A stretch of 64,000 nt of DNA from Vitreoscilla filiformis (lineage in GTDB: Bacteria; Pseudomonadota; Gammaproteobacteria; Burkholderiales; Burkholderiaceae_C). Of this stretch, positions 1-64,000 are shown in pieces. The stretch spans positions 434,001-498,000 of the forward strand of contig NZ_CP022423.1 in the NCBI RefSeq assembly GCF_002222655.1, in the 5' to 3' direction. A program made the translations under genes and the position numbers. The notes beneath the pieces were generated by a model, which saw nothing but the letters and a program-made list of their open reading frames with translations, searched no databases and had not been told where the DNA came from. How positions within the stretch are numbered: position 1 is the first letter of the stretch; each line of letters starts with the position of its first letter.

Positions 1-346
1 TGTTGGCCGAGCGCAGCCTGAGCCGCTGGGCAGATTGGCCAGCCAGCGATGGCCGCCCGGATTTGTACGCGCTGGTGCAATCGACCTGCACAGCGTGGCT
101 GGCGCGGCGCGGGGAGCGCGCAGGGTTTGTGCTGGATGAGGCGTGCTGTGTGGTGTCGGCCTATCAGCCGATGCGCCAGCGGCGCAGCAGTGCGCCTGCC
201 GACGAGGCGCCCTTGCAATTCAGCACCGTGGAACTCAGCGGCGAACTGACGGTGCAAGACCCCAGCGCTTTCACCCACATGCTGACGCACGGCCTGGGCA
301 GCGCCAAGGCGTTTGGCTGTGGGTTGATGTTGGTGCGGCGGGCACT

Positions 347-350
<4 letters not shown>
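1..350 (+). CDS. cas6e: Cas6e (CasE) CRISPR RNA endoribonuclease, C-terminal part
   Basis: This is the last ~115 codons of a gene that begins before the window (reading phase starts at base 3). Cas6e is the type I-E Cascade subunit that cuts pre-crRNA at the base of each repeat hairpin and stays bound to it. The visible part ends in GLGSAKAFGCGLMLVRRAL, the glycine-rich C-terminal motif (G-x-G-x-x-K-x-F-G-x-G-L) typical of RAMP-fold Cas6e. Directly downstream, cas1 starts at a GTG whose last bases are shared with this stop codon (GTGA), so the genes are translationally coupled. The rest of the Cascade operon (cas3, cas8e, cse2, cas7, cas5) must lie upstream, outside the window. The catalytic N-terminal half cannot be inspected. 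Confidence 0.9.
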
Positions 351-1550
<1,200 letters not shown>

Positions 1551-1644
1551 TGCGGCTCTTTAACAATCTGTTTGGGAGGGTCTAAAAATCGGTAGATTTT
1601 TGAGGGGTGAAATTTGTCTTTGGAATCATTGAGATAGGATTGGT
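1551..1644 (+). promoter_or_regulatory. CRISPR leader, including a 7-bp inverted repeat
   Basis: This 94-bp AT-richer stretch lies between the cas2 stop and the first repeat and is the expected site of new-spacer insertion. It carries a boxA-like element at 1555-1566 (separate entry) and a perfect inverted repeat AAAAATC-GGTA-GATTTTT at 1584-1601. Near the array there is only a weak sigma70-like pair, TTGTCT (1614-1619) and TAGGAT (1635-1640) with 15-bp spacing, so I am not confident of a promoter here. The array may be transcribed from a promoter further upstream. No clear IHF consensus was found. Confidence 0.75.
1555..1566 (+). promoter_or_regulatory. boxA-like antitermination element in CRISPR leader
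   Basis: The bases GCTCTTTAACAA match the core of the ribosomal-operon boxA (E. coli TGCTCTTTAACA) almost completely. BoxA RNA is bound by NusB/NusE and lets RNA polymerase resist Rho on untranslated transcripts. BoxA elements upstream of CRISPR arrays have been reported in other bacteria as protection against Rho. Here the element sits 79 bp before the first repeat of a 7.1-kb untranslated array. It can only act if transcription begins upstream of 1555, for instance within cas2 or from the cas operon. Confidence 0.7.
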
Positions 1645-4600
1645 GTGTTCCCCACGGGGGTGGGGATGAACCGAATCGTCAGGGGGTAGCACGCCCCGAG
1701 GTCTGGTGTTCCCCACGGGGGTGGGGATGAACCGAATCGTCAGGGGGTAGCACGCCCCGAGGTCTGGTGTTCCCCACGGGGGTGGGGATGAACCTTCGAT
1801 TCTGGAATTCAATTTCGGCGGCTATTTGTGTTCCCCACGGGGGTGGGGATGAACCGCGCCGTGCCGAACTGCGGCGCCGCCGCGTGCCGTGTTCCCCACG
1901 GGGGTGGGGATGAACCGAAGGGCGTGCTCACCTCGTCCGGCCCGCCGGAGTGTTCCCCACGGGGGTGGGGATGAACCGCATCCGGTCATGTACCGGTGGG
2001 CGAATCGCCTGTGTTCCCCACGGGGGTGGGGATGAACCGTATTTGCCCAAGCTCTCGCCTGTTTTTGCTGTGTGTTCCCCACGGGGGTGGGGATGAACCG
2101 CCCAGCGCCAGCAAGAGGCGCAGGCCACGCCGGTGTTCCCCACGGGGGTGGGGATGAACCGGAGCCGCCCAAGCAGGCGCCGCAGCCATCGGCGTGTTCC
2201 CCACGGGGGTGGGGATGAACCGTGACAATCTCCGCCATGACAGACACTTCTTCCGTGTTCCCCACGGGGGTGGGGATGAACCGATAAAAAAACTGCGTCT
2301 GACTGAAGTGGGTCAGTGTTCCCCACGGGGGTGGGGATGAACCGCACAGGCGCGCAAAATAAATCGGGTTGAGCAAGTGTTCCCCACGGGGGTGGGGATG
2401 AACCGACGCTGAACGACGCCCTGCGTGCTGTGCTGCCGTGTTCCCCACGGGGGTGGGGATGAACCGTTTGAGCGAGAAACCCGCTCAGTGCCGGCTGCGT
2501 GTTCCCCACGGGGGTGGGGATGAACCGGGGGTGTCGTACATTGTCAAAACGGAGCGCGGGTGTTCCCCACGGGGGTGGGGATGAACCGCGGAACGTCGTG
2601 CAGTTCGATGATCCGGCACCGTGTTCCCCACGGGGGTGGGGATGAACCGGGCAAGGAGTTCGCCCACCAGTGATGATTGACGTGTTCCCCACGGGGGTGG
2701 GGATGAACCGGTGCTGCACCTGATGATAAGTGCTGCACTTTGGTGTTCCCCACGGGGGTGGGGATGAACCGATTAGCCAGCGCCAGCGCCTCAGCATCCG
2801 ACAGTGTTCCCCACGGGGGTGGGGATGAACCGTGAACAACAGGTTTGTCAAGACTCTGATATCAGTGTTCCCCACGGGGGTGGGGATGAACCGCTCTCTA
2901 CGGCCCGCTTGCGGCGCACCGCTATCGTGTTCCCCACGGGGGTGGGGATGAACCGCCCGTACGCGGAAAATAGACCGTGCCGGTTTCGTGTTCCCCACGG
3001 GGGTGGGGATGAACCGCCCGGGCGCGCATCTGGCGCATGCGCTTGGGGGTGTTCCCCACGGGGGTGGGGATGAACCGTTATCAACCGTCGCCAAAGGATC
3101 AAAGGACGAGTGTTCCCCACGGGGGTGGGGATGAACCGCGAGGGCGGCTAGATCACTTGAGCTGGGTGACGTGTTCCCCACGGGGGTGGGGATGAACCGC
3201 ATTGATGCCCAACGCTGACGTAACCGGCCTTGTGTTCCCCACGGGGGTGGGGATGAACCGACAGTGGACGGGGCGGGCTCCGGCGTAGATGCGTGTTCCC
3301 CACGGGGGTGGGGATGAACCGCCGTCCGCATCATGCTCAACCCCGCCCACCCGGTGTTCCCCACGGGGGTGGGGATGAACCGCTTATGGAGCACGACAGG
3401 CTGACCCTTGAGCCGTGTTCCCCACGGGGGTGGGGATGAACCGGACGGCAACCATGATTAAAAACGGTCTGGAATGTGTTCCCCACGGGGGTGGGGATGA
3501 ACCGAGCGCGACGCCATCCGCAAGGCGCATGATGCGGTGTTCCCCACGGGGGTGGGGATGAACCGACGACAAGCGCTTGCGCCAAGGCGGTCGCAAAGTG
3601 TTCCCCACGGGGGTGGGGATGAACCGCTCGAAAATGCAACGCAATCGAATTCGACCACCGTGTTCCCCACGGGGGTGGGGATGAACCGCGATCATACTCG
3701 TCGGATCCCCGTTTGACCTGGTGTTCCCCACGGGGGTGGGGATGAACCGTCGTGGACTAATGCTTGATTTGTCTAACGCATGTGTTCCCCACGGGGGTGG
3801 GGATGAACCGACGTGGAGCTGTCTGGATCGCTGGAGGCCCCGGTGTTCCCCACGGGGGTGGGGATGAACCGGTGGCGCGAGCGATGCGCAACCTGCACGG
3901 GGTGTGTTCCCCACGGGGGTGGGGATGAACCGGCCATTAAGGATGCATTTGCAAACGGGGCCGGGTGTTCCCCACGGGGGTGGGGATGAACCGATGCGGA
4001 TGTGTTCCGGGCGGTCTCGCGGGCCGTGTTCCCCACGGGGGTGGGGATGAACCGCAAATCATCGCCGAAGCCAAGGCCGGTGGCTAGTGTTCCCCACGGG
4101 GGTGGGGATGAACCGCGCGAAGACGACAAGCGCCTGCGCGAAGGCGGGTGTTCCCCACGGGGGTGGGGATGAACCGTTTCGGCGGCATCATTAAATGGCG
4201 TATGGAAAGTGTTCCCCACGGGGGTGGGGATGAACCGGCCGGAGTAATTGGGCTTGTAGCCACACCGAAGTGTTCCCCACGGGGGTGGGGATGAACCGGT
4301 GTTGTACAGCCATTGCATGGCCGCTTGCCCGTGTTCCCCACGGGGGTGGGGATGAACCGATGACTTGCAAAGGGCGCGACGGGCTTGCAATGTGTTCCCC
4401 ACGGGGGTGGGGATGAACCGGATTTAATGTCATGAGCGATTCGCAGATGTCAGTGTTCCCCACGGGGGTGGGGATGAACCGTTGAATCAAGCGTGGAGCC
4501 TGAGGATTTGGCTGTGTTCCCCACGGGGGTGGGGATGAACCGGTCATGATCTTGCTCGATCCGGCGGTCGAGTTGTGTTCCCCACGGGGGTGGGGATGAA

Positions 4601-7600
4601 CCGTTGAAAACTTGAACCGCATTACTCATCATCGCGTGTTCCCCACGGGGGTGGGGATGAACCGCGTTAATGCTGGCTTCGCGCAGCCTGACAGCGGTGT
4701 TCCCCACGGGGGTGGGGATGAACCGGGCCACCGATATGGCCCGCGAGACCGCCCGGAGTGTTCCCCACGGGGGTGGGGATGAACCGCCTGACTCTGCGTG
4801 CAAGCGGGTCGTTTGAATGTGTTCCCCACGGGGGTGGGGATGAACCGTATCCGGCAGGGCGGGCGGCGATCCCGCTGTAGTGTTCCCCACGGGGGTGGGG
4901 ATGAACCGAATTGCTGGAGGCGGCATGACGCACGGCGGCAGTGTTCCCCACGGGGGTGGGGATGAACCGCAACCATGTTCGGGAAACTTGACAGCCTCAA
5001 CGTGTTCCCCACGGGGGTGGGGATGAACCGCCTTAGACCTGCTTTCGATGAACAACACCAGTGTGTTCCCCACGGGGGTGGGGATGAACCGTTCAAGAGC
5101 CAGCCGCACCTGGCGTGCCGCGTGTGTTCCCCACGGGGGTGGGGATGAACCGCAATACGTAAATCTACTGTTTGTTTACAAGGAGTGTTCCCCACGGGGG
5201 TGGGGATGAACCGGATCGGCGAGCATATCCGTCGATGGGTGCTTGGTGTTCCCCACGGGGGTGGGGATGAACCGACCCCCGGCTACCCGATTAGCCAGCG
5301 CCAGGAGTGTTCCCCACGGGGGTGGGGATGAACCGGCTTCAAAATTCAAGGCTGCGCGGGCCGTGCAGTGTTCCCCACGGGGGTGGGGATGAACCGTCGA
5401 CGATCCGCCGTAAACCGTTTGAATGCCCGTGTTCCCCACGGGGGTGGGGATGAACCGCCGGAAAAACTCGCTCATGATCGACTCAAGGGGTGTTCCCCAC
5501 GGGGGTGGGGATGAACCGTGCTGGTGGTGTTCGGGCGCGACATCGACCAAGTGTTCCCCACGGGGGTGGGGATGAACCGGCGGTGCTGGCAGTGGCGTCA
5601 AGCAGGGCGACGTGTTCCCCACGGGGGTGGGGATGAACCGACGGGACAGTCGAGGAGGATGTCGACCAGGTCGTGTTCCCCACGGGGGTGGGGATGAACC
5701 GCCTACGGCGGCGCCAATGGCGATTCATCTGCAGTGTTCCCCACGGGGGTGGGGATGAACCGGTCAGCGCGGCCTTGATGGCCGCTTTGGCTTCGTGTTC
5801 CCCACGGGGGTGGGGATGAACCGGTCATGCACGACACTGACGGTGCCGGTGGCGCGTGTTCCCCACGGGGGTGGGGATGAACCGCGCCTGAAGCGTCCCC
5901 ATGCCGATTTCGGCACGTGTTCCCCACGGGGGTGGGGATGAACCGCCCTGGTAGCTTGGCTCAGTGAGCTGAAGCCGGTGTTCCCCACGGGGGTGGGGAT
6001 GAACCGGATATGTTGTCATGAGCGATTTACTTAAACATGTGTTCCCCACGGGGGTGGGGATGAACCGCGTACCGAGCCGCCCAGGCTGGCGTGTCTGAGG
6101 TGTTCCCCACGGGGGTGGGGATGAACCGCTCGGCGGATTGGGGTTGTAGCGATGATCGGCGTGTTCCCCACGGGGGTGGGGATGAACCGCCGGCACCGCA
6201 GCCATCGGCGCGAGAATACCGGTGTTCCCCACGGGGGTGGGGATGAACCGTCGATCGTCATTGACGAGCCGGGCGACCCTGAGTGTTCCCCACGGGGGTG
6301 GGGATGAACCGCAGGTCGCAGCGACCCAGGCATCGGCCCAGGCGTGTTCCCCACGGGGGTGGGGATGAACCGCAGATGCTCTGGCCGCAGCCGCGCCGGC
6401 AGCGGTGTTCCCCACGGGGGTGGGGATGAACCGCCCGTGCCGGGCTTGTCGGGTTGAACGGCGGGGTGTTCCCCACGGGGGTGGGGATGAACCGGTCGAA
6501 GGATCGAAGAAACTCGAACTTATCCAGTGTTCCCCACGGGGGTGGGGATGAACCGCCGGATGAGTGGGTAAAATCAAAAGCAGGGACGTGTTCCCCACGG
6601 GGGTGGGGATGAACCGACACGCGCTGCATCTTGTGGCCCCTGGATTGCGTGTTCCCCACGGGGGTGGGGATGAACCGCGATTGAAGCTGCGCTGCTGGCG
6701 TCCGGTGAAGTGTTCCCCACGGGGGTGGGGATGAACCGTAGCCGTCAGGGCGCGAGACAATCCCGCTGTAGTGTTCCCCACGGGGGTGGGGATGAACCGA
6801 ATAAGACTGCAATCCGCAACGCAACACCAGTGTGTTCCCCACGGGGGTGGGGATGAACCCAGGCCAGTTTGCAAAATGCTGGAAAATAACCCGTGTTCCC
6901 CACGGGGGTGGGGATGAACCGCCGGCGGCGATTGCGTCGGCCTGAGAAAATGTGTGTTCCCCACGGGGGTGGGGATGAACCGACAAAACTGCTCGGATTT
7001 ATCCCGCAAGAGTCGTGTTCCCCACGGGGGTGGGGATGAACCGTCCTCAGTCGGGCATCCTCAAACGCCACGCCCGTGTTCCCCACGGGGGTGGGGATGA
7101 ACCGGTCATTGCGGGTACGGCACGCGCCGGGCGGATGTGTTCCCCACGGGGGTGGGGATGAACCGTCGCAGGGCGTCTCGCATGGCGGTTGTGGTGAGTG
7201 TTCCCCACGGGGGTGGGGATGAACCGTCCCAGCAAAACAACGGGCAGCCCCCAAAAGCGTGTTCCCCACGGGGGTGGGGATGAACCGATGACGGCCAAGC
7301 CTGCGCCTCTTGACATTGAGTGTTCCCCACGGGGGTGGGGATGAACCGTAAATGGAAACCTCCGCCGGCATATGGCACTTGTGTTCCCCACGGGGGTGGG
7401 GATGAACCGACCGCATGGGCATTTACGCCACGGCAGTGCAGGTGTTCCCCACGGGGGTGGGGATGAACCGGCCACAGGGCGCATTGACTTGGCGGTTGCT
7501 GCGTGTTCCCCACGGGGGTGGGGATGAACCGCCAAGATGAAGCAAGCCGATGACAAGGCCAGCGTGTTCCCCACGGGGGTGGGGATGAACCGGCCTCGGC

Positions 7601-8814
7601 AATGCCGACAAGCAAGTTCGCATCGTGTTCCCCACGGGGGTGGGGATGAACCAGCACCCCCAGAGTGGCGGCTAGGGCGAATATCGTGTTCCCCACGGGG
7701 GTGGGGATGAACCGTCCTGTGCGTCCGGGAATTTCAAGTCAGCATCGTGTTCCCCACGGGGGTGGGGATGAACCGTCCTTGGAGCGCGAACTGGGCGACG
7801 CTCGCAAGTGTTCCCCACGGGGGTGGGGATGAACCGCATTGGTGCCCGTCAGTGTAGTGTCGCGGTACGTGTTCCCCACGGGGGTGGGGATGAACCGGCG
7901 CAGCGGCGATGACTGCGGGGCAGCTCGCCGTGTTCCCCACGGGGGTGGGGATGAACCGACCCCAACAAATACGCTTACCGAGTATCGATCGTGTTCCCCA
8001 CGGGGGTGGGGATGAACCGCCCACCAGCCGGCTCAGGCACCGGTGCCGACTGTGTTCCCCACGGGGGTGGGGATGAACCGTCGATCCAGCTCACTGTCGA
8101 GCTAGACGCCGGGTGTTCCCCACGGGGGTGGGGATGAACCGGTTGCGTTGAGGGCTCACGGCCAGCGCTCGCCGTGTTCCCCACGGGGGTGGGGATGAAC
8201 CGTGCTGTGGATTTCTCCCTCTGCTGTGGATCGTGTGTTCCCCACGGGGGTGGGGATGAACCGCAGGCTGACACGTTCGCCCACCCGTCCCGCTTGTGTT
8301 CCCCACGGGGGTGGGGATGAACCGCAGTAAAATGGAATCGGAAAATGGATGCAGTGCGTGTTCCCCACGGGGGTGGGGATGAACCGCCCCCTCAAATCGA
8401 TCTGGACATAGCAGCTCGGTGTTCCCCACGGGGGTGGGGATGAACCGTGACCGCGCTGAGAAATATGGAGCGGCGGGTTGTGTTCCCCACGGGGGTGGGG
8501 ATGAACCGACGCTGGATGAGCTGATGCGCGAGCGCGAGCAGTGTTCCCCACGGGGGTGGGGATGAACCGCCCGCGAACTGCAAGCGCGGCTCGCCGCAGC
8601 TGTGTTCCCCACGGGGGTGGGGATGAACCGGCTCTTGAGGCTCAACGCGCCGCCCAGCGCCGCGTGTTCCCCACGGGGGTGGGGATGAACCGGGCGGTCG
8701 GCGCGGGACTTTCCTTTTTGTGGAGTGTTCCCCACGGGGGTGGGGATGAACCGCAACTGCAAGCCAAGATCAAAAACTTGGAGGCGTGTTCCCCACGGGG
8801 GTGGGGATGACGCC
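1645..8814 (+). CRISPR. Type I-E CRISPR array, 118 repeats and 117 spacers
   Basis: The repeat is 29 bp. It begins GTGTTCCCCAC, has a GGGG loop, and ends GTGGGGATGAACCG. The stem TCCCCAC/GTGGGGA predicts Cas6e cleavage after base 21, leaving an eight-base ATGAACCG handle, as in E. coli I-E. I followed repeat starts row by row from 1645 to 8786. The period is 61 bp throughout except four intervals of 62 bp, so spacers are 32 nt with four of 33 nt (2894-2926, 3627-3659, 8325-8357, 8631-8663). Repeats read as identical except last-base changes at 6860 (C) and 7653 (A), and the terminal repeat at 8786, which loses the match after base 25. Orientation, the leader on the cas2 side and repeat decay at the far end all give plus-strand transcription. 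Long open frames on the minus strand through the array are artefacts of the 61-bp repeat. Confidence 0.99.
1674..1766 (+). repeat. Two leader-proximal CRISPR spacers identical
   Basis: Spacer 1 (1674-1705) and spacer 2 (1735-1766) are the same 32-base sequence (starting AATCGTCAGGGGG, ending CCCCGAGGTCTG), separated by one normal repeat. These are the newest positions of the array. Either a repeat-spacer unit was duplicated by slippage or recombination, or the same protospacer was integrated twice in a row. It could also be an assembly artefact. Confidence 0.95.
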
Positions 8815-9100
8815 CGACGATTACCCCCTGGTTCGTCTGGTGCCCAGCAGCCTGGCGCCCGACACGGTGTTACCGCGCCGCCGCATCGAGCTGCTGATTT
8901 ACTTTGGCCAGCCGGCCAACGAGTCCGACCCCGGTGGCCTGGAAGCTGTTTGCAGCCAATGGCCAGAGATGGAAAAAGCGCTCATCAACGCCTGCTACCA
9001 GTGCCCCGGCATGATCTGCCTATGCCAAGAAACCATCACCGATGAAGACCGCGTGGCCAGCTACAAGCTGCAGGCCCTACGCGTGATGGTACGCAGGTGA
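8807..9100 (+). CDS. Hypothetical protein starting inside the terminal CRISPR repeat
   Basis: A 97-residue open frame whose ATG (8807-8809) lies within the last, degenerate CRISPR repeat. It is [16 protein letters not shown] in the N-terminal part, with a basic RRR and a short cysteine cluster ([11 protein letters not shown] at about residues 69-79). I do not recognise the family. There is no signal peptide or membrane segment. The GGGGTGGGG just upstream comes from the repeat and is too close to be a normal ribosome binding site, so expression is doubtful. Its neighbour on the opposite strand looks phage-derived, so this may also be a mobile-element fragment that lost its original start. It ends about 120 bp before a plus-strand terminator. 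Confidence 0.45.
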
Positions 9101-9205
9101 AAGGTGTAGACTCCGCCTGCCGGCGCGGGTCATCAGGCTGACTCGGCCCCAGCTCTCGGGCTGAGGATGAGCCGACCAGGGTCGCCAACCTGGCCCACCG
9201 GCGCT

Positions 9206-9805
9206 CTACCGAATACGAACCGCCCCCTTGGGCGGTTTTTGCTTTTCGTTGTAGATCAGCGAGAGAAACCACGCCTCGGTTCCGCTCGCATCGATTTTTA
9301 GGGCCGCACGGTAAGGCTTGCCGTCGATCTTGAGCAACACAAAACGGCGTTCCTGCGGCCCCGCCCAGACCTCACCGTCACGCAGCAAATCGGGCACCTT
9401 GGCGTAATCGGCCACCCCGACCTCTGGATGCTTGGCGATGTGCTCATCCAGCGATGTTCTGGAAAGCCATACCGTCTTGGCTGAGGTTCGCAAGAGTTCT
9501 CGGTCGGCATCCGTGAGGCTGGCGATGGCAAACCGATCCGGTGCACCGGGTCGGTTGAAAAAGAAGTTTTCCAGATTGTGGTTCTGCACCTTGGCATTCT
9601 CAGCCACCAGCGCGTGCCCGCTGCCAGCGTCGCCCAGTCGGCGCAAGTGGTACAGCGGGTTCACGCCACGGTTCACCACTTCATCTACGCTGCGACCGCT
9701 CATCACGTCCAGGGCGCGAGCCAGAGAAGCGAACAAGCTCAACCGTGAGCGCAGTGGCACCAGCACCAGTGTTCCCCACGAGGGTGGGGATGAACCACGA
9801 TCCAA
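9206..9805 (-). CDS. Phage-type PBECR2-like nuclease-domain protein, probably 5'-truncated
   Basis: The frame gives up to 199 residues, but its first ~13 codons translate the orphan CRISPR repeat, so the native N-terminus is missing or starts later (internal ATG at 9703). The C-terminal ~110 residues (DRFAIASLTDADRELL, then TVWLSRTSLDEHIAKHPEVG, DYAKVPDLLRDGEV, and a beta-rich end) resemble the PBECR2 domain, a Barnase/EndoU/ColicinE5/RelE-like fold often fused to Mu-type phage head-morphogenesis (gpF-like) proteins. The preceding ~70 residues would be the tail of such a protein. That assignment comes from recalled motif pattern and is moderate at best. The position between the array end and a stray repeat suggests a prophage remnant. 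It could alternatively be an intact small toxin-like protein. Confidence 0.5.
   Translation of the reverse strand: MDRGSSPPSWGTLVLVPLRSRLSLFASLARALDVMSGRSVDEVVNRGVNPLYHLRRLGDAGSGHALVAENAKVQNHNLENFFFNRPGAPDRFAIASLTDADRELLRTSAKTVWLSRTSLDEHIAKHPEVGVADYAKVPDLLRDGEVWAGPQERRFVLLKIDGKPYRAALKIDASGTEAWFLSLIYNEKQKPPKGAVRIR
9218..9240 (+). terminator. Rho-independent terminator downstream of the CRISPR array
   Basis: A perfect 8-bp stem AACCGCCC (9218-9225) / GGGCGGTT (9230-9237) with a CCTT loop is followed by a T tract (9236-9240) and further T-rich sequence. It reads on the plus strand, so it can end transcripts from the array or from the small ORF at 8807-9100. It overlaps the last codons of the minus-strand gene 9206-9805, where it is simply coding sequence. 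Confidence 0.75.
9769..9797 (+). repeat. Orphan degenerate CRISPR repeat
   Basis: An isolated copy of the 29-bp repeat, in the same orientation as the array and 983 bp past the last array repeat. It differs from consensus at two bases (a G-to-A in the loop, base 13, and A instead of the final G). It has no neighbouring repeat. It may be the original, decayed trailer repeat, now separated from the array by inserted DNA (8811-9768). Confidence 0.9.
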
Positions 9806-9934
9806 GCCGTGTCTCCGCTACACCGGAAGCTCCCCCTTTGGAAAAGGCGGCTGGGCGAATCCCTCCCCCAACGTCCCCCCGCCCGAACGCTGGCATGATG
9901 CAGCCCCTGGCTGCCATGTCCCCCTGGCCTGCGC

Positions 9935-10654
9935 ATGATGTTCCGCGACCCTTCCGACCCCGCCACCTCCCCCACCGATTTCCCCACCACCGGCCCCCGC
10001 TGGGCCGGCTTGGGCATCGTGCTGCTGCTGCACCTGGCCCTGGGTTGGGCCCTCGTCAGCGGCTTGGCACGCAAAGTGGTCGAAGTGATGCGCCCGCCCG
10101 TCGAAACCGCGCTGCTGGCCCCCGAGCGTCCGCCCGAACCGCCCCCACCACCCCCCCCTCCCAAAGCGCCGCCACCGCCCGCCGCCGCCGCTCCCAAAAC
10201 TCCACCGCCGCCGCCCGCCTACGTGCCTCCCCCCGAAGTGGCCGTGGCCACACCACCGGCACCCACCATCACCACCACCTCGACCCCACCACCACCCGCT
10301 GAGGTCAAACTCAACACCGCACCACCTGCCGTGAACGCCCCGCCCGCGCCCCCAGCGCCCACGGTGCGCACTTCACCCGTCTTGAGCTTCGACGGCTGCC
10401 GCCCCGACTATCCCGCCGCCGCCATGCGTGCCGAAGTGGAAGGCGTCGTCGTCGTGGCCTTCACCATGGAAACCGACGGCCACATCAGCGAAGCCCACGT
10501 CGAACAGTCTGCCGGCCCCTCACGCGAACACAAACAACTGGATCGCGCCACCGTCGAAGCCGTGCTGTCCTGCAAGGGGCGGCCCGGCACCGTGGATGGC
10601 CGGCCCGAACGCTTGTCCAGCCGCGTTCGTTATCGTTGGACGCTGAACAACTGA
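9935..10654 (+). CDS. tonB: Energy transducer TonB
   Basis: Periplasm-spanning protein that passes proton-motive-force energy from ExbB/ExbD to TonB-dependent outer-membrane receptors. The 239 residues show a short cytoplasmic start, one membrane anchor (about residues 25-44, GLGIVLLLHLALGWALVS), a long Pro-rich spacer (about 65-150, runs such as PPEPPPPPPPPKAPPPP), and a C-terminal TonB domain containing CRPDYPAAAMRAEVEG, a YP-x(n)-G motif typical of the family. Two adjacent ATGs (9935 and 9938) can serve as the start. It heads a plus-strand operon with exbB 58 bp downstream. Iron control by Fur would be expected, but I could not identify a convincing Fur box. Confidence 0.93.
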   Translation: MMFRDPSDPATSPTDFPTTGPRWAGLGIVLLLHLALGWALVSGLARKVVEVMRPPVETALLAPERPPEPPPPPPPPKAPPPPAAAAPKTPPPPPAYVPPPEVAVATPPAPTITTTSTPPPPAEVKLNTAPPAVNAPPAPPAPTVRTSPVLSFDGCRPDYPAAAMRAEVEGVVVVAFTMETDGHISEAHVEQSAGPSREHKQLDRATVEAVLSCKGRPGTVDGRPERLSSRVRYRWTLNN

Positions 10655-10712
10655 CACGCGCCCCCAGCGCCGCCTTTCTTGACTTGATGCCCTGCTTTTC
10701 GCGGAGATCCAG

Positions 10713-11570
10713 ATGCCTTTGTTGAACCTGCTACGCACGTCCGTTCTGACCCTGGTGCTGTCGGTTGGCGCCGTCGCCGCGCCGAGCTGGGCGCAAACCA
10801 CGCCCGCAGCGGCCCCCGCCTCCACCCAGCCCGCCGCCTCCGAAATCACCCTGGCCTCGGTGCCCGCCATCGCCGCCGCGCCCGCAGCCTCCTCCGACGT
10901 GCGCAAAGAAACCATCGACAACCCCTACGGCCTGGCCGCCTTGTGGGCCCAAGGTGACTTTGTCGCCAAAGGCACCCTCATCGCCATGATCCTCATGTCC
11001 ATGGGCAGTTGGTACATCCTATTCACCAAACTGGCCGAGCAGCAGCGCCTGTTCCGCCACGCCAAGGACGCCAGCGAAGACTTCTGGCGCGCCGCCAGCG
11101 TCGATGAGGGCGTCAAGGCGCTGAGTGGTGGCAGCGTGTTCCGCTACATCGCCGAACAAGGGCTGAAATCTGCCCAGCACCACGAAGGCACGCTGGTCGA
11201 ACGCATCGACCTCCACACTTGGATCAGCATGAGCATCCAGCGCGCCGTTGAGCGCGTGCAAAGCCGGTTGCAAGGCGGCCTGGCCTTCCTGGCCACCGTC
11301 GGCTCCACCGCGCCTTTTGTGGGCTTGTTCGGCACCGTCTGGGGCATCTACCACGCCCTGACCGCCATCGGCATTTCCGGTCAAGCCAGCATCGACAAAG
11401 TCGCCGGCCCCGTGGGCGAAGCCCTCATCATGACCGCCTTCGGCTTGGGCGTGGCTGTGCCCGCCGTCATGGGCTACAACCTCCTCATCCGCCGCAACAA
11501 GCTGGTGATGGAGCACGTGCGCAGCTTCGCCGGGGATCTGCACAACGTGCTGATCGCTGGCAAAAAGTAA
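10713..11570 (+). CDS. exbB: ExbB, MotA/TolQ/ExbB proton channel protein
   Basis: Inner-membrane pentamer that, with ExbD, couples proton flow to TonB. It has 285 residues. An N-terminal export-type segment (LRTSVLTLVLSVGAVAAPSWA) is followed by an Ala/Pro-rich stretch, as in many proteobacterial ExbB proteins with extended periplasmic N-termini. Three membrane segments come next: around 92-110 (GTLIAMILMSMGSWYILFT), about 190-215 (FLATVGSTAPFVGLFGTVWG, the conserved family motif) and about 235-255 (LIMTAFGLGVAVPAVMGYN). A GCGGAG ribosome binding site precedes the ATG. exbD follows after 16 bp. Confidence 0.94.
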   Translation: MPLLNLLRTSVLTLVLSVGAVAAPSWAQTTPAAAPASTQPAASEITLASVPAIAAAPAASSDVRKETIDNPYGLAALWAQGDFVAKGTLIAMILMSMGSWYILFTKLAEQQRLFRHAKDASEDFWRAASVDEGVKALSGGSVFRYIAEQGLKSAQHHEGTLVERIDLHTWISMSIQRAVERVQSRLQGGLAFLATVGSTAPFVGLFGTVWGIYHALTAIGISGQASIDKVAGPVGEALIMTAFGLGVAVPAVMGYNLLIRRNKLVMEHVRSFAGDLHNVLIAGKK

Positions 11571-11586
11571 AACGCGGGGCGCCGCC

Positions 11587-12015
11587 ATGGCCATGAACCT
11601 GGGCTCCCCCGAGGACGATGAAGACGGCGCCATGAACGCCACCATCAACACCACCCCCTTGGTGGACGTGATGCTGGTGCTGCTCATCATCTTCCTCATC
11701 ACCATCCCGGTGGTGACGCAATCGGTGCAACTGTCCTTGCCCAAGGAAAGCAACGCGCCGACGCAAACCCGCCCCGAAAACATCCTCCTGGCCGTGACCC
11801 ACGACGGCCAGATGTACTGGAACACCCGCCGCATCCCGGACATCCCCACCCTCGTGGCCGAGCTGAAAAAGGAAGCGGTGAAAGTGCCTCAACCCGAAGT
11901 CCACATCCGGGGCGACGAAAACGCCCGTTACGAAGCCGTCGGCCAAGTGGTCACGGCGTGCCAGCGTGCGGGCATCGCCAAAGTGGGGTTCATCACCGAA
12001 CCCGCCGGGCGCTGA
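11587..12015 (+). CDS. exbD: ExbD biopolymer transport protein (first copy)
   Basis: Single-pass ExbD subunit (142 residues). The segment INTTPLVDVMLVLLIIFLIT carries the conserved membrane aspartate (D in LVDVML) needed for proton transfer. A periplasmic peptidoglycan-proximal domain follows, with PEVHIRGDENARYEAV near the end, as in the family. It lies 16 bp after exbB and 17 bp before the second exbD. Start at the ATG in GCCGCCATGGCC; MAMNLG is also the N-terminus of the second copy, which supports both starts. Confidence 0.94.
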   Translation: MAMNLGSPEDDEDGAMNATINTTPLVDVMLVLLIIFLITIPVVTQSVQLSLPKESNAPTQTRPENILLAVTHDGQMYWNTRRIPDIPTLVAELKKEAVKVPQPEVHIRGDENARYEAVGQVVTACQRAGIAKVGFITEPAGR

Positions 12016-12032
12016 CACGGAAGGAATCCCCC

Positions 12033-12455
12033 ATGGCCATGAACCTCGGCAACGCCGGTGACGATGACATGCTGGTCGAGATGAACACCACCCCGCTCAT
12101 CGACGTGATGCTGGTGCTGCTCATCATGTTCATCATCACCATCCCGGTGCAGACGCACGCGGTGAAGATGAACATGCCCGTCAACGCCCCGAGCACCCCG
12201 CCCAAGCCCCCCGAAATCGTGCGCATCGACATCGACGCCCAAGGCCAAATCGGCTGGAACGGTGAGATCGTCAATGGCCGGGCGGACTTGCAGGCACGGC
12301 TGTATCGCCTGAGTTTGCGTCCGGATCAACCCGAAGTCCACTTGCGCCCGAACAAGGCTGTGGCTTACAAGCAGGTGGCCATGGTGATGGCCGAAGCACA
12401 GCGCCTGGGCGTCACCAAAATCGGCATCACTGGCAATGAGCAGTTTGCACCCTGA
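12033..12455 (+). CDS. exbD: ExbD biopolymer transport protein (second copy)
   Basis: A second ExbD, 140 residues, starting at the ATG at 12033 after an AAGGAA ribosome binding site; the open frame extends upstream but only into the end of the first copy. It again begins MAMNLGNAGDDD and carries MNTTPLIDVMLVLLIMFIIT with the key Asp. The periplasmic parts of the two copies differ clearly, so this is an old duplication with likely division of roles, as in other TonB-ExbB-ExbD1-ExbD2 operons where the second ExbD is needed only for some substrates. Confidence 0.93.
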   Translation: MAMNLGNAGDDDMLVEMNTTPLIDVMLVLLIMFIITIPVQTHAVKMNMPVNAPSTPPKPPEIVRIDIDAQGQIGWNGEIVNGRADLQARLYRLSLRPDQPEVHLRPNKAVAYKQVAMVMAEAQRLGVTKIGITGNEQFAP

Positions 12456-12461
12456 GGACGC

Positions 12462-13442
12462 ATGACTTTTTCCGCACCGCCCCTTCCCGACTACGCCCGC
12501 GACTTGGGCCACGGCGTTTACGCCATCGACACCGGCTTTCAACGCCCGAACTTCGATGCCGCTTATCTGGTCATCGACGCGGGCCGCGCCGCCTTCATCG
12601 ACACCGGCCCGCGTTTCGCCGTGCCCCGTTTGCTGGGCACCTTGGCGGCGCTGGGCTTGGACGCCGCAGCCGTTGATTGGGTGATCCCCACCCATGTGCA
12701 TCTCGACCACGCCGGCGGCGTGGGTACGCTGATGCGTGAGCTGCCCCACGCCCGCGCCCTGGTGCATCCACGCGGCGCCCGCCACATGATCGACCCGAGC
12801 GCCTTGTACGAAGGCGCCCTGGCCGTCTATGGCGCGGAGGAAATGGCACGCTCCTACGGCACGCTGGACAGCATCCCCGCCGAGCGGGTGCTCAACAGCC
12901 ACGACGGCCAGCGCGTGCCCCTGGGTGGACGCGAGCTGCTGATCCACGATGCGCCTGGCCATGCGCGGCACCATCATGTGATTTGGGATCCCGTGTCACG
13001 CGGGTGGTTCACGGGGGACACGTTCGGCATCTCTTACCGCGAGATGGACACCGATGGCCGCCCGTGGATTTTCCCGACCACCACCCCCGTGCAATTCGAA
13101 CCAGAGGTGCTGCGCGCATCGGTCGAGCGCATGTTGAGCTTCGCGCCGGACTGCGTCTACTTGACGCATTACAGCCGCCTCGGAGACGTGGCCACGCTGG
13201 GTGCCGCCCAACTGCGCTTGCTGGACGAGGTCGTCGCCATGGGTCTGCGCTTGGCCACGGTGGACAACCGCCATGCCGCTTTGATCGATGGCCTGCGCCA
13301 GATCTACTTGGCCGACCTGCGCCGCCAGGGCAGCACCCTGAGCGACGCGGAGTTCCAGCGCCTCATGGACTTGGATCTGGAACTCAACGCCCAAGGCATG
13401 GGGGTGTGGCTGGATCGGATGCAGCGTCAGGCACGCGCCTGA
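12462..13442 (+). CDS. Metallo-beta-lactamase-fold hydrolase
   Basis: 326 residues with the metal-binding motif THVHLDHAGG (H-x-H-x-D-H, about residues 77-86), a later His in PGHARHHHVIWD and the GDTF Asp motif (about 187), so both zinc sites look complete. This family includes glyoxalase II-like hydrolases, lactonases and flavin-independent oxidoreductase-like enzymes. The C-terminal helical extension resembles MBL-fold proteins of unknown substrate. It starts 6 bp after exbD2, so it is probably co-transcribed with the tonB operon, although a functional link is unclear. The 3' end overlaps the convergent PEP-CTERM gene by 16 bp. Confidence 0.85.
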   Translation: MTFSAPPLPDYARDLGHGVYAIDTGFQRPNFDAAYLVIDAGRAAFIDTGPRFAVPRLLGTLAALGLDAAAVDWVIPTHVHLDHAGGVGTLMRELPHARALVHPRGARHMIDPSALYEGALAVYGAEEMARSYGTLDSIPAERVLNSHDGQRVPLGGRELLIHDAPGHARHHHVIWDPVSRGWFTGDTFGISYREMDTDGRPWIFPTTTPVQFEPEVLRASVERMLSFAPDCVYLTHYSRLGDVATLGAAQLRLLDEVVAMGLRLATVDNRHAALIDGLRQIYLADLRRQGSTLSDAEFQRLMDLDLELNAQGMGVWLDRMQRQARA

Positions 13443-13870
13443 TCGCCCATCGATTCGGCTCGGCGCCGCCGCACGGTGGCGCCCACCACAGCGGCCAGAC
13501 CCGCCACCAGCATCGCCAAGCTCTGCGGCTCGGGCACCGGGGACGCAGCACCGTTCATCGCCACCGACACATTGGTGAAAACAAAACTCAAATCGTTGTC
13601 GGCTGAGTGGGGGAAACGCGGATCCTCAAATCGATCATACGTGGCGCTCCGGGTTGCATCAAAATATAAATCTTGATGCAAGGTGTTATTTTTCAGCCCG
13701 AAAGCCAGGGTATCTCCGGTATGAGGAAGCGTATAAGACGTATCGAGCTCAGTTTCCCGCTCGGGATAAGGTACAGAATTCGCTGCTTGTGCCGAAAAAG
13801 CCAGTGCTGCCAAACCCATCCCCGCCAAACCCAACAGACCACGGCTCACCAAGGAAAAGGTCGTTGACAT
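13427..13870 (-). CDS. PEP-CTERM sorting-domain protein
   Basis: A 147-residue exported protein. It has an N-terminal signal peptide (about 1-29, LLGLAGMGLAALAFSAQA), a short mature part, and the C-terminal sorting signal VPEPQSLAMLVAGLAAVVGA followed by RRRR: a PEP motif, one membrane helix and a basic tail. Such proteins are processed by an exosortase (EpsH/XrtA type) and are linked to exopolysaccharide and floc formation. No exosortase is visible here. The start has a good GAGGAG ribosome binding site. The mature part has no recognisable domain, and the tail overlaps the hydrolase gene by 16 bp. Confidence 0.88.
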   Translation of the reverse strand: MSTTFSLVSRGLLGLAGMGLAALAFSAQAANSVPYPERETELDTSYTLPHTGDTLAFGLKNNTLHQDLYFDATRSATYDRFEDPRFPHSADNDLSFVFTNVSVAMNGAASPVPEPQSLAMLVAGLAAVVGATVRRRRAESMGDQARA

Positions 13871-13957
13871 GGCAATCTCCTCGCAATGCAGTTCCTGAAA
13901 CTGGCTTCAGTGTAGGAATGGCCGTGTTTCAAACTGTTACCAGAGCTTCACAACATC

Positions 13958-14893
13958 ATGGCCGCCATCGACATCCTGCTAGGCACCTACAACGGTGCCG
14001 CTTATCTGGACGAGCAGCTCGCCTCCTTGCAACGCCAGACCATCACGGACTGGCGCGTGCTGGTGCGTGACGATGGCTCGACCGACGACACTCCCACCCT
14101 ATTGGCACGTTGGGCCGCCCGCGAACCGCGCATCACCTTGGTGCGCGATGGCCAGGGCAACTTGGGCTTTAGCGCCAACTTTCATCACCTGCTCGGTTTG
14201 GCGCAAGCACCCTACGTGATGTTTTGCGATCAGGACGATCGCTGGCTGGACACCAAAATCGAACGCACCTGGGATGCGTTGCAAGCCCAAGAGGCCCGCA
14301 CCCCCGGCCTGCCCGTGCTCGCGCACTGCGATTCCACGGTGACCAACGAGACTTTCCAACCCATCCAAGAGCGGTTGGTGGCGGCTTGGGCGCGGGGGCA
14401 CGGGTTGGCTTCGGCGTTGTTCACCAATCCAGTGCAAGGCTCGACGCTGATGATGAACGCGGCGCTGCGCCAGTTGTTGCTGCGCCACCCGCCCCAAACG
14501 CACTTCGACTACCAAGCGGCGCTGATCGCCGAAGCCACGGGGTACCGCGTATTCGTAGATGAAGCCTTGCTGCTGTACCGCCAGCATGGACGCAACGCCT
14601 TGGGCGCCCCGAGCACCACCAGCGCCACCATCCCATCCACTCCAAATTGGCGACGCCCATCGGACACGCTGCGCATTGGGCTGGAAGGTTTTGAACGCAT
14701 CGACCACACCTTGCGTGTGGTGCAAGATCGCTGGCACCCCGATACCGCTGCCCTGTTAAAGCAACACCAGGCTTTTATTCGCCCAGGCGCTTCATGGGAA
14801 AAATTACGCTGGTTATGGCGAACAAACTACACGTTTTACCGCCGCAAAGACCGGCTGGGCGCTTGGCTTTGGGCGCTGGGGTGGTTGAAATGA
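13958..14893 (+). CDS. Family 2 glycosyltransferase
   Basis: Cytoplasmic nucleotide-sugar transferase of 311 residues. The GT-A start MAAIDILLGTYNGAAYLDEQ, the RDDGSTDDT motif (about 38-46) and FCDQDDRW (DxD-like, about 89-96) are typical of GT2 enzymes that add sugars such as rhamnose to surface glycans. Nearby are a GT25 gene (convergent) and, 20 kb away, the dTDP-rhamnose operon, so a role in lipopolysaccharide or capsule assembly is plausible; the acceptor is not predictable. The start ATG is at 13958 in an 87-bp gap shared with the divergent PEP-CTERM gene. Confidence 0.88.
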   Translation: MAAIDILLGTYNGAAYLDEQLASLQRQTITDWRVLVRDDGSTDDTPTLLARWAAREPRITLVRDGQGNLGFSANFHHLLGLAQAPYVMFCDQDDRWLDTKIERTWDALQAQEARTPGLPVLAHCDSTVTNETFQPIQERLVAAWARGHGLASALFTNPVQGSTLMMNAALRQLLLRHPPQTHFDYQAALIAEATGYRVFVDEALLLYRQHGRNALGAPSTTSATIPSTPNWRRPSDTLRIGLEGFERIDHTLRVVQDRWHPDTAALLKQHQAFIRPGASWEKLRWLWRTNYTFYRRKDRLGAWLWALGWLK

Positions 14894-14918
14894 AAATCCC
14901 CCTGGCCGACCTCCCCAC

Positions 14919-15674
14919 CTAAACCCGACGGCGCCCCCAGTGCAAACGCTCGGCCGCAAAAAACATCAGGTGATACAGGTGTTTGCGCGTGTAAACCCCC
15001 CAGCGCTGCACCACGGGAGCGCGACGATACGCTGCCCGGTCTCCAATGATCGAGGCCACTTCCTCGTGGCTGCGCTGGCGGAACAGCCGCACTGCTGTGA
15101 CGGCCATGCGCAAATCGCGCTCCCAGTGGTGGCGTAAATCAAAGTCCAGCGGTCGGCACAGCGTCGCACGGGCGTGCAACAGCTTGCGGGCGCCAGCGTT
15201 CGAAACCCAGTAAGCCGTGCCGTTGGTGGAACGGCCCGCCCCTGGCTGCAAATCCAGGGCCTGGGGTCGGGGCACGCCCGCCGATGGCGCCGACGCATTG
15301 CTGAGACGAATCACATCCCAATCCCCCGGGGCTTGGGCCAGTGCCTCCAAGTGCGCAGGCGAGACGCCCGACTCAGGCGCGAAATCGTCCTCCAAGACGA
15401 GCGCCCAAGGCAACCCCTGATCGACCACATGCTGCCAACAGCGCATGTGGCCCAGAAAACAGCCCACTTCGCCCGGCGTCAGTGGACGGAACCACTCATG
15501 CCAGCCGCAGGGTGGATTGAGCTGCCGACGCTGGGCTTCGGACAGCACCGCTCCATCCACACCGGCAATGCGATGCCAGTGCAGACCCAGATCGTCCAAA
15601 ACCCGCGCACTGGCTTGACGCCGGTCAGCGGAACGATCCAGATTGATGAGCAGAACTCGCGGCAGCATTCGCAC
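14919..15674 (-). CDS. Family 25 glycosyltransferase (LPS biosynthesis type)
   Basis: 251 residues. RVLLINLDRSADRRQASARV at the N-terminus and ALVLEDDFAPE (acidic motif, about 91-101) are characteristic of GT25 enzymes such as LOS galactosyltransferases. GEVGCFLGHMRCWQHVVDQG is the other conserved block. It is convergent with the GT2 gene, 25 bp away, and lies 32 bp downstream of the amt stop on the same strand. Likely substrates are UDP-hexoses and an LPS core acceptor, inferred only from the family. Confidence 0.87.
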   Translation of the reverse strand: MRMLPRVLLINLDRSADRRQASARVLDDLGLHWHRIAGVDGAVLSEAQRRQLNPPCGWHEWFRPLTPGEVGCFLGHMRCWQHVVDQGLPWALVLEDDFAPESGVSPAHLEALAQAPGDWDVIRLSNASAPSAGVPRPQALDLQPGAGRSTNGTAYWVSNAGARKLLHARATLCRPLDFDLRHHWERDLRMAVTAVRLFRQRSHEEVASIIGDRAAYRRAPVVQRWGVYTRKHLYHLMFFAAERLHWGRRRV

Positions 15675-15706
15675 ATTGTAAAAAGCCGCCGCAACCCGGT
15701 GCTCGC

Positions 15707-16912
15707 TTACCAGCTCACTTCCCGATCCGGCGTGGCCCCGATCTTGTGGATCGACAAATCAGCGCCCTCAAACTCATCTTCTTGGCTCAGGCGCAACCCA
15801 CCTGCCAGCCGCTTGATCGCGCCATACACCAGCAGCCCGCCCAGCAGCGCCCATACCACGCCCATGACCGTGCCCAGCAGTTGGGCTGCGAAGGTCACGC
15901 CGCCCAGGCCGCCCAAGCTGGTTTGGCCAAAAATGCCGCAGGCCACACCGCCCCAGGCGCCGCACAACCCATGCAACGGCCAGACGCCCAGCACGTCGTC
16001 GATCTTCCAGCGGTTCTGGGTCAGGGTGAACAGGCTGACGAAGATGGCACCGGCCACCCCGCCGACCACCAGTGCCCCCATCGGGTGCATCAGGTCCGAA
16101 CCGGCGCACACGGCCACCAAACCTGCCAACGGGCCGTTGTAGGCAAAGCCCGGGTCGTTCTTGCCCATCAACACGGCCACCAGGGTGCCGCCCACCATGG
16201 CCATCAGCGAGTTCACCGCCACCAGGCCAGAGATTTTGTCGATGGTCTGCGCGCTCATGACGTTGAAGCCAAACCAACCCACCGCCAAAATCCACGCCCC
16301 CAACGCCAGGAATGGAATGGATGACGGCGGATGCGCACTCATCGCACCATCTTTGCGGTAACGATTGGCGCGTGGGCCCATCAGCAGCACAGCCGCCAAG
16401 CCGATCCAGCCCCCCACGGCGTGAACCACGACGCTGCCGGCAAAGTCATGGAACTCGGCGCCCGCCACATCCTTGAGCCAACCCTGCAAGCCCAGCTTGC
16501 CGCCCCACACCACGCCTTCAAACAGCGGATACACCACCCCGACCAGCACCGCCGTGGCGCACAACTGCGGGCCGAACCGCGCCCGCTCCGCAATGCCCCC
16601 TGACACGATGGCCGGGATCGCAGCGGCGAACGTCAGCAAGAAGAAAAACTTCACCAGTTCAAAGCCGTTTTTCTGCGCCAGCACGCCGGCACCGCTGAAG
16701 AAGTCCACCCCGTAGGCCACGGTGTAGCCCACAAAGAAGTAGGCGATGGTGGACACGGCAAAGTCCACCAAAATTTTCACCAGGGCGTTCACCTGGTTCT
16801 TTTTGCGCACCGTGCCCAGCTCCAAAAAGGCAAAGCCCGCGTGCATCGCCAGCACCATGATGGCGCCCAACAAAATGAACAGAGCGTCGGTGCCCTGCTT
16901 GACCTGATCCAT
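15707..16912 (-). CDS. amtB: Ammonium transporter (Amt family)
   Basis: Trimeric inner-membrane ammonium channel with about 11 membrane segments. I place the start at the ATG of MDQVKQGTDALFILLGA (401 residues) because GGAGA lies 6 bases before it; the first ATG of the ATGCGCATG pair touches that site and the frame's further extension is not signal-like. Conserved features include FAFLELGTVRKKN, DFAGSVVVHAVGG (first pore His) and PLHGLCGAWGG (second pore His). It lacks a cleaved signal peptide, unlike E. coli AmtB. No glnK is adjacent. The upstream gap carries several GCACCAA/TTGGTGC half-sites, suggesting nitrogen control. Confidence 0.92.
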   Translation of the reverse strand: MDQVKQGTDALFILLGAIMVLAMHAGFAFLELGTVRKKNQVNALVKILVDFAVSTIAYFFVGYTVAYGVDFFSGAGVLAQKNGFELVKFFFLLTFAAAIPAIVSGGIAERARFGPQLCATAVLVGVVYPLFEGVVWGGKLGLQGWLKDVAGAEFHDFAGSVVVHAVGGWIGLAAVLLMGPRANRYRKDGAMSAHPPSSIPFLALGAWILAVGWFGFNVMSAQTIDKISGLVAVNSLMAMVGGTLVAVLMGKNDPGFAYNGPLAGLVAVCAGSDLMHPMGALVVGGVAGAIFVSLFTLTQNRWKIDDVLGVWPLHGLCGAWGGVACGIFGQTSLGGLGGVTFAAQLLGTVMGVVWALLGGLLVYGAIKRLAGGLRLSQEDEFEGADLSIHKIGATPDREVSW

Positions 16913-16961
16913 GCGCATTCTCCAGAACGGTGCAGAACCTTCGGCGCACCACCGCCACCCC

Positions 16962-17092
16962 GCACCAAGCAAACACAAAGCGCACCAAACAAGCAAACTT
17001 CATTCCTCATTTGGTGCAATTCCGTTCACCCTCGCAGCTCCATTTCGCACCAAATAAAGGCCCAACGAGCGGGGGGCAACCTCAATTGGTGC
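16962..17092. promoter_or_regulatory. Cluster of GCACCAA/TTGGTGC half-sites upstream of amt
   Basis: Within the 323-bp gap 16913-17235, the heptamer GCACCAA occurs at 16962, 16982 and 17047, and its complement TTGGTGC at 17011 and 17086. NtrC operators are built from GCACC/GGTGC half-sites, and amt genes are classic nitrogen-regulated targets, so these are candidate NtrC sites for the minus-strand amt promoter. A clean sigma54 -24/-12 element was not found. The rest of the gap (17093-17235) shows no gene or clear signal. Confidence 0.55.
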
Positions 17093-17235
17093 AAGCGCAC
17101 TTTTTTGGGGCGACCCATGCGCAAATGTTTCCAAATGGTGGCAACCCTGCCCTGGACTGCACCATGGCCGGGGTTGGGCTGCTACTGTTCCGTCCCAGAA
17201 AACACCCCCGTCCACGACCGCCACACACCACTGCC

Positions 17236-17634
17236 ATGAGCCACTTCACCTACTACCTCACTTTTGACCGGCCCGTCCCCGGCTTGGGTGCCGACACGGG
17301 TGGCCGGAGCTTTGCACGGCACTATGTTGAGCTGGACGGTCTGGCTCGCAACCTCGGGCTGGCCCCGCTGGAGCGCTTCTTCAGCACCGACTGCTCGGTC
17401 GTCTGCCAAACCTTCGAGGGCGACTCGCTCTTCGCCGAAGAAGACATCACCGATGAGGTGTGCTGGCATGACCCGGACGAAGGGTTGTCGTCCTTCGGCA
17501 CCCTGAGTTCGGTGCTGCGCTGGCAACCCGGCCACGAAGCCGCCGACGCCCTGCCCGACTTGGACAACTTCGTCCACGCACTGCGCCAAGCCCGCCATCA
17601 CGACGCTCGCTTCTACTTGGCCGTCGATTTTTGA
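17236..17634 (+). CDS. Hypothetical protein (132 aa)
   Basis: I do not recognise this family. The ATG at 17236 gives MSHFTYYLTFDRPVPGLGAD and a 132-residue, acidic, soluble protein with no signal or membrane segment. The upstream part of the open frame covers the amt promoter region and is unlikely to be translated. Recognisable patches are HYVELDGLARNLGLAPLERF, an acidic DEVCWHDPDEG and the end RFYLAVDF. It lies divergent from amt and 95 bp before the edd gene, with its own short AT-poor upstream region. Confidence 0.7.
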   Translation: MSHFTYYLTFDRPVPGLGADTGGRSFARHYVELDGLARNLGLAPLERFFSTDCSVVCQTFEGDSLFAEEDITDEVCWHDPDEGLSSFGTLSSVLRWQPGHEAADALPDLDNFVHALRQARHHDARFYLAVDF

Positions 17635-17678
17635 TCCTTTCCGCCCTGGCCTTGGCGTGCCTGGGCGGTGTCATGGTT

Positions 17679-17707
17679 TTGACCTTGTAACTTTGTTACC
17701 TCATAAT
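17679..17707 (+). promoter_or_regulatory. edd promoter with internal palindrome (possible HexR operator)
   Basis: A sigma70-like promoter TTGACC (17679-17684) and CATAAT (17702-17707) with 17-bp spacing. Between them is the perfect palindrome GTAAC-TTT-GTTAC (17687-17699), extended on its left to TTGTAAC. An operator in this place would block polymerase. HexR, the KDPG-responsive repressor of edd-eda-type genes, binds TGTA...TTACA-like palindromes, so it is the best guess. A hexR gene is not present in the window. Confidence 0.6.
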
Positions 17708-17729
17708 CTGAGGACAAGTTACTCCTCCC

Positions 17730-19559
<1,830 letters not shown>

Positions 19560-19599
19560 ACGCCCGGTGCCACTCGATTCTCAGGAAGGATTTCGCAGG

Positions 19600-20226
19600 A
19601 TGAACACGCTGGATCTCGTTCAACACGGCCCGGTGATCCCGGTCATCGTCATCGACCGGCTGGAAGACGCCGTGCCCTTGGCCCAAGCCTTGGTGGCAGG
19701 CGGCGTGCGGGTGCTCGAAGTGACGCTGCGCACCCCCGTGGCGCTGGACGCCATCCGCGCCATGACGGCGGTGGAAGGTGCCATCGTCGGGGCTGGCACG
19801 ATCCGCAGCGCTGCCGATGCCCGCGCCGCCCACGCAGCGGGCGCGGTGTTTGGCGTCAGCCCGGGTTACACCGCTGAAGTGGGCGCGGCGTGCCGCGAGG
19901 TTGGCTTGCCGCTGTTGCCGGGGGTGGCCACAGCCAGCGAAGTCATGGCAGCGCAGGCCGACGGGCTGAGTTTCCTCAAGTTCTTCCCGGCCACGGCAGC
20001 GGGTGGGATTCCGATGCTCAAAGCCCTGGCCGGCCCCTTCCCCGATGTGGTGTTTTGCCCCACGGGCGGCATCAGTTTGGCCACGGCGCCGGACTTTTTG
20101 GCGCTGCCCAACGTCAAAGTGTGCGGCGGTTCGTGGCTCACCCCAGCGGATGCGGTGAAGGCAGGGGACTGGGCACGCATCACCGAGTTGGCCGCTCAAG
20201 CGCAAAGCTTGCGCCGACCGGGGTGA
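19600..20226 (+). CDS. eda: 2-keto-3-deoxy-6-phosphogluconate aldolase
   Basis: Splits KDPG into pyruvate and glyceraldehyde 3-phosphate, the second Entner-Doudoroff step. It has 208 residues from the ATG at 19600, after GCAGGA. Class I aldolase features are in place: RVLEVTLRTP with the catalytic Glu at about residue 40, GAGTI, SPGYTAE, and SFLKFFPA with the Schiff-base Lys at about 127, then CPTGGIS. The open frame starts earlier but that part lies within edd. Co-transcribed with edd, so glucose/gluconate breakdown in this strain probably uses this route. Confidence 0.95.
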   Translation: MNTLDLVQHGPVIPVIVIDRLEDAVPLAQALVAGGVRVLEVTLRTPVALDAIRAMTAVEGAIVGAGTIRSAADARAAHAAGAVFGVSPGYTAEVGAACREVGLPLLPGVATASEVMAAQADGLSFLKFFPATAAGGIPMLKALAGPFPDVVFCPTGGISLATAPDFLALPNVKVCGGSWLTPADAVKAGDWARITELAAQAQSLRRPG

Positions 20227-20248
20227 GGTAGACACCGGCCATTGCTAT

Positions 20249-20317
20249 TCTCTCGGGCCCATTCATGCAGCTTCACATCCGACGCATGAATGGGAAACAT
20301 CACAAGTACCCGAGAGA
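20249..20317 (+). promoter_or_regulatory. Nested inverted repeats covering the RTX-gene ribosome binding site
   Basis: The inner stem CCCATTCATGC (20258-20268) / GCATGAATGGG (20284-20294) is perfect over 11 bp. The outer stem TCTCTCGGG (20249-20257) / CCCGAGAGA (20309-20317) is perfect over 9 bp. The only purine-rich ribosome binding sequence before the ATG at 20324 (GAGAGA, 20312-20317) is the outer right arm, so folding would hide it. It has no T tract, so it does not look like an eda terminator. Confidence 0.7.
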
Positions 20318-20323
20318 CACGCC

Positions 20324-23300
20324 ATGGCCGCCTCCTTGATGACCTCTGCCCTGACCGTTGACGAATTCAGCGGCACTGCCACGATCACGTTTTCGCTGCT
20401 GACCGCCGCCACCAGCAGCGCCTCGTTCGCTTACTCGCTCAACGGGCTGATGGCGTATGAGTCCAGTGGCAGCTACGGGGATTTCTGGGGCAGCGACGGC
20501 ACGGTAACGTTCGCTGTCGGGCAAGACAGTCAGTCCATCACCTTCAGCCTGAACAACGATGCCAGCGTCGAACCGACGGAGTCGCTTTACCTCTGGCTGT
20601 CCAACGCCAACAACCTGACGCTGGGCAACAACCAAGTGCTGGTGTCCATCGTGGACAACGACCGCATCGTTGCCGATTGGGACGGCAACAGCAACCTGAG
20701 CGGCGCCGAAAAAGCCCAGTTGTGCGTGCGCGACGTGGCGGTGGATGAAAAATCCCGCACCGCCACCTTTGACTTGGTGCTGGACAAAGCCACCACCGGC
20801 AGTTTCAGCGTCGTCTACGGCACCAGCGATGGCACCGCTCGCGCCGGTGAAGATTTCACCGCCAAAACCGGCAGTGTGACGTTTGCGGCGGGGCAAACCG
20901 TGCAGCATGTCACCGTCAGCCTGAGCGACGATCTCACCAGCGAAGGGGCCGAGTTTTTCCATCTGGCGTTGCAATCCACCCCCGGTGGCAGCGCCAGCAA
21001 CCAAGTCATCATCGCCGACGCCCAAGGCACCGCCCTCATTGGCCGCAACGATGTGGGCGCCATCTCGACCCCCACTGTGACGTGCAGCCCCATCGTCGTC
21101 AGCGAAGGCGAGGGTTACGGCGAGTTCACCGTGCAACTGAGTTCACCGAGTTTGAGCACGGTGGCGGTGGACTACAACGTCGGCGGCCTCACCGCCTACG
21201 AAAGCATCGGCAGCAGCGGGGATTTTTGCGGCTACGGCGGCACGCTGCAATTTGCGGCGGGGGTCACCACCCAAACCGTGCGTTTTGAACTCAATGCGGG
21301 GCAGAACAGCATCGAAGCGATGGAGTCGCTCGTGCTGTCGCTCAGCAACCCGAGCGGGGCCACCCTCGGCAACACCCAGGTGCTCGGCACCATCGTGGAT
21401 GACGACCATGGGGTCGGCGACACCAACGGCAACGGCACCCTGAACAGCACAGAACAAGCCCAACTGACGATCCGCGATGCGGTGGTGGACGAAGGCGCCG
21501 GCCTGATCACCTTCGACCTGGTGTTGGATCGGGCCACCACCGAAGCTTTCACGGTGGCCTACTCGACCGCCACCCTGCCTGGCAGTGCCTCCGCCGGGCT
21601 GGATTTCACCCATGCCATCGGCAGCGTTGGGTTTGCTGCGGGGCAAACGGTGCAGCACATCACCGTCGGCATCAGCAACGACAGCACCGCTGAAGGCCAC
21701 GAGTTTTTCAACCTGACCCTGGGGGCCTTGGGGGGCAGCGGTGCCGCCCAGGTGCAAGTGGTGGACGCCCAAGGGCAGGGCCTGATCGGTGCCAACGATG
21801 CCAACGCCCTCAGCACACCGACCTTGACGTGCAGCGCGCTGCTCATCGACGAAAGCCAAGGTTATGGTGAATTCACCCTGCAACTGAACGCCCCCAGCAA
21901 CACCTGGGGCACGATCGCCGTGAACTACGACGTCAGCGGTTTGCGGGCCTATGAGTCGATCGGTGATTCGGGCGACTTTGCGGGCACTTCGGGCGTGGTG
22001 AACTTCGCGCCGGGCAGCACCACGCAGACCGTGCGTTTCGAGATCAATCCGGGTGCGAATGTGGCGGAGGACATGGCGTCGCTCTACCTCTCGCTGTCCA
22101 ACGCGGGTTACAGCAACACCGTCAACTTCGCCAACAACCGGGTGCTGGCCACGATTGTGGACAACGATACCGTCGTGGGTGACACCAACGCCAGCGGCAT
22201 CCTGGATGCCAACGAGAAAGCCAACCTCTCGGTGCGCGATGTGGTGGTGGATGAAAAGGCCGGCATCGCCACCTTCGACCTGGTGTTGGACAAAGCCACC
22301 ACGGACAGCTTCAGCGTGGCCTACAGCACCGCCACCGCGCCCGGCACCGCCATCGCTGGGGTGGACTTCACGGCAGCGTCGGGCAGCGTGGGTTTTGCGG
22401 CGGGGCAAACCGTGCAGCACGTGAGCGTGGCGCTCATGGACGACTTCACCGCCGAGGGGCAGGAATCGTTCAACCTGTCGCTGGGGGCGCTGGGGGGTCA
22501 TGCGGCCACCCAAGTGGTGGTGGCGGACGGGCAAGGGCAAGCGTTGATCGGCGTCAGCGACAGCACGTTCAACACACCGCAACCGGTGGTCAGTGCAGGG
22601 CCGATCGTCGTCAGCGAGGCCGAGGGCTATGCGGAATTTACCGTTCAACTGAACGCCACCAGCGCCAGCGTGGTGTCGGTGAACTACCAAATCAGCGGGT
22701 TGACGGCTTATGAATCGATCGGCAGCTCGGGGGACTTTTCGGCAGTGGATGGCACGCTGACGTTTGCGCCGGGCGTCACCACGCAAACCATCCGCTGGGA
22801 GCTGAACGGTTCGGCGGGAGTGGAACCGATCGAATCGCTTTACCTGAGTTTGTCCAAAGCCAACCCCCTGGACACCACGCTGTTCGCCAACAACCAAGTG
22901 CTGGCCTCGATCGTGGACAGCGACCTCACGGTCGGTGATACCAACGCCAATGGTCAACTCGACAGCAGCGAAAAAGCCAACCTGAGTGTGCGCGACGTCA
23001 TCATCGACGAGAAGGCCGGCTTCGCCACGTTCGATTTGGTGCTGAACAAAGCCACCACCAGCGCTTTCAGCGTCGCATATGCCACGGCGAATGTAGCGGG
23101 TGGCGCGACCGCCGGCCAAGACTACCTCGCCACCCAGGGCAGCGTGGGCTTTGCGGCGGGGCAAACCGTGCAGCATGTCCGCGTCAGCTTGATCGATGAC
23201 GGGACCCTCGAAGGCAACGAGCGCTTCAACCTGAGCCTGGGCACCCTCAGCGGCGGTGCAGCCAGCCAGGTGCAAAAAGCCGACGCGACAGGCACCGCCC

Positions 23301-24343
23301 TCATCGGTGCCAATGACCAAATGACCGCCGCACTGCCCAACTTGAGTGTGCAGGATGCCGTGGCCATCGAAGGCCAAGGGTATGCCGATGTGCTGGTGCA
23401 ACTCAGTGCCCCGGCCAGCGGCAACGTGTCGGTGAACTACAGCTTCTCGGGCGGCACGGCCTACGAGTCGATCGGTTCGTATGGCGACTTCGCGGCAGCG
23501 GATGGCACCCTGGTGTTCCGCGCCGGCGAGACCAGCAAAATTCTGCGCTTCGAGCTGAACGATCAAGACAGCGGTGCAGAAGCGGCCACCGAAACGGTGT
23601 TTGTCACCCTGTCCAATGCGGTGGGGGCCGGCTTGGCCGATGCCAACGCCACCGTGCTCATCGCCGACGACGACAACTTGGCCAGCAGCCAGCCCCTGGC
23701 CGGCGGTTTGGCCCACGACACCTACACCGTCGATGGAAAGAACGACGTGGTGCTGGAAACAACCTATGGCGGCGTCGATCAGGTGAACAGCCTCATCAAC
23801 TACACCCTGGCGGCGAATGTGGAAAACCTGCTGCTGCAAGGCAGCCAAGGGCTGGCGGGCACGGGCAACGAGTTGGCCAACCTCCTCACGGGTAACGGCG
23901 GCGCGAACACGCTGACCGGTTTGGCGGGGCAAGACACGCTCATCGGCGGCGCCGGCAACGACAAGCTGATCGGTGGCACCGACCGCGATGTGCAAACCGG
24001 CGGCGGGGGCAGCGACATTTTCGACTTCAACGCCCTGACCGAAAGCGGCCTCACCACGGCCACACGCGACGTCATCACCGACTTCACGCACGGTGCGGAT
24101 CGAATCGATGTCTCCACTCTGGACGCTCGGGCGGCAACGGCTGGCAACGAGGCGTTTTCGTTCATCGGTCACGCCGGCTTCAGCAGCAGCAATGCAACCG
24201 GCCAGTTGCGCTTTGACTACAACGCCACCACCCACGTCGCCACGCTCTACGGCAGCACCGACGCGGACAGCGCCGCCGAGTTCAGCCTGCAAGTGACGCT
24301 GGCCAACGCCACCGCTTTGGTGGCGTCGGACTTCATCCTCTGA
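20324..24343 (+). CDS. Large Calx-beta repeat protein with RTX-type C-terminus
   Basis: A 1339-residue acidic protein without a Sec signal peptide, probably secreted by a type I (ABC) exporter. The body is about four ~250-residue units. Each joins a Calx-beta module (e.g. GYGEFTVQLSSPS..., AYESIGSSGDF), an EF-hand/dockerin-like loop and a second Calx-beta-like module (VVDEKAGIATFDLVLDKATT, GFAAGQTVQH). The loops are DWDGNSNL, DTNGNGTL, DTNASGIL and DTNANGQL at about residues 118, 366, 620 and 872. The end (about 1175-1339) has hemolysin-type Ca2+ repeats (LIGGAGNDKLIGGTDRD, GGGGSDIFDFNAL), a serralysin-like DVITDFTHGADRIDV and the terminal SDFIL, a plausible secretion signal. It is likely a calcium-dependent surface adhesin or biofilm protein. 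No enzymatic domain is evident and no exporter genes lie nearby. Confidence 0.85.
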   Translation: MAASLMTSALTVDEFSGTATITFSLLTAATSSASFAYSLNGLMAYESSGSYGDFWGSDGTVTFAVGQDSQSITFSLNNDASVEPTESLYLWLSNANNLTLGNNQVLVSIVDNDRIVADWDGNSNLSGAEKAQLCVRDVAVDEKSRTATFDLVLDKATTGSFSVVYGTSDGTARAGEDFTAKTGSVTFAAGQTVQHVTVSLSDDLTSEGAEFFHLALQSTPGGSASNQVIIADAQGTALIGRNDVGAISTPTVTCSPIVVSEGEGYGEFTVQLSSPSLSTVAVDYNVGGLTAYESIGSSGDFCGYGGTLQFAAGVTTQTVRFELNAGQNSIEAMESLVLSLSNPSGATLGNTQVLGTIVDDDHGVGDTNGNGTLNSTEQAQLTIRDAVVDEGAGLITFDLVLDRATTEAFTVAYSTATLPGSASAGLDFTHAIGSVGFAAGQTVQHITVGISNDSTAEGHEFFNLTLGALGGSGAAQVQVVDAQGQGLIGANDANALSTPTLTCSALLIDESQGYGEFTLQLNAPSNTWGTIAVNYDVSGLRAYESIGDSGDFAGTSGVVNFAPGSTTQTVRFEINPGANVAEDMASLYLSLSNAGYSNTVNFANNRVLATIVDNDTVVGDTNASGILDANEKANLSVRDVVVDEKAGIATFDLVLDKATTDSFSVAYSTATAPGTAIAGVDFTAASGSVGFAAGQTVQHVSVALMDDFTAEGQESFNLSLGALGGHAATQVVVADGQGQALIGVSDSTFNTPQPVVSAGPIVVSEAEGYAEFTVQLNATSASVVSVNYQISGLTAYESIGSSGDFSAVDGTLTFAPGVTTQTIRWELNGSAGVEPIESLYLSLSKANPLDTTLFANNQVLASIVDSDLTVGDTNANGQLDSSEKANLSVRDVIIDEKAGFATFDLVLNKATTSAFSVAYATANVAGGATAGQDYLATQGSVGFAAGQTVQHVRVSLIDDGTLEGNERFNLSLGTLSGGAASQVQKADATGTALIGANDQMTAALPNLSVQDAVAIEGQGYADVLVQLSAPASGNVSVNYSFSGGTAYESIGSYGDFAAADGTLVFRAGETSKILRFELNDQDSGAEAATETVFVTLSNAVGAGLADANATVLIADDDNLASSQPLAGGLAHDTYTVDGKNDVVLETTYGGVDQVNSLINYTLAANVENLLLQGSQGLAGTGNELANLLTGNGGANTLTGLAGQDTLIGGAGNDKLIGGTDRDVQTGGGGSDIFDFNALTESGLTTATRDVITDFTHGADRIDVSTLDARAATAGNEAFSFIGHAGFSSSNATGQLRFDYNATTHVATLYGSTDADSAAEFSLQVTLANATALVASDFIL

Positions 24344-24392
24344 GCGTCGGGGACGCAAGCCCTCGCAACGTACCAGCGTCAACAGTTTGAGT

Positions 24393-24734
24393 TCAGCGTT
24401 CGTGACCGACGAAGCGTTGGCGCATGCGGCGGGTGTCGTGGCCTCGGTGCCATAAACGCGTCAGAAAACGGGCGGCACGCGCCAGTGCGTTGTCCAGTGC
24501 CGTGCGCCAGTCGCTCGCCACAGAGGCGACGACCACCGACCCGGCGCCGTCGGTTCGGAGTTCCACTTGGCAGCGCTTGTCAATGCCACCACGCGGGCCG
24601 TTCACGTCCGACATCTGCACCTCGGCGCGTGGCACCAGCCAGACCAGGCGCCGCAGCACGAAACGCACACGGCGTTCCGTCAGGTCGCGCAAGTCAGTGG
24701 CGTGCGGATGACGAGACTTGAAGAGCACTTGCAT
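24393..24734 (-). CDS. HPF/RaiA-like ribosome-associated protein
   Basis: 113 residues from the ATG at 24734, chosen because GGAG lies 7 bases upstream; the open frame extends further but without a good start. MQVLFKSRHPHATDLRDLTE, RRVRFVLRRLVWLVPRAEVQ, MSDVNGPRGGIDKRCQVELR and an Ala/Arg-rich helix (NALARAARFLTR) follow the beta-alpha-beta-beta-beta-alpha plan of the short hibernation/sigma-54-modulation family that binds ribosomes in stationary phase. Sequence identity is not strong by eye, so the exact role is uncertain. It is convergent with the RTX gene (49 bp apart). Confidence 0.65.
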   Translation of the reverse strand: MQVLFKSRHPHATDLRDLTERRVRFVLRRLVWLVPRAEVQMSDVNGPRGGIDKRCQVELRTDGAGSVVVASVASDWRTALDNALARAARFLTRLWHRGHDTRRMRQRFVGHER

Positions 24735-24909
24735 CACGGATCTCCATCGGTTGAGAAACGGACAAAGTGTGAATCGCCTGGCAGTTCTGAAAAAGCAGTC
24801 TTTCAAGAACAAAAACATCGGATAAATCTGAACATCAGACGGCGCATCGGTCGCAAACTCCGGGGCTTGGCAGCGCCGGCTGGCACGCCACCCTTTGGAG
24901 ATGCACCCG

Positions 24910-25998
24910 ATGCCCAACGCTCGAATCGCCAACGCCGTCCGTCTGGAGTTCGCTTCCGACGCCCTGGTTCAATCCAACCTGTCCGGCGCGGCCTTCACGG
25001 GCGACTGGCTCTGGGTGGCCGGCGACGAAGCCTGCGGCCTGGATCGCCTGCGCCAACTCAACCCGGTGGGACGCGAGACTTTGCGCTTCGGTGAGGTGCG
25101 CGACTTCGCGCTCGCCGACCTGCTGGATCTGCCTGGCGCAGCCGACGACGAGGCCGACCTGGAAGGAATGGCCGTGGCCGACGGTTTCCTCTGGGTGGTC
25201 GGCTCGCATGGCTTGAAGCGCAAAAATGCCAAGCTGGATCGAGGCCACGCCGACAACGCCAAGCGGCTGGCGAAGGTGGTGCTGGATGGCAATCGTCGCC
25301 TGCTGGCCTGCCTGCCGATCGAGCCCGACGCCCAAGGCGAGCCCTGCTTGGTGCGTCAGGCTCAGGATGGTCGTCGGGCGCAGCGCTTGAAGGGGGATGC
25401 GCAGACGAACCTCCTCACCCGTGTGCTGGCCGATGACCCTCACTTCGGGCCGTACATGGCCATCCCGGGCAAGGACAACGGATTCGACATCGAAGGCCTG
25501 GCTGTGGACGGTCGTCGGCTGCTGCTCGGCCTGCGCGGCCCGGTGCTGCGCGGCTGGTCGGCCGTGCTGGAGATCGCGGTGGAAGGGCGCGGCGATCAGT
25601 TGCGACTGATCCCCCTCGACGACAGCGGGACGCTGATCCGAAAGCATTTCTTGCAGCTCGACGGCCTGGGCGTGCGGGATCTGCATTTCTCAGGCGATGA
25701 TCTTTACATCCTGGCCGGCCCAACGATGGTGCTGAACGGTGACATCCGCGTCTTCAAGTGGCCCGCCGCTCGACCCCTGCTGGCGGCCAATCGCGAGCCG
25801 GTGCGTTTCGAGTCAGCGTTGAGCGAGTCGATGCCCCTGCCACATGGCCACGGCACCAATCGTGCCGAAGCGATATGCGAACTGCCGCCAGCGCTGTCCG
25901 GCGGCCAAACGCGCTGGCTTGTGCTGTACGACGCTCCGGGGGCCGATCGCCGGGAAGGCTCGCACACCGTCTTCGGCGATCTGCTGCACCGCGACTAG
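24910..25998 (+). CDS. DUF3616 domain protein
   Basis: A 362-residue protein of the DUF3616 family, of unknown function. The start is the ATG at 24910, nine bases after TTTGGAG. The sequence suggests a beta-propeller: repeated strands with conserved DDEADLEGMAV (about 84-94), LWVVGSHGLKRKNAKL, KDNGFDIEGLAVDGRRLLLG and LDGLGVRDLHFSGDDLYILA. No signal peptide is seen. It is followed after 24 bp by a palindromic repeat element and then the YqhA-like gene, so an operon with the next three genes is possible but interrupted by that element. Confidence 0.8.
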   Translation: MPNARIANAVRLEFASDALVQSNLSGAAFTGDWLWVAGDEACGLDRLRQLNPVGRETLRFGEVRDFALADLLDLPGAADDEADLEGMAVADGFLWVVGSHGLKRKNAKLDRGHADNAKRLAKVVLDGNRRLLACLPIEPDAQGEPCLVRQAQDGRRAQRLKGDAQTNLLTRVLADDPHFGPYMAIPGKDNGFDIEGLAVDGRRLLLGLRGPVLRGWSAVLEIAVEGRGDQLRLIPLDDSGTLIRKHFLQLDGLGVRDLHFSGDDLYILAGPTMVLNGDIRVFKWPAARPLLAANREPVRFESALSESMPLPHGHGTNRAEAICELPPALSGGQTRWLVLYDAPGADRREGSHTVFGDLLHRD

Positions 25999-26021
25999 GG
26001 GGTGTCATTCCTGGAATGTCT

Positions 26022-26073
26022 CCCCCTCACCCCGGCCCTCTCCCCTGACGGAAGAGGGGTTAGGGAGAGGGGG
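26022..26073. repeat. REP-like palindromic element
   Basis: A C-rich half (CCCCCTCACCCC, then CCCTCTCCCC) faces a G-rich half (GAGGGGTTAGGG, then AGAGGGGG) across TGACGGAA, giving an imperfect hairpin in the gap between the DUF3616 gene and the YqhA-like gene. This CCCTCACCCC-GGCCCTCTCCC type of sequence is a common dispersed intergenic repeat in proteobacteria. Whether it is repeated elsewhere in this genome cannot be seen here. Confidence 0.65.
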
Positions 26074-26114
26074 AAACGTCACCATCGATTCAGTATCAAG
26101 AGAGGTCTGTGCGT

Positions 26115-26633
26115 ATGGAAAAAGTGCTCTCAGGGATCGGGTCATTGCTTTACGGCATGCGATTCACCATGCTGTTCTTCTACGCAGGTCTGGTCGCGAT
26201 CATTTTTGGCATCCTGGGCAAGTTCCTACAGGAAACCTACAAGCTGATGAACACTTTGGTGTTTGGCGAACTTGAGAAGATCGACCTGATCATCAAGGTG
26301 CTGGAGCTGGTGGACATGACGATGGTGGCGCAACTGGTTTGGGTGGTGGCCCTCGCCGGTGTATCGCTCTTCGTGACCACCGGGCACTTTGACAAGAAGG
26401 ACATGAAAAAGCCCGACTGGCTGGATCACGTCAACACCTACAACCTCAAGCTGAAGCTGGCATTCGCCATCATCTCGATCTCCGGGGTACACGCCTTGAA
26501 GACCTACCTGAGTGGCAATCTGACGCTGGAGAACATCGAGATCGTGGCGGTGGTGGCGGTCATCCACTTTATGTTCGTGCTCTCTGCCATCGGCATTTCC
26601 TTTGCGGAGCGCTTGACGCGGGAGACGCACTGA
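26115..26633 (+). CDS. YqhA/TIGR00645 family membrane protein
   Basis: 172 residues with four predicted membrane segments: about 13-36 (MRFTMLFFYAGLVAIIFGIL), 66-88 (MTMVAQLVWVVALAGVSLFV), 112-130 (LAFAIISISGVHALKTYL) and 142-165 (VAVVAVIHFMFVLSAIGISF). The loop HFDKKDMKKPDWLDHVN is characteristic of the family. Function is unknown. The ATG at 26115 follows AGAGG; an upstream GTG (26109) is possible. A lipid-kinase gene follows after 14 bp, so the two are probably co-transcribed. Confidence 0.85.
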   Translation: MEKVLSGIGSLLYGMRFTMLFFYAGLVAIIFGILGKFLQETYKLMNTLVFGELEKIDLIIKVLELVDMTMVAQLVWVVALAGVSLFVTTGHFDKKDMKKPDWLDHVNTYNLKLKLAFAIISISGVHALKTYLSGNLTLENIEIVAVVAVIHFMFVLSAIGISFAERLTRETH

Positions 26634-26647
26634 TCGCCCTCGGGATC

Positions 26648-27616
26648 ATGGCCACCTTCCCCGACATCGACTTGGCGTCACCGCTCCAGTTCGTCGTCAA
26701 CGTGGCCGCCGGTGGCCGCGACGCCCAGACCAAGCGCGACATCATCGAAGCCGCGCTGCGGGCTGACAGACGGCGGGGTGACTTGCTGTTTTGCCATCAT
26801 CCTGCCGAGCTGCCCGGCATGGCGCAGCAAGCGGCTGCCAAGGCACTCGCCCACCGCACGGCTGTGGTCGCCGTCGGGGGTGACGGCACGCTCAACACCG
26901 TGGCGCAAGCAGCGCACGCCACGGGTTGTGCCATGGGCGTTGTGCCCCAGGGCACGTTCAATTACTTTGCCCGCACGCACGGCATCCCCACTGATCCGGC
27001 AGACGCTGTCCGGCTGCTGCTGCGGGCGACGCCGACGCCGGTTCAGGTGGCCGGCATCAACGACCGCGTGTTCCTCGTCAACGCCAGCCTCGGGCTCTAC
27101 CCGAACTTGCTGGAAGATCGCGAAGCCTACAAGGCCCGCTTTGGCCGCAGCCGCTGGGTGGCGTTCCTGGCGGGGTGTGCGACGCTGCTGCGTGCGCAGC
27201 GCCGGCTGCGCGTGCGTATCGAGATGGGTGACACGGTGCGCGACGTGCAGACCTTGACGCTCTTTGTCGGCAACAACCGGTTGCAATTGCAGCAGCTCGG
27301 CGCCGAACCAGAGGACACCATCGACGGCACGCCTGGCGACGGCAGCATGGCTGCGTTGATGCTGCGACCCATCGGCACGCTGTCGATGATCGGGCTGATG
27401 CTGCACGGTGCGCTGGGCCGCTTGGGTGAGGCCGCTGGCGTGGAGCGCTTTGAGTTCCAGCACATGGTCGTCAAGCCGACACGGGTGCATGGGCGACGCG
27501 GGGTGAAGGTCGCCTTCGACGGCGAGGTGTCAACGCTGCGCGCACCGCTGCATTTTCGCGTGCTCGACACGCCGCTGTACCTGCTGGCACCGCGTCGCGG
27601 GGAGGCCGCTGGATGA
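26648..27616 (+). CDS. Diacylglycerol kinase-family lipid kinase
   Basis: 322 residues of the DAGK catalytic family. The nucleotide-binding VGGDGTLNTVAQAA motif is at about 76-89 and the conserved PQGTFNYFAR at about 100-109; the C-terminal beta domain ends VAFDGEVSTLRAPLHFRVLD. Members phosphorylate diacylglycerol, sphingosine or similar lipids using ATP. The substrate is not predictable. It overlaps the following phosphoesterase gene by 4 bp (ATGA), a strong sign of coupled translation. Confidence 0.87.
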   Translation: MATFPDIDLASPLQFVVNVAAGGRDAQTKRDIIEAALRADRRRGDLLFCHHPAELPGMAQQAAAKALAHRTAVVAVGGDGTLNTVAQAAHATGCAMGVVPQGTFNYFARTHGIPTDPADAVRLLLRATPTPVQVAGINDRVFLVNASLGLYPNLLEDREAYKARFGRSRWVAFLAGCATLLRAQRRLRVRIEMGDTVRDVQTLTLFVGNNRLQLQQLGAEPEDTIDGTPGDGSMAALMLRPIGTLSMIGLMLHGALGRLGEAAGVERFEFQHMVVKPTRVHGRRGVKVAFDGEVSTLRAPLHFRVLDTPLYLLAPRRGEAAG

Positions 27617-28422
27617 CGCTTCTGCTTCAGATCTCCGATCCACACTTCGGCACCGAGCGGGCAGTCGTTGTCGATGCGCTGGTCGCACTGGCTCGCCAAC
27701 AAAGGCCCGACTTGGTCGTGCTGTCGGGCGACATCACACAGCGTGCCCGGTCGGCGCAGTTCCGCGCTGCACGCACCTTCACAGACCGTCTGGGCGCACC
27801 GGTACTGGCCGTGCCGGGCAACCATGACATCCCGCTGTTCGATCTTTGGACACGCCTGCGATGCCCCTATGTGCGCTACAGCGCCGCCTTCGGGGCCGAC
27901 CTCGAACCGGTGCATCGCTCACCGGGCTTGCTCGTGGTGGGCGTGAACACCACACGGGCATGGCGTCACAAGAACGGGCAGATCGCCCCGCCGCAGATCG
28001 AGCGCGTGGCGGGGCTCCTCGAAAGCGCCGCAACGACGCAACTGCGGGTGGTGGTGGTGCATCAGCCCATTGCCGTGAGCCGTGACGAAGATCTGCCACA
28101 TCGGCTGCACGGCCATCAGCCCGCGATGCAGCGCTGGGCTGCGGCAGGTGCAGACCTCGTCATGGGCGGCCACATCCACCTGCCGTACGTCGTCGCGTTG
28201 CCAGCACTGGCGCGTCCAATGTGGGCGGTTCAGGCCGGGACGGCGGTCTCGACCCGTGTGCGCTCGGGCGTGCCCAACTCCGTGAACCTGCTGCGCTGGG
28301 ATCGGGCTTCAACACCGGGCACCTGCCAGATCGAGCAGTGGGACTTTTCGTCCCAAACCCGAGCATTCATCCTTGCAGAGGTGAAGGAAGTTCGCCCCGC
28401 TCGGCACACACGAACGGCTTGA
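27613..28422 (+). CDS. Metallophosphoesterase
   Basis: 269 residues of the calcineurin-like phosphoesterase superfamily with every metal-site motif: QISDPHFG (D-x-H, about 7-14), LSGDIT (about 37-42), PGNHDIPLF (about 60-68), VVVHQPI (about 146-152) and GGHIHLPY (about 182-189). It is closest in pattern to the CpdA/Icc-type phosphodiesterases, but cAMP specificity is not established. Translationally coupled to the lipid kinase, so a joint role in phospholipid or lipid-phosphate turnover is a reasonable inference. Confidence 0.88.
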   Translation: MTLLLQISDPHFGTERAVVVDALVALARQQRPDLVVLSGDITQRARSAQFRAARTFTDRLGAPVLAVPGNHDIPLFDLWTRLRCPYVRYSAAFGADLEPVHRSPGLLVVGVNTTRAWRHKNGQIAPPQIERVAGLLESAATTQLRVVVVHQPIAVSRDEDLPHRLHGHQPAMQRWAAAGADLVMGGHIHLPYVVALPALARPMWAVQAGTAVSTRVRSGVPNSVNLLRWDRASTPGTCQIEQWDFSSQTRAFILAEVKEVRPARHTRTA

Positions 28423-28430
28423 GCCACGGA

Positions 28431-28465
28431 TATCCCTGAGCCGCCCTCACCCTGGGTCAGGGATA
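28431..28465. terminator. Inverted repeat between convergent genes
   Basis: A perfect 9-bp stem TATCCCTGA (28431-28439) / TCAGGGATA (28457-28465) spans the short gap between the phosphoesterase stop and the gdhA stop. It can form on either strand and may act as a bidirectional terminator, but there is no T tract on either side. Confidence 0.4.
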
Positions 28466-29731
28466 CAACCCGCGATCCTCCCGCGCCATCAAAATGCGCT
28501 CACACGCCACGGCAAACGTGGCGGTGCGCAGGCTGATGCGGTGTTGCTCGGACGTGTCCCAAATGCGGTTGAAGGCGCCGACCATGATTTTGTCGAGCCG
28601 GGCGTTGATTTCGTCTTCCGTCCAGAAGAAGCTCGAAAAGTCCTGCACCCACTCGAAGTAACTCACGGTCACGCCGCCAGCGTTGCAAATCACATCCGGC
28701 ACCACGAGGATGCCGCGATCGGCCAGCACGTCATCGGCCACCGGCAGCGTCGGGCCGTTGGCGCCTTCGAGCACCAAGCGGGCGCGCAGGCGCTGGGCGC
28801 GTTCAGGCGTGATTTGGCCTTCCAAGGCAGCGGGGATGAGGATGTCGCAGTCCACATCCCAGAAGGCTTCGTCGGCCATCGGCTCACCGCCCGGGAAATC
28901 AGCCACGCCGCCGCGCTCCTTCACATGGGCCAGCAGCGCCGCCACATCCAAACCCCGCGTGTTGATGAGGCTGCCCGTGTGGTCTTGGGCCGCCACCAAC
29001 TTGGCCCCCGCCTGCACAAACAGCTCGGCTGCGGCTGAACCGACGTTGCCCAGCCCTTGCACCGCCACCCGCGCCCCTTCGAGCGACAGGCCGATGCGTT
29101 GCGCCGCCTCGCGCCCCGTGACGAACACCCCGCGCCCCGTGGCCTTGACGCGCCCCAGCGAGCCGCCCAGGTGAATCGGCTTGCCCGTGACCACGCCGGT
29201 GGCGGTGGCACCGACGTTCATCGAGTAGGTGTCCATCATCCACGCCATGATCTGGGCGTTGGTGTTGACGTCGGGCGCCGGGATGTCCTGCTGCGGGCCG
29301 ATGATGAGGCCGATTTCACTGGTGTAACGCCGGGTGAGTTTTTCCAGCTCTTTGTGGGACAAGGCTTTGGGATTCACCCGAATCCCGCCCTTGGCGCCAC
29401 CGTAGGGCAAATTCACCGCCGCATTCTTGATGCTCATCCAGGCGGACAGGGCCATCACTTCCTGCAACGTCACGTCCGGGTGATAACGCACCCCTCCCTT
29501 GCCGGGGCCACGTGAGAGGTTGTGCTGCACGCGGTAGCCCTCGAAGTGGGCGACGGTGCCGTTGTCCAACTCGATGGGCACATCGACGATCAACACGCGC
29601 TTCGGACGCTTGAGCGTGTCAGCCCAACGGGCCAGGCGGCCCAGATAGGGCACCACGCGATCCACTTGCGAAAGGTAGGTGGCCCAAGCACTGTCAGCTT
29701 GGTGGGGAGCGAAAGAAAGGGCGTCGTTCAT
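28457..29731 (-). CDS. gdhA: Glutamate dehydrogenase (Glu/Leu/Phe/Val family)
   Basis: Interconverts glutamate and 2-oxoglutarate plus ammonia. 424 residues, the usual length for the hexameric NAD-type enzymes. Motifs include [22 protein letters not shown] (catalytic Lys), the Rossmann [13 protein letters not shown], and [18 protein letters not shown] near the end. Cofactor preference cannot be read reliably. The start ATG at 29731 is divergent from proC across a 126-bp gap with a palindrome, and the two enzymes share the glutamate/proline pathway. Confidence 0.93.
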
Positions 29732-29791
29732 GGCGGCGTCTCCTGGGTTGTTGGTGATGCAACTCTAGAGGGAGCCAAATCCCTGCGCACA

Positions 29792-29814
29792 CATCATGCG
29801 TTTTTTGCATGATG
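29792..29814. promoter_or_regulatory. Palindrome between divergent gdhA and proC
   Basis: A perfect inverted repeat CATCATGC (29792-29799) and GCATGATG (29807-29814) around GTTTTTT, in the shared promoter region. It could be an operator, for example for an Lrp/AsnC-type regulator of amino-acid genes, or a terminator-like hairpin with its T tract in the loop. The regulator is not identifiable from the sequence. Confidence 0.5.
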
Positions 29815-29857
29815 CCAACATAACCTGACAACACAGCGACTCTCTACACTGCCGCCC

Positions 29858-30697
29858 ATGAACACCATCACTTCATCTTCTTCTTTTTTCCGTGTCGCCT
29901 TCATCGGCGGGGGCAACATGGCCAGTGCCATCATCGGTGGGCTGCGCCAAGCCGGTTGGCCGGCTGAGGCCATCACCGTGCTGGAACCGTGGGCCGAACA
30001 AGCCCAGCGTCTGCGGGAAGCGCAAGGCGTGTGTGTCCTCGAAACCGCCGATGCGCGTTTGGCCGACGCTGCCGTGGTCGTCTGGGCCGTCAAGCCGCAG
30101 ATGTTTGCCCAGGCCGCTGCGGCGTGTGCGCCGTTCATCGGCCAGGCACTGCAACTGTCGGTGATGGCCGGCATCCGCAGCGACGCCATCGTGAACGCCA
30201 CCGGTGCCGCCCGCGTGGTGCGCACCATGCCCAACACCCCCGCCTTGGTCGGACAGGGCATGACCGGGTTGTGCGCCACCGCCGCCGTCAGCGCCGCCGA
30301 ACGTGCCCAGGTCGAACAACTGTTAGCGCCCACAGGCGCACTGCTGTGGGTGGAGGCCGAAGCCCAGTTGGATGCCGTCACCGCCCTGTCGGGCTCGGGC
30401 CCGGCCTACGTGTTCTTCTTCATCGAAGCCATGATGCAAGCTGGCACCGAGCTGGGTTTGTCGGCCGAACAAGCCCGGCGCCTGGCGGTGGGTACGTTCA
30501 GCGGTGCGGCGGCGTTGGCGGGGGCGTCCAGCGAAGCGCCCGAGGTGCTGCGCCAGCGCGTCACCTCCAAGGGCGGGACGACGTACGCGGCGATCACGTC
30601 CATGGAAGCCGCCGGCGTCAAACCCGCTTTTGTGGAGGCCATGCACGCCGCTGCGCAACGCGCCCAAGCCTTGGGCGATGAGTTTGGCCGCGCCTGA
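29858..30697 (+). CDS. proC: Pyrroline-5-carboxylate reductase
   Basis: Last step of proline synthesis, reducing pyrroline-5-carboxylate with NAD(P)H. 279 residues. It begins with a Rossmann fold FIGGGNMASAIIGGL (about 14-28), followed by VWAVKPQMF, RTMPNTPALVGQGMTGL, and the ProC signature in the C-terminal helical domain (ALSGSGPAYVFFFIEAM, then RVTSKGGTTYAAI). Nothing is missing. It is convergent with ubiA (1 bp between stops). Confidence 0.95.
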   Translation: MNTITSSSSFFRVAFIGGGNMASAIIGGLRQAGWPAEAITVLEPWAEQAQRLREAQGVCVLETADARLADAAVVVWAVKPQMFAQAAAACAPFIGQALQLSVMAGIRSDAIVNATGAARVVRTMPNTPALVGQGMTGLCATAAVSAAERAQVEQLLAPTGALLWVEAEAQLDAVTALSGSGPAYVFFFIEAMMQAGTELGLSAEQARRLAVGTFSGAAALAGASSEAPEVLRQRVTSKGGTTYAAITSMEAAGVKPAFVEAMHAAAQRAQALGDEFGRA

Positions 30698-30698
30698 G

Positions 30699-31583
30699 TC
30701 AGCGCCAGTACGCCAACACGGTGCCAGCGAACACCGCTGCACCGACCCAATGGTTCAGGCGAAACGCACGGAAGCAGCCTTCTCGCGTGCGGGTGTGGAT
30801 CAAGTGGTAATGCCACAGCACCTGCCCGAACGCCAAGCCGATGCCTGCCTCGTACACCAGGCCCAGCCCCAAAGTCAGACCCAAGCCGCCCCACAGCAGC
30901 AGATAGAGGCCATAAAACCCCATCACCCCGGCCACGTCCCAGCGCCCGAGGGTGATGGCGGAGGTTTTGATGCCGATTTTCAAATCGTCATCGCGGTCCA
31001 CCATGGCGTATTCGGTGTCGTAGGCCAGCACCCAGCACAGGTTGCCGAGCACCAAGCCCCACACCAAACCCGGCGCCGTCAATTCACCCTGCACCGCCGT
31101 GAAGGCCATCGGGATGCCAAAACTGAACGCCACACCCAACACGGCCTGCGGCATCGCCACCACGCGCTTGGCATACGGGTAGAGCGCCGCCACCGCCACC
31201 GCTGGCACGCTCAACCAGATGGTCGGCGCGTTGGTGGTGAGCACCAAGGCGAACGCCAGCAGCGCCAACACCGCCCCGACGATCAGCGCTTCTTTGACAC
31301 TCACGGCCCCGGAAGTCACCGGGCGCTGCGCCGTGCGTTTGACATGGCGATCGAAGCGCCGGTCGGCCACATCGTTGATGCAACAGCCTGCGGAGCGCAT
31401 CAAGATGGTGCCCAAGGTGAACACCGTCAACAGGTGCCAACCGGGAAAACCACCCGCAGCAATCCACAAAGCAGCCAGCGTCGGCCACAGCAGCAGCAAC
31501 CAGCCGGCGGGGCGGCTCCAGCGGATCAAATCGAGGTAAAGCGCCCAGCGGGCGGCCAAAAAGGAGGGGGACAGCGCATTCAC
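30699..31583 (-). CDS. ubiA: 4-hydroxybenzoate octaprenyltransferase
   Basis: Integral membrane enzyme of ubiquinone synthesis that prenylates 4-hydroxybenzoate. 294 residues with about eight membrane segments. The first Asp motif is [20 protein letters not shown] (about 70-89) and the second is [19 protein letters not shown] (about 191-209), both typical of UbiA and distinct from MenA or heme A synthase. The protein start [20 protein letters not shown] is also family-like. Confidence 0.94.
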
Positions 31584-31686
31584 GGCACGGGATTATCCTG
31601 CCGGAGACACCCACCCCTGGGCTCTGGTGCTACCGTTTCAACCTCAGACCGCTCGTACGGTTCACGATTCAACTGGAGACGTTTCG

Positions 31687-32673
31687 ATGTTCAAAGCCTG
31701 GCTGCTCACTCAAGCCGCAGACAAAACCACCCACGCCGAACTGTGCGATCTGGACGATGCCGACCTGCCACCGGGCGAGGTCACGGTGCGCGTCACCCAC
31801 TCGGCGCTCAACTACAAGGACGCGCTGGCTGTCACCGGCAAGGGCCTGATCGTGCGGCGCTGGCCCATGGTGCCGGGCATCGATTTGGCGGGCACCGTTG
31901 AAACCTCCGAGCACCCGGATTGGCAGCCGGGAGATGCTGTCGTCATCAACGGTTGGGGTTTGGGCGAAAACCACTGGGGCGGGCTGTCGCAAAAAGCGCG
32001 GGTGCGCGCTGAATGGCTGCTGCGCTGCCCGAGCGCCTTCAGCCTGCGCGACACCATGGCCATCGGCACCGCCGGCTACACCGCCGCGCTGTGTGTGATG
32101 GCTTTGCAACGCCACGGCTTGCAACCCGGTCAGGGTGACGTGCTGGTGACTGGTGCCGCTGGCGGCGTCGGTTCGGTGGCGGTGGCGCTGTTGGCGAGTT
32201 TGGGTTACCGCGTTGTCGCTTCGACTGGGCGCCCGCAAGAAGCCGAATACCTGCAATTCCTCGGCGCCCAAGACATCGTCGATCGGGCGGAATTCAGCAC
32301 CCCGGGCCGGCCATTGCAGAGCGAACGCTGGGCCGGTGTGGTGGACACGGTCGGCAGTACCAGCCTTGCCAACGCCCTGGCAGCGACGCGCCACCACGGC
32401 GCGGTGGCCGCGTGCGGCCTGGCCCAAGGCGCCGATTTGCCGACCACGGTCATGCCCTTCATCCTGCGCGGGGTGACGCTGTACGGCATCAACTGCGTGC
32501 TGGAGAGCAAGGCCACACGCGAACAAGCGTGGGCGCTGTTGGCCCAGCACCTGCGCCCCGATCAACTCGCCCGCATGACGCACGACATTGGCCTGAGCGA
32601 AGTGCCGCAAACCAGCGCCGCGTTGCTCGCCGGTCAGGTGCGCGGGCGCACCGTGGTGGACGTCAACCGTTGA
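31687..32673 (+). CDS. AcuI/YhdH-family NADPH:acryloyl-CoA or quinone reductase
   Basis: Medium-chain reductase of 328 residues without the zinc ligands of alcohol dehydrogenases. The ATG at 31687 is used; the frame upstream is not gene-like. Motifs are SALNYKDALAVTGKG (about 39-53), the NADPH loop TGAAGGVGSVAVALL (about 156-170) and INCVLESKATREQAW in the C-terminal part, which suits the AcuI/YhdH group that reduces acryloyl-CoA. Actual substrate uncertain. The end overlaps the convergent UPF0149 gene by 11 bp. Confidence 0.85.
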   Translation: MFKAWLLTQAADKTTHAELCDLDDADLPPGEVTVRVTHSALNYKDALAVTGKGLIVRRWPMVPGIDLAGTVETSEHPDWQPGDAVVINGWGLGENHWGGLSQKARVRAEWLLRCPSAFSLRDTMAIGTAGYTAALCVMALQRHGLQPGQGDVLVTGAAGGVGSVAVALLASLGYRVVASTGRPQEAEYLQFLGAQDIVDRAEFSTPGRPLQSERWAGVVDTVGSTSLANALAATRHHGAVAACGLAQGADLPTTVMPFILRGVTLYGINCVLESKATREQAWALLAQHLRPDQLARMTHDIGLSEVPQTSAALLAGQVRGRTVVDVNR

Positions 32674-33292
32674 GCGCTTCGGGCCGTGCCAGCACCAGCA
32701 CGGTGTCGAAAAAGGCGCGGCTGAGTTGGTCGCGCACTTCGAGATCGTCCAGCGCCTGGGTGGCGCCAGCGGGACGTTCCTCAGGCTCACCCCCCAGCAG
32801 CAGCAACGGCACGAACTGCGCACTCAGCGCCGGCTGATCCAGCCACGGCGCCCACGCCTCGCGGTTCAAGTCCATGGCTTGGAGGAAGCCGGTACACCAG
32901 TCGCCAGCGTCCACCCATTCCTCTTCGGCGGCCTCGTCCTCAGCCACGCTGACCACGGGTTGCCAAGCGTCCGGATGCTCCCGCAGTGCCACATCAAGGG
33001 TGCGCAGGTGGCGCAGCACCTGCACCACCACTTTTTTGCGCTGGCGTTGGCTCTCAAATGGGAACAGGCCGTCCGCACCATCACCGCCCCAGACCAGCGG
33101 CAACCAGTCCCCACCTTTGAGGGTGCGCCCCAGGCCGGGGCCGACCACCAATCCGGTGAGAAAACCGTCCAGGGCTTCGAGGTTCATCGCCCCGTCGGCG
33201 GGCAGTTCGGCGAGTTGGGCGTCCAGGGCATCGAGTTCATCGTCGCTCAAGGGGTCGGTGGCGACGCTGGGTTGGTAATCGGGATAGTTCAT
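32663..33292 (-). CDS. UPF0149 (YecA/YgfB-like) family protein
   Basis: 209 residues, strongly acidic, predicted all-helical. LDALDAQLAELPADGAMNLE, ALDGFLTGLVVGPGLGRTLK and LVWGGDG form the conserved N-terminal block, and EEEWVDAGDWCTGFLQAMDL a second. The C-terminal zinc-binding SEC-C motif of longer YecA proteins is absent. The function of the family is unknown. It starts 5 bp from the stop of the next gene upstream on the same strand and may be the last gene of the sugar operon, though the roles seem unrelated. Confidence 0.8.
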   Translation of the reverse strand: MNYPDYQPSVATDPLSDDELDALDAQLAELPADGAMNLEALDGFLTGLVVGPGLGRTLKGGDWLPLVWGGDGADGLFPFESQRQRKKVVVQVLRHLRTLDVALREHPDAWQPVVSVAEDEAAEEEWVDAGDWCTGFLQAMDLNREAWAPWLDQPALSAQFVPLLLLGGEPEERPAGATQALDDLEVRDQLSRAFFDTVLVLARPEALNG

Positions 33293-33297
33293 GCAAG

Positions 33298-34701
33298 TCA
33301 GTAAGCGGTTTGGTCACGGAAGACCAGTTTGATGGTGCGGGCGATGATGAGCAGATCGAGCCCAAGTGACCAGTTGCGCAAGTATTCCAAGTCGTATTCG
33401 ACGCGGCGGGCCATTTTGTCCACCGTGTCGGTTTCACCCCGAAAACCGTTGACTTGTGCCCAACCCGTGATGCCCGGCTTGACTTTGTGCCGCGCCATGT
33501 ACGACTTGACGAGTTTGCGGTACTGCTCGTTGTGCGCCACGGCGTGAGGTCGTGGGCCGACGATGCTCATGCGCCCCTGCAACACGTTGATGAACTGCGG
33601 CAGTTCATCCAAAGACGTGCGCCGGATGAACGCGCCAAACGGGGTGATGCGAGGATCGCCACGCGTGGCTTGCTGCACGACAGGGCCGTTGTCCATGGCC
33701 CGCATGGAGCGAAATTTGTAGACTTCGATGATTTCGCCGTCCAGCCCCGTGCGCTTTTGGCGAAAGATGACCGGCCCCGGTGAGCTGAATTTCACCCCCA
33801 ATGCCACCACCAGCATGATCGGTGTAATGGCGGTCAGGATGCACAAGGACAACACAATGTCGCTGGCACGCTTGAGCAAGCCATTGAGGCCGGTAAAAGG
33901 CGTCAGCAGCAGGCCAACGACGGGCACGCCGTCCATGTCTTCCAAACGCCCTTGGATGATGTCCACCCCGTAGAGGTCGGGAACGAAGTGCAGCGAGGCC
34001 GTGGAGTTTTGCAAAGACTCCAGCAAGCGGGTGATGCGGGGCTGGGGGTTCAATGGCAGGGTCAGGTACACATCCTTGACGCCATGGGACTCCATGTAAG
34101 CCGGCAGATCATCCAACAAACCCAGCATGGGCATGTCGGAGGGAACCCCTCCGAGACGCTCGGCGGAGCGGTCATCAAAAATGCCCAAGAAGTCGTGCCC
34201 GTACTCGCGCCGCCGGATCAGCGCTGCCGCGACCCGCTGCCCCACACGTCCGCCACCGATCACCACCGCCGGGCGGCGTGCCTCTGGCCTCGACGCCGCC
34301 CGGCGGATGCCCCATGACCCCAGCAGTACCGCCAACCACTGCACCACCGGGGTGAAGACAGCCCATTGAATCAGCACCTCACGGGGAAAAACGCTTTGTG
34401 TGTGGGTGATGTACCCCAACAGTAAAAACGTGCAGAGCACCCCGATCCACGAGATCATGATGTTCACCAGCGTGCGCCATCGACCGGCTTTACCAAACCG
34501 GTTCGCGCCAGGGAACATCAACACCACCAACAGCAAAAGCTGGGCAATGACCTGGGTATCGAGGGGCCGCCCGGCCACCTGCTGGCAAGCCACCAAAATC
34601 CCCGCCGCCAGGGCCGGCTCCATGATGGATGCAACCACCACGGGAACACTCGGGGGAGCGCTGAGAAAGAGCTTGCGCGCGCTGCTGTGGTCTTCGAACA
34701 T
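33298..34701 (-). CDS. Undecaprenyl-phosphate glucose/galactose phosphotransferase
   Basis: Membrane enzyme that starts exopolysaccharide or O-unit assembly by loading a sugar-1-phosphate on undecaprenyl phosphate. 467 residues: several N-terminal membrane helices (roughly 10-130), a CoA-binding-like VVIGGGRVGQRVAAAL (about 145-160), then the bacterial sugar transferase domain beginning at KRASDIVLSLC, with RQKRTGLDGEIIEVYKFRSM, TSLDELPQFINVLQGRMSIV, GPRPHA and KPGITGWAQVNGFRGET. This matches the WcaJ/EpsB-type polyprenyl glycosylphosphotransferases. It is the distal glycan gene of the rfb-manC operon. Confidence 0.9.
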   Translation of the reverse strand: MFEDHSSARKLFLSAPPSVPVVVASIMEPALAAGILVACQQVAGRPLDTQVIAQLLLLVVLMFPGANRFGKAGRWRTLVNIMISWIGVLCTFLLLGYITHTQSVFPREVLIQWAVFTPVVQWLAVLLGSWGIRRAASRPEARRPAVVIGGGRVGQRVAAALIRRREYGHDFLGIFDDRSAERLGGVPSDMPMLGLLDDLPAYMESHGVKDVYLTLPLNPQPRITRLLESLQNSTASLHFVPDLYGVDIIQGRLEDMDGVPVVGLLLTPFTGLNGLLKRASDIVLSLCILTAITPIMLVVALGVKFSSPGPVIFRQKRTGLDGEIIEVYKFRSMRAMDNGPVVQQATRGDPRITPFGAFIRRTSLDELPQFINVLQGRMSIVGPRPHAVAHNEQYRKLVKSYMARHKVKPGITGWAQVNGFRGETDTVDKMARRVEYDLEYLRNWSLGLDLLIIARTIKLVFRDQTAY

Positions 34702-34767
34702 GCCTGAATTGCGTCGGAGACGGCACCCACCACAGGAGCCGTCGCGCTAAAAAATGGATCGAATCCG

Positions 34768-36234
34768 TCAGCTCGTGCGGCCGTAGGTGTCCTCGAAACG
34801 CACGATGTCATCCTCACCCAAATAGCTGCCGGACTGGATCTCGATGATCTCCAGCTCGACCTTGCCGGGATTGGCCAAACGGTGAACCTCACCCAACGGG
34901 ATGTACGTGCTCTGGTTCTCGGTCAGCAGCATCTTGCGCTGCCCACAAGTCACCTCGGCCGTGCCGCTGACCACGATCCAGTGCTCGGCGCGATGATGGT
35001 GCATTTGCAGGCTCAGGCTGGCCCCCGGATGCACCATGATTCGCTTGACTTGGAAACGTGGGCCCATGTCGATGCTGTCGTACCAGCCCCACGGGCGATG
35101 CACTTTGCGGTGCAAGGCATGCTCGCTGCGGGTGGCCGTGTCCAGGCGAGACACGATTTTTTTCACGTCTTGGCTGCGATTGCGATCGGCCACCAGCACC
35201 GCGTCCGGGGTTTCGATCACCACCAAGTCGTCCACGCCCAGCGTTGACACCAACCGACTCGTCGCATGCACCAGGGTGTTGCGGCTGTCTTGCAGCATCA
35301 CATCCCCGACGGCGCTGTTGCCTTGCGCATCCTTGCTGGCCACTTGCCACACGGCATCCCAAGCGCCCAGGTCGTTCCAACCGGCGTTCAGCGGCACCAT
35401 GCGAATGTCAAAGTCGCTGCCAGGGCAATGCTCCATCACCGCATAGTCCACCGATTCGGATGGCACAGCCGCGAATGCCTCGCGGTCTGGCCGCACAAAT
35501 CGGGCGTCGATTTGGCGACCTGCCCAAGCATGGCGGGTGGCCCGGGCGATGTCTGGCCGGAACGTCTCCAGGGCCTGAAGCCACACCGATGCCCGCAACA
35601 CGAACATGCCGCTGTTCCAGTGGTAATGCCCGTCGGCCACGTAGCGCTCGGCTGTGGCCAGATCCGGTTTCTCCACAAACTGGGTGACACGCGCCGCCGA
35701 CGCCTGCGCCCCGGCATCCGGCTCCGAACGGATGTAGCCGTAGCCCGTTTCTGGCCGATCGGGCGTGATGCCCAGCACCACCAGCGATCCGTGGGCAGCC
35801 ACGCGCACCGCCTGTTGCAGCGCTGTGGTGAAAACCGCCAAGTCCGCCACGGTCTGATCCGCAGGTGTGACCACCATGACAGGATCGGCACCCTGCTCCA
35901 AGGCATACAGCGCCGCCAGGGTCACGGCAGGCGCCGTGTTGCGCCCCATGGGCTCCAACACGATCGAACCCGGCTCGACTTGGATTTCATGCAACTGTTC
36001 CAGCGCCAAGAACCGGTGTTCAGAATTCCCCACCACCAGCGGCGCTTGCACGCGAAACTCCGGGGAATCGAGTCCGTTGATGCGCTGCGCAGCTTGCTGA
36101 AACAGCGAGGAATCACCCGACAGAATCAAAAATTGCTTCGGAAAACCCGCCCGCGACAGCGGCCACAAGCGCGAACCACTGCCCCCCGCCATGATGACGG
36201 GCAGCACCGAGACTTTTTCGGTCATGTTATTCAC
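34768..36234 (-). CDS. manC: Mannose-1-phosphate guanylyltransferase / mannose-6-phosphate isomerase
   Basis: Bifunctional enzyme supplying GDP-mannose. 488 residues. The N-terminal nucleotidyltransferase has PVIMAGGSGSRLWPLSRAGF followed by PKQF (about 12-35), while the C-terminal cupin isomerase part carries VHRPWGWYDSIDMGPRFQVK, PGASLSLQMHHHRAEHWIVV and PLGEVHRLANPG. Both halves appear intact, as in AlgA/XanB/CpsB. It lies 15 bp after rfbC and 66 bp before the glycosylphosphotransferase. No phosphomannomutase gene is in the window. Confidence 0.93.
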   Translation of the reverse strand: MNNMTEKVSVLPVIMAGGSGSRLWPLSRAGFPKQFLILSGDSSLFQQAAQRINGLDSPEFRVQAPLVVGNSEHRFLALEQLHEIQVEPGSIVLEPMGRNTAPAVTLAALYALEQGADPVMVVTPADQTVADLAVFTTALQQAVRVAAHGSLVVLGITPDRPETGYGYIRSEPDAGAQASAARVTQFVEKPDLATAERYVADGHYHWNSGMFVLRASVWLQALETFRPDIARATRHAWAGRQIDARFVRPDREAFAAVPSESVDYAVMEHCPGSDFDIRMVPLNAGWNDLGAWDAVWQVASKDAQGNSAVGDVMLQDSRNTLVHATSRLVSTLGVDDLVVIETPDAVLVADRNRSQDVKKIVSRLDTATRSEHALHRKVHRPWGWYDSIDMGPRFQVKRIMVHPGASLSLQMHHHRAEHWIVVSGTAEVTCGQRKMLLTENQSTYIPLGEVHRLANPGKVELEIIEIQSGSYLGEDDIVRFEDTYGRTS

Positions 36235-36249
36235 TTCAATCGAATGGAA

Positions 36250-36789
36250 TCACAGGTCGCGCAGCCAACTGGCCGCAGCGTCCTTGGCCGACAGTTGCGG
36301 GGCCATGCCCACATCCGGCCACTGGATGTTCAAGTCTGGATCGTCCCAACGCACAGCGCCTTCGGCGCTTGGGGCGTAGTAGTCGGTGGTCTTGTAGAGA
36401 AAGTCTGCACTGTCGGACAGCACCAAGAAACCGTGCGCCAAACCCGGCGGAATCCACAACTGGCGGTGGTTCTCCGCCGTCAATTCGACCCCCACCCAGC
36501 GACCGAACGTCGGGCTGTCCCGGCGAATGTCCACCGCCACGTCAAACACAGCGCCGGCTGCCACACGCACCAGCTTGCCCTGAGCGTGGGGGGCTTTCTG
36601 GAAGTGCAGGCCGCGCAACACGCCTTTGGACGAACGTGAATGGTTGTCCTGAACAAACTCCAGCGCCCCGCCCACTGCCTCCCGGAAAATGCGCTGGTTG
36701 AAGCTTTCCATGAAGAAGCCTCGCGCATCCCCAAACACTTTGGGCTCAAAAATCAGAACATCGGCAATGGCCGTTTTTTCAACTTTCAT
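36250..36789 (-). CDS. rfbC: dTDP-4-dehydrorhamnose 3,5-epimerase
   Basis: Third step of dTDP-L-rhamnose synthesis. 179 residues from the ATG at 36789 (the open frame runs on upstream but enters the OmpA-like gene in another phase). Conserved cupin features are DARGFFMESFNQ, QDNHSRSSKGVLRGLHFQ (catalytic His), AVDIRRDSPTFGRWVGVELT, IPPGLAHGFLVL and YKTTDYYAPSAEG. It is separated from rfbA by an OmpA-like gene, unlike the usual rfbBDAC order. Confidence 0.95.
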   Translation of the reverse strand: MKVEKTAIADVLIFEPKVFGDARGFFMESFNQRIFREAVGGALEFVQDNHSRSSKGVLRGLHFQKAPHAQGKLVRVAAGAVFDVAVDIRRDSPTFGRWVGVELTAENHRQLWIPPGLAHGFLVLSDSADFLYKTTDYYAPSAEGAVRWDDPDLNIQWPDVGMAPQLSAKDAAASWLRDL

Positions 36790-36820
36790 GGTGTGGTCAG
36801 AAAAGTAGGATTGTGGCCGC

Positions 36821-37423
36821 TCATTCACCGACGCGAATTTCGACACGCCGGTTGTCATCGGCAGCGGGATCATGGGGCAGCAAAGGTTTGTCCGGCCCGA
36901 AACCATAGGCGCTGATGCGCTCGGGGGCCACGCCAGCTTGCAGCAGATAGCGCCGCACCGCAATCGCCCGAGCGCACGACAACTCCATGTTGCGCTCACG
37001 CGCACCCGTGTCACTGGTGTGCCCGGCGATGATGAAACGTCGGTTCGCCAAATCCGGGCTCTTGAGTGCTTGCGCCAGTGTGCGCAACATCTGGCGGCTC
37101 GACGCGCCCAGGGCGTCCGAGTCATTGCCAAACGTCACCGCCAGATCGACGTGGGCGGCCTGAGGAGCGTAGGCCACCACCTCCAAGTTGCGTGTTCCGG
37201 TGCTGCGTGCTGCTGAAGGGGCGGTTTGTGTACACAAACCGTCTTGCGTGGGCGGCTGGGTACGGGCAAAACCACGCGTCAATCCGCCCCCCGCTGGAGA
37301 CGCGGACAGTGCCGCTTTCAGCTCTTGGACGCTCGGATTCCTCAGCGGGGCCGTCTGGGCCAACGCCAGACCACTCATTCCCAAACAAGCCACCAGCAGG
37401 CCGACGGGCAGAGATGTACGCAT
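36821..37423 (-). CDS. OmpA-family C-terminal domain lipoprotein-like/periplasmic protein
   Basis: 200 residues from the ATG at 37423 with a signal peptide (about 1-23, LLVACLGMSGLALA). The N-terminal half after it has no recognisable domain. The C-terminal ~110 residues form the OmpA/MotB peptidoglycan-binding domain: VTFGNDSDALGASSRQMLRT, FIIAGHTSDTGARERNMELS, RRYLLQAGVAPERISAYGFG and NRRVEIRV. It has no beta-barrel, so it is anchored only via peptidoglycan. It lies inside the dTDP-rhamnose operon between rfbA (80 bp) and rfbC (31 bp), which is an unusual position. Confidence 0.85.
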   Translation of the reverse strand: MRTSLPVGLLVACLGMSGLALAQTAPLRNPSVQELKAALSASPAGGGLTRGFARTQPPTQDGLCTQTAPSAARSTGTRNLEVVAYAPQAAHVDLAVTFGNDSDALGASSRQMLRTLAQALKSPDLANRRFIIAGHTSDTGARERNMELSCARAIAVRRYLLQAGVAPERISAYGFGPDKPLLPHDPAADDNRRVEIRVGE

Positions 37424-37503
37424 GATGTCCTCCACTTGGCAAACCGTGCCCGATTCTGGCCCAAGACTGCGGCCGCCCCATCTGACCGGATCAGGGCCCG
37501 GGG

Positions 37504-38385
37504 TCAAAACACCCGTTCGCGCAACACCTGCTGTAAATACTGGCCATACCCGCTCTTGGACAGCGGCTTGGCCAGCGCTTCCAATTGCGCATCATCGATC
37601 CAGCCCTTGCGCCAGCAGATTTCCTCGGGGCAGCACACCTTGAGGCCCTGGCGCTTTTCCAGCGTTTGCACAAAGGCACTGGCTTCGAGCAGGCTGTCGT
37701 GGGTGCCGGTATCGAGCCAAGCGTCGCCCCGGCCAAAAATCTGCACATCCAGCTCACCTGCTTCCAGGTAAACGCGGTTCAGATCGGTGATTTCCAGTTC
37801 ACCACGCGGGCTGGGTTTGATGGCCTTGGCACGCTCGACGACTTGTTGGTCGTAAAAATACAACCCTGTCACGGCATAACGGCTCTTGGGCGCCTTGGGT
37901 TTTTCTTCCAAGCTGATGGCGTGGCCGTGGGCATCAAACTCAACGACGCCATAACGCTCTGGATCGGTGACCGGGTACGCGAACACCGACGCTCCGTTGG
38001 GCCGGGCGGCAGCGGCTTCCAGACGCTTGCCCAGCTCGTGGCCGTAAAAAATGTTGTCACCCAACACCAGGGCGCTGGGCGCACCGGCGAGGAATTCTTC
38101 ACCGATCAGGAAGGCTTGTGCCAGACCGTCCGGGCTGGGCTGTACGGCGTAGGTCAGCTTGATGCCCCAGCGCGAGCCGTCGCCCAGCAACTGCTCGAAG
38201 CGCGGCGTGTCTTGCGGGGTGCTGATGATGAGGATGTCGTTGATGCCCGCCAGCAACAGGGTGCTGAGCGGGTAGTAAATCATCGGCTTGTCGTACACCG
38301 GGATCAGTTGCTTGCTGATGGCCAGCGTGGCCGGGTGCAGCCGGGTGCCCGAGCCCCCAGCGAGGATGATGCCTTTGCGTTGCAT
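37504..38385 (-). CDS. rfbA: Glucose-1-phosphate thymidylyltransferase
   Basis: First step of dTDP-rhamnose synthesis. 293 residues from the ATG at 38385, with [20 protein letters not shown] (nucleotide-binding loop), [29 protein letters not shown] and a C-terminal [12 protein letters not shown]. The upstream part of the open frame overlaps the end of rfbD out of frame and is not coding. Length and motifs match RfbA/RmlA. Confidence 0.95.
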
Positions 38386-38435
38386 AGGGAAACCTTGCAG
38401 AAATGCGGAATGTGAAACGGCCAATGGGCGGCGGG

Positions 38436-39329
38436 TTACTGGAACACCTCGGTCAACATGCGATCGACGCCCGCCTGCCAGTGCGGCAGCGTCAGGTCGA
38501 AGGCGTGGCACAGTTTGGCGGTGTCCAGGCGCGAATTCAGTGGCCGAGCGGCGGGCGTTGGGTAAGCGCTGGTCGGAATGGGGCGAATCGCCTCCGGTGC
38601 CACCTTGATCGGCTTGCCATGCGCCCGCGCCCATTCAATGACGTGCCGGGCGTAACCGTACCAACTGGTTTCACCACCCGCCACAAGGTGATAGGTGCCG
38701 CTCAGCGTCGGATCGACCAGCAAGCGGCGGATGGCATGGGCCGTCACGTCGGCCAGCAAATCGGCCCCGGTGGGGGCACCGATCTGGTCGTCGATGACGT
38801 TGAGCGCATCGCGCTCGGCAGCCAAACGCAGCATGGTGCGGGCGAAGTTGCCGCCGCGTGCCGCAAACACCCAGCTCGTGCGGAAAATGGCATGGCGGCA
38901 GCTGCTGGCACGGATCAGCTCTTCGCCTTCGAGTTTGGTGCGGCCATAGGCGCTCAACGGCGCGGTGGGCGCGTCTTCGGCACGCGGTGCTTGGCCGGAG
39001 CCGTCAAACACGTAATCGGTGCTGTAGTGAATCAGCAGCGCCCCGATGGCAGCGGCTTCACGCGCCAGCACGCCCGGCGCCAAGGCGTTGATGGCCCGGG
39101 CCAGCTCGGGCTCGCTTTCGGCTTTGTCCACCGCAGTGTGGGCGGCGGCATTGACGATCACCGTTGGCCGCACCGCTTGCACGGTGGCAGCGAGGGACTC
39201 AGGGCGGCTGAAGTCCCCGGCCAGCTCGGTGCTGTCGTGATCCAGGGCGACGATCTCGCCCAGCGGGGCCAACGCCCGCTGCAACTCCCAGCCGACTTGC
39301 CCGCCCTTGCCCAGCAGAAGAATTTTCAT
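38436..39329 (-). CDS. rfbD: dTDP-4-dehydrorhamnose reductase
   Basis: Final reduction giving dTDP-L-rhamnose. 297 residues from the ATG at 39329, NAD(P)-binding [51 protein letters not shown] (catalytic Tyr region), [12 protein letters not shown] (Y-x-x-x-K) and [17 protein letters not shown]. It starts 11 bp after rfbB and precedes rfbA by 50 bp. Confidence 0.95.
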
Positions 39330-39340
39330 GGTGAAACCTC

Positions 39341-40402
39341 TCAGCTGCGGGCGGCGTAGTTGGTGCTGACCCAGTCCTTGTAGGCGCCGCTTTGCACCTC
39401 GGCCACCCATTCGGCGTTGGCCAAGTACCACTCGACGGTCTTGCGGATGCCGGTTTCAAACGTCTCCGCCGGACGCCAACCCAGCTCGCGCTCGACCTTG
39501 CGGGCGTCGATGGCATAACGACGGTCGTGGCCCGGGCGGTCGGTCACGTAGGTGATGAGGCGGCTGTAAGGGCCGGCGGCATCGGGCTTGAGTTCGTCCA
39601 ACAGCGCGCACACCGTCTTGACGATGTCGATGTTGGCCTTCTCGTTCCAGCCCCCGATGTTGTAGGTTTCACCCAGGCGGCCACCGGCCAGCACGGCGCG
39701 AATGGCGCTGCAATGATCCTTCACGTACAGCCAATCGCGGATTTGCTGGCCGTCGCCGTACACCGGCAGCGGCTTGCCGGCCAGGGCGTTGACGATCATC
39801 AGCGGGATCAGCTTCTCGGGGAAGTGATAAGGGCCGTAGTTGTTCGAACAGTTGGTCGTCACCACGGGCAGGCCGTAGGTGTGGTGCCAAGCGCGCACCA
39901 AATGGTCGCTGGCGGCTTTGCTGGCCGAATACGGGCTGTTCGGCTCGAACGGATTGGTTTCGGCGAACGGCGGATCGGTGGGTTTGAGCGAGCCGTACAC
40001 CTCGTCCGTGCTGACGTGGTGGAAACGAAAGGCTGTTTTCTCGTCGCCTTGCAGCGTGTTCCAGAACGCCCGGGCCGCTTCCAGCAGCGTGAACGTGCCT
40101 TCGACGTTGGTTTTGATGAACTCGCCCGGGCCGTGGATGGAGCGATCCACATGGCTCTCCGCCGCGAAGTGAACGATGGCTCGCGGGCGATGGGTGGTCA
40201 GCAACTGATCGATGAGCGCCCGGTCACAGATGTCCCCTTTGACGAACACATGGCGCGCATCGCCTTCGAGCGACACCAAGTTGCGCAGGTTGCCAGCGTA
40301 GGTCAGGGCATCCAGGTTGATGACGGGTTCATCGGACTGGGCGAGCCAATCCAGGACGAAATTGCTGCCGATGAAACCAGCGCCGCCGGTGACCAGAATC
40401 AT
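39341..40402 (-). CDS. rfbB: dTDP-glucose 4,6-dehydratase
   Basis: Second step of dTDP-rhamnose synthesis, NAD-dependent. 353 residues from the ATG at 40402: [20 protein letters not shown], the catalytic [13 protein letters not shown] (Asp-Glu), [20 protein letters not shown] (Y-x-x-x-K) and [19 protein letters not shown]. It is the first gene of the minus-strand polysaccharide operon, divergent from the DEAD-box helicase across 114 bp. Confidence 0.96.
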
Positions 40403-40516
40403 GTCAAATTCCCTCGAAAAACGCGGCCCCAAACCGCCGCTCATTTGAAACTGCCGGAGCAATCTCCCCAGCAGCGGCAGTGTACCGATGATGCGCGGCA
40501 ACGATAATGCTGGCCA

Positions 40517-42031
40517 ATGACGATCGAATCCCTAGCCTGTGCGGCCCAGGCAGACTCCGCTGCCGCATCTTCTCCCCCTGCGGCACCCGCGCGTTTTGAC
40601 ACCCTGCCGCTCGACGCCAAGTTGTTGCGTGCGGTGGCCGATCAGGGCTATGCCTTCATGACGCCGATCCAAGCCAAGGCCATTCCTGTGGTGCTGGCTG
40701 GGCGCGATGTGATGGGCGCTGCCCAAACCGGCACGGGCAAAACCGCCGCGTTCTCCATCCCGCTGCTGCAAAAGATGATGCGGCACGAAAACGCCAGCGC
40801 TTCGCCCGCCCGCCATCCCGTACGCGCCCTGGTGCTGGCCCCAACGCGTGAGCTGGCCGACCAAGTTGCCAACAACGTCAAGGCCTACGCCAAGCACAGC
40901 AACCTGCGGGTGGCCGTGGTGTTCGGCGGGGTGGACATGAAACCGCAAGCGGCTGAATTGAAAGGCGGCGTCGAGGTGCTGATCGCCACGCCGGGCCGGC
41001 TGTTGGATCACATTGAAGCCAAGAACTGCGTGCTCAACCAAGTCGAATACGTCGTGCTCGACGAGGCCGACCGCATGTTGGACATCGGCTTTTTGCCCGA
41101 CCTGCAACGCATCCTCAGTTACCTGCCCCAAGGCAACCGCCAAACGCTGCTGTTTTCGGCCACGTTCTCGCCCGAGATCAAAAAGCTGGCGGGCAGTTAC
41201 TTGCAAAACCCTGAGCTGGTCGAAGTCGCCCGGCCCAACGCCACGGCCACCAACGTTGAGCAGGTGTTCCTGAGCGTCAGCGAGGACGACAAGCGCCGCG
41301 TGATCGTCAAACAGTTGCGTGAGCGCAACATTCCGCAAGCGATTGTGTTCGTCAACTCCAAGCTCGGCGCAGCGCGGCTGGCCCGTTCCTTCGAGCGCGA
41401 CAACCTGCGCACCGCCGCCCTGCACGGCGATAAGAGTCAAGACGAACGGCTGAAGTCCCTCGCCGCCTTCAAAGCTGGCGAAGTGGATGTGCTGGTGGCC
41501 ACCGACGTGGCCGCACGCGGCATCGACATCGCCGACCTGCCCGCCGTGTTCAACTTCGACGTGCCGTTCAACGCCGAGGACTATGTACACCGCATTGGCC
41601 GCACCGGTCGGGCAGGGGCATCGGGGGTGGCGATCACTTTGGTGACGCACGAGGACGCCCGCCTCATCGGCGAGGTCGAAAAGCTCATCAAAAAGAAAAT
41701 CGAGCTGCAAGCCGTGGAGCTGGACGACGATCGACCGCGCCGCAACACCTGGCGCCGCCGTGAGGACGAAGACGAACGCCCCTACGACGCCGCCGCCGGT
41801 ACCAGCTACGCGTCGCCGCCCCCGCCGCGCAGCAGCGGCCCACGCCGTTCGTCTTACTCCCCGCGTGACCCGTTCTTCGACCAGCCCTACGTCCCGCAGG
41901 CGTCGAACGCGCCCGCTGCCTGGGAAAACACCGACCCGGTGGTGCCCACGCCGTCGCACGCCCGGATGTCCCCCAACATCCGCCCGAAGCGCAAACTGGC
42001 CGCGCTGCTGGGCGGTGGCCCGAAAGCGTGA
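40517..42031 (+). CDS. DEAD-box RNA helicase (RhlE-like)
   Basis: 504 residues with the full set of DEAD-box motifs: [15 protein letters not shown]-motif GYAFMTPIQ, motif I AQTGTGKT (about 73-80), [18 protein letters not shown] in VLDEADRML (about 180-188), SAT in LLFSATF, and [12 protein letters not shown] (motif VI). The C-terminal ~110 residues are low-complexity, rich in Arg, Pro and Ser, typical of RhlE-type helicases that act on structured RNA. A GATAAT-like -10 lies only 9 bp before the ATG, so the transcript may have a very short leader. The stop overlaps the VanZ-like gene. Confidence 0.93.
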
Positions 42032-42408
42032 TGCCCCGACGCATCCGGCCCTGGCTGTGGCGGGCCGTGCTCCTGCTGCTGTTGCTGGTGGGCTGGCAAA
42101 TCGCGCTGGCCCCCGTGACTTCCCACGCACCGGATTGGTTTGAAAACGCTGACAAGGTGCGTCATGCCGGCGCGTTTTTCATCTTTTGGTGCGTGGGCGC
42201 CCCCGGATTTGCGCGATCACGCTGGCTGTGGCTGGCCGGGGGGTTGCTGGGGTACGGCGCGGCCATCGAAATCGGGCAGGGCCTGCTCACGACAGATCGT
42301 GATGCATCTTTTGCCGACTGGATCGCCGACGCCCTGGGCTTGGCGTTGGGGCATCAGGTTGCCAACCACATGAAGACCGCTGGTAGTTTGTCGGGCAAGT
42401 TCCGCTGA
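42031..42408 (+). CDS. VanZ-like family membrane protein
   Basis: 125 residues with an N-terminal membrane helix (RPWLWRAVLLLLLLVGWQIA), two more around 45-85 (HAGAFFIFWCVGAPGF, WLWLAGGLLGYGAAIEIGQG) and a final amphipathic segment DWIADALGLALGHQVA. DKVRHAGAFFIFW and ASFADWIADALG are VanZ-like motifs. Function unknown outside the teicoplanin-resistance founder. The ATG shares one base with the helicase stop (TGATG). The end overlaps the convergent methyltransferase gene by 55 bp. Confidence 0.82.
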   Translation: MPRRIRPWLWRAVLLLLLLVGWQIALAPVTSHAPDWFENADKVRHAGAFFIFWCVGAPGFARSRWLWLAGGLLGYGAAIEIGQGLLTTDRDASFADWIADALGLALGHQVANHMKTAGSLSGKFR

Positions 42409-43151
42409 GGCTCGGGCAAACGGCGCCAATCCGCCACCTTGAGGGTGCGGCACCAGCCGTCGGCGCTGGTCAAGCCGCACGCCACGCTCAGGCGCGTGCC
42501 CGGTTGCAAGTGCTGCAACAACGCAGCCAGCACGGGCGTGTTGCGATAAGGCGTTTCGATCACCAGTTGCGTTTGCCCTTCTTGGCGCGAACGCTGCTCC
42601 AACTCGCGGATGCGCTTGGCGCGGCTGGCGGCGTCCTGCGGCAAATAGCCCTCAAACGCGAACCGCTGGCCGTTGAGCCCACTGGCCGCCAAGCCCAAGG
42701 TGAGCGAGCTGGGCCCAGGCAGCGGCTCCACCACCACCCCCAGCGCGTGCGCCTGCTGCACCAACACCGCCCCCGGGTCGGCCACGGCGGGCAGACCGGC
42801 TTCGGACAGCAGCCCGACGTCCTCGCCCGCCAGCGCCGGCGCCAGCAGCTCGCGCCAAGCAGCGCTGTCGTCCCCCGACGCGCCGGGCGCCGCCGTAGCC
42901 CCCTTGCGCGGGCGCGGCAGTTCTCGAATGGACAAGGTTTGCAGCGGCGCCACCAACGGCACCACGGCTTCGACCCGCTTCAGAAAGGCCCGGGTGGTTT
43001 TGGCGTTTTCCACCGCCCAATGCCGCAAGCCCGCTGCACGGCGCACCACGCCAGCGCTGAGGATGTGCTCGATGGGCTCGGGGGCAGCACCCAAATCCAG
43101 GGTGTTGGGCACCAGCACCAGCCGGCCCAAGGGTGTGGCGGCGCGGTTCAT
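42354..43151 (-). CDS. SAM-dependent methyltransferase (tetrapyrrole methylase/RsmI-like family)
   Basis: 265 residues from the ATG at 43151. The order of motifs is that of the tetrapyrrole methylase superfamily: LVLVPNTLDLGAAPEPIEHI near the N-terminus, VGLLSEAGLPAVADPGAVLV (about 118-137, as in RsmI's SDAGTPxISDPG), VVVEPLPGPSSLTLGLAASG, and FEGYLPQDAASRAKRIRELE. It resembles RsmI but is a distinct paralogue found in Betaproteobacteria; the substrate is unknown. Starts within the stop of maf (ATGA overlap of 4 bp). Confidence 0.82.
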   Translation of the reverse strand: MNRAATPLGRLVLVPNTLDLGAAPEPIEHILSAGVVRRAAGLRHWAVENAKTTRAFLKRVEAVVPLVAPLQTLSIRELPRPRKGATAAPGASGDDSAAWRELLAPALAGEDVGLLSEAGLPAVADPGAVLVQQAHALGVVVEPLPGPSSLTLGLAASGLNGQRFAFEGYLPQDAASRAKRIRELEQRSRQEGQTQLVIETPYRNTPVLAALLQHLQPGTRLSVACGLTSADGWCRTLKVADWRRLPEPQRNLPDKLPAVFMWLAT

Positions 43152-43762
43152 TGGGCGCAGCGCAGCACGTCCAACCCCGCTTCGCGCAGCAACCGGGTGG
43201 TGTGGATCAGCGGCAGACCGATGAGCGCCGTCGGGTCGTCTGACTCGATGGCGTCCAGCAGGCCGATGCCCAAGGTTTCGCATTTGGCGCTGCCGGCGCA
43301 GTCATAGGGTTGCTCCAGGCGCAGGTAGCGCTCGATGTCCTCCTCCGACAGCGGGCGGAACGTGACGCCCACCGGCGCCAAGTGGCTGCGGGTGAAGCCG
43401 GTGTCGGCGCGCACCACGGCGATGGCAGTTTGAAACACCACCGTCCGCCCGCTCATGCGGCGGAGCTGGGCCACGGCGCGCTCATGCGTACCGGGTTTGC
43501 CGATGGGCTCACCGTCCAGATCGGCCACTTGGTCGGCACCAATCACCACCGCCTGCGGATGCAGCACCGCCACGGCCTGGGCCTTGGCCAACGCCAGGCG
43601 GGTGGCCAAGGAGGCAGGCATTTCACCCGGCTGAGGAGTTTCGTCCACCTGAGGCGAGGCGACGGCAAAAGGCACACGCAGGCGCTCCAGCAATTCGCGC
43701 CGGTAGCGGGAGGTCGAGCCCAAAATGAGTTCGGGAACGGAAGGCAGAGCAGAAGCAGTCAT
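43148..43762 (-). CDS. Maf-like nucleotide pyrophosphatase (7-methyl-GTP type, YceF-like)
   Basis: 204 residues from the ATG at 43762. LILGSTSRYRRELLERLRVP is the Maf N-terminal signature, with QVDETP (about 41-46), VVIGADQVADLDGEPIGKPG and the C-terminal GLPLIHTTRLLREAGLDVL. Position next to yceD-rpmF-plsX suggests the YceF subgroup, which hydrolyses m7GTP and protects against modified nucleotides. It is divergent from yceD (37 bp gap). Confidence 0.87.
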   Translation of the reverse strand: MTASALPSVPELILGSTSRYRRELLERLRVPFAVASPQVDETPQPGEMPASLATRLALAKAQAVAVLHPQAVVIGADQVADLDGEPIGKPGTHERAVAQLRRMSGRTVVFQTAIAVVRADTGFTRSHLAPVGVTFRPLSEEDIERYLRLEQPYDCAGSAKCETLGIGLLDAIESDDPTALIGLPLIHTTRLLREAGLDVLRCAQ

Positions 43763-43799
43763 GGCGGCGATTGTCCCCCGCGCCCGTACACTGACGGGG

Positions 43800-44357
43800 A
43801 TGAAGCACAAACCCCTCGATCCTCGGCGGCTGGACGTGGCCGCGCTGGCGCAACGCGCCGAACAGCTCTCGGGTGAATGGCCGTTGGCCGATTTGGAACG
43901 GCTCGCCGACGCGGCTGTCACCAGTGCGCCCACGTTCGCCAGCAGCGTCGTGCGCTGGCAGGTGACGGGGGATGCGCGCCCGGTCAAGGGCGGCGCCGCC
44001 GAGATTTGGATGCACATCGCTGCCGAAGTGACGCTGCCGCTGTGCTGCCAACTGTGCCTCGGGCCGGTGGCCACCGAAGTGACGGTGGATCGCTGGTTGC
44101 GCTTCGTCGCCGATGAAACACAGGCCGCCGCCTTGGACGCCGATTCTGAGGATGACGTGCTGGCCCTGTCCCGCGAGCTGGACGTGCGCGAGTTGATCGA
44201 AGACGAGCTGCTGCTGGAGTTGCCCTTGGTGCCGACGCACGAGGACGAATGCCCAGAGCCCCTGCCCCGCCCCGCCGACGACTTGGACGAAACCAACGAC
44301 GAAACCCCAGCCGCCAACCCCTTCGCCGCCCTGGCCGCACTGCGTAAACCGAATTGA
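43800..44357 (+). CDS. yceD: YceD/DUF177 family protein
   Basis: 185 residues. The conserved LPLCCQLCLGPVATEVTVDR (CxxC pair, about 80-99) and EDELLLELPLVPTHEDECPE (about 135-154) define the DUF177 family, which sits immediately upstream of rpmF in most bacteria and affects 23S rRNA/50S maturation in some. Start is the ATG at 43800 shared with no other gene. The C-terminal tail is acidic and low-complexity. Confidence 0.9.
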   Translation: MKHKPLDPRRLDVAALAQRAEQLSGEWPLADLERLADAAVTSAPTFASSVVRWQVTGDARPVKGGAAEIWMHIAAEVTLPLCCQLCLGPVATEVTVDRWLRFVADETQAAALDADSEDDVLALSRELDVRELIEDELLLELPLVPTHEDECPEPLPRPADDLDETNDETPAANPFAALAALRKPN

Positions 44358-44366
44358 GTCCCAGGG

Positions 44367-44375
44367 TGCTATAAT
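44367..44375 (+). promoter_or_regulatory. Extended -10 promoter before rpmF
   Basis: TGCTATAAT is a consensus extended -10 element (TGnTATAAT) 10 bp after the yceD stop. No good -35 hexamer lies at the right distance, as is common for this promoter class. It would give a 5' leader of about 120 nt before the rpmF start at 44505. Confidence 0.7.
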
Positions 44376-44504
44376 CGCCGGCTTTTCCGATTTCAGTGGC
44401 CGTGATCCGTGCCTGGCCCTTTGGGGTGCGCGGGTGGTGCCTGTGAAGTCGTCTTCGACCCAACATCTGCCTCGCCGGGGAATCCGGCGCTCCAGGAGCA
44501 TCCC

Positions 44505-44687
44505 ATGGCTGTTCAGCAAAACAAAAAGTCGCCTTCCAAGCGCGGCATGCACCGTTCGCACAACGCCCTGACCCAACCGGGCACCGCGATCGAAGCCACC
44601 ACCGGCGAAATCCACCTGCGCCACCACATCAGCCCGACCGGCTTCTACCGTGGCCGCAAGGTTCTGAAGACCAAGGCCGACGCCTGA
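44505..44687 (+). CDS. rpmF: 50S ribosomal protein L32
   Basis: 60 residues, basic, starting [20 protein letters not shown] and ending with [14 protein letters not shown], a typical betaproteobacterial L32. The zinc-binding cysteines of some L32 forms are absent, as in E. coli. CAGGAG lies 7 bases before the ATG. The 140-bp gap to plsX holds a hairpin GCGCATCC (44704-44711) / GGATGCGC (44719-44726) without a T tract. Confidence 0.97.
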
Positions 44688-44827
44688 TCGTCTGGGTTGA
44701 GGCGCGCATCCCCACGTCGGATGCGCCCGTGATTCCCCTGTCTGCCCGTGTCCTCCCGGCTGCTTGTTGGCAGGGTGACGCGGGCTTTGTCATCTGGGGC
44801 TGCTGAATCATCGAGAGCTGTGCCGTC

Positions 44828-45916
44828 GTGTCTTCCTCCCTTCCTCTGAAACCGCTGGAGCGTGTGCGCATCGCCGTGGATTGCATGGGCGGTGACCATG
44901 GCCCTTCCGTGACGCTGCCAGCCTGTCAAGCATTCCTGACGGCCCACCCCGATGTCGAACTGGTGCTGGTCGGTACCGCCGACGCCTTGGCCCCGGCGGC
45001 GGCGTGGCCGCGCTGCACGCTGGTGACAGCCAGCGAGGTCGTGGCCATGGACGATCCAGTGGAAGTGGCCCTGCGGCGCAAGCGCGATTCGTCGATGCGC
45101 GTGGCCATCACCCAGGTCAAACCCGATGCAACGGGCCTCACCCGTGCCGATGCGTGCGTGTCCGCCGGTAACACCGGAGCGCTCATGGCAGTGGCGCGCT
45201 ACATCCTCAAGACCTTTGACGGTATCGACCGCCCCGCCATCGCCGCCATGTTGCCCAACTCGACCGGGGGCTTCACCAAGGTGCTGGATTTGGGCGCCAA
45301 CGTCGATTGCTCGGCCGAACACCTGCTGCAATTTGCCATCATGGGCAGCGCCCTGGTGGCAGCGCTGGACGGCAAAAACGCCCCCACGGTCGGCCTGCTC
45401 AACATCGGCGAAGAAGACATCAAGGGCAGCGAAGTCATCAAGCGTGCCGGTGAACTGCTGCGTCAAGCTGGCGCCGCTGGGTTGATCAACTTCCAGGGCA
45501 ACGTCGAAGGCAACGACATCTTCAAAGGCACCACCGATTTGGTGGTGTGCGATGGTTTCGTCGGCAACGTCGCCCTCAAAACCGCCGAAGGCCTCGCCAG
45601 CATGATTTCCGGCTTCATCAAGGCCGAATTCACCCGCAACGCCTGGACGCGCATCGTGGCGCTGGTGGCCTTGCCGGTGCTCAACCGCTTCAAAGGCCGG
45701 GTCGATTACCGCCGTTACGGCGGCGCCACCCTGCTGGGGCTGCGCGGCTTGGTGTTCAAAGCGCACGGCTCCTCGGATGCGTTCGCCTTCCAGAACGCCT
45801 TGCAGCGCGCTTATGATGCCGCCCGCAACCGCATGCTCGATCAAGTGCGAGACCGGGTCGTCAGCGCCTTGCAGGCCATGCCCGCTGCGCCGGACACCGC
45901 CCGTCAAGCCGCTTGA
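44828..45916 (+). CDS. plsX: Phosphate acyltransferase PlsX
   Basis: Makes acyl-phosphate from acyl-ACP for phospholipid synthesis. 362 residues; the start is a GTG at 44828, supported by the short distance to [20 protein letters not shown] (about 17-36), the family N-terminal motif. Other conserved blocks are [40 protein letters not shown], and [19 protein letters not shown]. It starts the fab gene run. Confidence 0.94.
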
Positions 45917-45954
45917 GCGCTCGGACGCACAAAACAACACTCGCTTTGAATCCG

Positions 45955-46944
45955 ATGTCCCAGCCTTCTTCCCGCTACGCCCGCATCACGGGCACTGGCA
46001 GCGCGCTGCCGACCCGCCGCGTCACCAATGCGGACATGGCCGCTGAACTGGCCCAACGCGGGCTGGAAACGTCGGATGAGTGGATCGTCGAGCGCACCGG
46101 CATCCGGGCGCGCCATTTCGCCGCCCCCGACCAAACGTCGAGTGACCTGGGCGCCGAAGCCGCCCGCCGGGCCATCGAAGCCGCTGGACGTCAAGCACAA
46201 GATGTCGATCTGATCATCGTCGCCACGTCCACGCCGGACATGGTCTTCCCCTCCACCGCCACCATCGTGCAACGCAAGCTCGGCATCCAAGGTTGCCCGG
46301 CGTTTGACGTGCAGGCGGTGTGCTCGGGTTTCATTTACGCCCTGTCGGTGGCGGACGCGATGATTCGCACGGGCGCGGCCAACTGCGCCCTGGTGATCGG
46401 TGCCGAAGTGTTCTCGCGCATCCTGAATTTTGAAGACCGCACCACCTGCGTGTTGTTCGGTGACGGCGCCGGCGCCGTGCTGCTGGAAGCTTCGGCCGAA
46501 CCCGGCATCCTCGCCACCAAACTGCATGCCGACGGGCGTTACCGCGAAATCCTCGAAGTGCCGGGCACCGTGTCGGGCGGCCAAGTCATCGGTTCGCCGC
46601 TGTTGACGATGGACGGCCAAGCGGTGTTTAAACTCGCCGTGACTGTGCTGGGTGAAGTGGCCAACGAAGTGCTGGAAGCCGCAGGCCGCAGCGCCGCCAG
46701 CGTGGATTGGCTGATCCCGCACCAAGCCAACGTGCGGATCATGCAAGGCACCGCCCGCAAACTAAAACTGCCGATGGAAAAAGTGGTGGTGACGGTGCAA
46801 GAACACGGCAACACCTCGGCGGCCTCCATCCCGCTGGCCCTGGATCAGGCTGTGCGCGCCGGCCAAGTGCAGCGCGGCCAAACCCTGCTGCTCGAAGGCG
46901 TGGGCGGCGGCTTCACCTGGGGCGCGGTGCTGCTGGACTTCTGA
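45955..46944 (+). CDS. fabH: Beta-ketoacyl-ACP synthase III
   Basis: Condenses acetyl-CoA with malonyl-ACP to begin fatty-acid synthesis. 329 residues from the ATG at 45955 (an earlier GTG in frame is less likely). The Cys-His-Asn triad appears in [13 protein letters not shown] (about 110-122), [13 protein letters not shown] (about 252-264) and [14 protein letters not shown] (about 284-297). Starts 38 bp after plsX. Confidence 0.95.
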
Positions 46945-47000
46945 AGCCCGCTCCGGCAGCGCGCTTCGGCCCTTCCCCCTCAACCGACAACCCTCACACC

Positions 47001-47942
47001 ATGACTGCGTTTGCGTTCGTTTTCCCCGGCCAGGGCTCCCAGGCCGTGGGCATGCTCGACGTCTGGGGCGATCACCCGGCGGTGGCCGCCACGTTGGCAG
47101 AAGCCTCGGCCGCTTTGGGCGAAGACATCGGCGCCCTGATCAAAACCGGCCCGAAAGAACAACTCGACCTCACCACCAACACCCAGCCGGTGATGCTGAC
47201 AGCGGGCATCGCCTGCTATCGCGCTTGGTTGGCCGAAGGCGGCGCCGTGCCCGCCGCCGTAGCTGGTCACTCGCTCGGCGAGTACACCGCCCTGGTGGCC
47301 TCCGGCGTGCTGACCCTGGCCGACGCGCTGCCCCTGGTGCGCCTGCGTGCCCAAGCCATGCAAGAAGCTGTGCCGGTGGGCGTGGGCGCAATGGCGGCCA
47401 TCCTCGGCCTGGACGCTGAAGCCGTGCGCGTCGGTTGCGCCGAAGCCAGCGCTGCGGCGCCGGGTGAAGTCGTCGAAGCGGTGAACTTCAACGATCCGAA
47501 GCAAACCGTGATCGCGGGTAGCAAAGCCGGCGTGGCCAAGGGCTGCGAGGTGCTGAAGGCCAAGGGCGCCAAGCGCGCACTGCCACTGCCGGTGTCCGCG
47601 CCGTTCCACTCCAGCTTGATGAAGCCGGCTGCCGAGCGCCTGAAGGCCCGTCTGGCCGAAATCACCCTGGCTGCCCCGCAAATCCCGGTGGTGAACAACA
47701 TCGACGTGGCCGTGCAAACCGACGCCGACGCCATCCGCGATGCGCTCTACCGCCAAGCTTTCGGCCCGGTGCGTTGGGTCGAAGTGGTGCAAGCGCTGTG
47801 TGCGCGGGGCCTCAGCCACATTTACGAGTGTGGCCCGGGCAAGGTGCTGTCGGGCATGGTCAAGCGCATCGACGCTGAAGCCATCACCGCCTGTGTGTTT
47901 GATCCGGCCACGCTGGCCGACGTGAAGGGAGCCCTCGCATGA
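47001..47942 (+). CDS. fabD: Malonyl-CoA:ACP transacylase
   Basis: Loads malonyl groups on ACP. 313 residues from the ATG at 47001. It begins MTAFAFVFPGQGSQAVGMLD, has the nucleophile motif VAGHSLGEYTALVAS (about 88-102), and the His region VSAPFHSSLMKPAAERL (about 199-215). The frame before 47001 lies in fabH and is not coding. Overlaps fabG by 4 bp (ATGA). Confidence 0.95.
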   Translation: MTAFAFVFPGQGSQAVGMLDVWGDHPAVAATLAEASAALGEDIGALIKTGPKEQLDLTTNTQPVMLTAGIACYRAWLAEGGAVPAAVAGHSLGEYTALVASGVLTLADALPLVRLRAQAMQEAVPVGVGAMAAILGLDAEAVRVGCAEASAAAPGEVVEAVNFNDPKQTVIAGSKAGVAKGCEVLKAKGAKRALPLPVSAPFHSSLMKPAAERLKARLAEITLAAPQIPVVNNIDVAVQTDADAIRDALYRQAFGPVRWVEVVQALCARGLSHIYECGPGKVLSGMVKRIDAEAITACVFDPATLADVKGALA

Positions 47943-48688
47943 GCGCCGTTTCGACCCAAGGTCAAGTCGCCCTCGTGACGGGTGCCACCCGTGGCATTGG
48001 CCGCGCCATCGCCCTGGCCCTGGCCGCCAAAGGCATGAAAGTGATCGGCACCGCCACCAGCGAAGCGGGTGCCAACGCCATCACCGATGCCCTGGCTGAA
48101 TTTCCTGGCTGCAAAGGTGTGGTGCTGAACGTGAACGACGCCGCCGCCTGCGACGCCCTCATCGACACCGTGGCCAAAGAAAACGGTGGCCTGCATGTGC
48201 TGGTGAACAACGCCGGCATCACCCGCGACACCCTGGCCATGCGCATGAAGGACGAGGACTGGGATGCGGTGCTGGACACCAACCTCAAAGCCGTCTTCCG
48301 CCTGAGCCGCGCCGTGATCCGCCCGATGATGAAACAGCGCTATGGCCGCATCGTCAGCATCACGTCGGTGGTGGGCGCTTCGGGCAACCCGGGGCAGGCC
48401 AACTATGCTGCCGCCAAGGCCGGACTGGCCGGCATGACACGCGCCCTGGCGCGTGAACTGGGCAGTCGGGGCATCACCGTCAACTGCGTCGCGCCGGGTT
48501 TCATCGCCACCGACATGACGGAAGTCCTGCCCGAAGATCAGAAAAAAGCCCTGATGTCGCAGATTCCGCTGCAACGCCTGGGCCAACCGCAAGAGATCGC
48601 TCATGCGGTCGCCTTCCTCGCTTCCCCGGAAGCGGGTTACATCACCGGTTCTGAACTGCACGTCAACGGCGGCATGTTCATGAACTGA
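47939..48688 (+). CDS. fabG: 3-oxoacyl-ACP reductase
   Basis: NADPH-dependent short-chain dehydrogenase of fatty-acid elongation. 249 residues, with [16 protein letters not shown] (about 13-28), [14 protein letters not shown], the catalytic Ser in [20 protein letters not shown] (Y-x-x-x-K) and the C-terminal [13 protein letters not shown]. Coupled to fabD by ATGA overlap, followed after 89 bp by acpP. Confidence 0.96.
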
Positions 48689-48777
48689 GGTCATGGCCGG
48701 AGACCTTGCGCCGGGAGCCCCGGCGTAGAATCCGGCCCGTTTTCACGCCAACCCCCTCGTCTGGAGGAGTCAAAGTC

Positions 48778-49017
48778 ATGAGTATCGAAGCACGCGTCAA
48801 GAAGATCATTGCCGAGCAACTGGGTGTTGCCGAAGAAGAAGTCACCGCTGAAAAGTCCTTCGTGGCCGATCTGGGCGCCGACTCGCTGGACACCGTCGAG
48901 CTGGTGATGGCCCTGGAAGACGAATTCGGCATCGAAATTCCTGACGAAGAGGCTGAGAAGATCACCACCGTCAAGGCTGCCATCGACTACGCCGTCGCCA
49001 ACTCGGCTGCGGCTTAA
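48778..49017 (+). CDS. acpP: Acyl carrier protein
   Basis: 79 residues, acidic, four-helix carrier whose Ser36 in [12 protein letters not shown] receives the phosphopantetheine arm (by AcpS, encoded 12 kb downstream). Start [17 protein letters not shown] after GGAGGAG. Length and sequence are standard. The 91-bp gap before fabF contains a G/C-rich hairpin. Confidence 0.97.
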
Positions 49018-49020
49018 TCA

Positions 49021-49084
49021 GCGGGCAGCGCTGCACCCCCCAGCCGCTTCGGTCGGCCTTGGGATGCGGCGCCCGCTTTGTTTT
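49021..49084 (+). terminator. Possible terminator/attenuator between acpP and fabF
   Basis: GCGGGC (49021-49026) pairs with GCCCGC (49071-49076), with additional partial pairing inside, and is followed by TTTGTTTT. Its position just after acpP is consistent with partial termination that keeps acpP transcripts abundant. The stem is long-range and imperfect, so this is weak. Confidence 0.4.
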
Positions 49085-49108
49085 CCACGATCCTGACTGT
49101 CTGAACGC

Positions 49109-50353
49109 ATGACCCGTCGACGTGTCGTCATCACCGGCCTGGGGCTCATCAGCCCGGTCGGTAACACGGTGGCTGAAGGCTGGAGCAACCTGCTTGCGGG
49201 TCGTTCTGGTATTGGCCCGATCACCAAGTTTGATGCCTCGGGCATCACGTGCCGCATTGCGGGTGAAGTCAAGGGCTTCAATGTCGGGGATTACATCCCC
49301 GCCAAAGAAGTCAAGACGATGGACACCTTCATCCATTACGGCATCGCAGCGGCGGTTCAGGCTGTGCAGGACGCCGGTCTGCCCACAGGTGCGGAGCTGT
49401 CCGAAGAAGCCGCCGAACGCATTGGCTGCATGATCGGCTCTGGCATCGGTGGTCTGCCGGAAATCGAATCCACCGCGCGCATGGTCGTTGACCGTGGCCC
49501 GCGACGCATTTCCCCCTTCTTCGTGCCGGCCTCGATCATCAACATGATCTCCGGGCACGTTTCCATCCGCTTCGGTTTCACCGGCCCGAACATGGCCGTG
49601 GTCACGGCTTGCACCACGGGCTTGCACTGCATCGGTGAAGCCGGCCGGTTGATCGAATACGGCGACGCCGATGTCATGGTGGCCGGTGGCGCAGAAGCCA
49701 CGGTGTCCATGCTCGGCGTGGGCGGTTTCGCCTCGGCCCGTGCCCTCTCGACCCGCAACGACGACCCGGCCACCGCCTCGCGTCCGTGGGACAAAGACCG
49801 CGACGGCTTTGTCCTCGGCGAAGGCTCCGGCGTGCTGGTGCTGGAAGAGTACGAACACGCCAAGAAGCGTGGCGCCAAAATCTATGCTGAACTGATCGGT
49901 TTCGGCATGGGCGCCGATGCCTACCACATGACCGCGCCGAACGTGGACGGCCCCAAGCGTTCGATGAAAGCGGCCCTGCGCAATGCTGGCATCAACGCCG
50001 ATCAGGTGCAGTACCTGAACGCGCATGGCACCTCCACCCCGCTGGGGGACGTGAACGAAACCAATGCCATCAAGTTGGCGTTCGGTGATCACGCCCACAA
50101 GCTGGTGGTGAACTCGACCAAGTCCATGACCGGCCACTTGCTGGGCGGTGCAGGCGGTGTCGAATCGCTGTTCACGGTGCTGGCGCTGCACCACCAAGTT
50201 TCGCCGCCGACGATCAACCTCTTCAACCAAGATCCCGCCTGCGATTTGGACTACTGTGCCAACACCGCCCGCGAGATGAAGATCGACATCGCGGTGAAAA
50301 ACAACTTCGGCTTCGGTGGCACCAACGGCACGCTGGTGTTCCGTCGCATCTGA
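49109..50353 (+). CDS. fabF: Beta-ketoacyl-ACP synthase II
   Basis: Elongating condensing enzyme. 414 residues: [20 protein letters not shown], nucleophile Cys in [15 protein letters not shown] (about 163-177), the His of [16 protein letters not shown] and of [16 protein letters not shown], and the end [18 protein letters not shown]. All catalytic residues are present. Confidence 0.96.
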
Positions 50354-50371
50354 GCGCACGGGCCCCCGGGT

Positions 50372-51016
50372 TTGACCGACTCCGCGCCGCCATCGCCGCC
50401 GCCGCTCTCGCCGGACGCGCAGGCCGACGCCCTGCTGGTCGAGCGCGTCAAGCAGGGAGACCAGCGGGCGTTTGAGCTGTTGGTCGTGAAGTACCAGCGG
50501 CGCATCGAACGCCTGATTGGCCGCATCGTGCGGGACACCGATCTGGTGTTCGACTTGGCCCAGGAAACCTTCATCCGGGCCTACCGCGCCTTGCCTCAGT
50601 TCCGAGGCGAGAGCGCTTTCTACACCTGGCTGTACCGCATTGCTGTCAACACAGCCAAGAAGGCGGCGGTTGAGCTGGGGCGCGATCCGGTGTTAACCGA
50701 ATCGGCTTTGAACACCGAAGACGAGGATGAGGAAACTTCCCGCCGCCGTCCGGAACCAACCGACACCGCCACGCCAGATGCCGTGCTGGCCAGCAAGCAG
50801 ATCGCAGCCACCGTGAACGCAGCCATTGATGCGTTGTCGGAGGATTTGCGACAAGCCCTCACCTTGCGAGAGATTGAGGGCTTGAGCTACGAGGAGATCG
50901 CTGAGGTGATGAACTGCCCCATTGGGACGGTGCGTTCGCGCATTTTCCGTGCCCGTGAGGCGGTCGCTCAGCGGCTGCGTCCGTTGCTGAACACACGTGA
51001 GGGTGAGCGGTGGTGA
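50372..51016 (+). CDS. rpoE: RNA polymerase sigma factor RpoE (ECF)
   Basis: Extracytoplasmic-stress sigma factor. 214 residues; I place the start at a TTG (50372), reading MTDSAPPSP, because it is the only start that keeps the family-like N-terminus, and no ATG lies near. Region 2 has LVFDLAQETFIRAYRALPQF and FYTWLYRIAVNTAKKA; region 4 has DALSEDLRQALTLREIEGLS and EIAEVMNCPIGTVRSRIFRA. Followed by rseA, rseB and degP, the usual sigmaE unit. Confidence 0.93.
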   Translation: MTDSAPPSPPPLSPDAQADALLVERVKQGDQRAFELLVVKYQRRIERLIGRIVRDTDLVFDLAQETFIRAYRALPQFRGESAFYTWLYRIAVNTAKKAAVELGRDPVLTESALNTEDEDEETSRRRPEPTDTATPDAVLASKQIAATVNAAIDALSEDLRQALTLREIEGLSYEEIAEVMNCPIGTVRSRIFRAREAVAQRLRPLLNTREGERW

Positions 51017-51094
51017 GCGCCAGGGGGGGTCGTGGACTCTCGATCCCAGACCAGCGCCGCAATGTCAGATCTCTGGGAATGGTGGGGTGATGGG

Positions 51095-51667
51095 ATGAAT
51101 GCTCAGTCTTCTGCAAGTGATCCGGTGCCATCCAGGCAGCAGTTGTCGGCCTTGATCGATGGCGAGCTGGCACGCGAGGACGTGGCCCGGCTGTGTCAGG
51201 ACTGGCGCGACGATGCCGAGCTGCAAGAGGCGTGGCACGCTTGGTCGGTGGTGAGCGATGTGATGCGCTCTCAGGAGCTGGCCGCCGCTGTGCCGCGTGA
51301 TCGCCCCCTGCTGGCGGCCATCCAAGCCCGTTTGGCGCAAGAACCCGTGGTGCTGGCCCCCCAGGCAGCACCTGGGCTCTCGCACCGGTTGGGCTGGCGC
51401 ATGCCAGCCGCCATGGCTGCGGGATGTGCCATGGTGGTGGGCGCTTTGTGGGTGTCCTCTCAACCGGCTGATTTGCCCGAGGTTTGGCAGGCCCTGCGCG
51501 GCCCGTCGGCACAGGACGTCGTCCGCGCAGCGGCCTCCGCCTCGTCAGCCGACGGTTGGAAAACCGCAGACTACGTCCAGGCACACCGCCAATACGCCCA
51601 TGTTCCTGGGCTGGCCACGCCAGATGGTTTTCAGCCCGTGGTGGCGACCACCGGCACCAGCCGCTGA
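51095..51667 (+). CDS. rseA: Sigma-E anti-sigma factor RseA
   Basis: Inner-membrane protein that holds RpoE inactive until cleaved under envelope stress. 190 residues if it starts at the ATG at 51095 (in-frame GTG 51032 and ATG 51062 are alternatives). The N-terminal anti-sigma domain shows RQQLSALIDGELAREDVARL and AWHAWSVVSDVMRS; a single membrane helix follows at about 97-115 (MPAAMAAGCAMVVGALWVS). The periplasmic tail is short and Ala/Ser-rich. Confidence 0.85.
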   Translation: MNAQSSASDPVPSRQQLSALIDGELAREDVARLCQDWRDDAELQEAWHAWSVVSDVMRSQELAAAVPRDRPLLAAIQARLAQEPVVLAPQAAPGLSHRLGWRMPAAMAAGCAMVVGALWVSSQPADLPEVWQALRGPSAQDVVRAAASASSADGWKTADYVQAHRQYAHVPGLATPDGFQPVVATTGTSR

Positions 51668-51681
51668 CTCCCTCCCCCACA

Positions 51682-52752
51682 ATGGCACCGCACCGTGAAC
51701 CGACCCTGAGGCCCCTGTGGTCAAGCGTTTCCCTCGGGGGCTTGCTGGTCACCAGCTTGGTGTGTGGCTCGCCCGCTTGGGCTGAACCCTCCGCTGCCAG
51801 CACGGCCCGATCACCCAGCAGCGCCAGCGCTGAACGTGTCCCCGAAGCCTCTGAGTGGCTGCACCGCATTCGCCAAGCTGCGATCCAACGCAGCTACCAA
51901 GGCACGCTGGTGGTCACGGGCAGTGGGGGCGTGTCCAGCAGTCGCGTCGCCCACGTCGTGCAGGGCTCGCGCCGCACCGAACGCATCGATGCCCTGGCCG
52001 GCGAAGCCCACAGCTTGGTGCGCCAAGATGGCATCACACGCAGCGTCTGGCCCCACAAACAGATGGTGATCGAGGAAGCCCACGACCGCCAAGTGCTGTT
52101 CCCCGGCCTGCCCGACGAAGCCGATGAGCGTGTGCTGACTTGGTATGAACTGCGGCCCGTTGGCACCGACCGGGTGGCGGGTCACGATGCCATCGTGCTG
52201 TCGCTGCAAGCACGCGACCCGCTGCGTTTCAGCTTTCGGCTTTGGGTCGAGCGCCACAGCCACCTGCTGCTGCGCCTCGACACCTTGGACGCCAACAGCC
52301 AAACCCTCGAAAGCACCGCTTTCAGCGATTTGACCCTGGATGTGCGCCCCACCCCTTCCTCTCGCCCCGGTGACTGGCCTGCCGCTTGGCGGCACTACCG
52401 CGTGGTGCGCTCTGTCCACCAAGACACCCAATTGGCCCAAGAAGGCTGGGCCTTGAAAGCCCTTCCCCCGGGGTTTCGCCAAGTCAGTTGCAGCCGGCGC
52501 ACCTTGACACCTGGCGGCAGCGCCCATCCTCATCCTGTGTTACAGGCGATGTTTTCGGATGGTCTGGCGCATGTTTCACTGTTTGTTGAATCCGGTGCCC
52601 CTCCCGGGCCTGCGCAAGAATCCCGGCACGTCCTCGGAGCCACCCACATGCTGCGCACGCACGTCGAAGGGCACTGGCTCACCGTGGTGGGGGATGTTCC
52701 GCCCGAGACTTTGCGGCGTTTTGTCACAGCGCTAGAGCGCAAACCGCGATGA
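51682..52752 (+). CDS. rseB: Sigma-E regulator RseB (MucB)
   Basis: Periplasmic lipid/LPS-sensing protein that shields RseA. 356 residues from the ATG at 51682, with a signal peptide (about 1-34, SLGGLLVTSLVCGSPAWA). The MucB/RseB N-terminal fold includes WLHRIRQAAIQRSYQGTLVV, TERIDALAGEAHSLVRQDG, and VAGHDAIVLSLQARDPLRFS; the C-terminal domain ends ETLRRFVTALERK. Ends in an ATGA overlap with degP. Confidence 0.9.
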   Translation: MAPHREPTLRPLWSSVSLGGLLVTSLVCGSPAWAEPSAASTARSPSSASAERVPEASEWLHRIRQAAIQRSYQGTLVVTGSGGVSSSRVAHVVQGSRRTERIDALAGEAHSLVRQDGITRSVWPHKQMVIEEAHDRQVLFPGLPDEADERVLTWYELRPVGTDRVAGHDAIVLSLQARDPLRFSFRLWVERHSHLLLRLDTLDANSQTLESTAFSDLTLDVRPTPSSRPGDWPAAWRHYRVVRSVHQDTQLAQEGWALKALPPGFRQVSCSRRTLTPGGSAHPHPVLQAMFSDGLAHVSLFVESGAPPGPAQESRHVLGATHMLRTHVEGHWLTVVGDVPPETLRRFVTALERKPR

Positions 52753-54185
52753 CCTCTGTTTTCGACGCTCTCAGGAGACCGGCTCATATGTTGAAGTGGG
52801 TTTCGTCGGTGGCACTGGCCGCCACCCTGGCCACCGCAGGTGGTTGGACATCGGCACACGCACAAGCCGTGCGGGGTTTGCCAGATTTCACGGAACTGGT
52901 CGAACAAACCGGCCCCTCCGTGGTGAACATCCGCACTTTGGAAAAAACCCGCGATGCGCGTGGCAACGTGCCGAATCTGGAGGAGTTCTTCCGCCGTTTT
53001 GGCATCCCGCTGCCCAACAACCGCTCGCCGTCGGACAACGACGATGACGCGGCACAACGCCGGGGCATCGGGTCGGGTTTCATCCTCAGCGCCGACGGTT
53101 TCATCATGACCAACGCCCACGTCGTGGACGGAGCCGATGAATTGATCGTGACGCTGGCCGACAAGCGCGAGTTCAAAGCCCGCGTCATCGGCGCTGACAA
53201 ACGCAGCGATGTGGCCGTGGTCAAAATCGACGCCCAAAGCCTGCCCGCCGTCAAAATCGGCGATGTGAACCGGCTCAAGGTCGGGGAATGGGTGATGGCC
53301 ATCGGCTCGCCCTTCGGTTTGGACAACACCGTCACCGCCGGCATCGTCAGCGCCAAGCAGCGCGACACGGGCGAACTGCTGCCCCTGATCCAAACCGACG
53401 TGGCCATCAACCCTGGCAACTCCGGCGGGCCACTGATCAACCTGCGCGGTGAGGTGGTCGGCATCAACTCGCAGATTTACAGCACGTCGGGGGGCTACGC
53501 GGGCATCTCGTTTGCCATCCCGATCGACGAGGCGATGCGCGTGTCGGATCAACTGCGCCAGCACGGGCGCGTCATCCGGGGGCGCATCGGCGTCAGCATC
53601 GCCCCTGTCACCAAAGAGGTGGCCGAGTCGCTCGGGTTGGGCCAAGCCGTGGGTGCCCTGGTGCGTGGCACCGAACCCGGCACCCCTGCCGACAAAGCCG
53701 GGTTGCAAGCGGGTGACATCATCGTCAAAGTCAACGGCAAAACCGTGGAGAAGTTCGGCGACTTGCCCCGCATCATCGCAGCCGTGCCGCCCGGCACCCG
53801 CATCACGCTGAACGTGTTCCGCAAGGGCGCTTACCGCGACGTAGCGCTCACCGTGGCCGAATCCGAAAGCGAAGCCAGCCCCGCCGCCAGCACCCCCGAC
53901 GCCGCGCAAAAGACCCCGCTGGGATTGAGCGTCTCCACCTTGCCCGAAGCCACGCGGCGTGAGCTGCGCGTGCCAGGTGGCGTGAAGGTTGAAGCCGTTG
54001 AAGGTGCGGCGGCCCGGGCGGGCTTGCGCGAAGGAGACATCGTGCTATCGGTGAACAACACCGACGTCACCGATGCGCGACAGTTCGCCGCCTTGGTGAG
54101 CAGGCTGGATCGCAACAAGCGGGTCACCCTGCTGGTGCGCCGGGGCGAATGGGCCAATTACGTGGTGATCACGCCCGAGCGCTGA
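52749..54185 (+). CDS. degP: Do/DegP-type periplasmic serine protease (MucD)
   Basis: 478-residue periplasmic protease and chaperone with signal peptide (about 16-39, [14 protein letters not shown] and HAQA). The trypsin-like triad is complete: His124 in MTNAHVVDG, Asp154 in [10 protein letters not shown], Ser225 in NPGNSGGPL. Two PDZ domains follow (about 280-370 and 395-470). The ATG is inside the rseB stop. Terminated by a strong hairpin at 54245-54274. Confidence 0.93.
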
Positions 54186-54244
54186 CCCGGGCCTGAGCGC
54201 CCGAACTACAATGGGTGGCCCAACGCAAGTTGTTGCCACGTTGG

Positions 54245-54274
54245 AAGGCGCGTCCCGAGACGTGCCTTTTTTTT
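54245..54274 (+). terminator. Rho-independent terminator after degP
   Basis: AAGGCGCGTC (54245-54254) pairs with GACGTGCCTT (54259-54268) around a CCGA loop (one G-T pair), followed by eight T (54267-54274). It separates the sigmaE operon from lepA, which starts 20 bp later, so lepA must use its own promoter or read-through. Confidence 0.88.
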
Positions 54275-54294
54275 GCAGCTGCGCCGCATTGTTC

Positions 54295-56103
54295 ATGGAT
54301 CACATCAGAAATTTTTCCATCATCGCCCACATCGACCACGGCAAAAGCACCCTGGCGGATCGCTTGATCCAGCGGTGCGGTGGCCTCTCCGACCGCGAAA
54401 TGGAAGCGCAGGTGCTCGACTCGATGGACATCGAACGCGAGCGCGGCATCACGATCAAGGCCCAAACCGCCGCGCTGCAATACAAAGCGCGAAACGGCCA
54501 GGTCTACAACCTCAACCTCATCGACACCCCCGGGCACGTGGACTTCTCTTATGAAGTCAGCCGCTCGCTCTCGGCCTGCGAAGGCGCGTTGTTGGTGGTG
54601 GACGCCAGCCAAGGCGTGGAAGCACAAACCGTCGCCAACTGCTACACCGCCCTCGAACTGGGCGTGGAAGTGGTGCCGGTGCTGAACAAAATGGATCTGC
54701 CGCAGGCCGATCCGGACAACGCCAAGGCCGAAATCGAGGACGTGATCGGCATTGACGCCTCCGAAGGCATCCCTTGCTCGGCCAAGACGGGCATGGGCAT
54801 TGACGAGATTTTGGAAGCCGTCATCACCAAAATGCCCCCGCCCAAGGGCAACCCGGACGGCCCTCCCCGCGCCATGATCATCGACGCCTGGTTCGACAAC
54901 TACGTCGGCGTGGTGATGCTGGTGCGCGTGGTGGATGGCCGGATTGGCAAGGGCGAACGCATCCGCCTGATGGCCACCAACTCGGTGTACGGCATCGAGC
55001 ACCTGGGCGTGTTCACCCCCAAGAGCGAAAACCGCGATGTGCTGCGTGCCGGCGAAGTGGGTTTCGTCATTTGCGGCATCAAGGAGCTGGCGGCGGCCAA
55101 GGTGGGCGATACCGTCACCCTGGAAAAGAAGCTGCCCAACAACGCCGGCCCCGCCACCGAAGCCCTGCCGGGTTTCAAGGAAATCCAGCCGCAGGTGTTC
55201 GCCGGCCTGTACCCAAGCGAAGCCAGCGAGTACGACCAACTGCGCGACGCCCTGGAAAAACTCAAACTCAACGACAGCTCGTTGCGCTACGAACCCGAAG
55301 TCAGCCAGGCGCTGGGCTTCGGCTTCCGCTGCGGCTTCTTGGGCTTGCTGCACATGGAAATCGTGCAGGAACGCCTGGAGCGTGAGTTCGACCAAGACTT
55401 GGTGACCACCGCACCCAGCGTAGTCTACGAAGTCGAGATGAACGACGGCGAAGTGCTGGAGGTCGAAAACCCCAGCAAGATGCCGGAGCAAGGGCGCATC
55501 AAGGAAATCCGCGAGCCCATCGTCACCGTGCATCTGTACATGCCGCAGGACTATGTCGGCGCGGTGATGACGCTGGCCAACCAAAAGCGCGGCGTGCAGC
55601 TCAACATGGCGTTCCACGGCAAGCAGGTGATGCTCACCTATGAACTGCCGCTGGCCGAAATCGTGCTCGACTTCTTTGACAAGCTCAAATCCGTGTCACG
55701 CGGGTATGCCAGCATGGACTACGAGTTCAAGGAGTACCGCGCCGCCGACGTCGTGAAGGTGGACATTCTCATCAACGGCGACAAGGTCGATCCGCTGGCC
55801 ATGATCGTGCATCGCAGCCAAAGCCAGTACCGAGGCCGTGCGGTGGCAGCAAAAATGCGTGAGCAGATCCCGCGCCAGATGTATGACGTGGCAATTCAGG
55901 CAGCCATCGGCGCCAATATCATCGCACGTGAGAACATCAAAGCGTTGCGTAAAAACGTGCTGGCCAAGTGCTACGGCGGGGACATCACCCGCAAGCGCAA
56001 GCTGCTCGAAAAGCAGAAGGCAGGCAAGAAACGCATGAAGCAAATCGGTACGGTGGAAGTACCCCAAGAAGCATTCCTGGCCATCCTGCAAGTCGATGAA
56101 TGA
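54295..56103 (+). CDS. lepA: Elongation factor 4 (LepA)
   Basis: Ribosome-associated GTPase that helps translation under stress. 602 residues from the ATG at 54295. G1 [15 protein letters not shown]3 [13 protein letters not shown] and G4 [11 protein letters not shown] are present, plus the LepA-specific C-terminal domain ([20 protein letters not shown]). The frame upstream of 54295 lies in the terminator and is not coding. Overlaps lepB by 8 bp. Confidence 0.96.
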
Positions 56104-57088
56104 TTTTCGTCTCATGAGCCTGGTGACCGCGCTGCTGTACGGCGCGCTGTGTGTCTACATGGGCGGCTGGTACATCGGTCGATGGACTGGCAACTTTTCG
56201 CTGCTGCTGTTTCTGCTGTCGGTGGTCACGGGGCTGTACTGGCTGGCGGAGCGGTTCAAGTTCCGCCCTGAGCGGTTGGCCGCCGCGCAAAACTTCGACG
56301 CCCAAGATGCCGAGCGCCGCGCCGAGCTGGCCCGCCAAGGCGTTGACTTCGTGGATGGCACCGCCACGCACGAAGCCCGCGACGCCTTGCTGCGCCAACC
56401 CTGGTGGCTGGACTGGACGGCTGGCCTGTTCCCGGTGATCGTGGTGGTGTTCATGGTGCGATCCTTTGTGGTCGAGCCGTTCAAGATCCCCTCGGGCTCG
56501 ATGATTCCGACGCTCGAAGTCGGCGATCTGATCTTGGTGAACAAATTCCGGTACGGCGTGCGATTGCCGGTGATCAACCGCAAGATCGTGTCCAACCACG
56601 ACCCCGTGCGGGGTGATGTGGTGGTGTTCCGCTACCCGGTCAACCCCGCGCTGGACTACATCAAGCGGGTGGTCGGCCTGCCGGGAGACGTGGTGTCTTA
56701 CCGGGATGCGGTGCTGACGGTCAATGGCACACCCGTGCCCACCACCGCCCTGGGCGAAACCTTCGACGATGAAAGCCAGCGTTACATGGCGCGCTTCACC
56801 GAAGACTTTGGCACCAACGTACACCGCATCCAGCGCTACCCTCAAGTGCTGCCCTTCAACCCGGATGCCACACAAAACTTCCAGCGCTTTCGCGACCGCT
56901 GCACGTTTGATTTGAAGGGTTTTGTCTGCACCGTACCGGCTGGACACTACTTCGTTATGGGGGATAACCGCGATAACTCGGAAGATTCACGTTACTGGGG
57001 CTTTGTACCCGACGAAAATTTGGTCGGTAAAGCGTTCTTCGTGTGGATGAATTTCCGCGATCCCGGTCGCATCGGCGGCTTTCAATGA
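56096..57088 (+). CDS. lepB: Signal peptidase I
   Basis: Membrane enzyme cleaving signal peptides. 330 residues with two N-terminal helices (about 5-20 and 32-50) and a third at about 112-128. The catalytic Ser is residue 135 in [13 protein letters not shown]; the general-base Lys is residue 190 in [28 protein letters not shown] is the last signature. The ATG is within the end of lepA. Confidence 0.95.
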
Positions 57089-57105
57089 GCTGAAGGAGTG
57101 TGAAG

Positions 57106-57483
57106 ATGGAAAGTTCCAAGTTTGTGCATGGTGTGCGTCGGCGGCAGTCAGGTCTGTCGGCCATCAGCATGGCGTTTCTGGGCATCTTTCTGGCCATGGT
57201 GTTCATGCTGGGCCTGAAGGTATTCACCCCCGTCACCGAGTACTTGACGCTGCGTAACACCATCCAGTCGATCAAGAACGAAGGCCCTGTCAACGCGCTG
57301 GAAGTGCGCCAAGCCTTCGAAAACCGGCAAAAAATCGAGTACTCGATTCAATCGATCGCAGCCAAAGATTTGCAGGTCGAAGTCAACGGCACAGTGACGG
57401 CCATCAGCTTTGCCTACGACAAAGAAATCCCGCTGTTCGGAGCCGTCTACCTGCTGATCAAGTTCCAGGCCAAAACGCGTTGA
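57106..57483 (+). CDS. DUF4845 domain protein
   Basis: 125 residues from the ATG at 57106 (AAGGAG 9 bases upstream; an in-frame GTG lies at 57100). One membrane helix at about 18-40 (LSAISMAFLGIFLAMVFMLG), then a periplasmic part VEVNGTVTAISFAYDKEIPL, FGAVYLLIKFQAKT. Unknown function; the family typically sits between lepB and rnc in Betaproteobacteria, as here. Confidence 0.88.
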   Translation: MESSKFVHGVRRRQSGLSAISMAFLGIFLAMVFMLGLKVFTPVTEYLTLRNTIQSIKNEGPVNALEVRQAFENRQKIEYSIQSIAAKDLQVEVNGTVTAISFAYDKEIPLFGAVYLLIKFQAKTR

Positions 57484-57484
57484 T

Positions 57485-58195
57485 ATGACCCTGCGAGATC
57501 CTCGCTTCCAGTCGCTGCAACAGCGACTGGGTTACACCTTTGAACAACCCGAGCTGCTGGCCCGTGCCCTGACGCACCGCAGCTTCGGCTATGCCCACAA
57601 CGAACGGCTGGAGTTTCTCGGCGATGCCGTACTCGGCCTGGCCGTCTCCAGCTTGCTGTACGACCGCTTTGCAGGCTCCGACGAGGGGGACCTCACCCGC
57701 GTGCGCGCCAGCTTGGTGCGCGAAGAAAGCCTGCATCGCGCCGCGCTGATGCTGAACCTGCCCGACGTGCTGCGGCTCTCGGAAGGCGAAGCCAAAGGCG
57801 GCGGCGCACGGCGCCCCTCCATCTTGGCGGATGCGCTGGAAGCCATCCTCGGCGCCATCTATCTGGATGGTGGACTGGCGCCAGCCATGACTTTGGTGCG
57901 TCAACTCTTCGGCGAGCTGATCGACAGCACCAGCGCCGACGCCTGGCGCAAAGACGCCAAAACCGAACTCCAAGAATGGCTGCAAGCCCGGCGCATCCCC
58001 GTGCCCACTTACAGCATTGCGGCCACACGCGGCCAAGCCCATGCCCAGACGTTTGAGGTGCTGTGCGCCGTGCCTCAGTTGTCCGTGCAGGCCAGCGGTG
58101 AGGGCCGTTCGCGCCGCACTGCCGAGCAGGAAGCCGCCCGCCAGGTGCTCGCCCTGCTGCAAACCGACCACGGCGCCGACACGCTTCGCTCCTGA
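57485..58195 (+). CDS. rnc: Ribonuclease III
   Basis: Double-stranded RNA endonuclease, 236 residues. NERLEFLGDAVLGLAVSSLL (about 39-58) is the RNase III signature with catalytic acidic residues, and the second site ILADALEAILGAIYLDGG (about 113-130) is present. A double-stranded RNA binding domain begins at about 157 (KTELQEWLQARRIPVPTYSI). One base separates it from the DUF4845 stop. Confidence 0.95.
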   Translation: MTLRDPRFQSLQQRLGYTFEQPELLARALTHRSFGYAHNERLEFLGDAVLGLAVSSLLYDRFAGSDEGDLTRVRASLVREESLHRAALMLNLPDVLRLSEGEAKGGGARRPSILADALEAILGAIYLDGGLAPAMTLVRQLFGELIDSTSADAWRKDAKTELQEWLQARRIPVPTYSIAATRGQAHAQTFEVLCAVPQLSVQASGEGRSRRTAEQEAARQVLALLQTDHGADTLRS

Positions 58196-58231
58196 ACGTG
58201 TGCGCCGCCTCCTCTCTTGCCCCCCACCACC

Positions 58232-59182
58232 GTGAACCCTGACGATCTTCTGCCCGCTCCCGCCCCCACGCCCGATACCCCCGAGGCGCCCGCCGTGCCC
58301 CAACGCTGCGGCCTGATCGCCATCGTCGGGCAGCCCAACGTCGGCAAATCGACCCTCATGAATGCGCTGGTGGGGCAGAAGATCAGCATCACCTCGAAAA
58401 AAGCCCAAACCACGCGCCACCGCATCACCGGCGTGCGCACGGTGGACGAAGCGCAGTTCGTGTTCGTGGACACGCCGGGCTTCCAGATGAAACACGCCAC
58501 GGCGCTGAACCGCACCCTGAACCGCACGGTGCAATCGACGCTGGGGGACGTGGACATCGTGCTGTTCCTCGTCGAGGCCGGGCGTTTCAGCCCCGCAGAT
58601 GCCAAGGTGCTGGCCCTCATGCCAGCCCACAAACCGGTGGTGCTGATCGCCAACAAGCTGGACAACATCCACCGCCGCGCCGACTTGCTGCCCTGGCTGC
58701 AACAAATGCAGCAGCGCCACGCCTTCGCCGAGTTCGTGCCCATGTCGGCCACCAAGCGGGCGGACGTGGATCGGCTGTTCGGCATCCTCAAACCCTACCT
58801 GCCCGAGCAAGAATGGTTTTACGAGGAAGACGCGCTCACGGATCGCAGCGAAAAATTCCTCACCAGCGAAATCATCCGCGAAAAGCTGTTCCGCCTCACC
58901 GGCGATGAGCTGCCTTACACCTCCACCGTCGTCATCGACAAGTGGGAGGAGGAAGAAGGTGGGCTGCGCCGGCGCATCAGCGCGTCCATCGTGGTGGAGC
59001 GCGACGCCCACAAGGGCATGATCATCGGCGCGGGCGGCGAACGCCTGAAGCGCATCGGCAGCGACGCCCGCGTCGAGCTGGAGCGCCTCATGGAGTGCCG
59101 CGTGTTTTTGGAGCTGTGGGTCAAGGTGCGCTCAGGCTGGGCGGCCACCGAAGAGCACCTGCGCTCCTACGGCTACGAATAA
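58232..59182 (+). CDS. era: GTPase Era
   Basis: Ribosome-assembly GTPase, 316 residues. I use the GTG at 58232 (MNPDDLL); a TTG at 58217 is an alternative. G1 [16 protein letters not shown]3 DTPGF, G4 NKLDN, and the C-terminal KH domain [20 protein letters not shown] are all present. Precedes recO by 15 bp. Confidence 0.94.
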
Positions 59183-59197
59183 GCCCCGGGCCGCACC

Positions 59198-59980
59198 ATG
59201 GCGCGACGCGGGCCGGCCCTGCCTTCGGCGGCCTTCTTGCTGCACCGCTACGACTGGAGCGAAACCAGCCTGATCCTCGATCTGTTCACCCGCGATCAAG
59301 GGCGCGTGGTGGTGGCCGCTAAAGGCGCCAAGCGACCTTATTCGCAGTTGCGGCCCGTGTTGCTGCCGTTTCAAAAGCTGCACACCGCGTTCAGCCGCCC
59401 CAAGGCCGACCCACACGCCGAAGTGCTCACCCTGCGCAGTGCCGAATGGGCCGGCGGCACGGCCTTGTTGCCGGCGCGGGCGCTGTTTGCCGGTTTTTAT
59501 CTGAACGAATTGTTGATGCGCCTGCTGGCGCGCAACGACCCGCACGCCGCGCTGTTCGACACCTACGCCGCCACCCTACCCGCCCTCGCCCAAGGCGACG
59601 ACACCCTGACGCAAGCCGCGCTGCGGGCGTTCGAACTGGTGCTGCTGCGCGAAATGGGCCTGCTGCCTCGGTTGGACATGGAAACCACCACCGCCAGCCC
59701 CGTCCAGCCCGACGCCCCCTACACCCTGCGCCCCGCCGTCGGCCTGGTGGCCCCGCCTGGTCTGGCCGAGGTGCCGGTAATGGCTGGGCAACGCTGGCAG
59801 CGGGTGCAAACCGCCCTCGACGACGGCCACTTGGCCGATGTGCAACGCGCCTGCGCCGACGATTTGCCGGTGCTCAAAGCCGTGTTGCGCACCCTGTTGC
59901 ATGACCACCTGGGCCACGCCCGCCTGCGCACCCGCGAGGTTATGCTCGACGCCCAGCAATGGATGGAACAACGCCCATGA
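59198..59980 (+). CDS. recO: DNA repair protein RecO
   Basis: RecF-pathway mediator, 260 residues. N-terminal OB fold with AAFLLHRYDWSETSLILDLF, TRDQGRVVVAAKGAKRPYSQ and a helical C-terminus. No zinc cysteines are seen, as in E. coli-type RecO. Its stop overlaps the pdxJ start (ATGA). Confidence 0.93.
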   Translation: MARRGPALPSAAFLLHRYDWSETSLILDLFTRDQGRVVVAAKGAKRPYSQLRPVLLPFQKLHTAFSRPKADPHAEVLTLRSAEWAGGTALLPARALFAGFYLNELLMRLLARNDPHAALFDTYAATLPALAQGDDTLTQAALRAFELVLLREMGLLPRLDMETTTASPVQPDAPYTLRPAVGLVAPPGLAEVPVMAGQRWQRVQTALDDGHLADVQRACADDLPVLKAVLRTLLHDHLGHARLRTREVMLDAQQWMEQRP

Positions 59981-60777
59981 ATCCCTTGATCGCTCCCGAA
60001 GCCGGCCACCGTGGCGCGGCACAGACCGCCTTGTCCGTCAATCTCAACAAAGTGGCGCTGCTGCGCAACACGCGGCATCTGGGCATTCCCAGTGTGACCC
60101 GGGCGGCCACGCTGGTGCTGGAAGCGGGTGCCGACGGCATCACCCTCCACCCGCGCCCCGACGAGCGCCACATCCGCGCCCACGATGTCGATGACCTGGC
60201 GGCACTGTTGCAAAGCTGGCCCCAGGTGGAGTTCAACATCGAAGGCAACCCGTTGCACAACCTGATGGACTGTGTGCGCCGCGTGCGTCCGCACCAAGCC
60301 ACCTTCGTGCCGGACACAGTGGGCCAGTTCACCTCCGACCACGGCTGGAACCTGCCCGCCGACGCCAACACACTGCGCCCGCTCATCGCTGAATGCCACG
60401 CGCTGGGCGTGCGGGTCAGCCTGTTCATGGACCCGCAGCCCGAAGCCATGGCACACGCCCGCGCCATCGGGGCCGACCGGGTTGAGCTGTACACCGAAGC
60501 CTACGCCAGCGCTTACGGCACGCCGCAGGAAGCCGAGGTGCGCGCCCGCTACACCGCCGCTGCCCAAGCGGCGCTGGCCGTGGGGCTGGAGGTCAACGCC
60601 GGCCACGATTTGAACCGCGACAACCTCACCGCCTTCTTGCAGCATGTGCCGGGGGTGTTGGAAGTGTCGATTGGTCACGCGCTCATCGCCGATGCGCTGG
60701 AATTGGGCTACAGCGAAACCGTGCGGGCCTACCAGCGTTGCATCCGCGCTGCCTTCGCGCCCGAGGGGCTGGCGTGA
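59977..60777 (+). CDS. pdxJ: Pyridoxine 5'-phosphate synthase
   Basis: Final ring closure of vitamin B6 synthesis. 266 residues from the ATG at 59977: [39 protein letters not shown], and [20 protein letters not shown] with the [12 protein letters not shown] loop. Coupled at both ends (ATGA with recO, GTGA with acpS). Confidence 0.96.
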
Positions 60778-61223
60778 TCTACGGCATCGGCACGGATGTG
60801 TGCGATCTACGCCGCATCCGCGCCACGCTGGAACGACGCGGCGAGCGCTTCGCCGAAAAAGTGCTGGGGCCGAGCGAGTGGCGGGTCTACCAGCACCGCA
60901 AAATGCGGCACGCGGCACGCGGCTTGGCCTATCTGGCCACGCGGTTTTCGGCCAAAGAGGCGTTTTCCAAAGCCATTGGCCTGGGTATTCATGCGCCGAT
61001 GACGTGGCAGGATTGCGAAATCCTCAACGAGCCCAGCGGCCGACCGTTCGTGCGCTTGCACGGCGCGTTGGCGCAGTGGTTCGCACAGCGCCACCTTCAG
61101 GCCCACGTCACGCTGAGTGATGAAACCGAGTACGTCGCCACCTTTTGCGTGGTGGAGCAACGACCCGACAGCGGCTCAACGCACCTGGGCGCGCCACAAG
61201 CGCAGCGGCTCCCCACCGCTTGA
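60774..61223 (+). CDS. acpS: Holo-acyl carrier protein synthase
   Basis: Transfers phosphopantetheine from CoA to AcpP. 149 residues from the GTG at 60774, giving [20 protein letters not shown] (catalytic Asp), and [14 protein letters not shown] (about 61-74) with [11 protein letters not shown] near the end. The last 48 bp overlap the convergent DUF1176 gene, so the extra C-terminal residues may be an extension relative to the family (about 126). Confidence 0.93.
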
Positions 61224-62342
61224 AAAGAACTTGCAGGCCGACAGTTCACTGTCCAGCAAAACGAACGCCTGCCCGTTCCACACCCAACGGCTGCGGCTCA
61301 CACAATCCCCCCGGCCCTTGGCCATCGCGCTGGCCAGCAACACCCCGTCGGGTTGACGCTTCAGGGTCAGGTCGGACGCGCTGTCCTCCCATGCCCACGC
61401 ACGCCCTCGCCCCGCGCCTTCGGCGGGCAACGCCGCAAAACGCACGTCTTTGAGCGCATGCGGGGGCTTGATGTGCGCCACCCACGCCGCCGAACCACCG
61501 TTGTAGGCCGCCAACCAACACGGGAGCGTCACCATCACCTGGCTGTCCGACACAGGCCATACCTCGGTGCTGGCCAGCAGCGCTTTGGCATCGAGGTTCT
61601 CCGGATGCATCCGGTCGCAGCGCTCACCCACAGCGGGCAGCGCCAACACGGCTTTGAGCAAACTGGCCTTCAAACCCTCGGGCGTTTTCATGCCGGCGGG
61701 GATGCGCACAGCCTCGATCTGCGGCAGCGCGGGTGCCACCGGCACACGATCTTCAGCCTGTGGGCCGGGGCGGGCCAGGGCGCCCACGGTGCCGACGCGG
61801 CCCTGCAAGTCATCGATTTTCAGCAGCGCGGCACTCGCACCCTTGAGCGAAATGCGCCAGCGCAGCGCCCCCTGCGTCAACACCAAAGCATCGGCTTGGC
61901 GCATGGCGGCAAGCAACGGCCCGCCCTGATCCACCGGCAAAGCCACATCACCGCCCGCGACATACCCCGCCGGCACGGGCCACGAAAAGGTCAGCGTTCC
62001 GGCCTTCAGGGTCAAGGGCTGACTGGCACGCGGTTGCGGCGGGGGTTTTTGGCGCGGGTCGGCGGTGAGGTTGCCCCACACCAAACTCAACCGCGCCGGA
62101 GCGTCGGGGCCGGCGTCGCGTCGCAAGCGCAACATCACCGGCGGATCGTCGCTTTCCTGGGTCGGATAACCCTGCGCTTCACAACGGCGTACGTTGTCAC
62201 AAGCAACCACCCAGTCCTGAAAAGGGTGATCCTGACTCAGCCCTGCGGGCGGTGCAGGCGGCATCGTCACCGTGTCAGCCTGCGCCGCCACGCTCAACCC
62301 GCCCAGCAGCACCATCACCATCGACACACGATACCTGCGCAT
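61176..62342 (-). CDS. DUF1176 domain protein (downstream copy)
   Basis: 388 residues from the ATG at 62342 (GGAG five bases before it), with a signal peptide (about 1-22, [15 protein letters not shown]). [20 protein letters not shown] (about 39-58) with its paired Cys is the DUF1176 signature, and [20 protein letters not shown] and [13 protein letters not shown] are shared with the neighbour. Unknown periplasmic function. It is second in a minus-strand pair (10 bp after the first), and overlaps the 3' end of acpS. Confidence 0.85.
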
Positions 62343-62352
62343 CCAAACTCCT

Positions 62353-63447
62353 TCAGCGCACTTGCGCACGCCACAGCGTCAGCGGCTGACCGCCCAGACT
62401 GAACTGCCGGCACGGCGACACCTCCACCCCCGTCAGGGCGAAGAATTGACCATTCCAGACCCAGGTTTGATGGTGGACGCAGTCTCCCGTCCCCCGGCCT
62501 TTGGCGACCGAGTCGGCCATCAGGGCGCCGGACTCTGTGCGGGTCAAACTCAAAAAAGTCGGGGTGTAGGCCCATGCCGCGCCGCTTTCACTCACCGGCG
62601 TGGCGAAGCGTACCGCCTGCGGTGCATAGGGCGGGAGAATGCTGGAAGTCCACGCGCCCGAACCGCTGTTGTACACCGCTTGCCAGCAGTCCAACACCGC
62701 CATCACCTGGCCACTTCCCAGACGCCACACTTGGCCTCGCCCTTCGGTCAGCAACGGGCAGCTCTCGGGGACTTCCGAAATACTGCGGCGCAACAAAGGC
62801 AACAACAGCGCATCTTCTCTGTGCGGCTCGGGCACCGCCTGCCCCAGCACATCGGGCAGCGGCAAGGGCAAAGGCACCTGGGTTTCTGGACGCTGACCCA
62901 CACCCACCAAGGCGCCGGGGGTGTCCAGCCGATCCTGCAAATCGTCCATTTTCAGCAAAGCCGCGCTCGCGCCTTTGAGCGACACCGTCCAGCGCTGGGC
63001 ACCGGCGCTCAACACCAGCGTGTCCGCACGGTTCAACCACGGTAGCAAGCGGGCGGTTTGCTCGTCGTTCAGCACCACGCTGCCATCGGCATTCAACGGG
63101 CCCAAGGTCAAGGTGGTGGGGCCCAAGCTGAGGTGCAGCGGTCCATCGGCGGCGGGGCGGACGCGGGCCATGTCCTGCCCATTGGAAGAAAAGTTGCCCA
63201 GCCGGAAGGTGGCCGTCACCGGCGTGCCCGGCCCCGCCACGCGGCGCAATTGCAACAGGATCGGCCAAGCCGCTGCGTCTTCAGGTGAATAACCTTGGGC
63301 CTCGCAAGCCAAGGTGTTGTCACAGGCCAAATACCAGTCTTGGAATGCATGCAACCGGCTCAACTCGGCGGCTGGAGTGGCCCAGACCGAAGACGCCAAC
63401 AAGGCCAGCCCCAAGGCTGGGAGAGCAAAGGACGGGCGCATCAACAT
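62353..63447 (-). CDS. DUF1176 domain protein (upstream copy)
   Basis: 364 residues, signal peptide (about 1-23, [16 protein letters not shown]). [40 protein letters not shown] and [16 protein letters not shown] align with the neighbouring copy; the ends (LWRAQVR) are identical, so the genes are tandem paralogues. No enzymatic motif recognised. Only 67 bp separates its start from the divergent nagZ start. Confidence 0.85.
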
Positions 63448-63514
63448 GACGGCTTGCCAATCGAAGTGACGAAGCTGGCATTATTGGTCGGCCTTCAACC
63501 AGAGGAGGTCACCA

Positions 63515-64000
63515 TGTACCACCACGCTCCCGTTGTCCTCGACATCGCCGGCCCGCAACTCAACGCCGATGACCGCCGCCGCCTGGCGCATCCGCTGACC
63601 GGCGGCCTGATTTTGTTCACGCGCCATTGGCAACACAGCCGCCCCCAGCTCACTGACTTGATCGCGCAAATCAAAGACATCCGCCCGGATGTGTTGGTGT
63701 GCGTCGATCACGAAGGCGGGCGGGTGCAGCGCTTCAAAACCGATGGTTTCACCCACCTGCCCCCCATGCGCACCCTGGGCGCGCTGTGGGATCGTGACCC
63801 GGAACGCGCCAGCGAGGCCGCCCTGGCCACCGGCTACGTGCTGGCCAGTGAACTGCGCGCCTGCGGGGTCGATTTGAGCTTCACGCCGGTGCTCGATTTG
63901 GATCACGGCCCCAGTGGGGTGATCGGGGATCGGGCGTTTCACCGGGATTCACACATCGTCACCACCCTGGCCAACAGCCTGATGCACGGTTTGCTCTTGG
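63515..64000 (+). CDS. nagZ: Beta-N-acetylhexosaminidase NagZ, N-terminal part
   Basis: Cell-wall recycling enzyme removing N-acetylglucosamine from muropeptides (family GH3). The gene runs off the window after 162 codons. It begins [20 protein letters not shown] after AGGAGG, has [16 protein letters not shown] (about 64-79) and [20 protein letters not shown], all conserved in NagZ. The catalytic Asp/His region further on is mostly outside. Divergent from the DUF1176 pair. Confidence 0.94.

Follow-up and report, generated by a model that had tools for sequence, protein, structure and literature searches.

A boxA-like sequence of 12 nt, GCTCTTTAACAA, is located next to a type I-E CRISPR array of Vitreoscilla filiformis, at positions 1555–1566 (forward strand) of the window, i.e., the whole stretch of 64,000 nt that was analysed. 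Its identification as an rRNA-type boxA is supported by comparison with the boxA of the host rRNA operons, with the published consensus and with the leaders of other I-E arrays. The sequence probably represents a genuine boxA at the end of the cas mRNA, which would let a Nus-modified polymerase transcribe the whole array. Antitermination of CRISPR arrays by boxA has already been published, and V. filiformis adds one more array to those bearing the element; a promising detail is that in many loci the cas2 stop codon falls inside boxA.

The boxA site and the type I-E locus of V. filiformis

The genes cas6e, cas1e and cas2e are of type I-E and each overlaps the next one. Frames similar to cas3, cse1, cse2, cas7, cas5 and cas6 are found further upstream in the genome on the same strand. 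The leader consists of the 94 nt between the cas2e stop and the first repeat. The features of the region are as follows.

3..350, + strand: 3' part of cas6e (TIGR01907, 67.6 bits), the 5' part being outside the window
347..1270, + strand: cas1e (TIGR03638, 370.7 bits)
1251..1550, + strand: cas2e (TIGR01873, 112.8 bits), with stop codon TGA at 1548–1550
1555..1566, + strand: boxA GCTCTTTAACAA, the same as the boxA in the two rRNA leaders of this genome and of a class kept in 81/120 bacterial I-E leaders
1560..1589, + strand: promoter-like pair TTAACA-18-AAAAAT overlapping boxA (9/12 matches; 1 found vs 0.3 in shuffled sequences)
1590..1597, + strand: CGGTAGAT, a GGT[AG]G element common to many aligned leaders (by leader alignment and position)
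1624..1636, + strand: weak IHF-like site, an imperfect match to the IHF consensus
1645..8814, + strand: type I-E CRISPR array with 117 spacers between 118 repeats (repeats in register, the last one degenerate)

The first-pass annotation had described a boxA-like 12-mer directly after the cas2 stop, and the sequence is indeed found 4 nt past the TGA; it starts 90 nt before the array. The annotated array of 117 spacers and ~7.1 kb is likewise confirmed, though only 116 spacers are distinct: the two leader-proximal spacers (1674–1766) are identical and represent the only repeated spacer. A lone repeat with 2 mismatches is present at 9769–9797, 983 nt past the point where the last array repeat starts, which looks like either entry of a stretch into the array end or loss of most of a second array. 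The cas3 of the I-E system is seemingly split over two overlapping frames (L218:5928-8668; positions 6–509 and 548–733 of profile NF007248), which would represent a frame break or an assembly error. CGGTAGAT is probably the upstream element contacted by Cas1-Cas2, named after that of E. coli, which a passage of the review PMC10011333 places at positions -50 to -55; the same passage has IHF at -9 to -35 of the leader.

The 10-mer core of the site, CTCTTTAACA, is present in three copies in the genome of 3,787,551 bases, one in the CRISPR leader and one upstream of each of the two 16S genes. The rRNA copies are ~150 nt upstream of these genes, and the match to the rRNA-operon boxA that had been annotated extends over all 12 letters at both. 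What sets the CRISPR copy apart from the rRNA boxA is its context, behind a translated gene and ahead of a CRISPR array. The part GCTCTTTAACA fits the gamma-proteobacterial consensus GYTCTTTAANA (PMC5725501). Within the window there is one match to GCTCTTTAACA at ≤1 mismatch, with 0.25 expected; since 20 of 100 shuffled sequences also have at least one match, the window alone proves little. A search of the window against Rfam gave nothing at the gathering score, and the predicted fold, which pairs boxA with the bases directly after it, is no better than that of shuffled sequence. NusB and Rho are encoded by the host genome.

Distribution of boxA among CRISPR leaders

Leaders were compared from 139 cas2/cas1 loci, comprising 30 drawn from a search of the family (399 genomes, 37 with a match), the best 80 named relatives of Cas1, and 29 further loci from a search of the order (399 genomes, 35 with a match, some shared with the family set). 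An array is in reach in 129 of these loci. Omission of 10 loci without an array in the DNA at hand, 3 duplicates, L091, whose leader is masked, and L136, in which the leader is not delimited, gave 124 distinct leaders, including four archaeal ones and the window itself, and hence 120 bacterial leaders. The motif GYTCTTTRAMA, built from rRNA boxes, was scored within 200 nt upstream of the array, with ≤1 mismatch allowed.

In this comparison of related leaders, which the first-pass annotation had suggested as a check, 81 of the 120 bacterial I-E leaders carry an rRNA-type boxA, window included, and 35 of these are exact; the site is absent from the other 39. At the same cut-off, all 124 leaders show two matches on the reverse strand and ~2.2 in dinucleotide shuffles. 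The presence of boxA before I-E arrays is therefore not due to chance. The control region, formed by the next 200 nt upstream, has matches in 9/123 against ~2 expected, but eight of the nine are codons conserved at the beginning of cas2 (GTCATCGTTCTTGAAAA and similar) and not leader sites. The exact consensus GYTCTTTAANA is found in 30/120 leaders, with 0/120 both in the upstream region and on the reverse strand. Because the loci are related, the leader counts do not represent independent events; when Cas2 proteins are clustered, boxA is in the majority in 36/53 clusters at 80% identity, 14/24 at 70% and 3/10 at 60%. The orphan CRISPR-2 leader of E. coli K-12, which has no adjoining cas2, contains an exact GCTCTTTAACA 98–99 nt before the array, which shows that the element is a feature of the leader and more than a part of cas2.

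Two natural contrasts are available, bacterial with archaeal I-E arrays, and I-E with other arrays within one family. Archaeal I-E leaders with boxA number 0/21, from a set of 23 loci of which two are without an array and which includes the loci of the four archaea from the main set; all 294 genomes searched are taken to be archaeal from the centre genome, Methanolobus. Archaea are not known to have NusB, and the NusB model gave no match in any of the four archaea among 14 control genomes. In the same family as V. filiformis, arrays beside a cas2 of the TIGR01573 type have boxA in 0/22, where 30 loci were taken out of the matches in 69/299 genomes, eight are without an array, and 22 were counted over 250 nt; the repeat sequence was the sole criterion for the subtype here, and an array with its leader on the far side would be misjudged. 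Compared with 81/120, Fisher tests give 1.4e-9 for the archaeal leaders and 6.2e-10 for the TIGR01573-side arrays, kinship being ignored.

Further arrays are located beside other cas2 genes in the V. filiformis genome, at ~2.50 Mb (L216) and ~2.21 Mb (L217), and all of them lack an rRNA-type boxA in their vicinity. The array beside the TIGR01573 cas2 of this genome (at least 54 repeats) has only GCTCTATAACA, with one mismatch and ~266 nt before it, and the two arrays at ~2.21 Mb (10 and 23 repeats) have nothing at ≤2 mismatches within 300 nt.

The rRNA boxes of the hosts were compared as well. The 16S model reached 9/30 genomes and a DNA query 15/30; rRNA loci were obtained from 21 genomes, the window's own included, and 19 of them have at least 140 nt upstream of 16S. 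An rRNA boxA (≤2 mismatches) is present in 16 of these 19. Letter-by-letter covariation between CRISPR boxA and host rRNA boxA was sought among them, and there is no general tracking.

The first-pass annotation expected distal crRNAs of a long array to depend on boxA. This is not reflected in array length, which shows no link to the presence of boxA (33 named bacterial loci with boxA and 13 without, all with countable arrays, p = 0.82); the median number of repeats is 35 with boxA and 30 without, in counts limited to 60 per array.

Some leaders have a different layout. Four alphaproteobacterial leaders and one from Geotalea (L107, L108, L113, L114, L059) have a boxA-like site 40–49 nt from the repeat, and in four of the five it readably lies between the GGT[AG]G element and the array instead of upstream of the element. 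L138-L140 have a different repeat family (GTCTTCCCCACG..), and their boxA-like site is as close as 21 nt to the first repeat. In L057 the bases preceding a second array are masked.

The cas2 stop codon and the proposed role of boxA

The position of boxA relative to the end of cas2 was determined in 80 distinct loci with a site at ≤2 mismatches to GCTCTTTAACA. In 70 of the 80, the site begins from 9 nt before to 20 nt after the cas2 end. The first in-frame stop of cas2 is at boxA positions 7–9 in 36/80 loci, mostly in the form GNT CTT TAA CA; this stop is TAA in 31 and TGA in 5, and the codon before it is CTT in 26, CCT in 9 and CTA in 1. Most of the enterobacterial leaders inspected have the stop 15 or 24 nt upstream, with the TAA of boxA still in frame. 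In V. filiformis the cas2e stop precedes the boxA TAA by 13 nt, and the two are in different frames. Since the stop lies within boxA in the 36 loci, any mRNA there that encodes all of cas2 carries boxA, and in V. filiformis an mRNA with the whole of cas2 plus a few more bases includes it. In the literature searched, judged by titles and partial abstracts and extending neither to most subscription papers nor to Stringer et al. 2020, no paper was found on a boxA inside the cas2 stop.

The boxA would be located where the cas operon mRNA ends and the untranslated 7.1-kb array transcript begins. Its RNA may be bound by NusB and S10 (NusE), which together with other Nus factors would produce a Rho-resistant RNA polymerase as on rRNA operons, and such a polymerase could transcribe the array to its distal end. 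In this way boxA would continue the protection against Rho from the point where translation ends and the last ribosome comes off the RNA, and the position of the site suggests that Nus factors may take over from that ribosome at the cas2 stop. The interpretation of the first-pass annotation is supported, the identity as a boxA by comparison and the presumed antitermination role by published work on other arrays. A more specific proposal, tentative and less likely than not, is that the I-E boxA is built into the cas2 end as a hand-over point: the ribosome that has kept Rho off the cas mRNA stops on or beside boxA and the Nus complex takes the array. If so, the array would amount to a 3' extension of the cas mRNA that is kilobases long, and the supply of crRNA would be tied to transcription of cas2, perhaps to its translation. 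The stop overlap makes it testable whether long arrays are fed by a leader promoter or by cas-operon read-through, and raises the question whether the last ribosome helps or hinders loading of the Nus complex.

Stringer et al. in 2020 reportedly described boxA antitermination of bacterial CRISPR arrays, which is said to counter Rho. As in those arrays, the boxA of V. filiformis belongs to the leader of a naturally occurring CRISPR array. Passages of PMC7862264 and PMC12691694 cite CRISPR-array boxA antitermination as published (Stringer 2020), and the former reports an approximately tenfold rise in precursor crRNA when boxA was placed ahead of a synthetic array. According to parts of PMC5725501, PMC10250234 and PMC12691694, boxA RNA of E. 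coli is bound by NusB/S10 and with other Nus factors leads to a Rho-resistant polymerase; one study argues that the main task of the Nus complex at rRNA is something other than antitermination (PMC4807359). The E. coli suhB boxA, as described in part of PMC5725501, is like the CRISPR site in being outside rRNA and near a site of ribosome action. It differs in that it is 6 nt from the Shine-Dalgarno sequence and represses translation initiation, whereas the V. filiformis boxA is at a stop codon. In Pseudomonas aeruginosa, termination by Rho is likewise relieved at a CRISPR leader, of type I-F, but by the sRNA PhrS, which pairs with the leader, unlike boxA (PMC6700203); the main text of that paper has no mention of boxA.

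Start of array transcription and alternative functions

For boxA to act it has to be transcribed, and the first-pass annotation was concerned that the start site must be upstream of it. This concern is largely answered for transcripts of the cas operon, because a full cas2 mRNA holds boxA. The further suggestion of a promoter in cas2 needs correction in that such a promoter is not required: cas operon transcription that reads through would suffice to include boxA. Nor does synonymous-site conservation away from the gene ends lend it support, in a weak test on 71 loci where observed/expected identity is 0.98–1.15 over most of the gene and which a degenerate promoter would escape. The ratio is raised at the cas2 start (1.48) and in the last codons overlapping boxA (1.82, 410 pairs); in the final cas2 block it is 1.72, from 4 pairs.

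A promoter within the leader, downstream of boxA, may drive most array transcription, with boxA serving cas read-through only or being a minor relic. This is considered improbable, though it is the alternative that survives best. The start of E. coli K-12 CRISPR-1 is given as ~50 nt before the first repeat in a passage of the review PMC10011333, and the boxA-like sequence GATCTTTAATA of that leader starts ~89 nt before the array, i.e., upstream of this start. A start like that of CRISPR-1 in V. filiformis would mean that only read-through transcripts carry boxA. The CRISPR-2 start in the same passage is ~95 nt before the array, which is the edge of its boxA. A TATAAT is found between boxA and array in the leader of L057, but a scan of positions 1000–1800 in V. 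filiformis found no promoter-like pair wholly between the two, and a relic would not be retained so widely. The favoured reading presumes that an appreciable part of array transcription comes through cas2.

A less probable alternative is that the letters of boxA are the -35 (TTAACA) of an array promoter with its -10 some 17–18 nt downstream, so that transcription would start at ~1596 and boxA would be outside the RNA. The pair TTAACA-18-AAAAAT is the only promoter-like pair in positions 1000–1800, and the implied start, ~49 nt before the array, is similar to the CRISPR-1 distance in the review passage (PMC10011333). As the cause of conservation this role is rejected. In 55 distinct leaders only 5/165 hexamers at 16–18 nt have at least four -10 matches, several other spacings being higher, and because -10-like hexamers are not enriched there, a -35 fails as a general explanation. 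The GYTC ahead of the hexamer is also conserved, the same letters before the 16S genes of the genome are left unexplained, and absence from archaeal leaders is explained less neatly than by a genuine boxA.

It is very unlikely that the site acts as DNA in spacer integration, with Cas1-Cas2, IHF or some other factor binding to it. It does lie in the leader beside known integration elements, but across leaders boxA is anywhere between 21 and 162 nt away from the first repeat, which speaks against a fixed role at the DNA level in integration. The site also occurs upstream of the GGT[AG]G element in some leaders and downstream of it in others, and it is missing from archaeal I-E leaders.

That the conservation reflects no RNA signal but only the last codons and stop of cas2 is scarcely credible: the stop is inside the motif in 36/80 loci but elsewhere in 44/80, V. 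filiformis among them, and non-coding copies, such as that in E. coli CRISPR-2 without an adjoining cas2, refute coding constraint as a full explanation. The leucine codon is CTT in 26/27 while CTT makes up 9% of Leu codons in the same genes, a bias that is overstated because the loci were chosen for similarity to boxA; without this selection, CTT TAA is the final codon pair in 23/123 cas2 genes.
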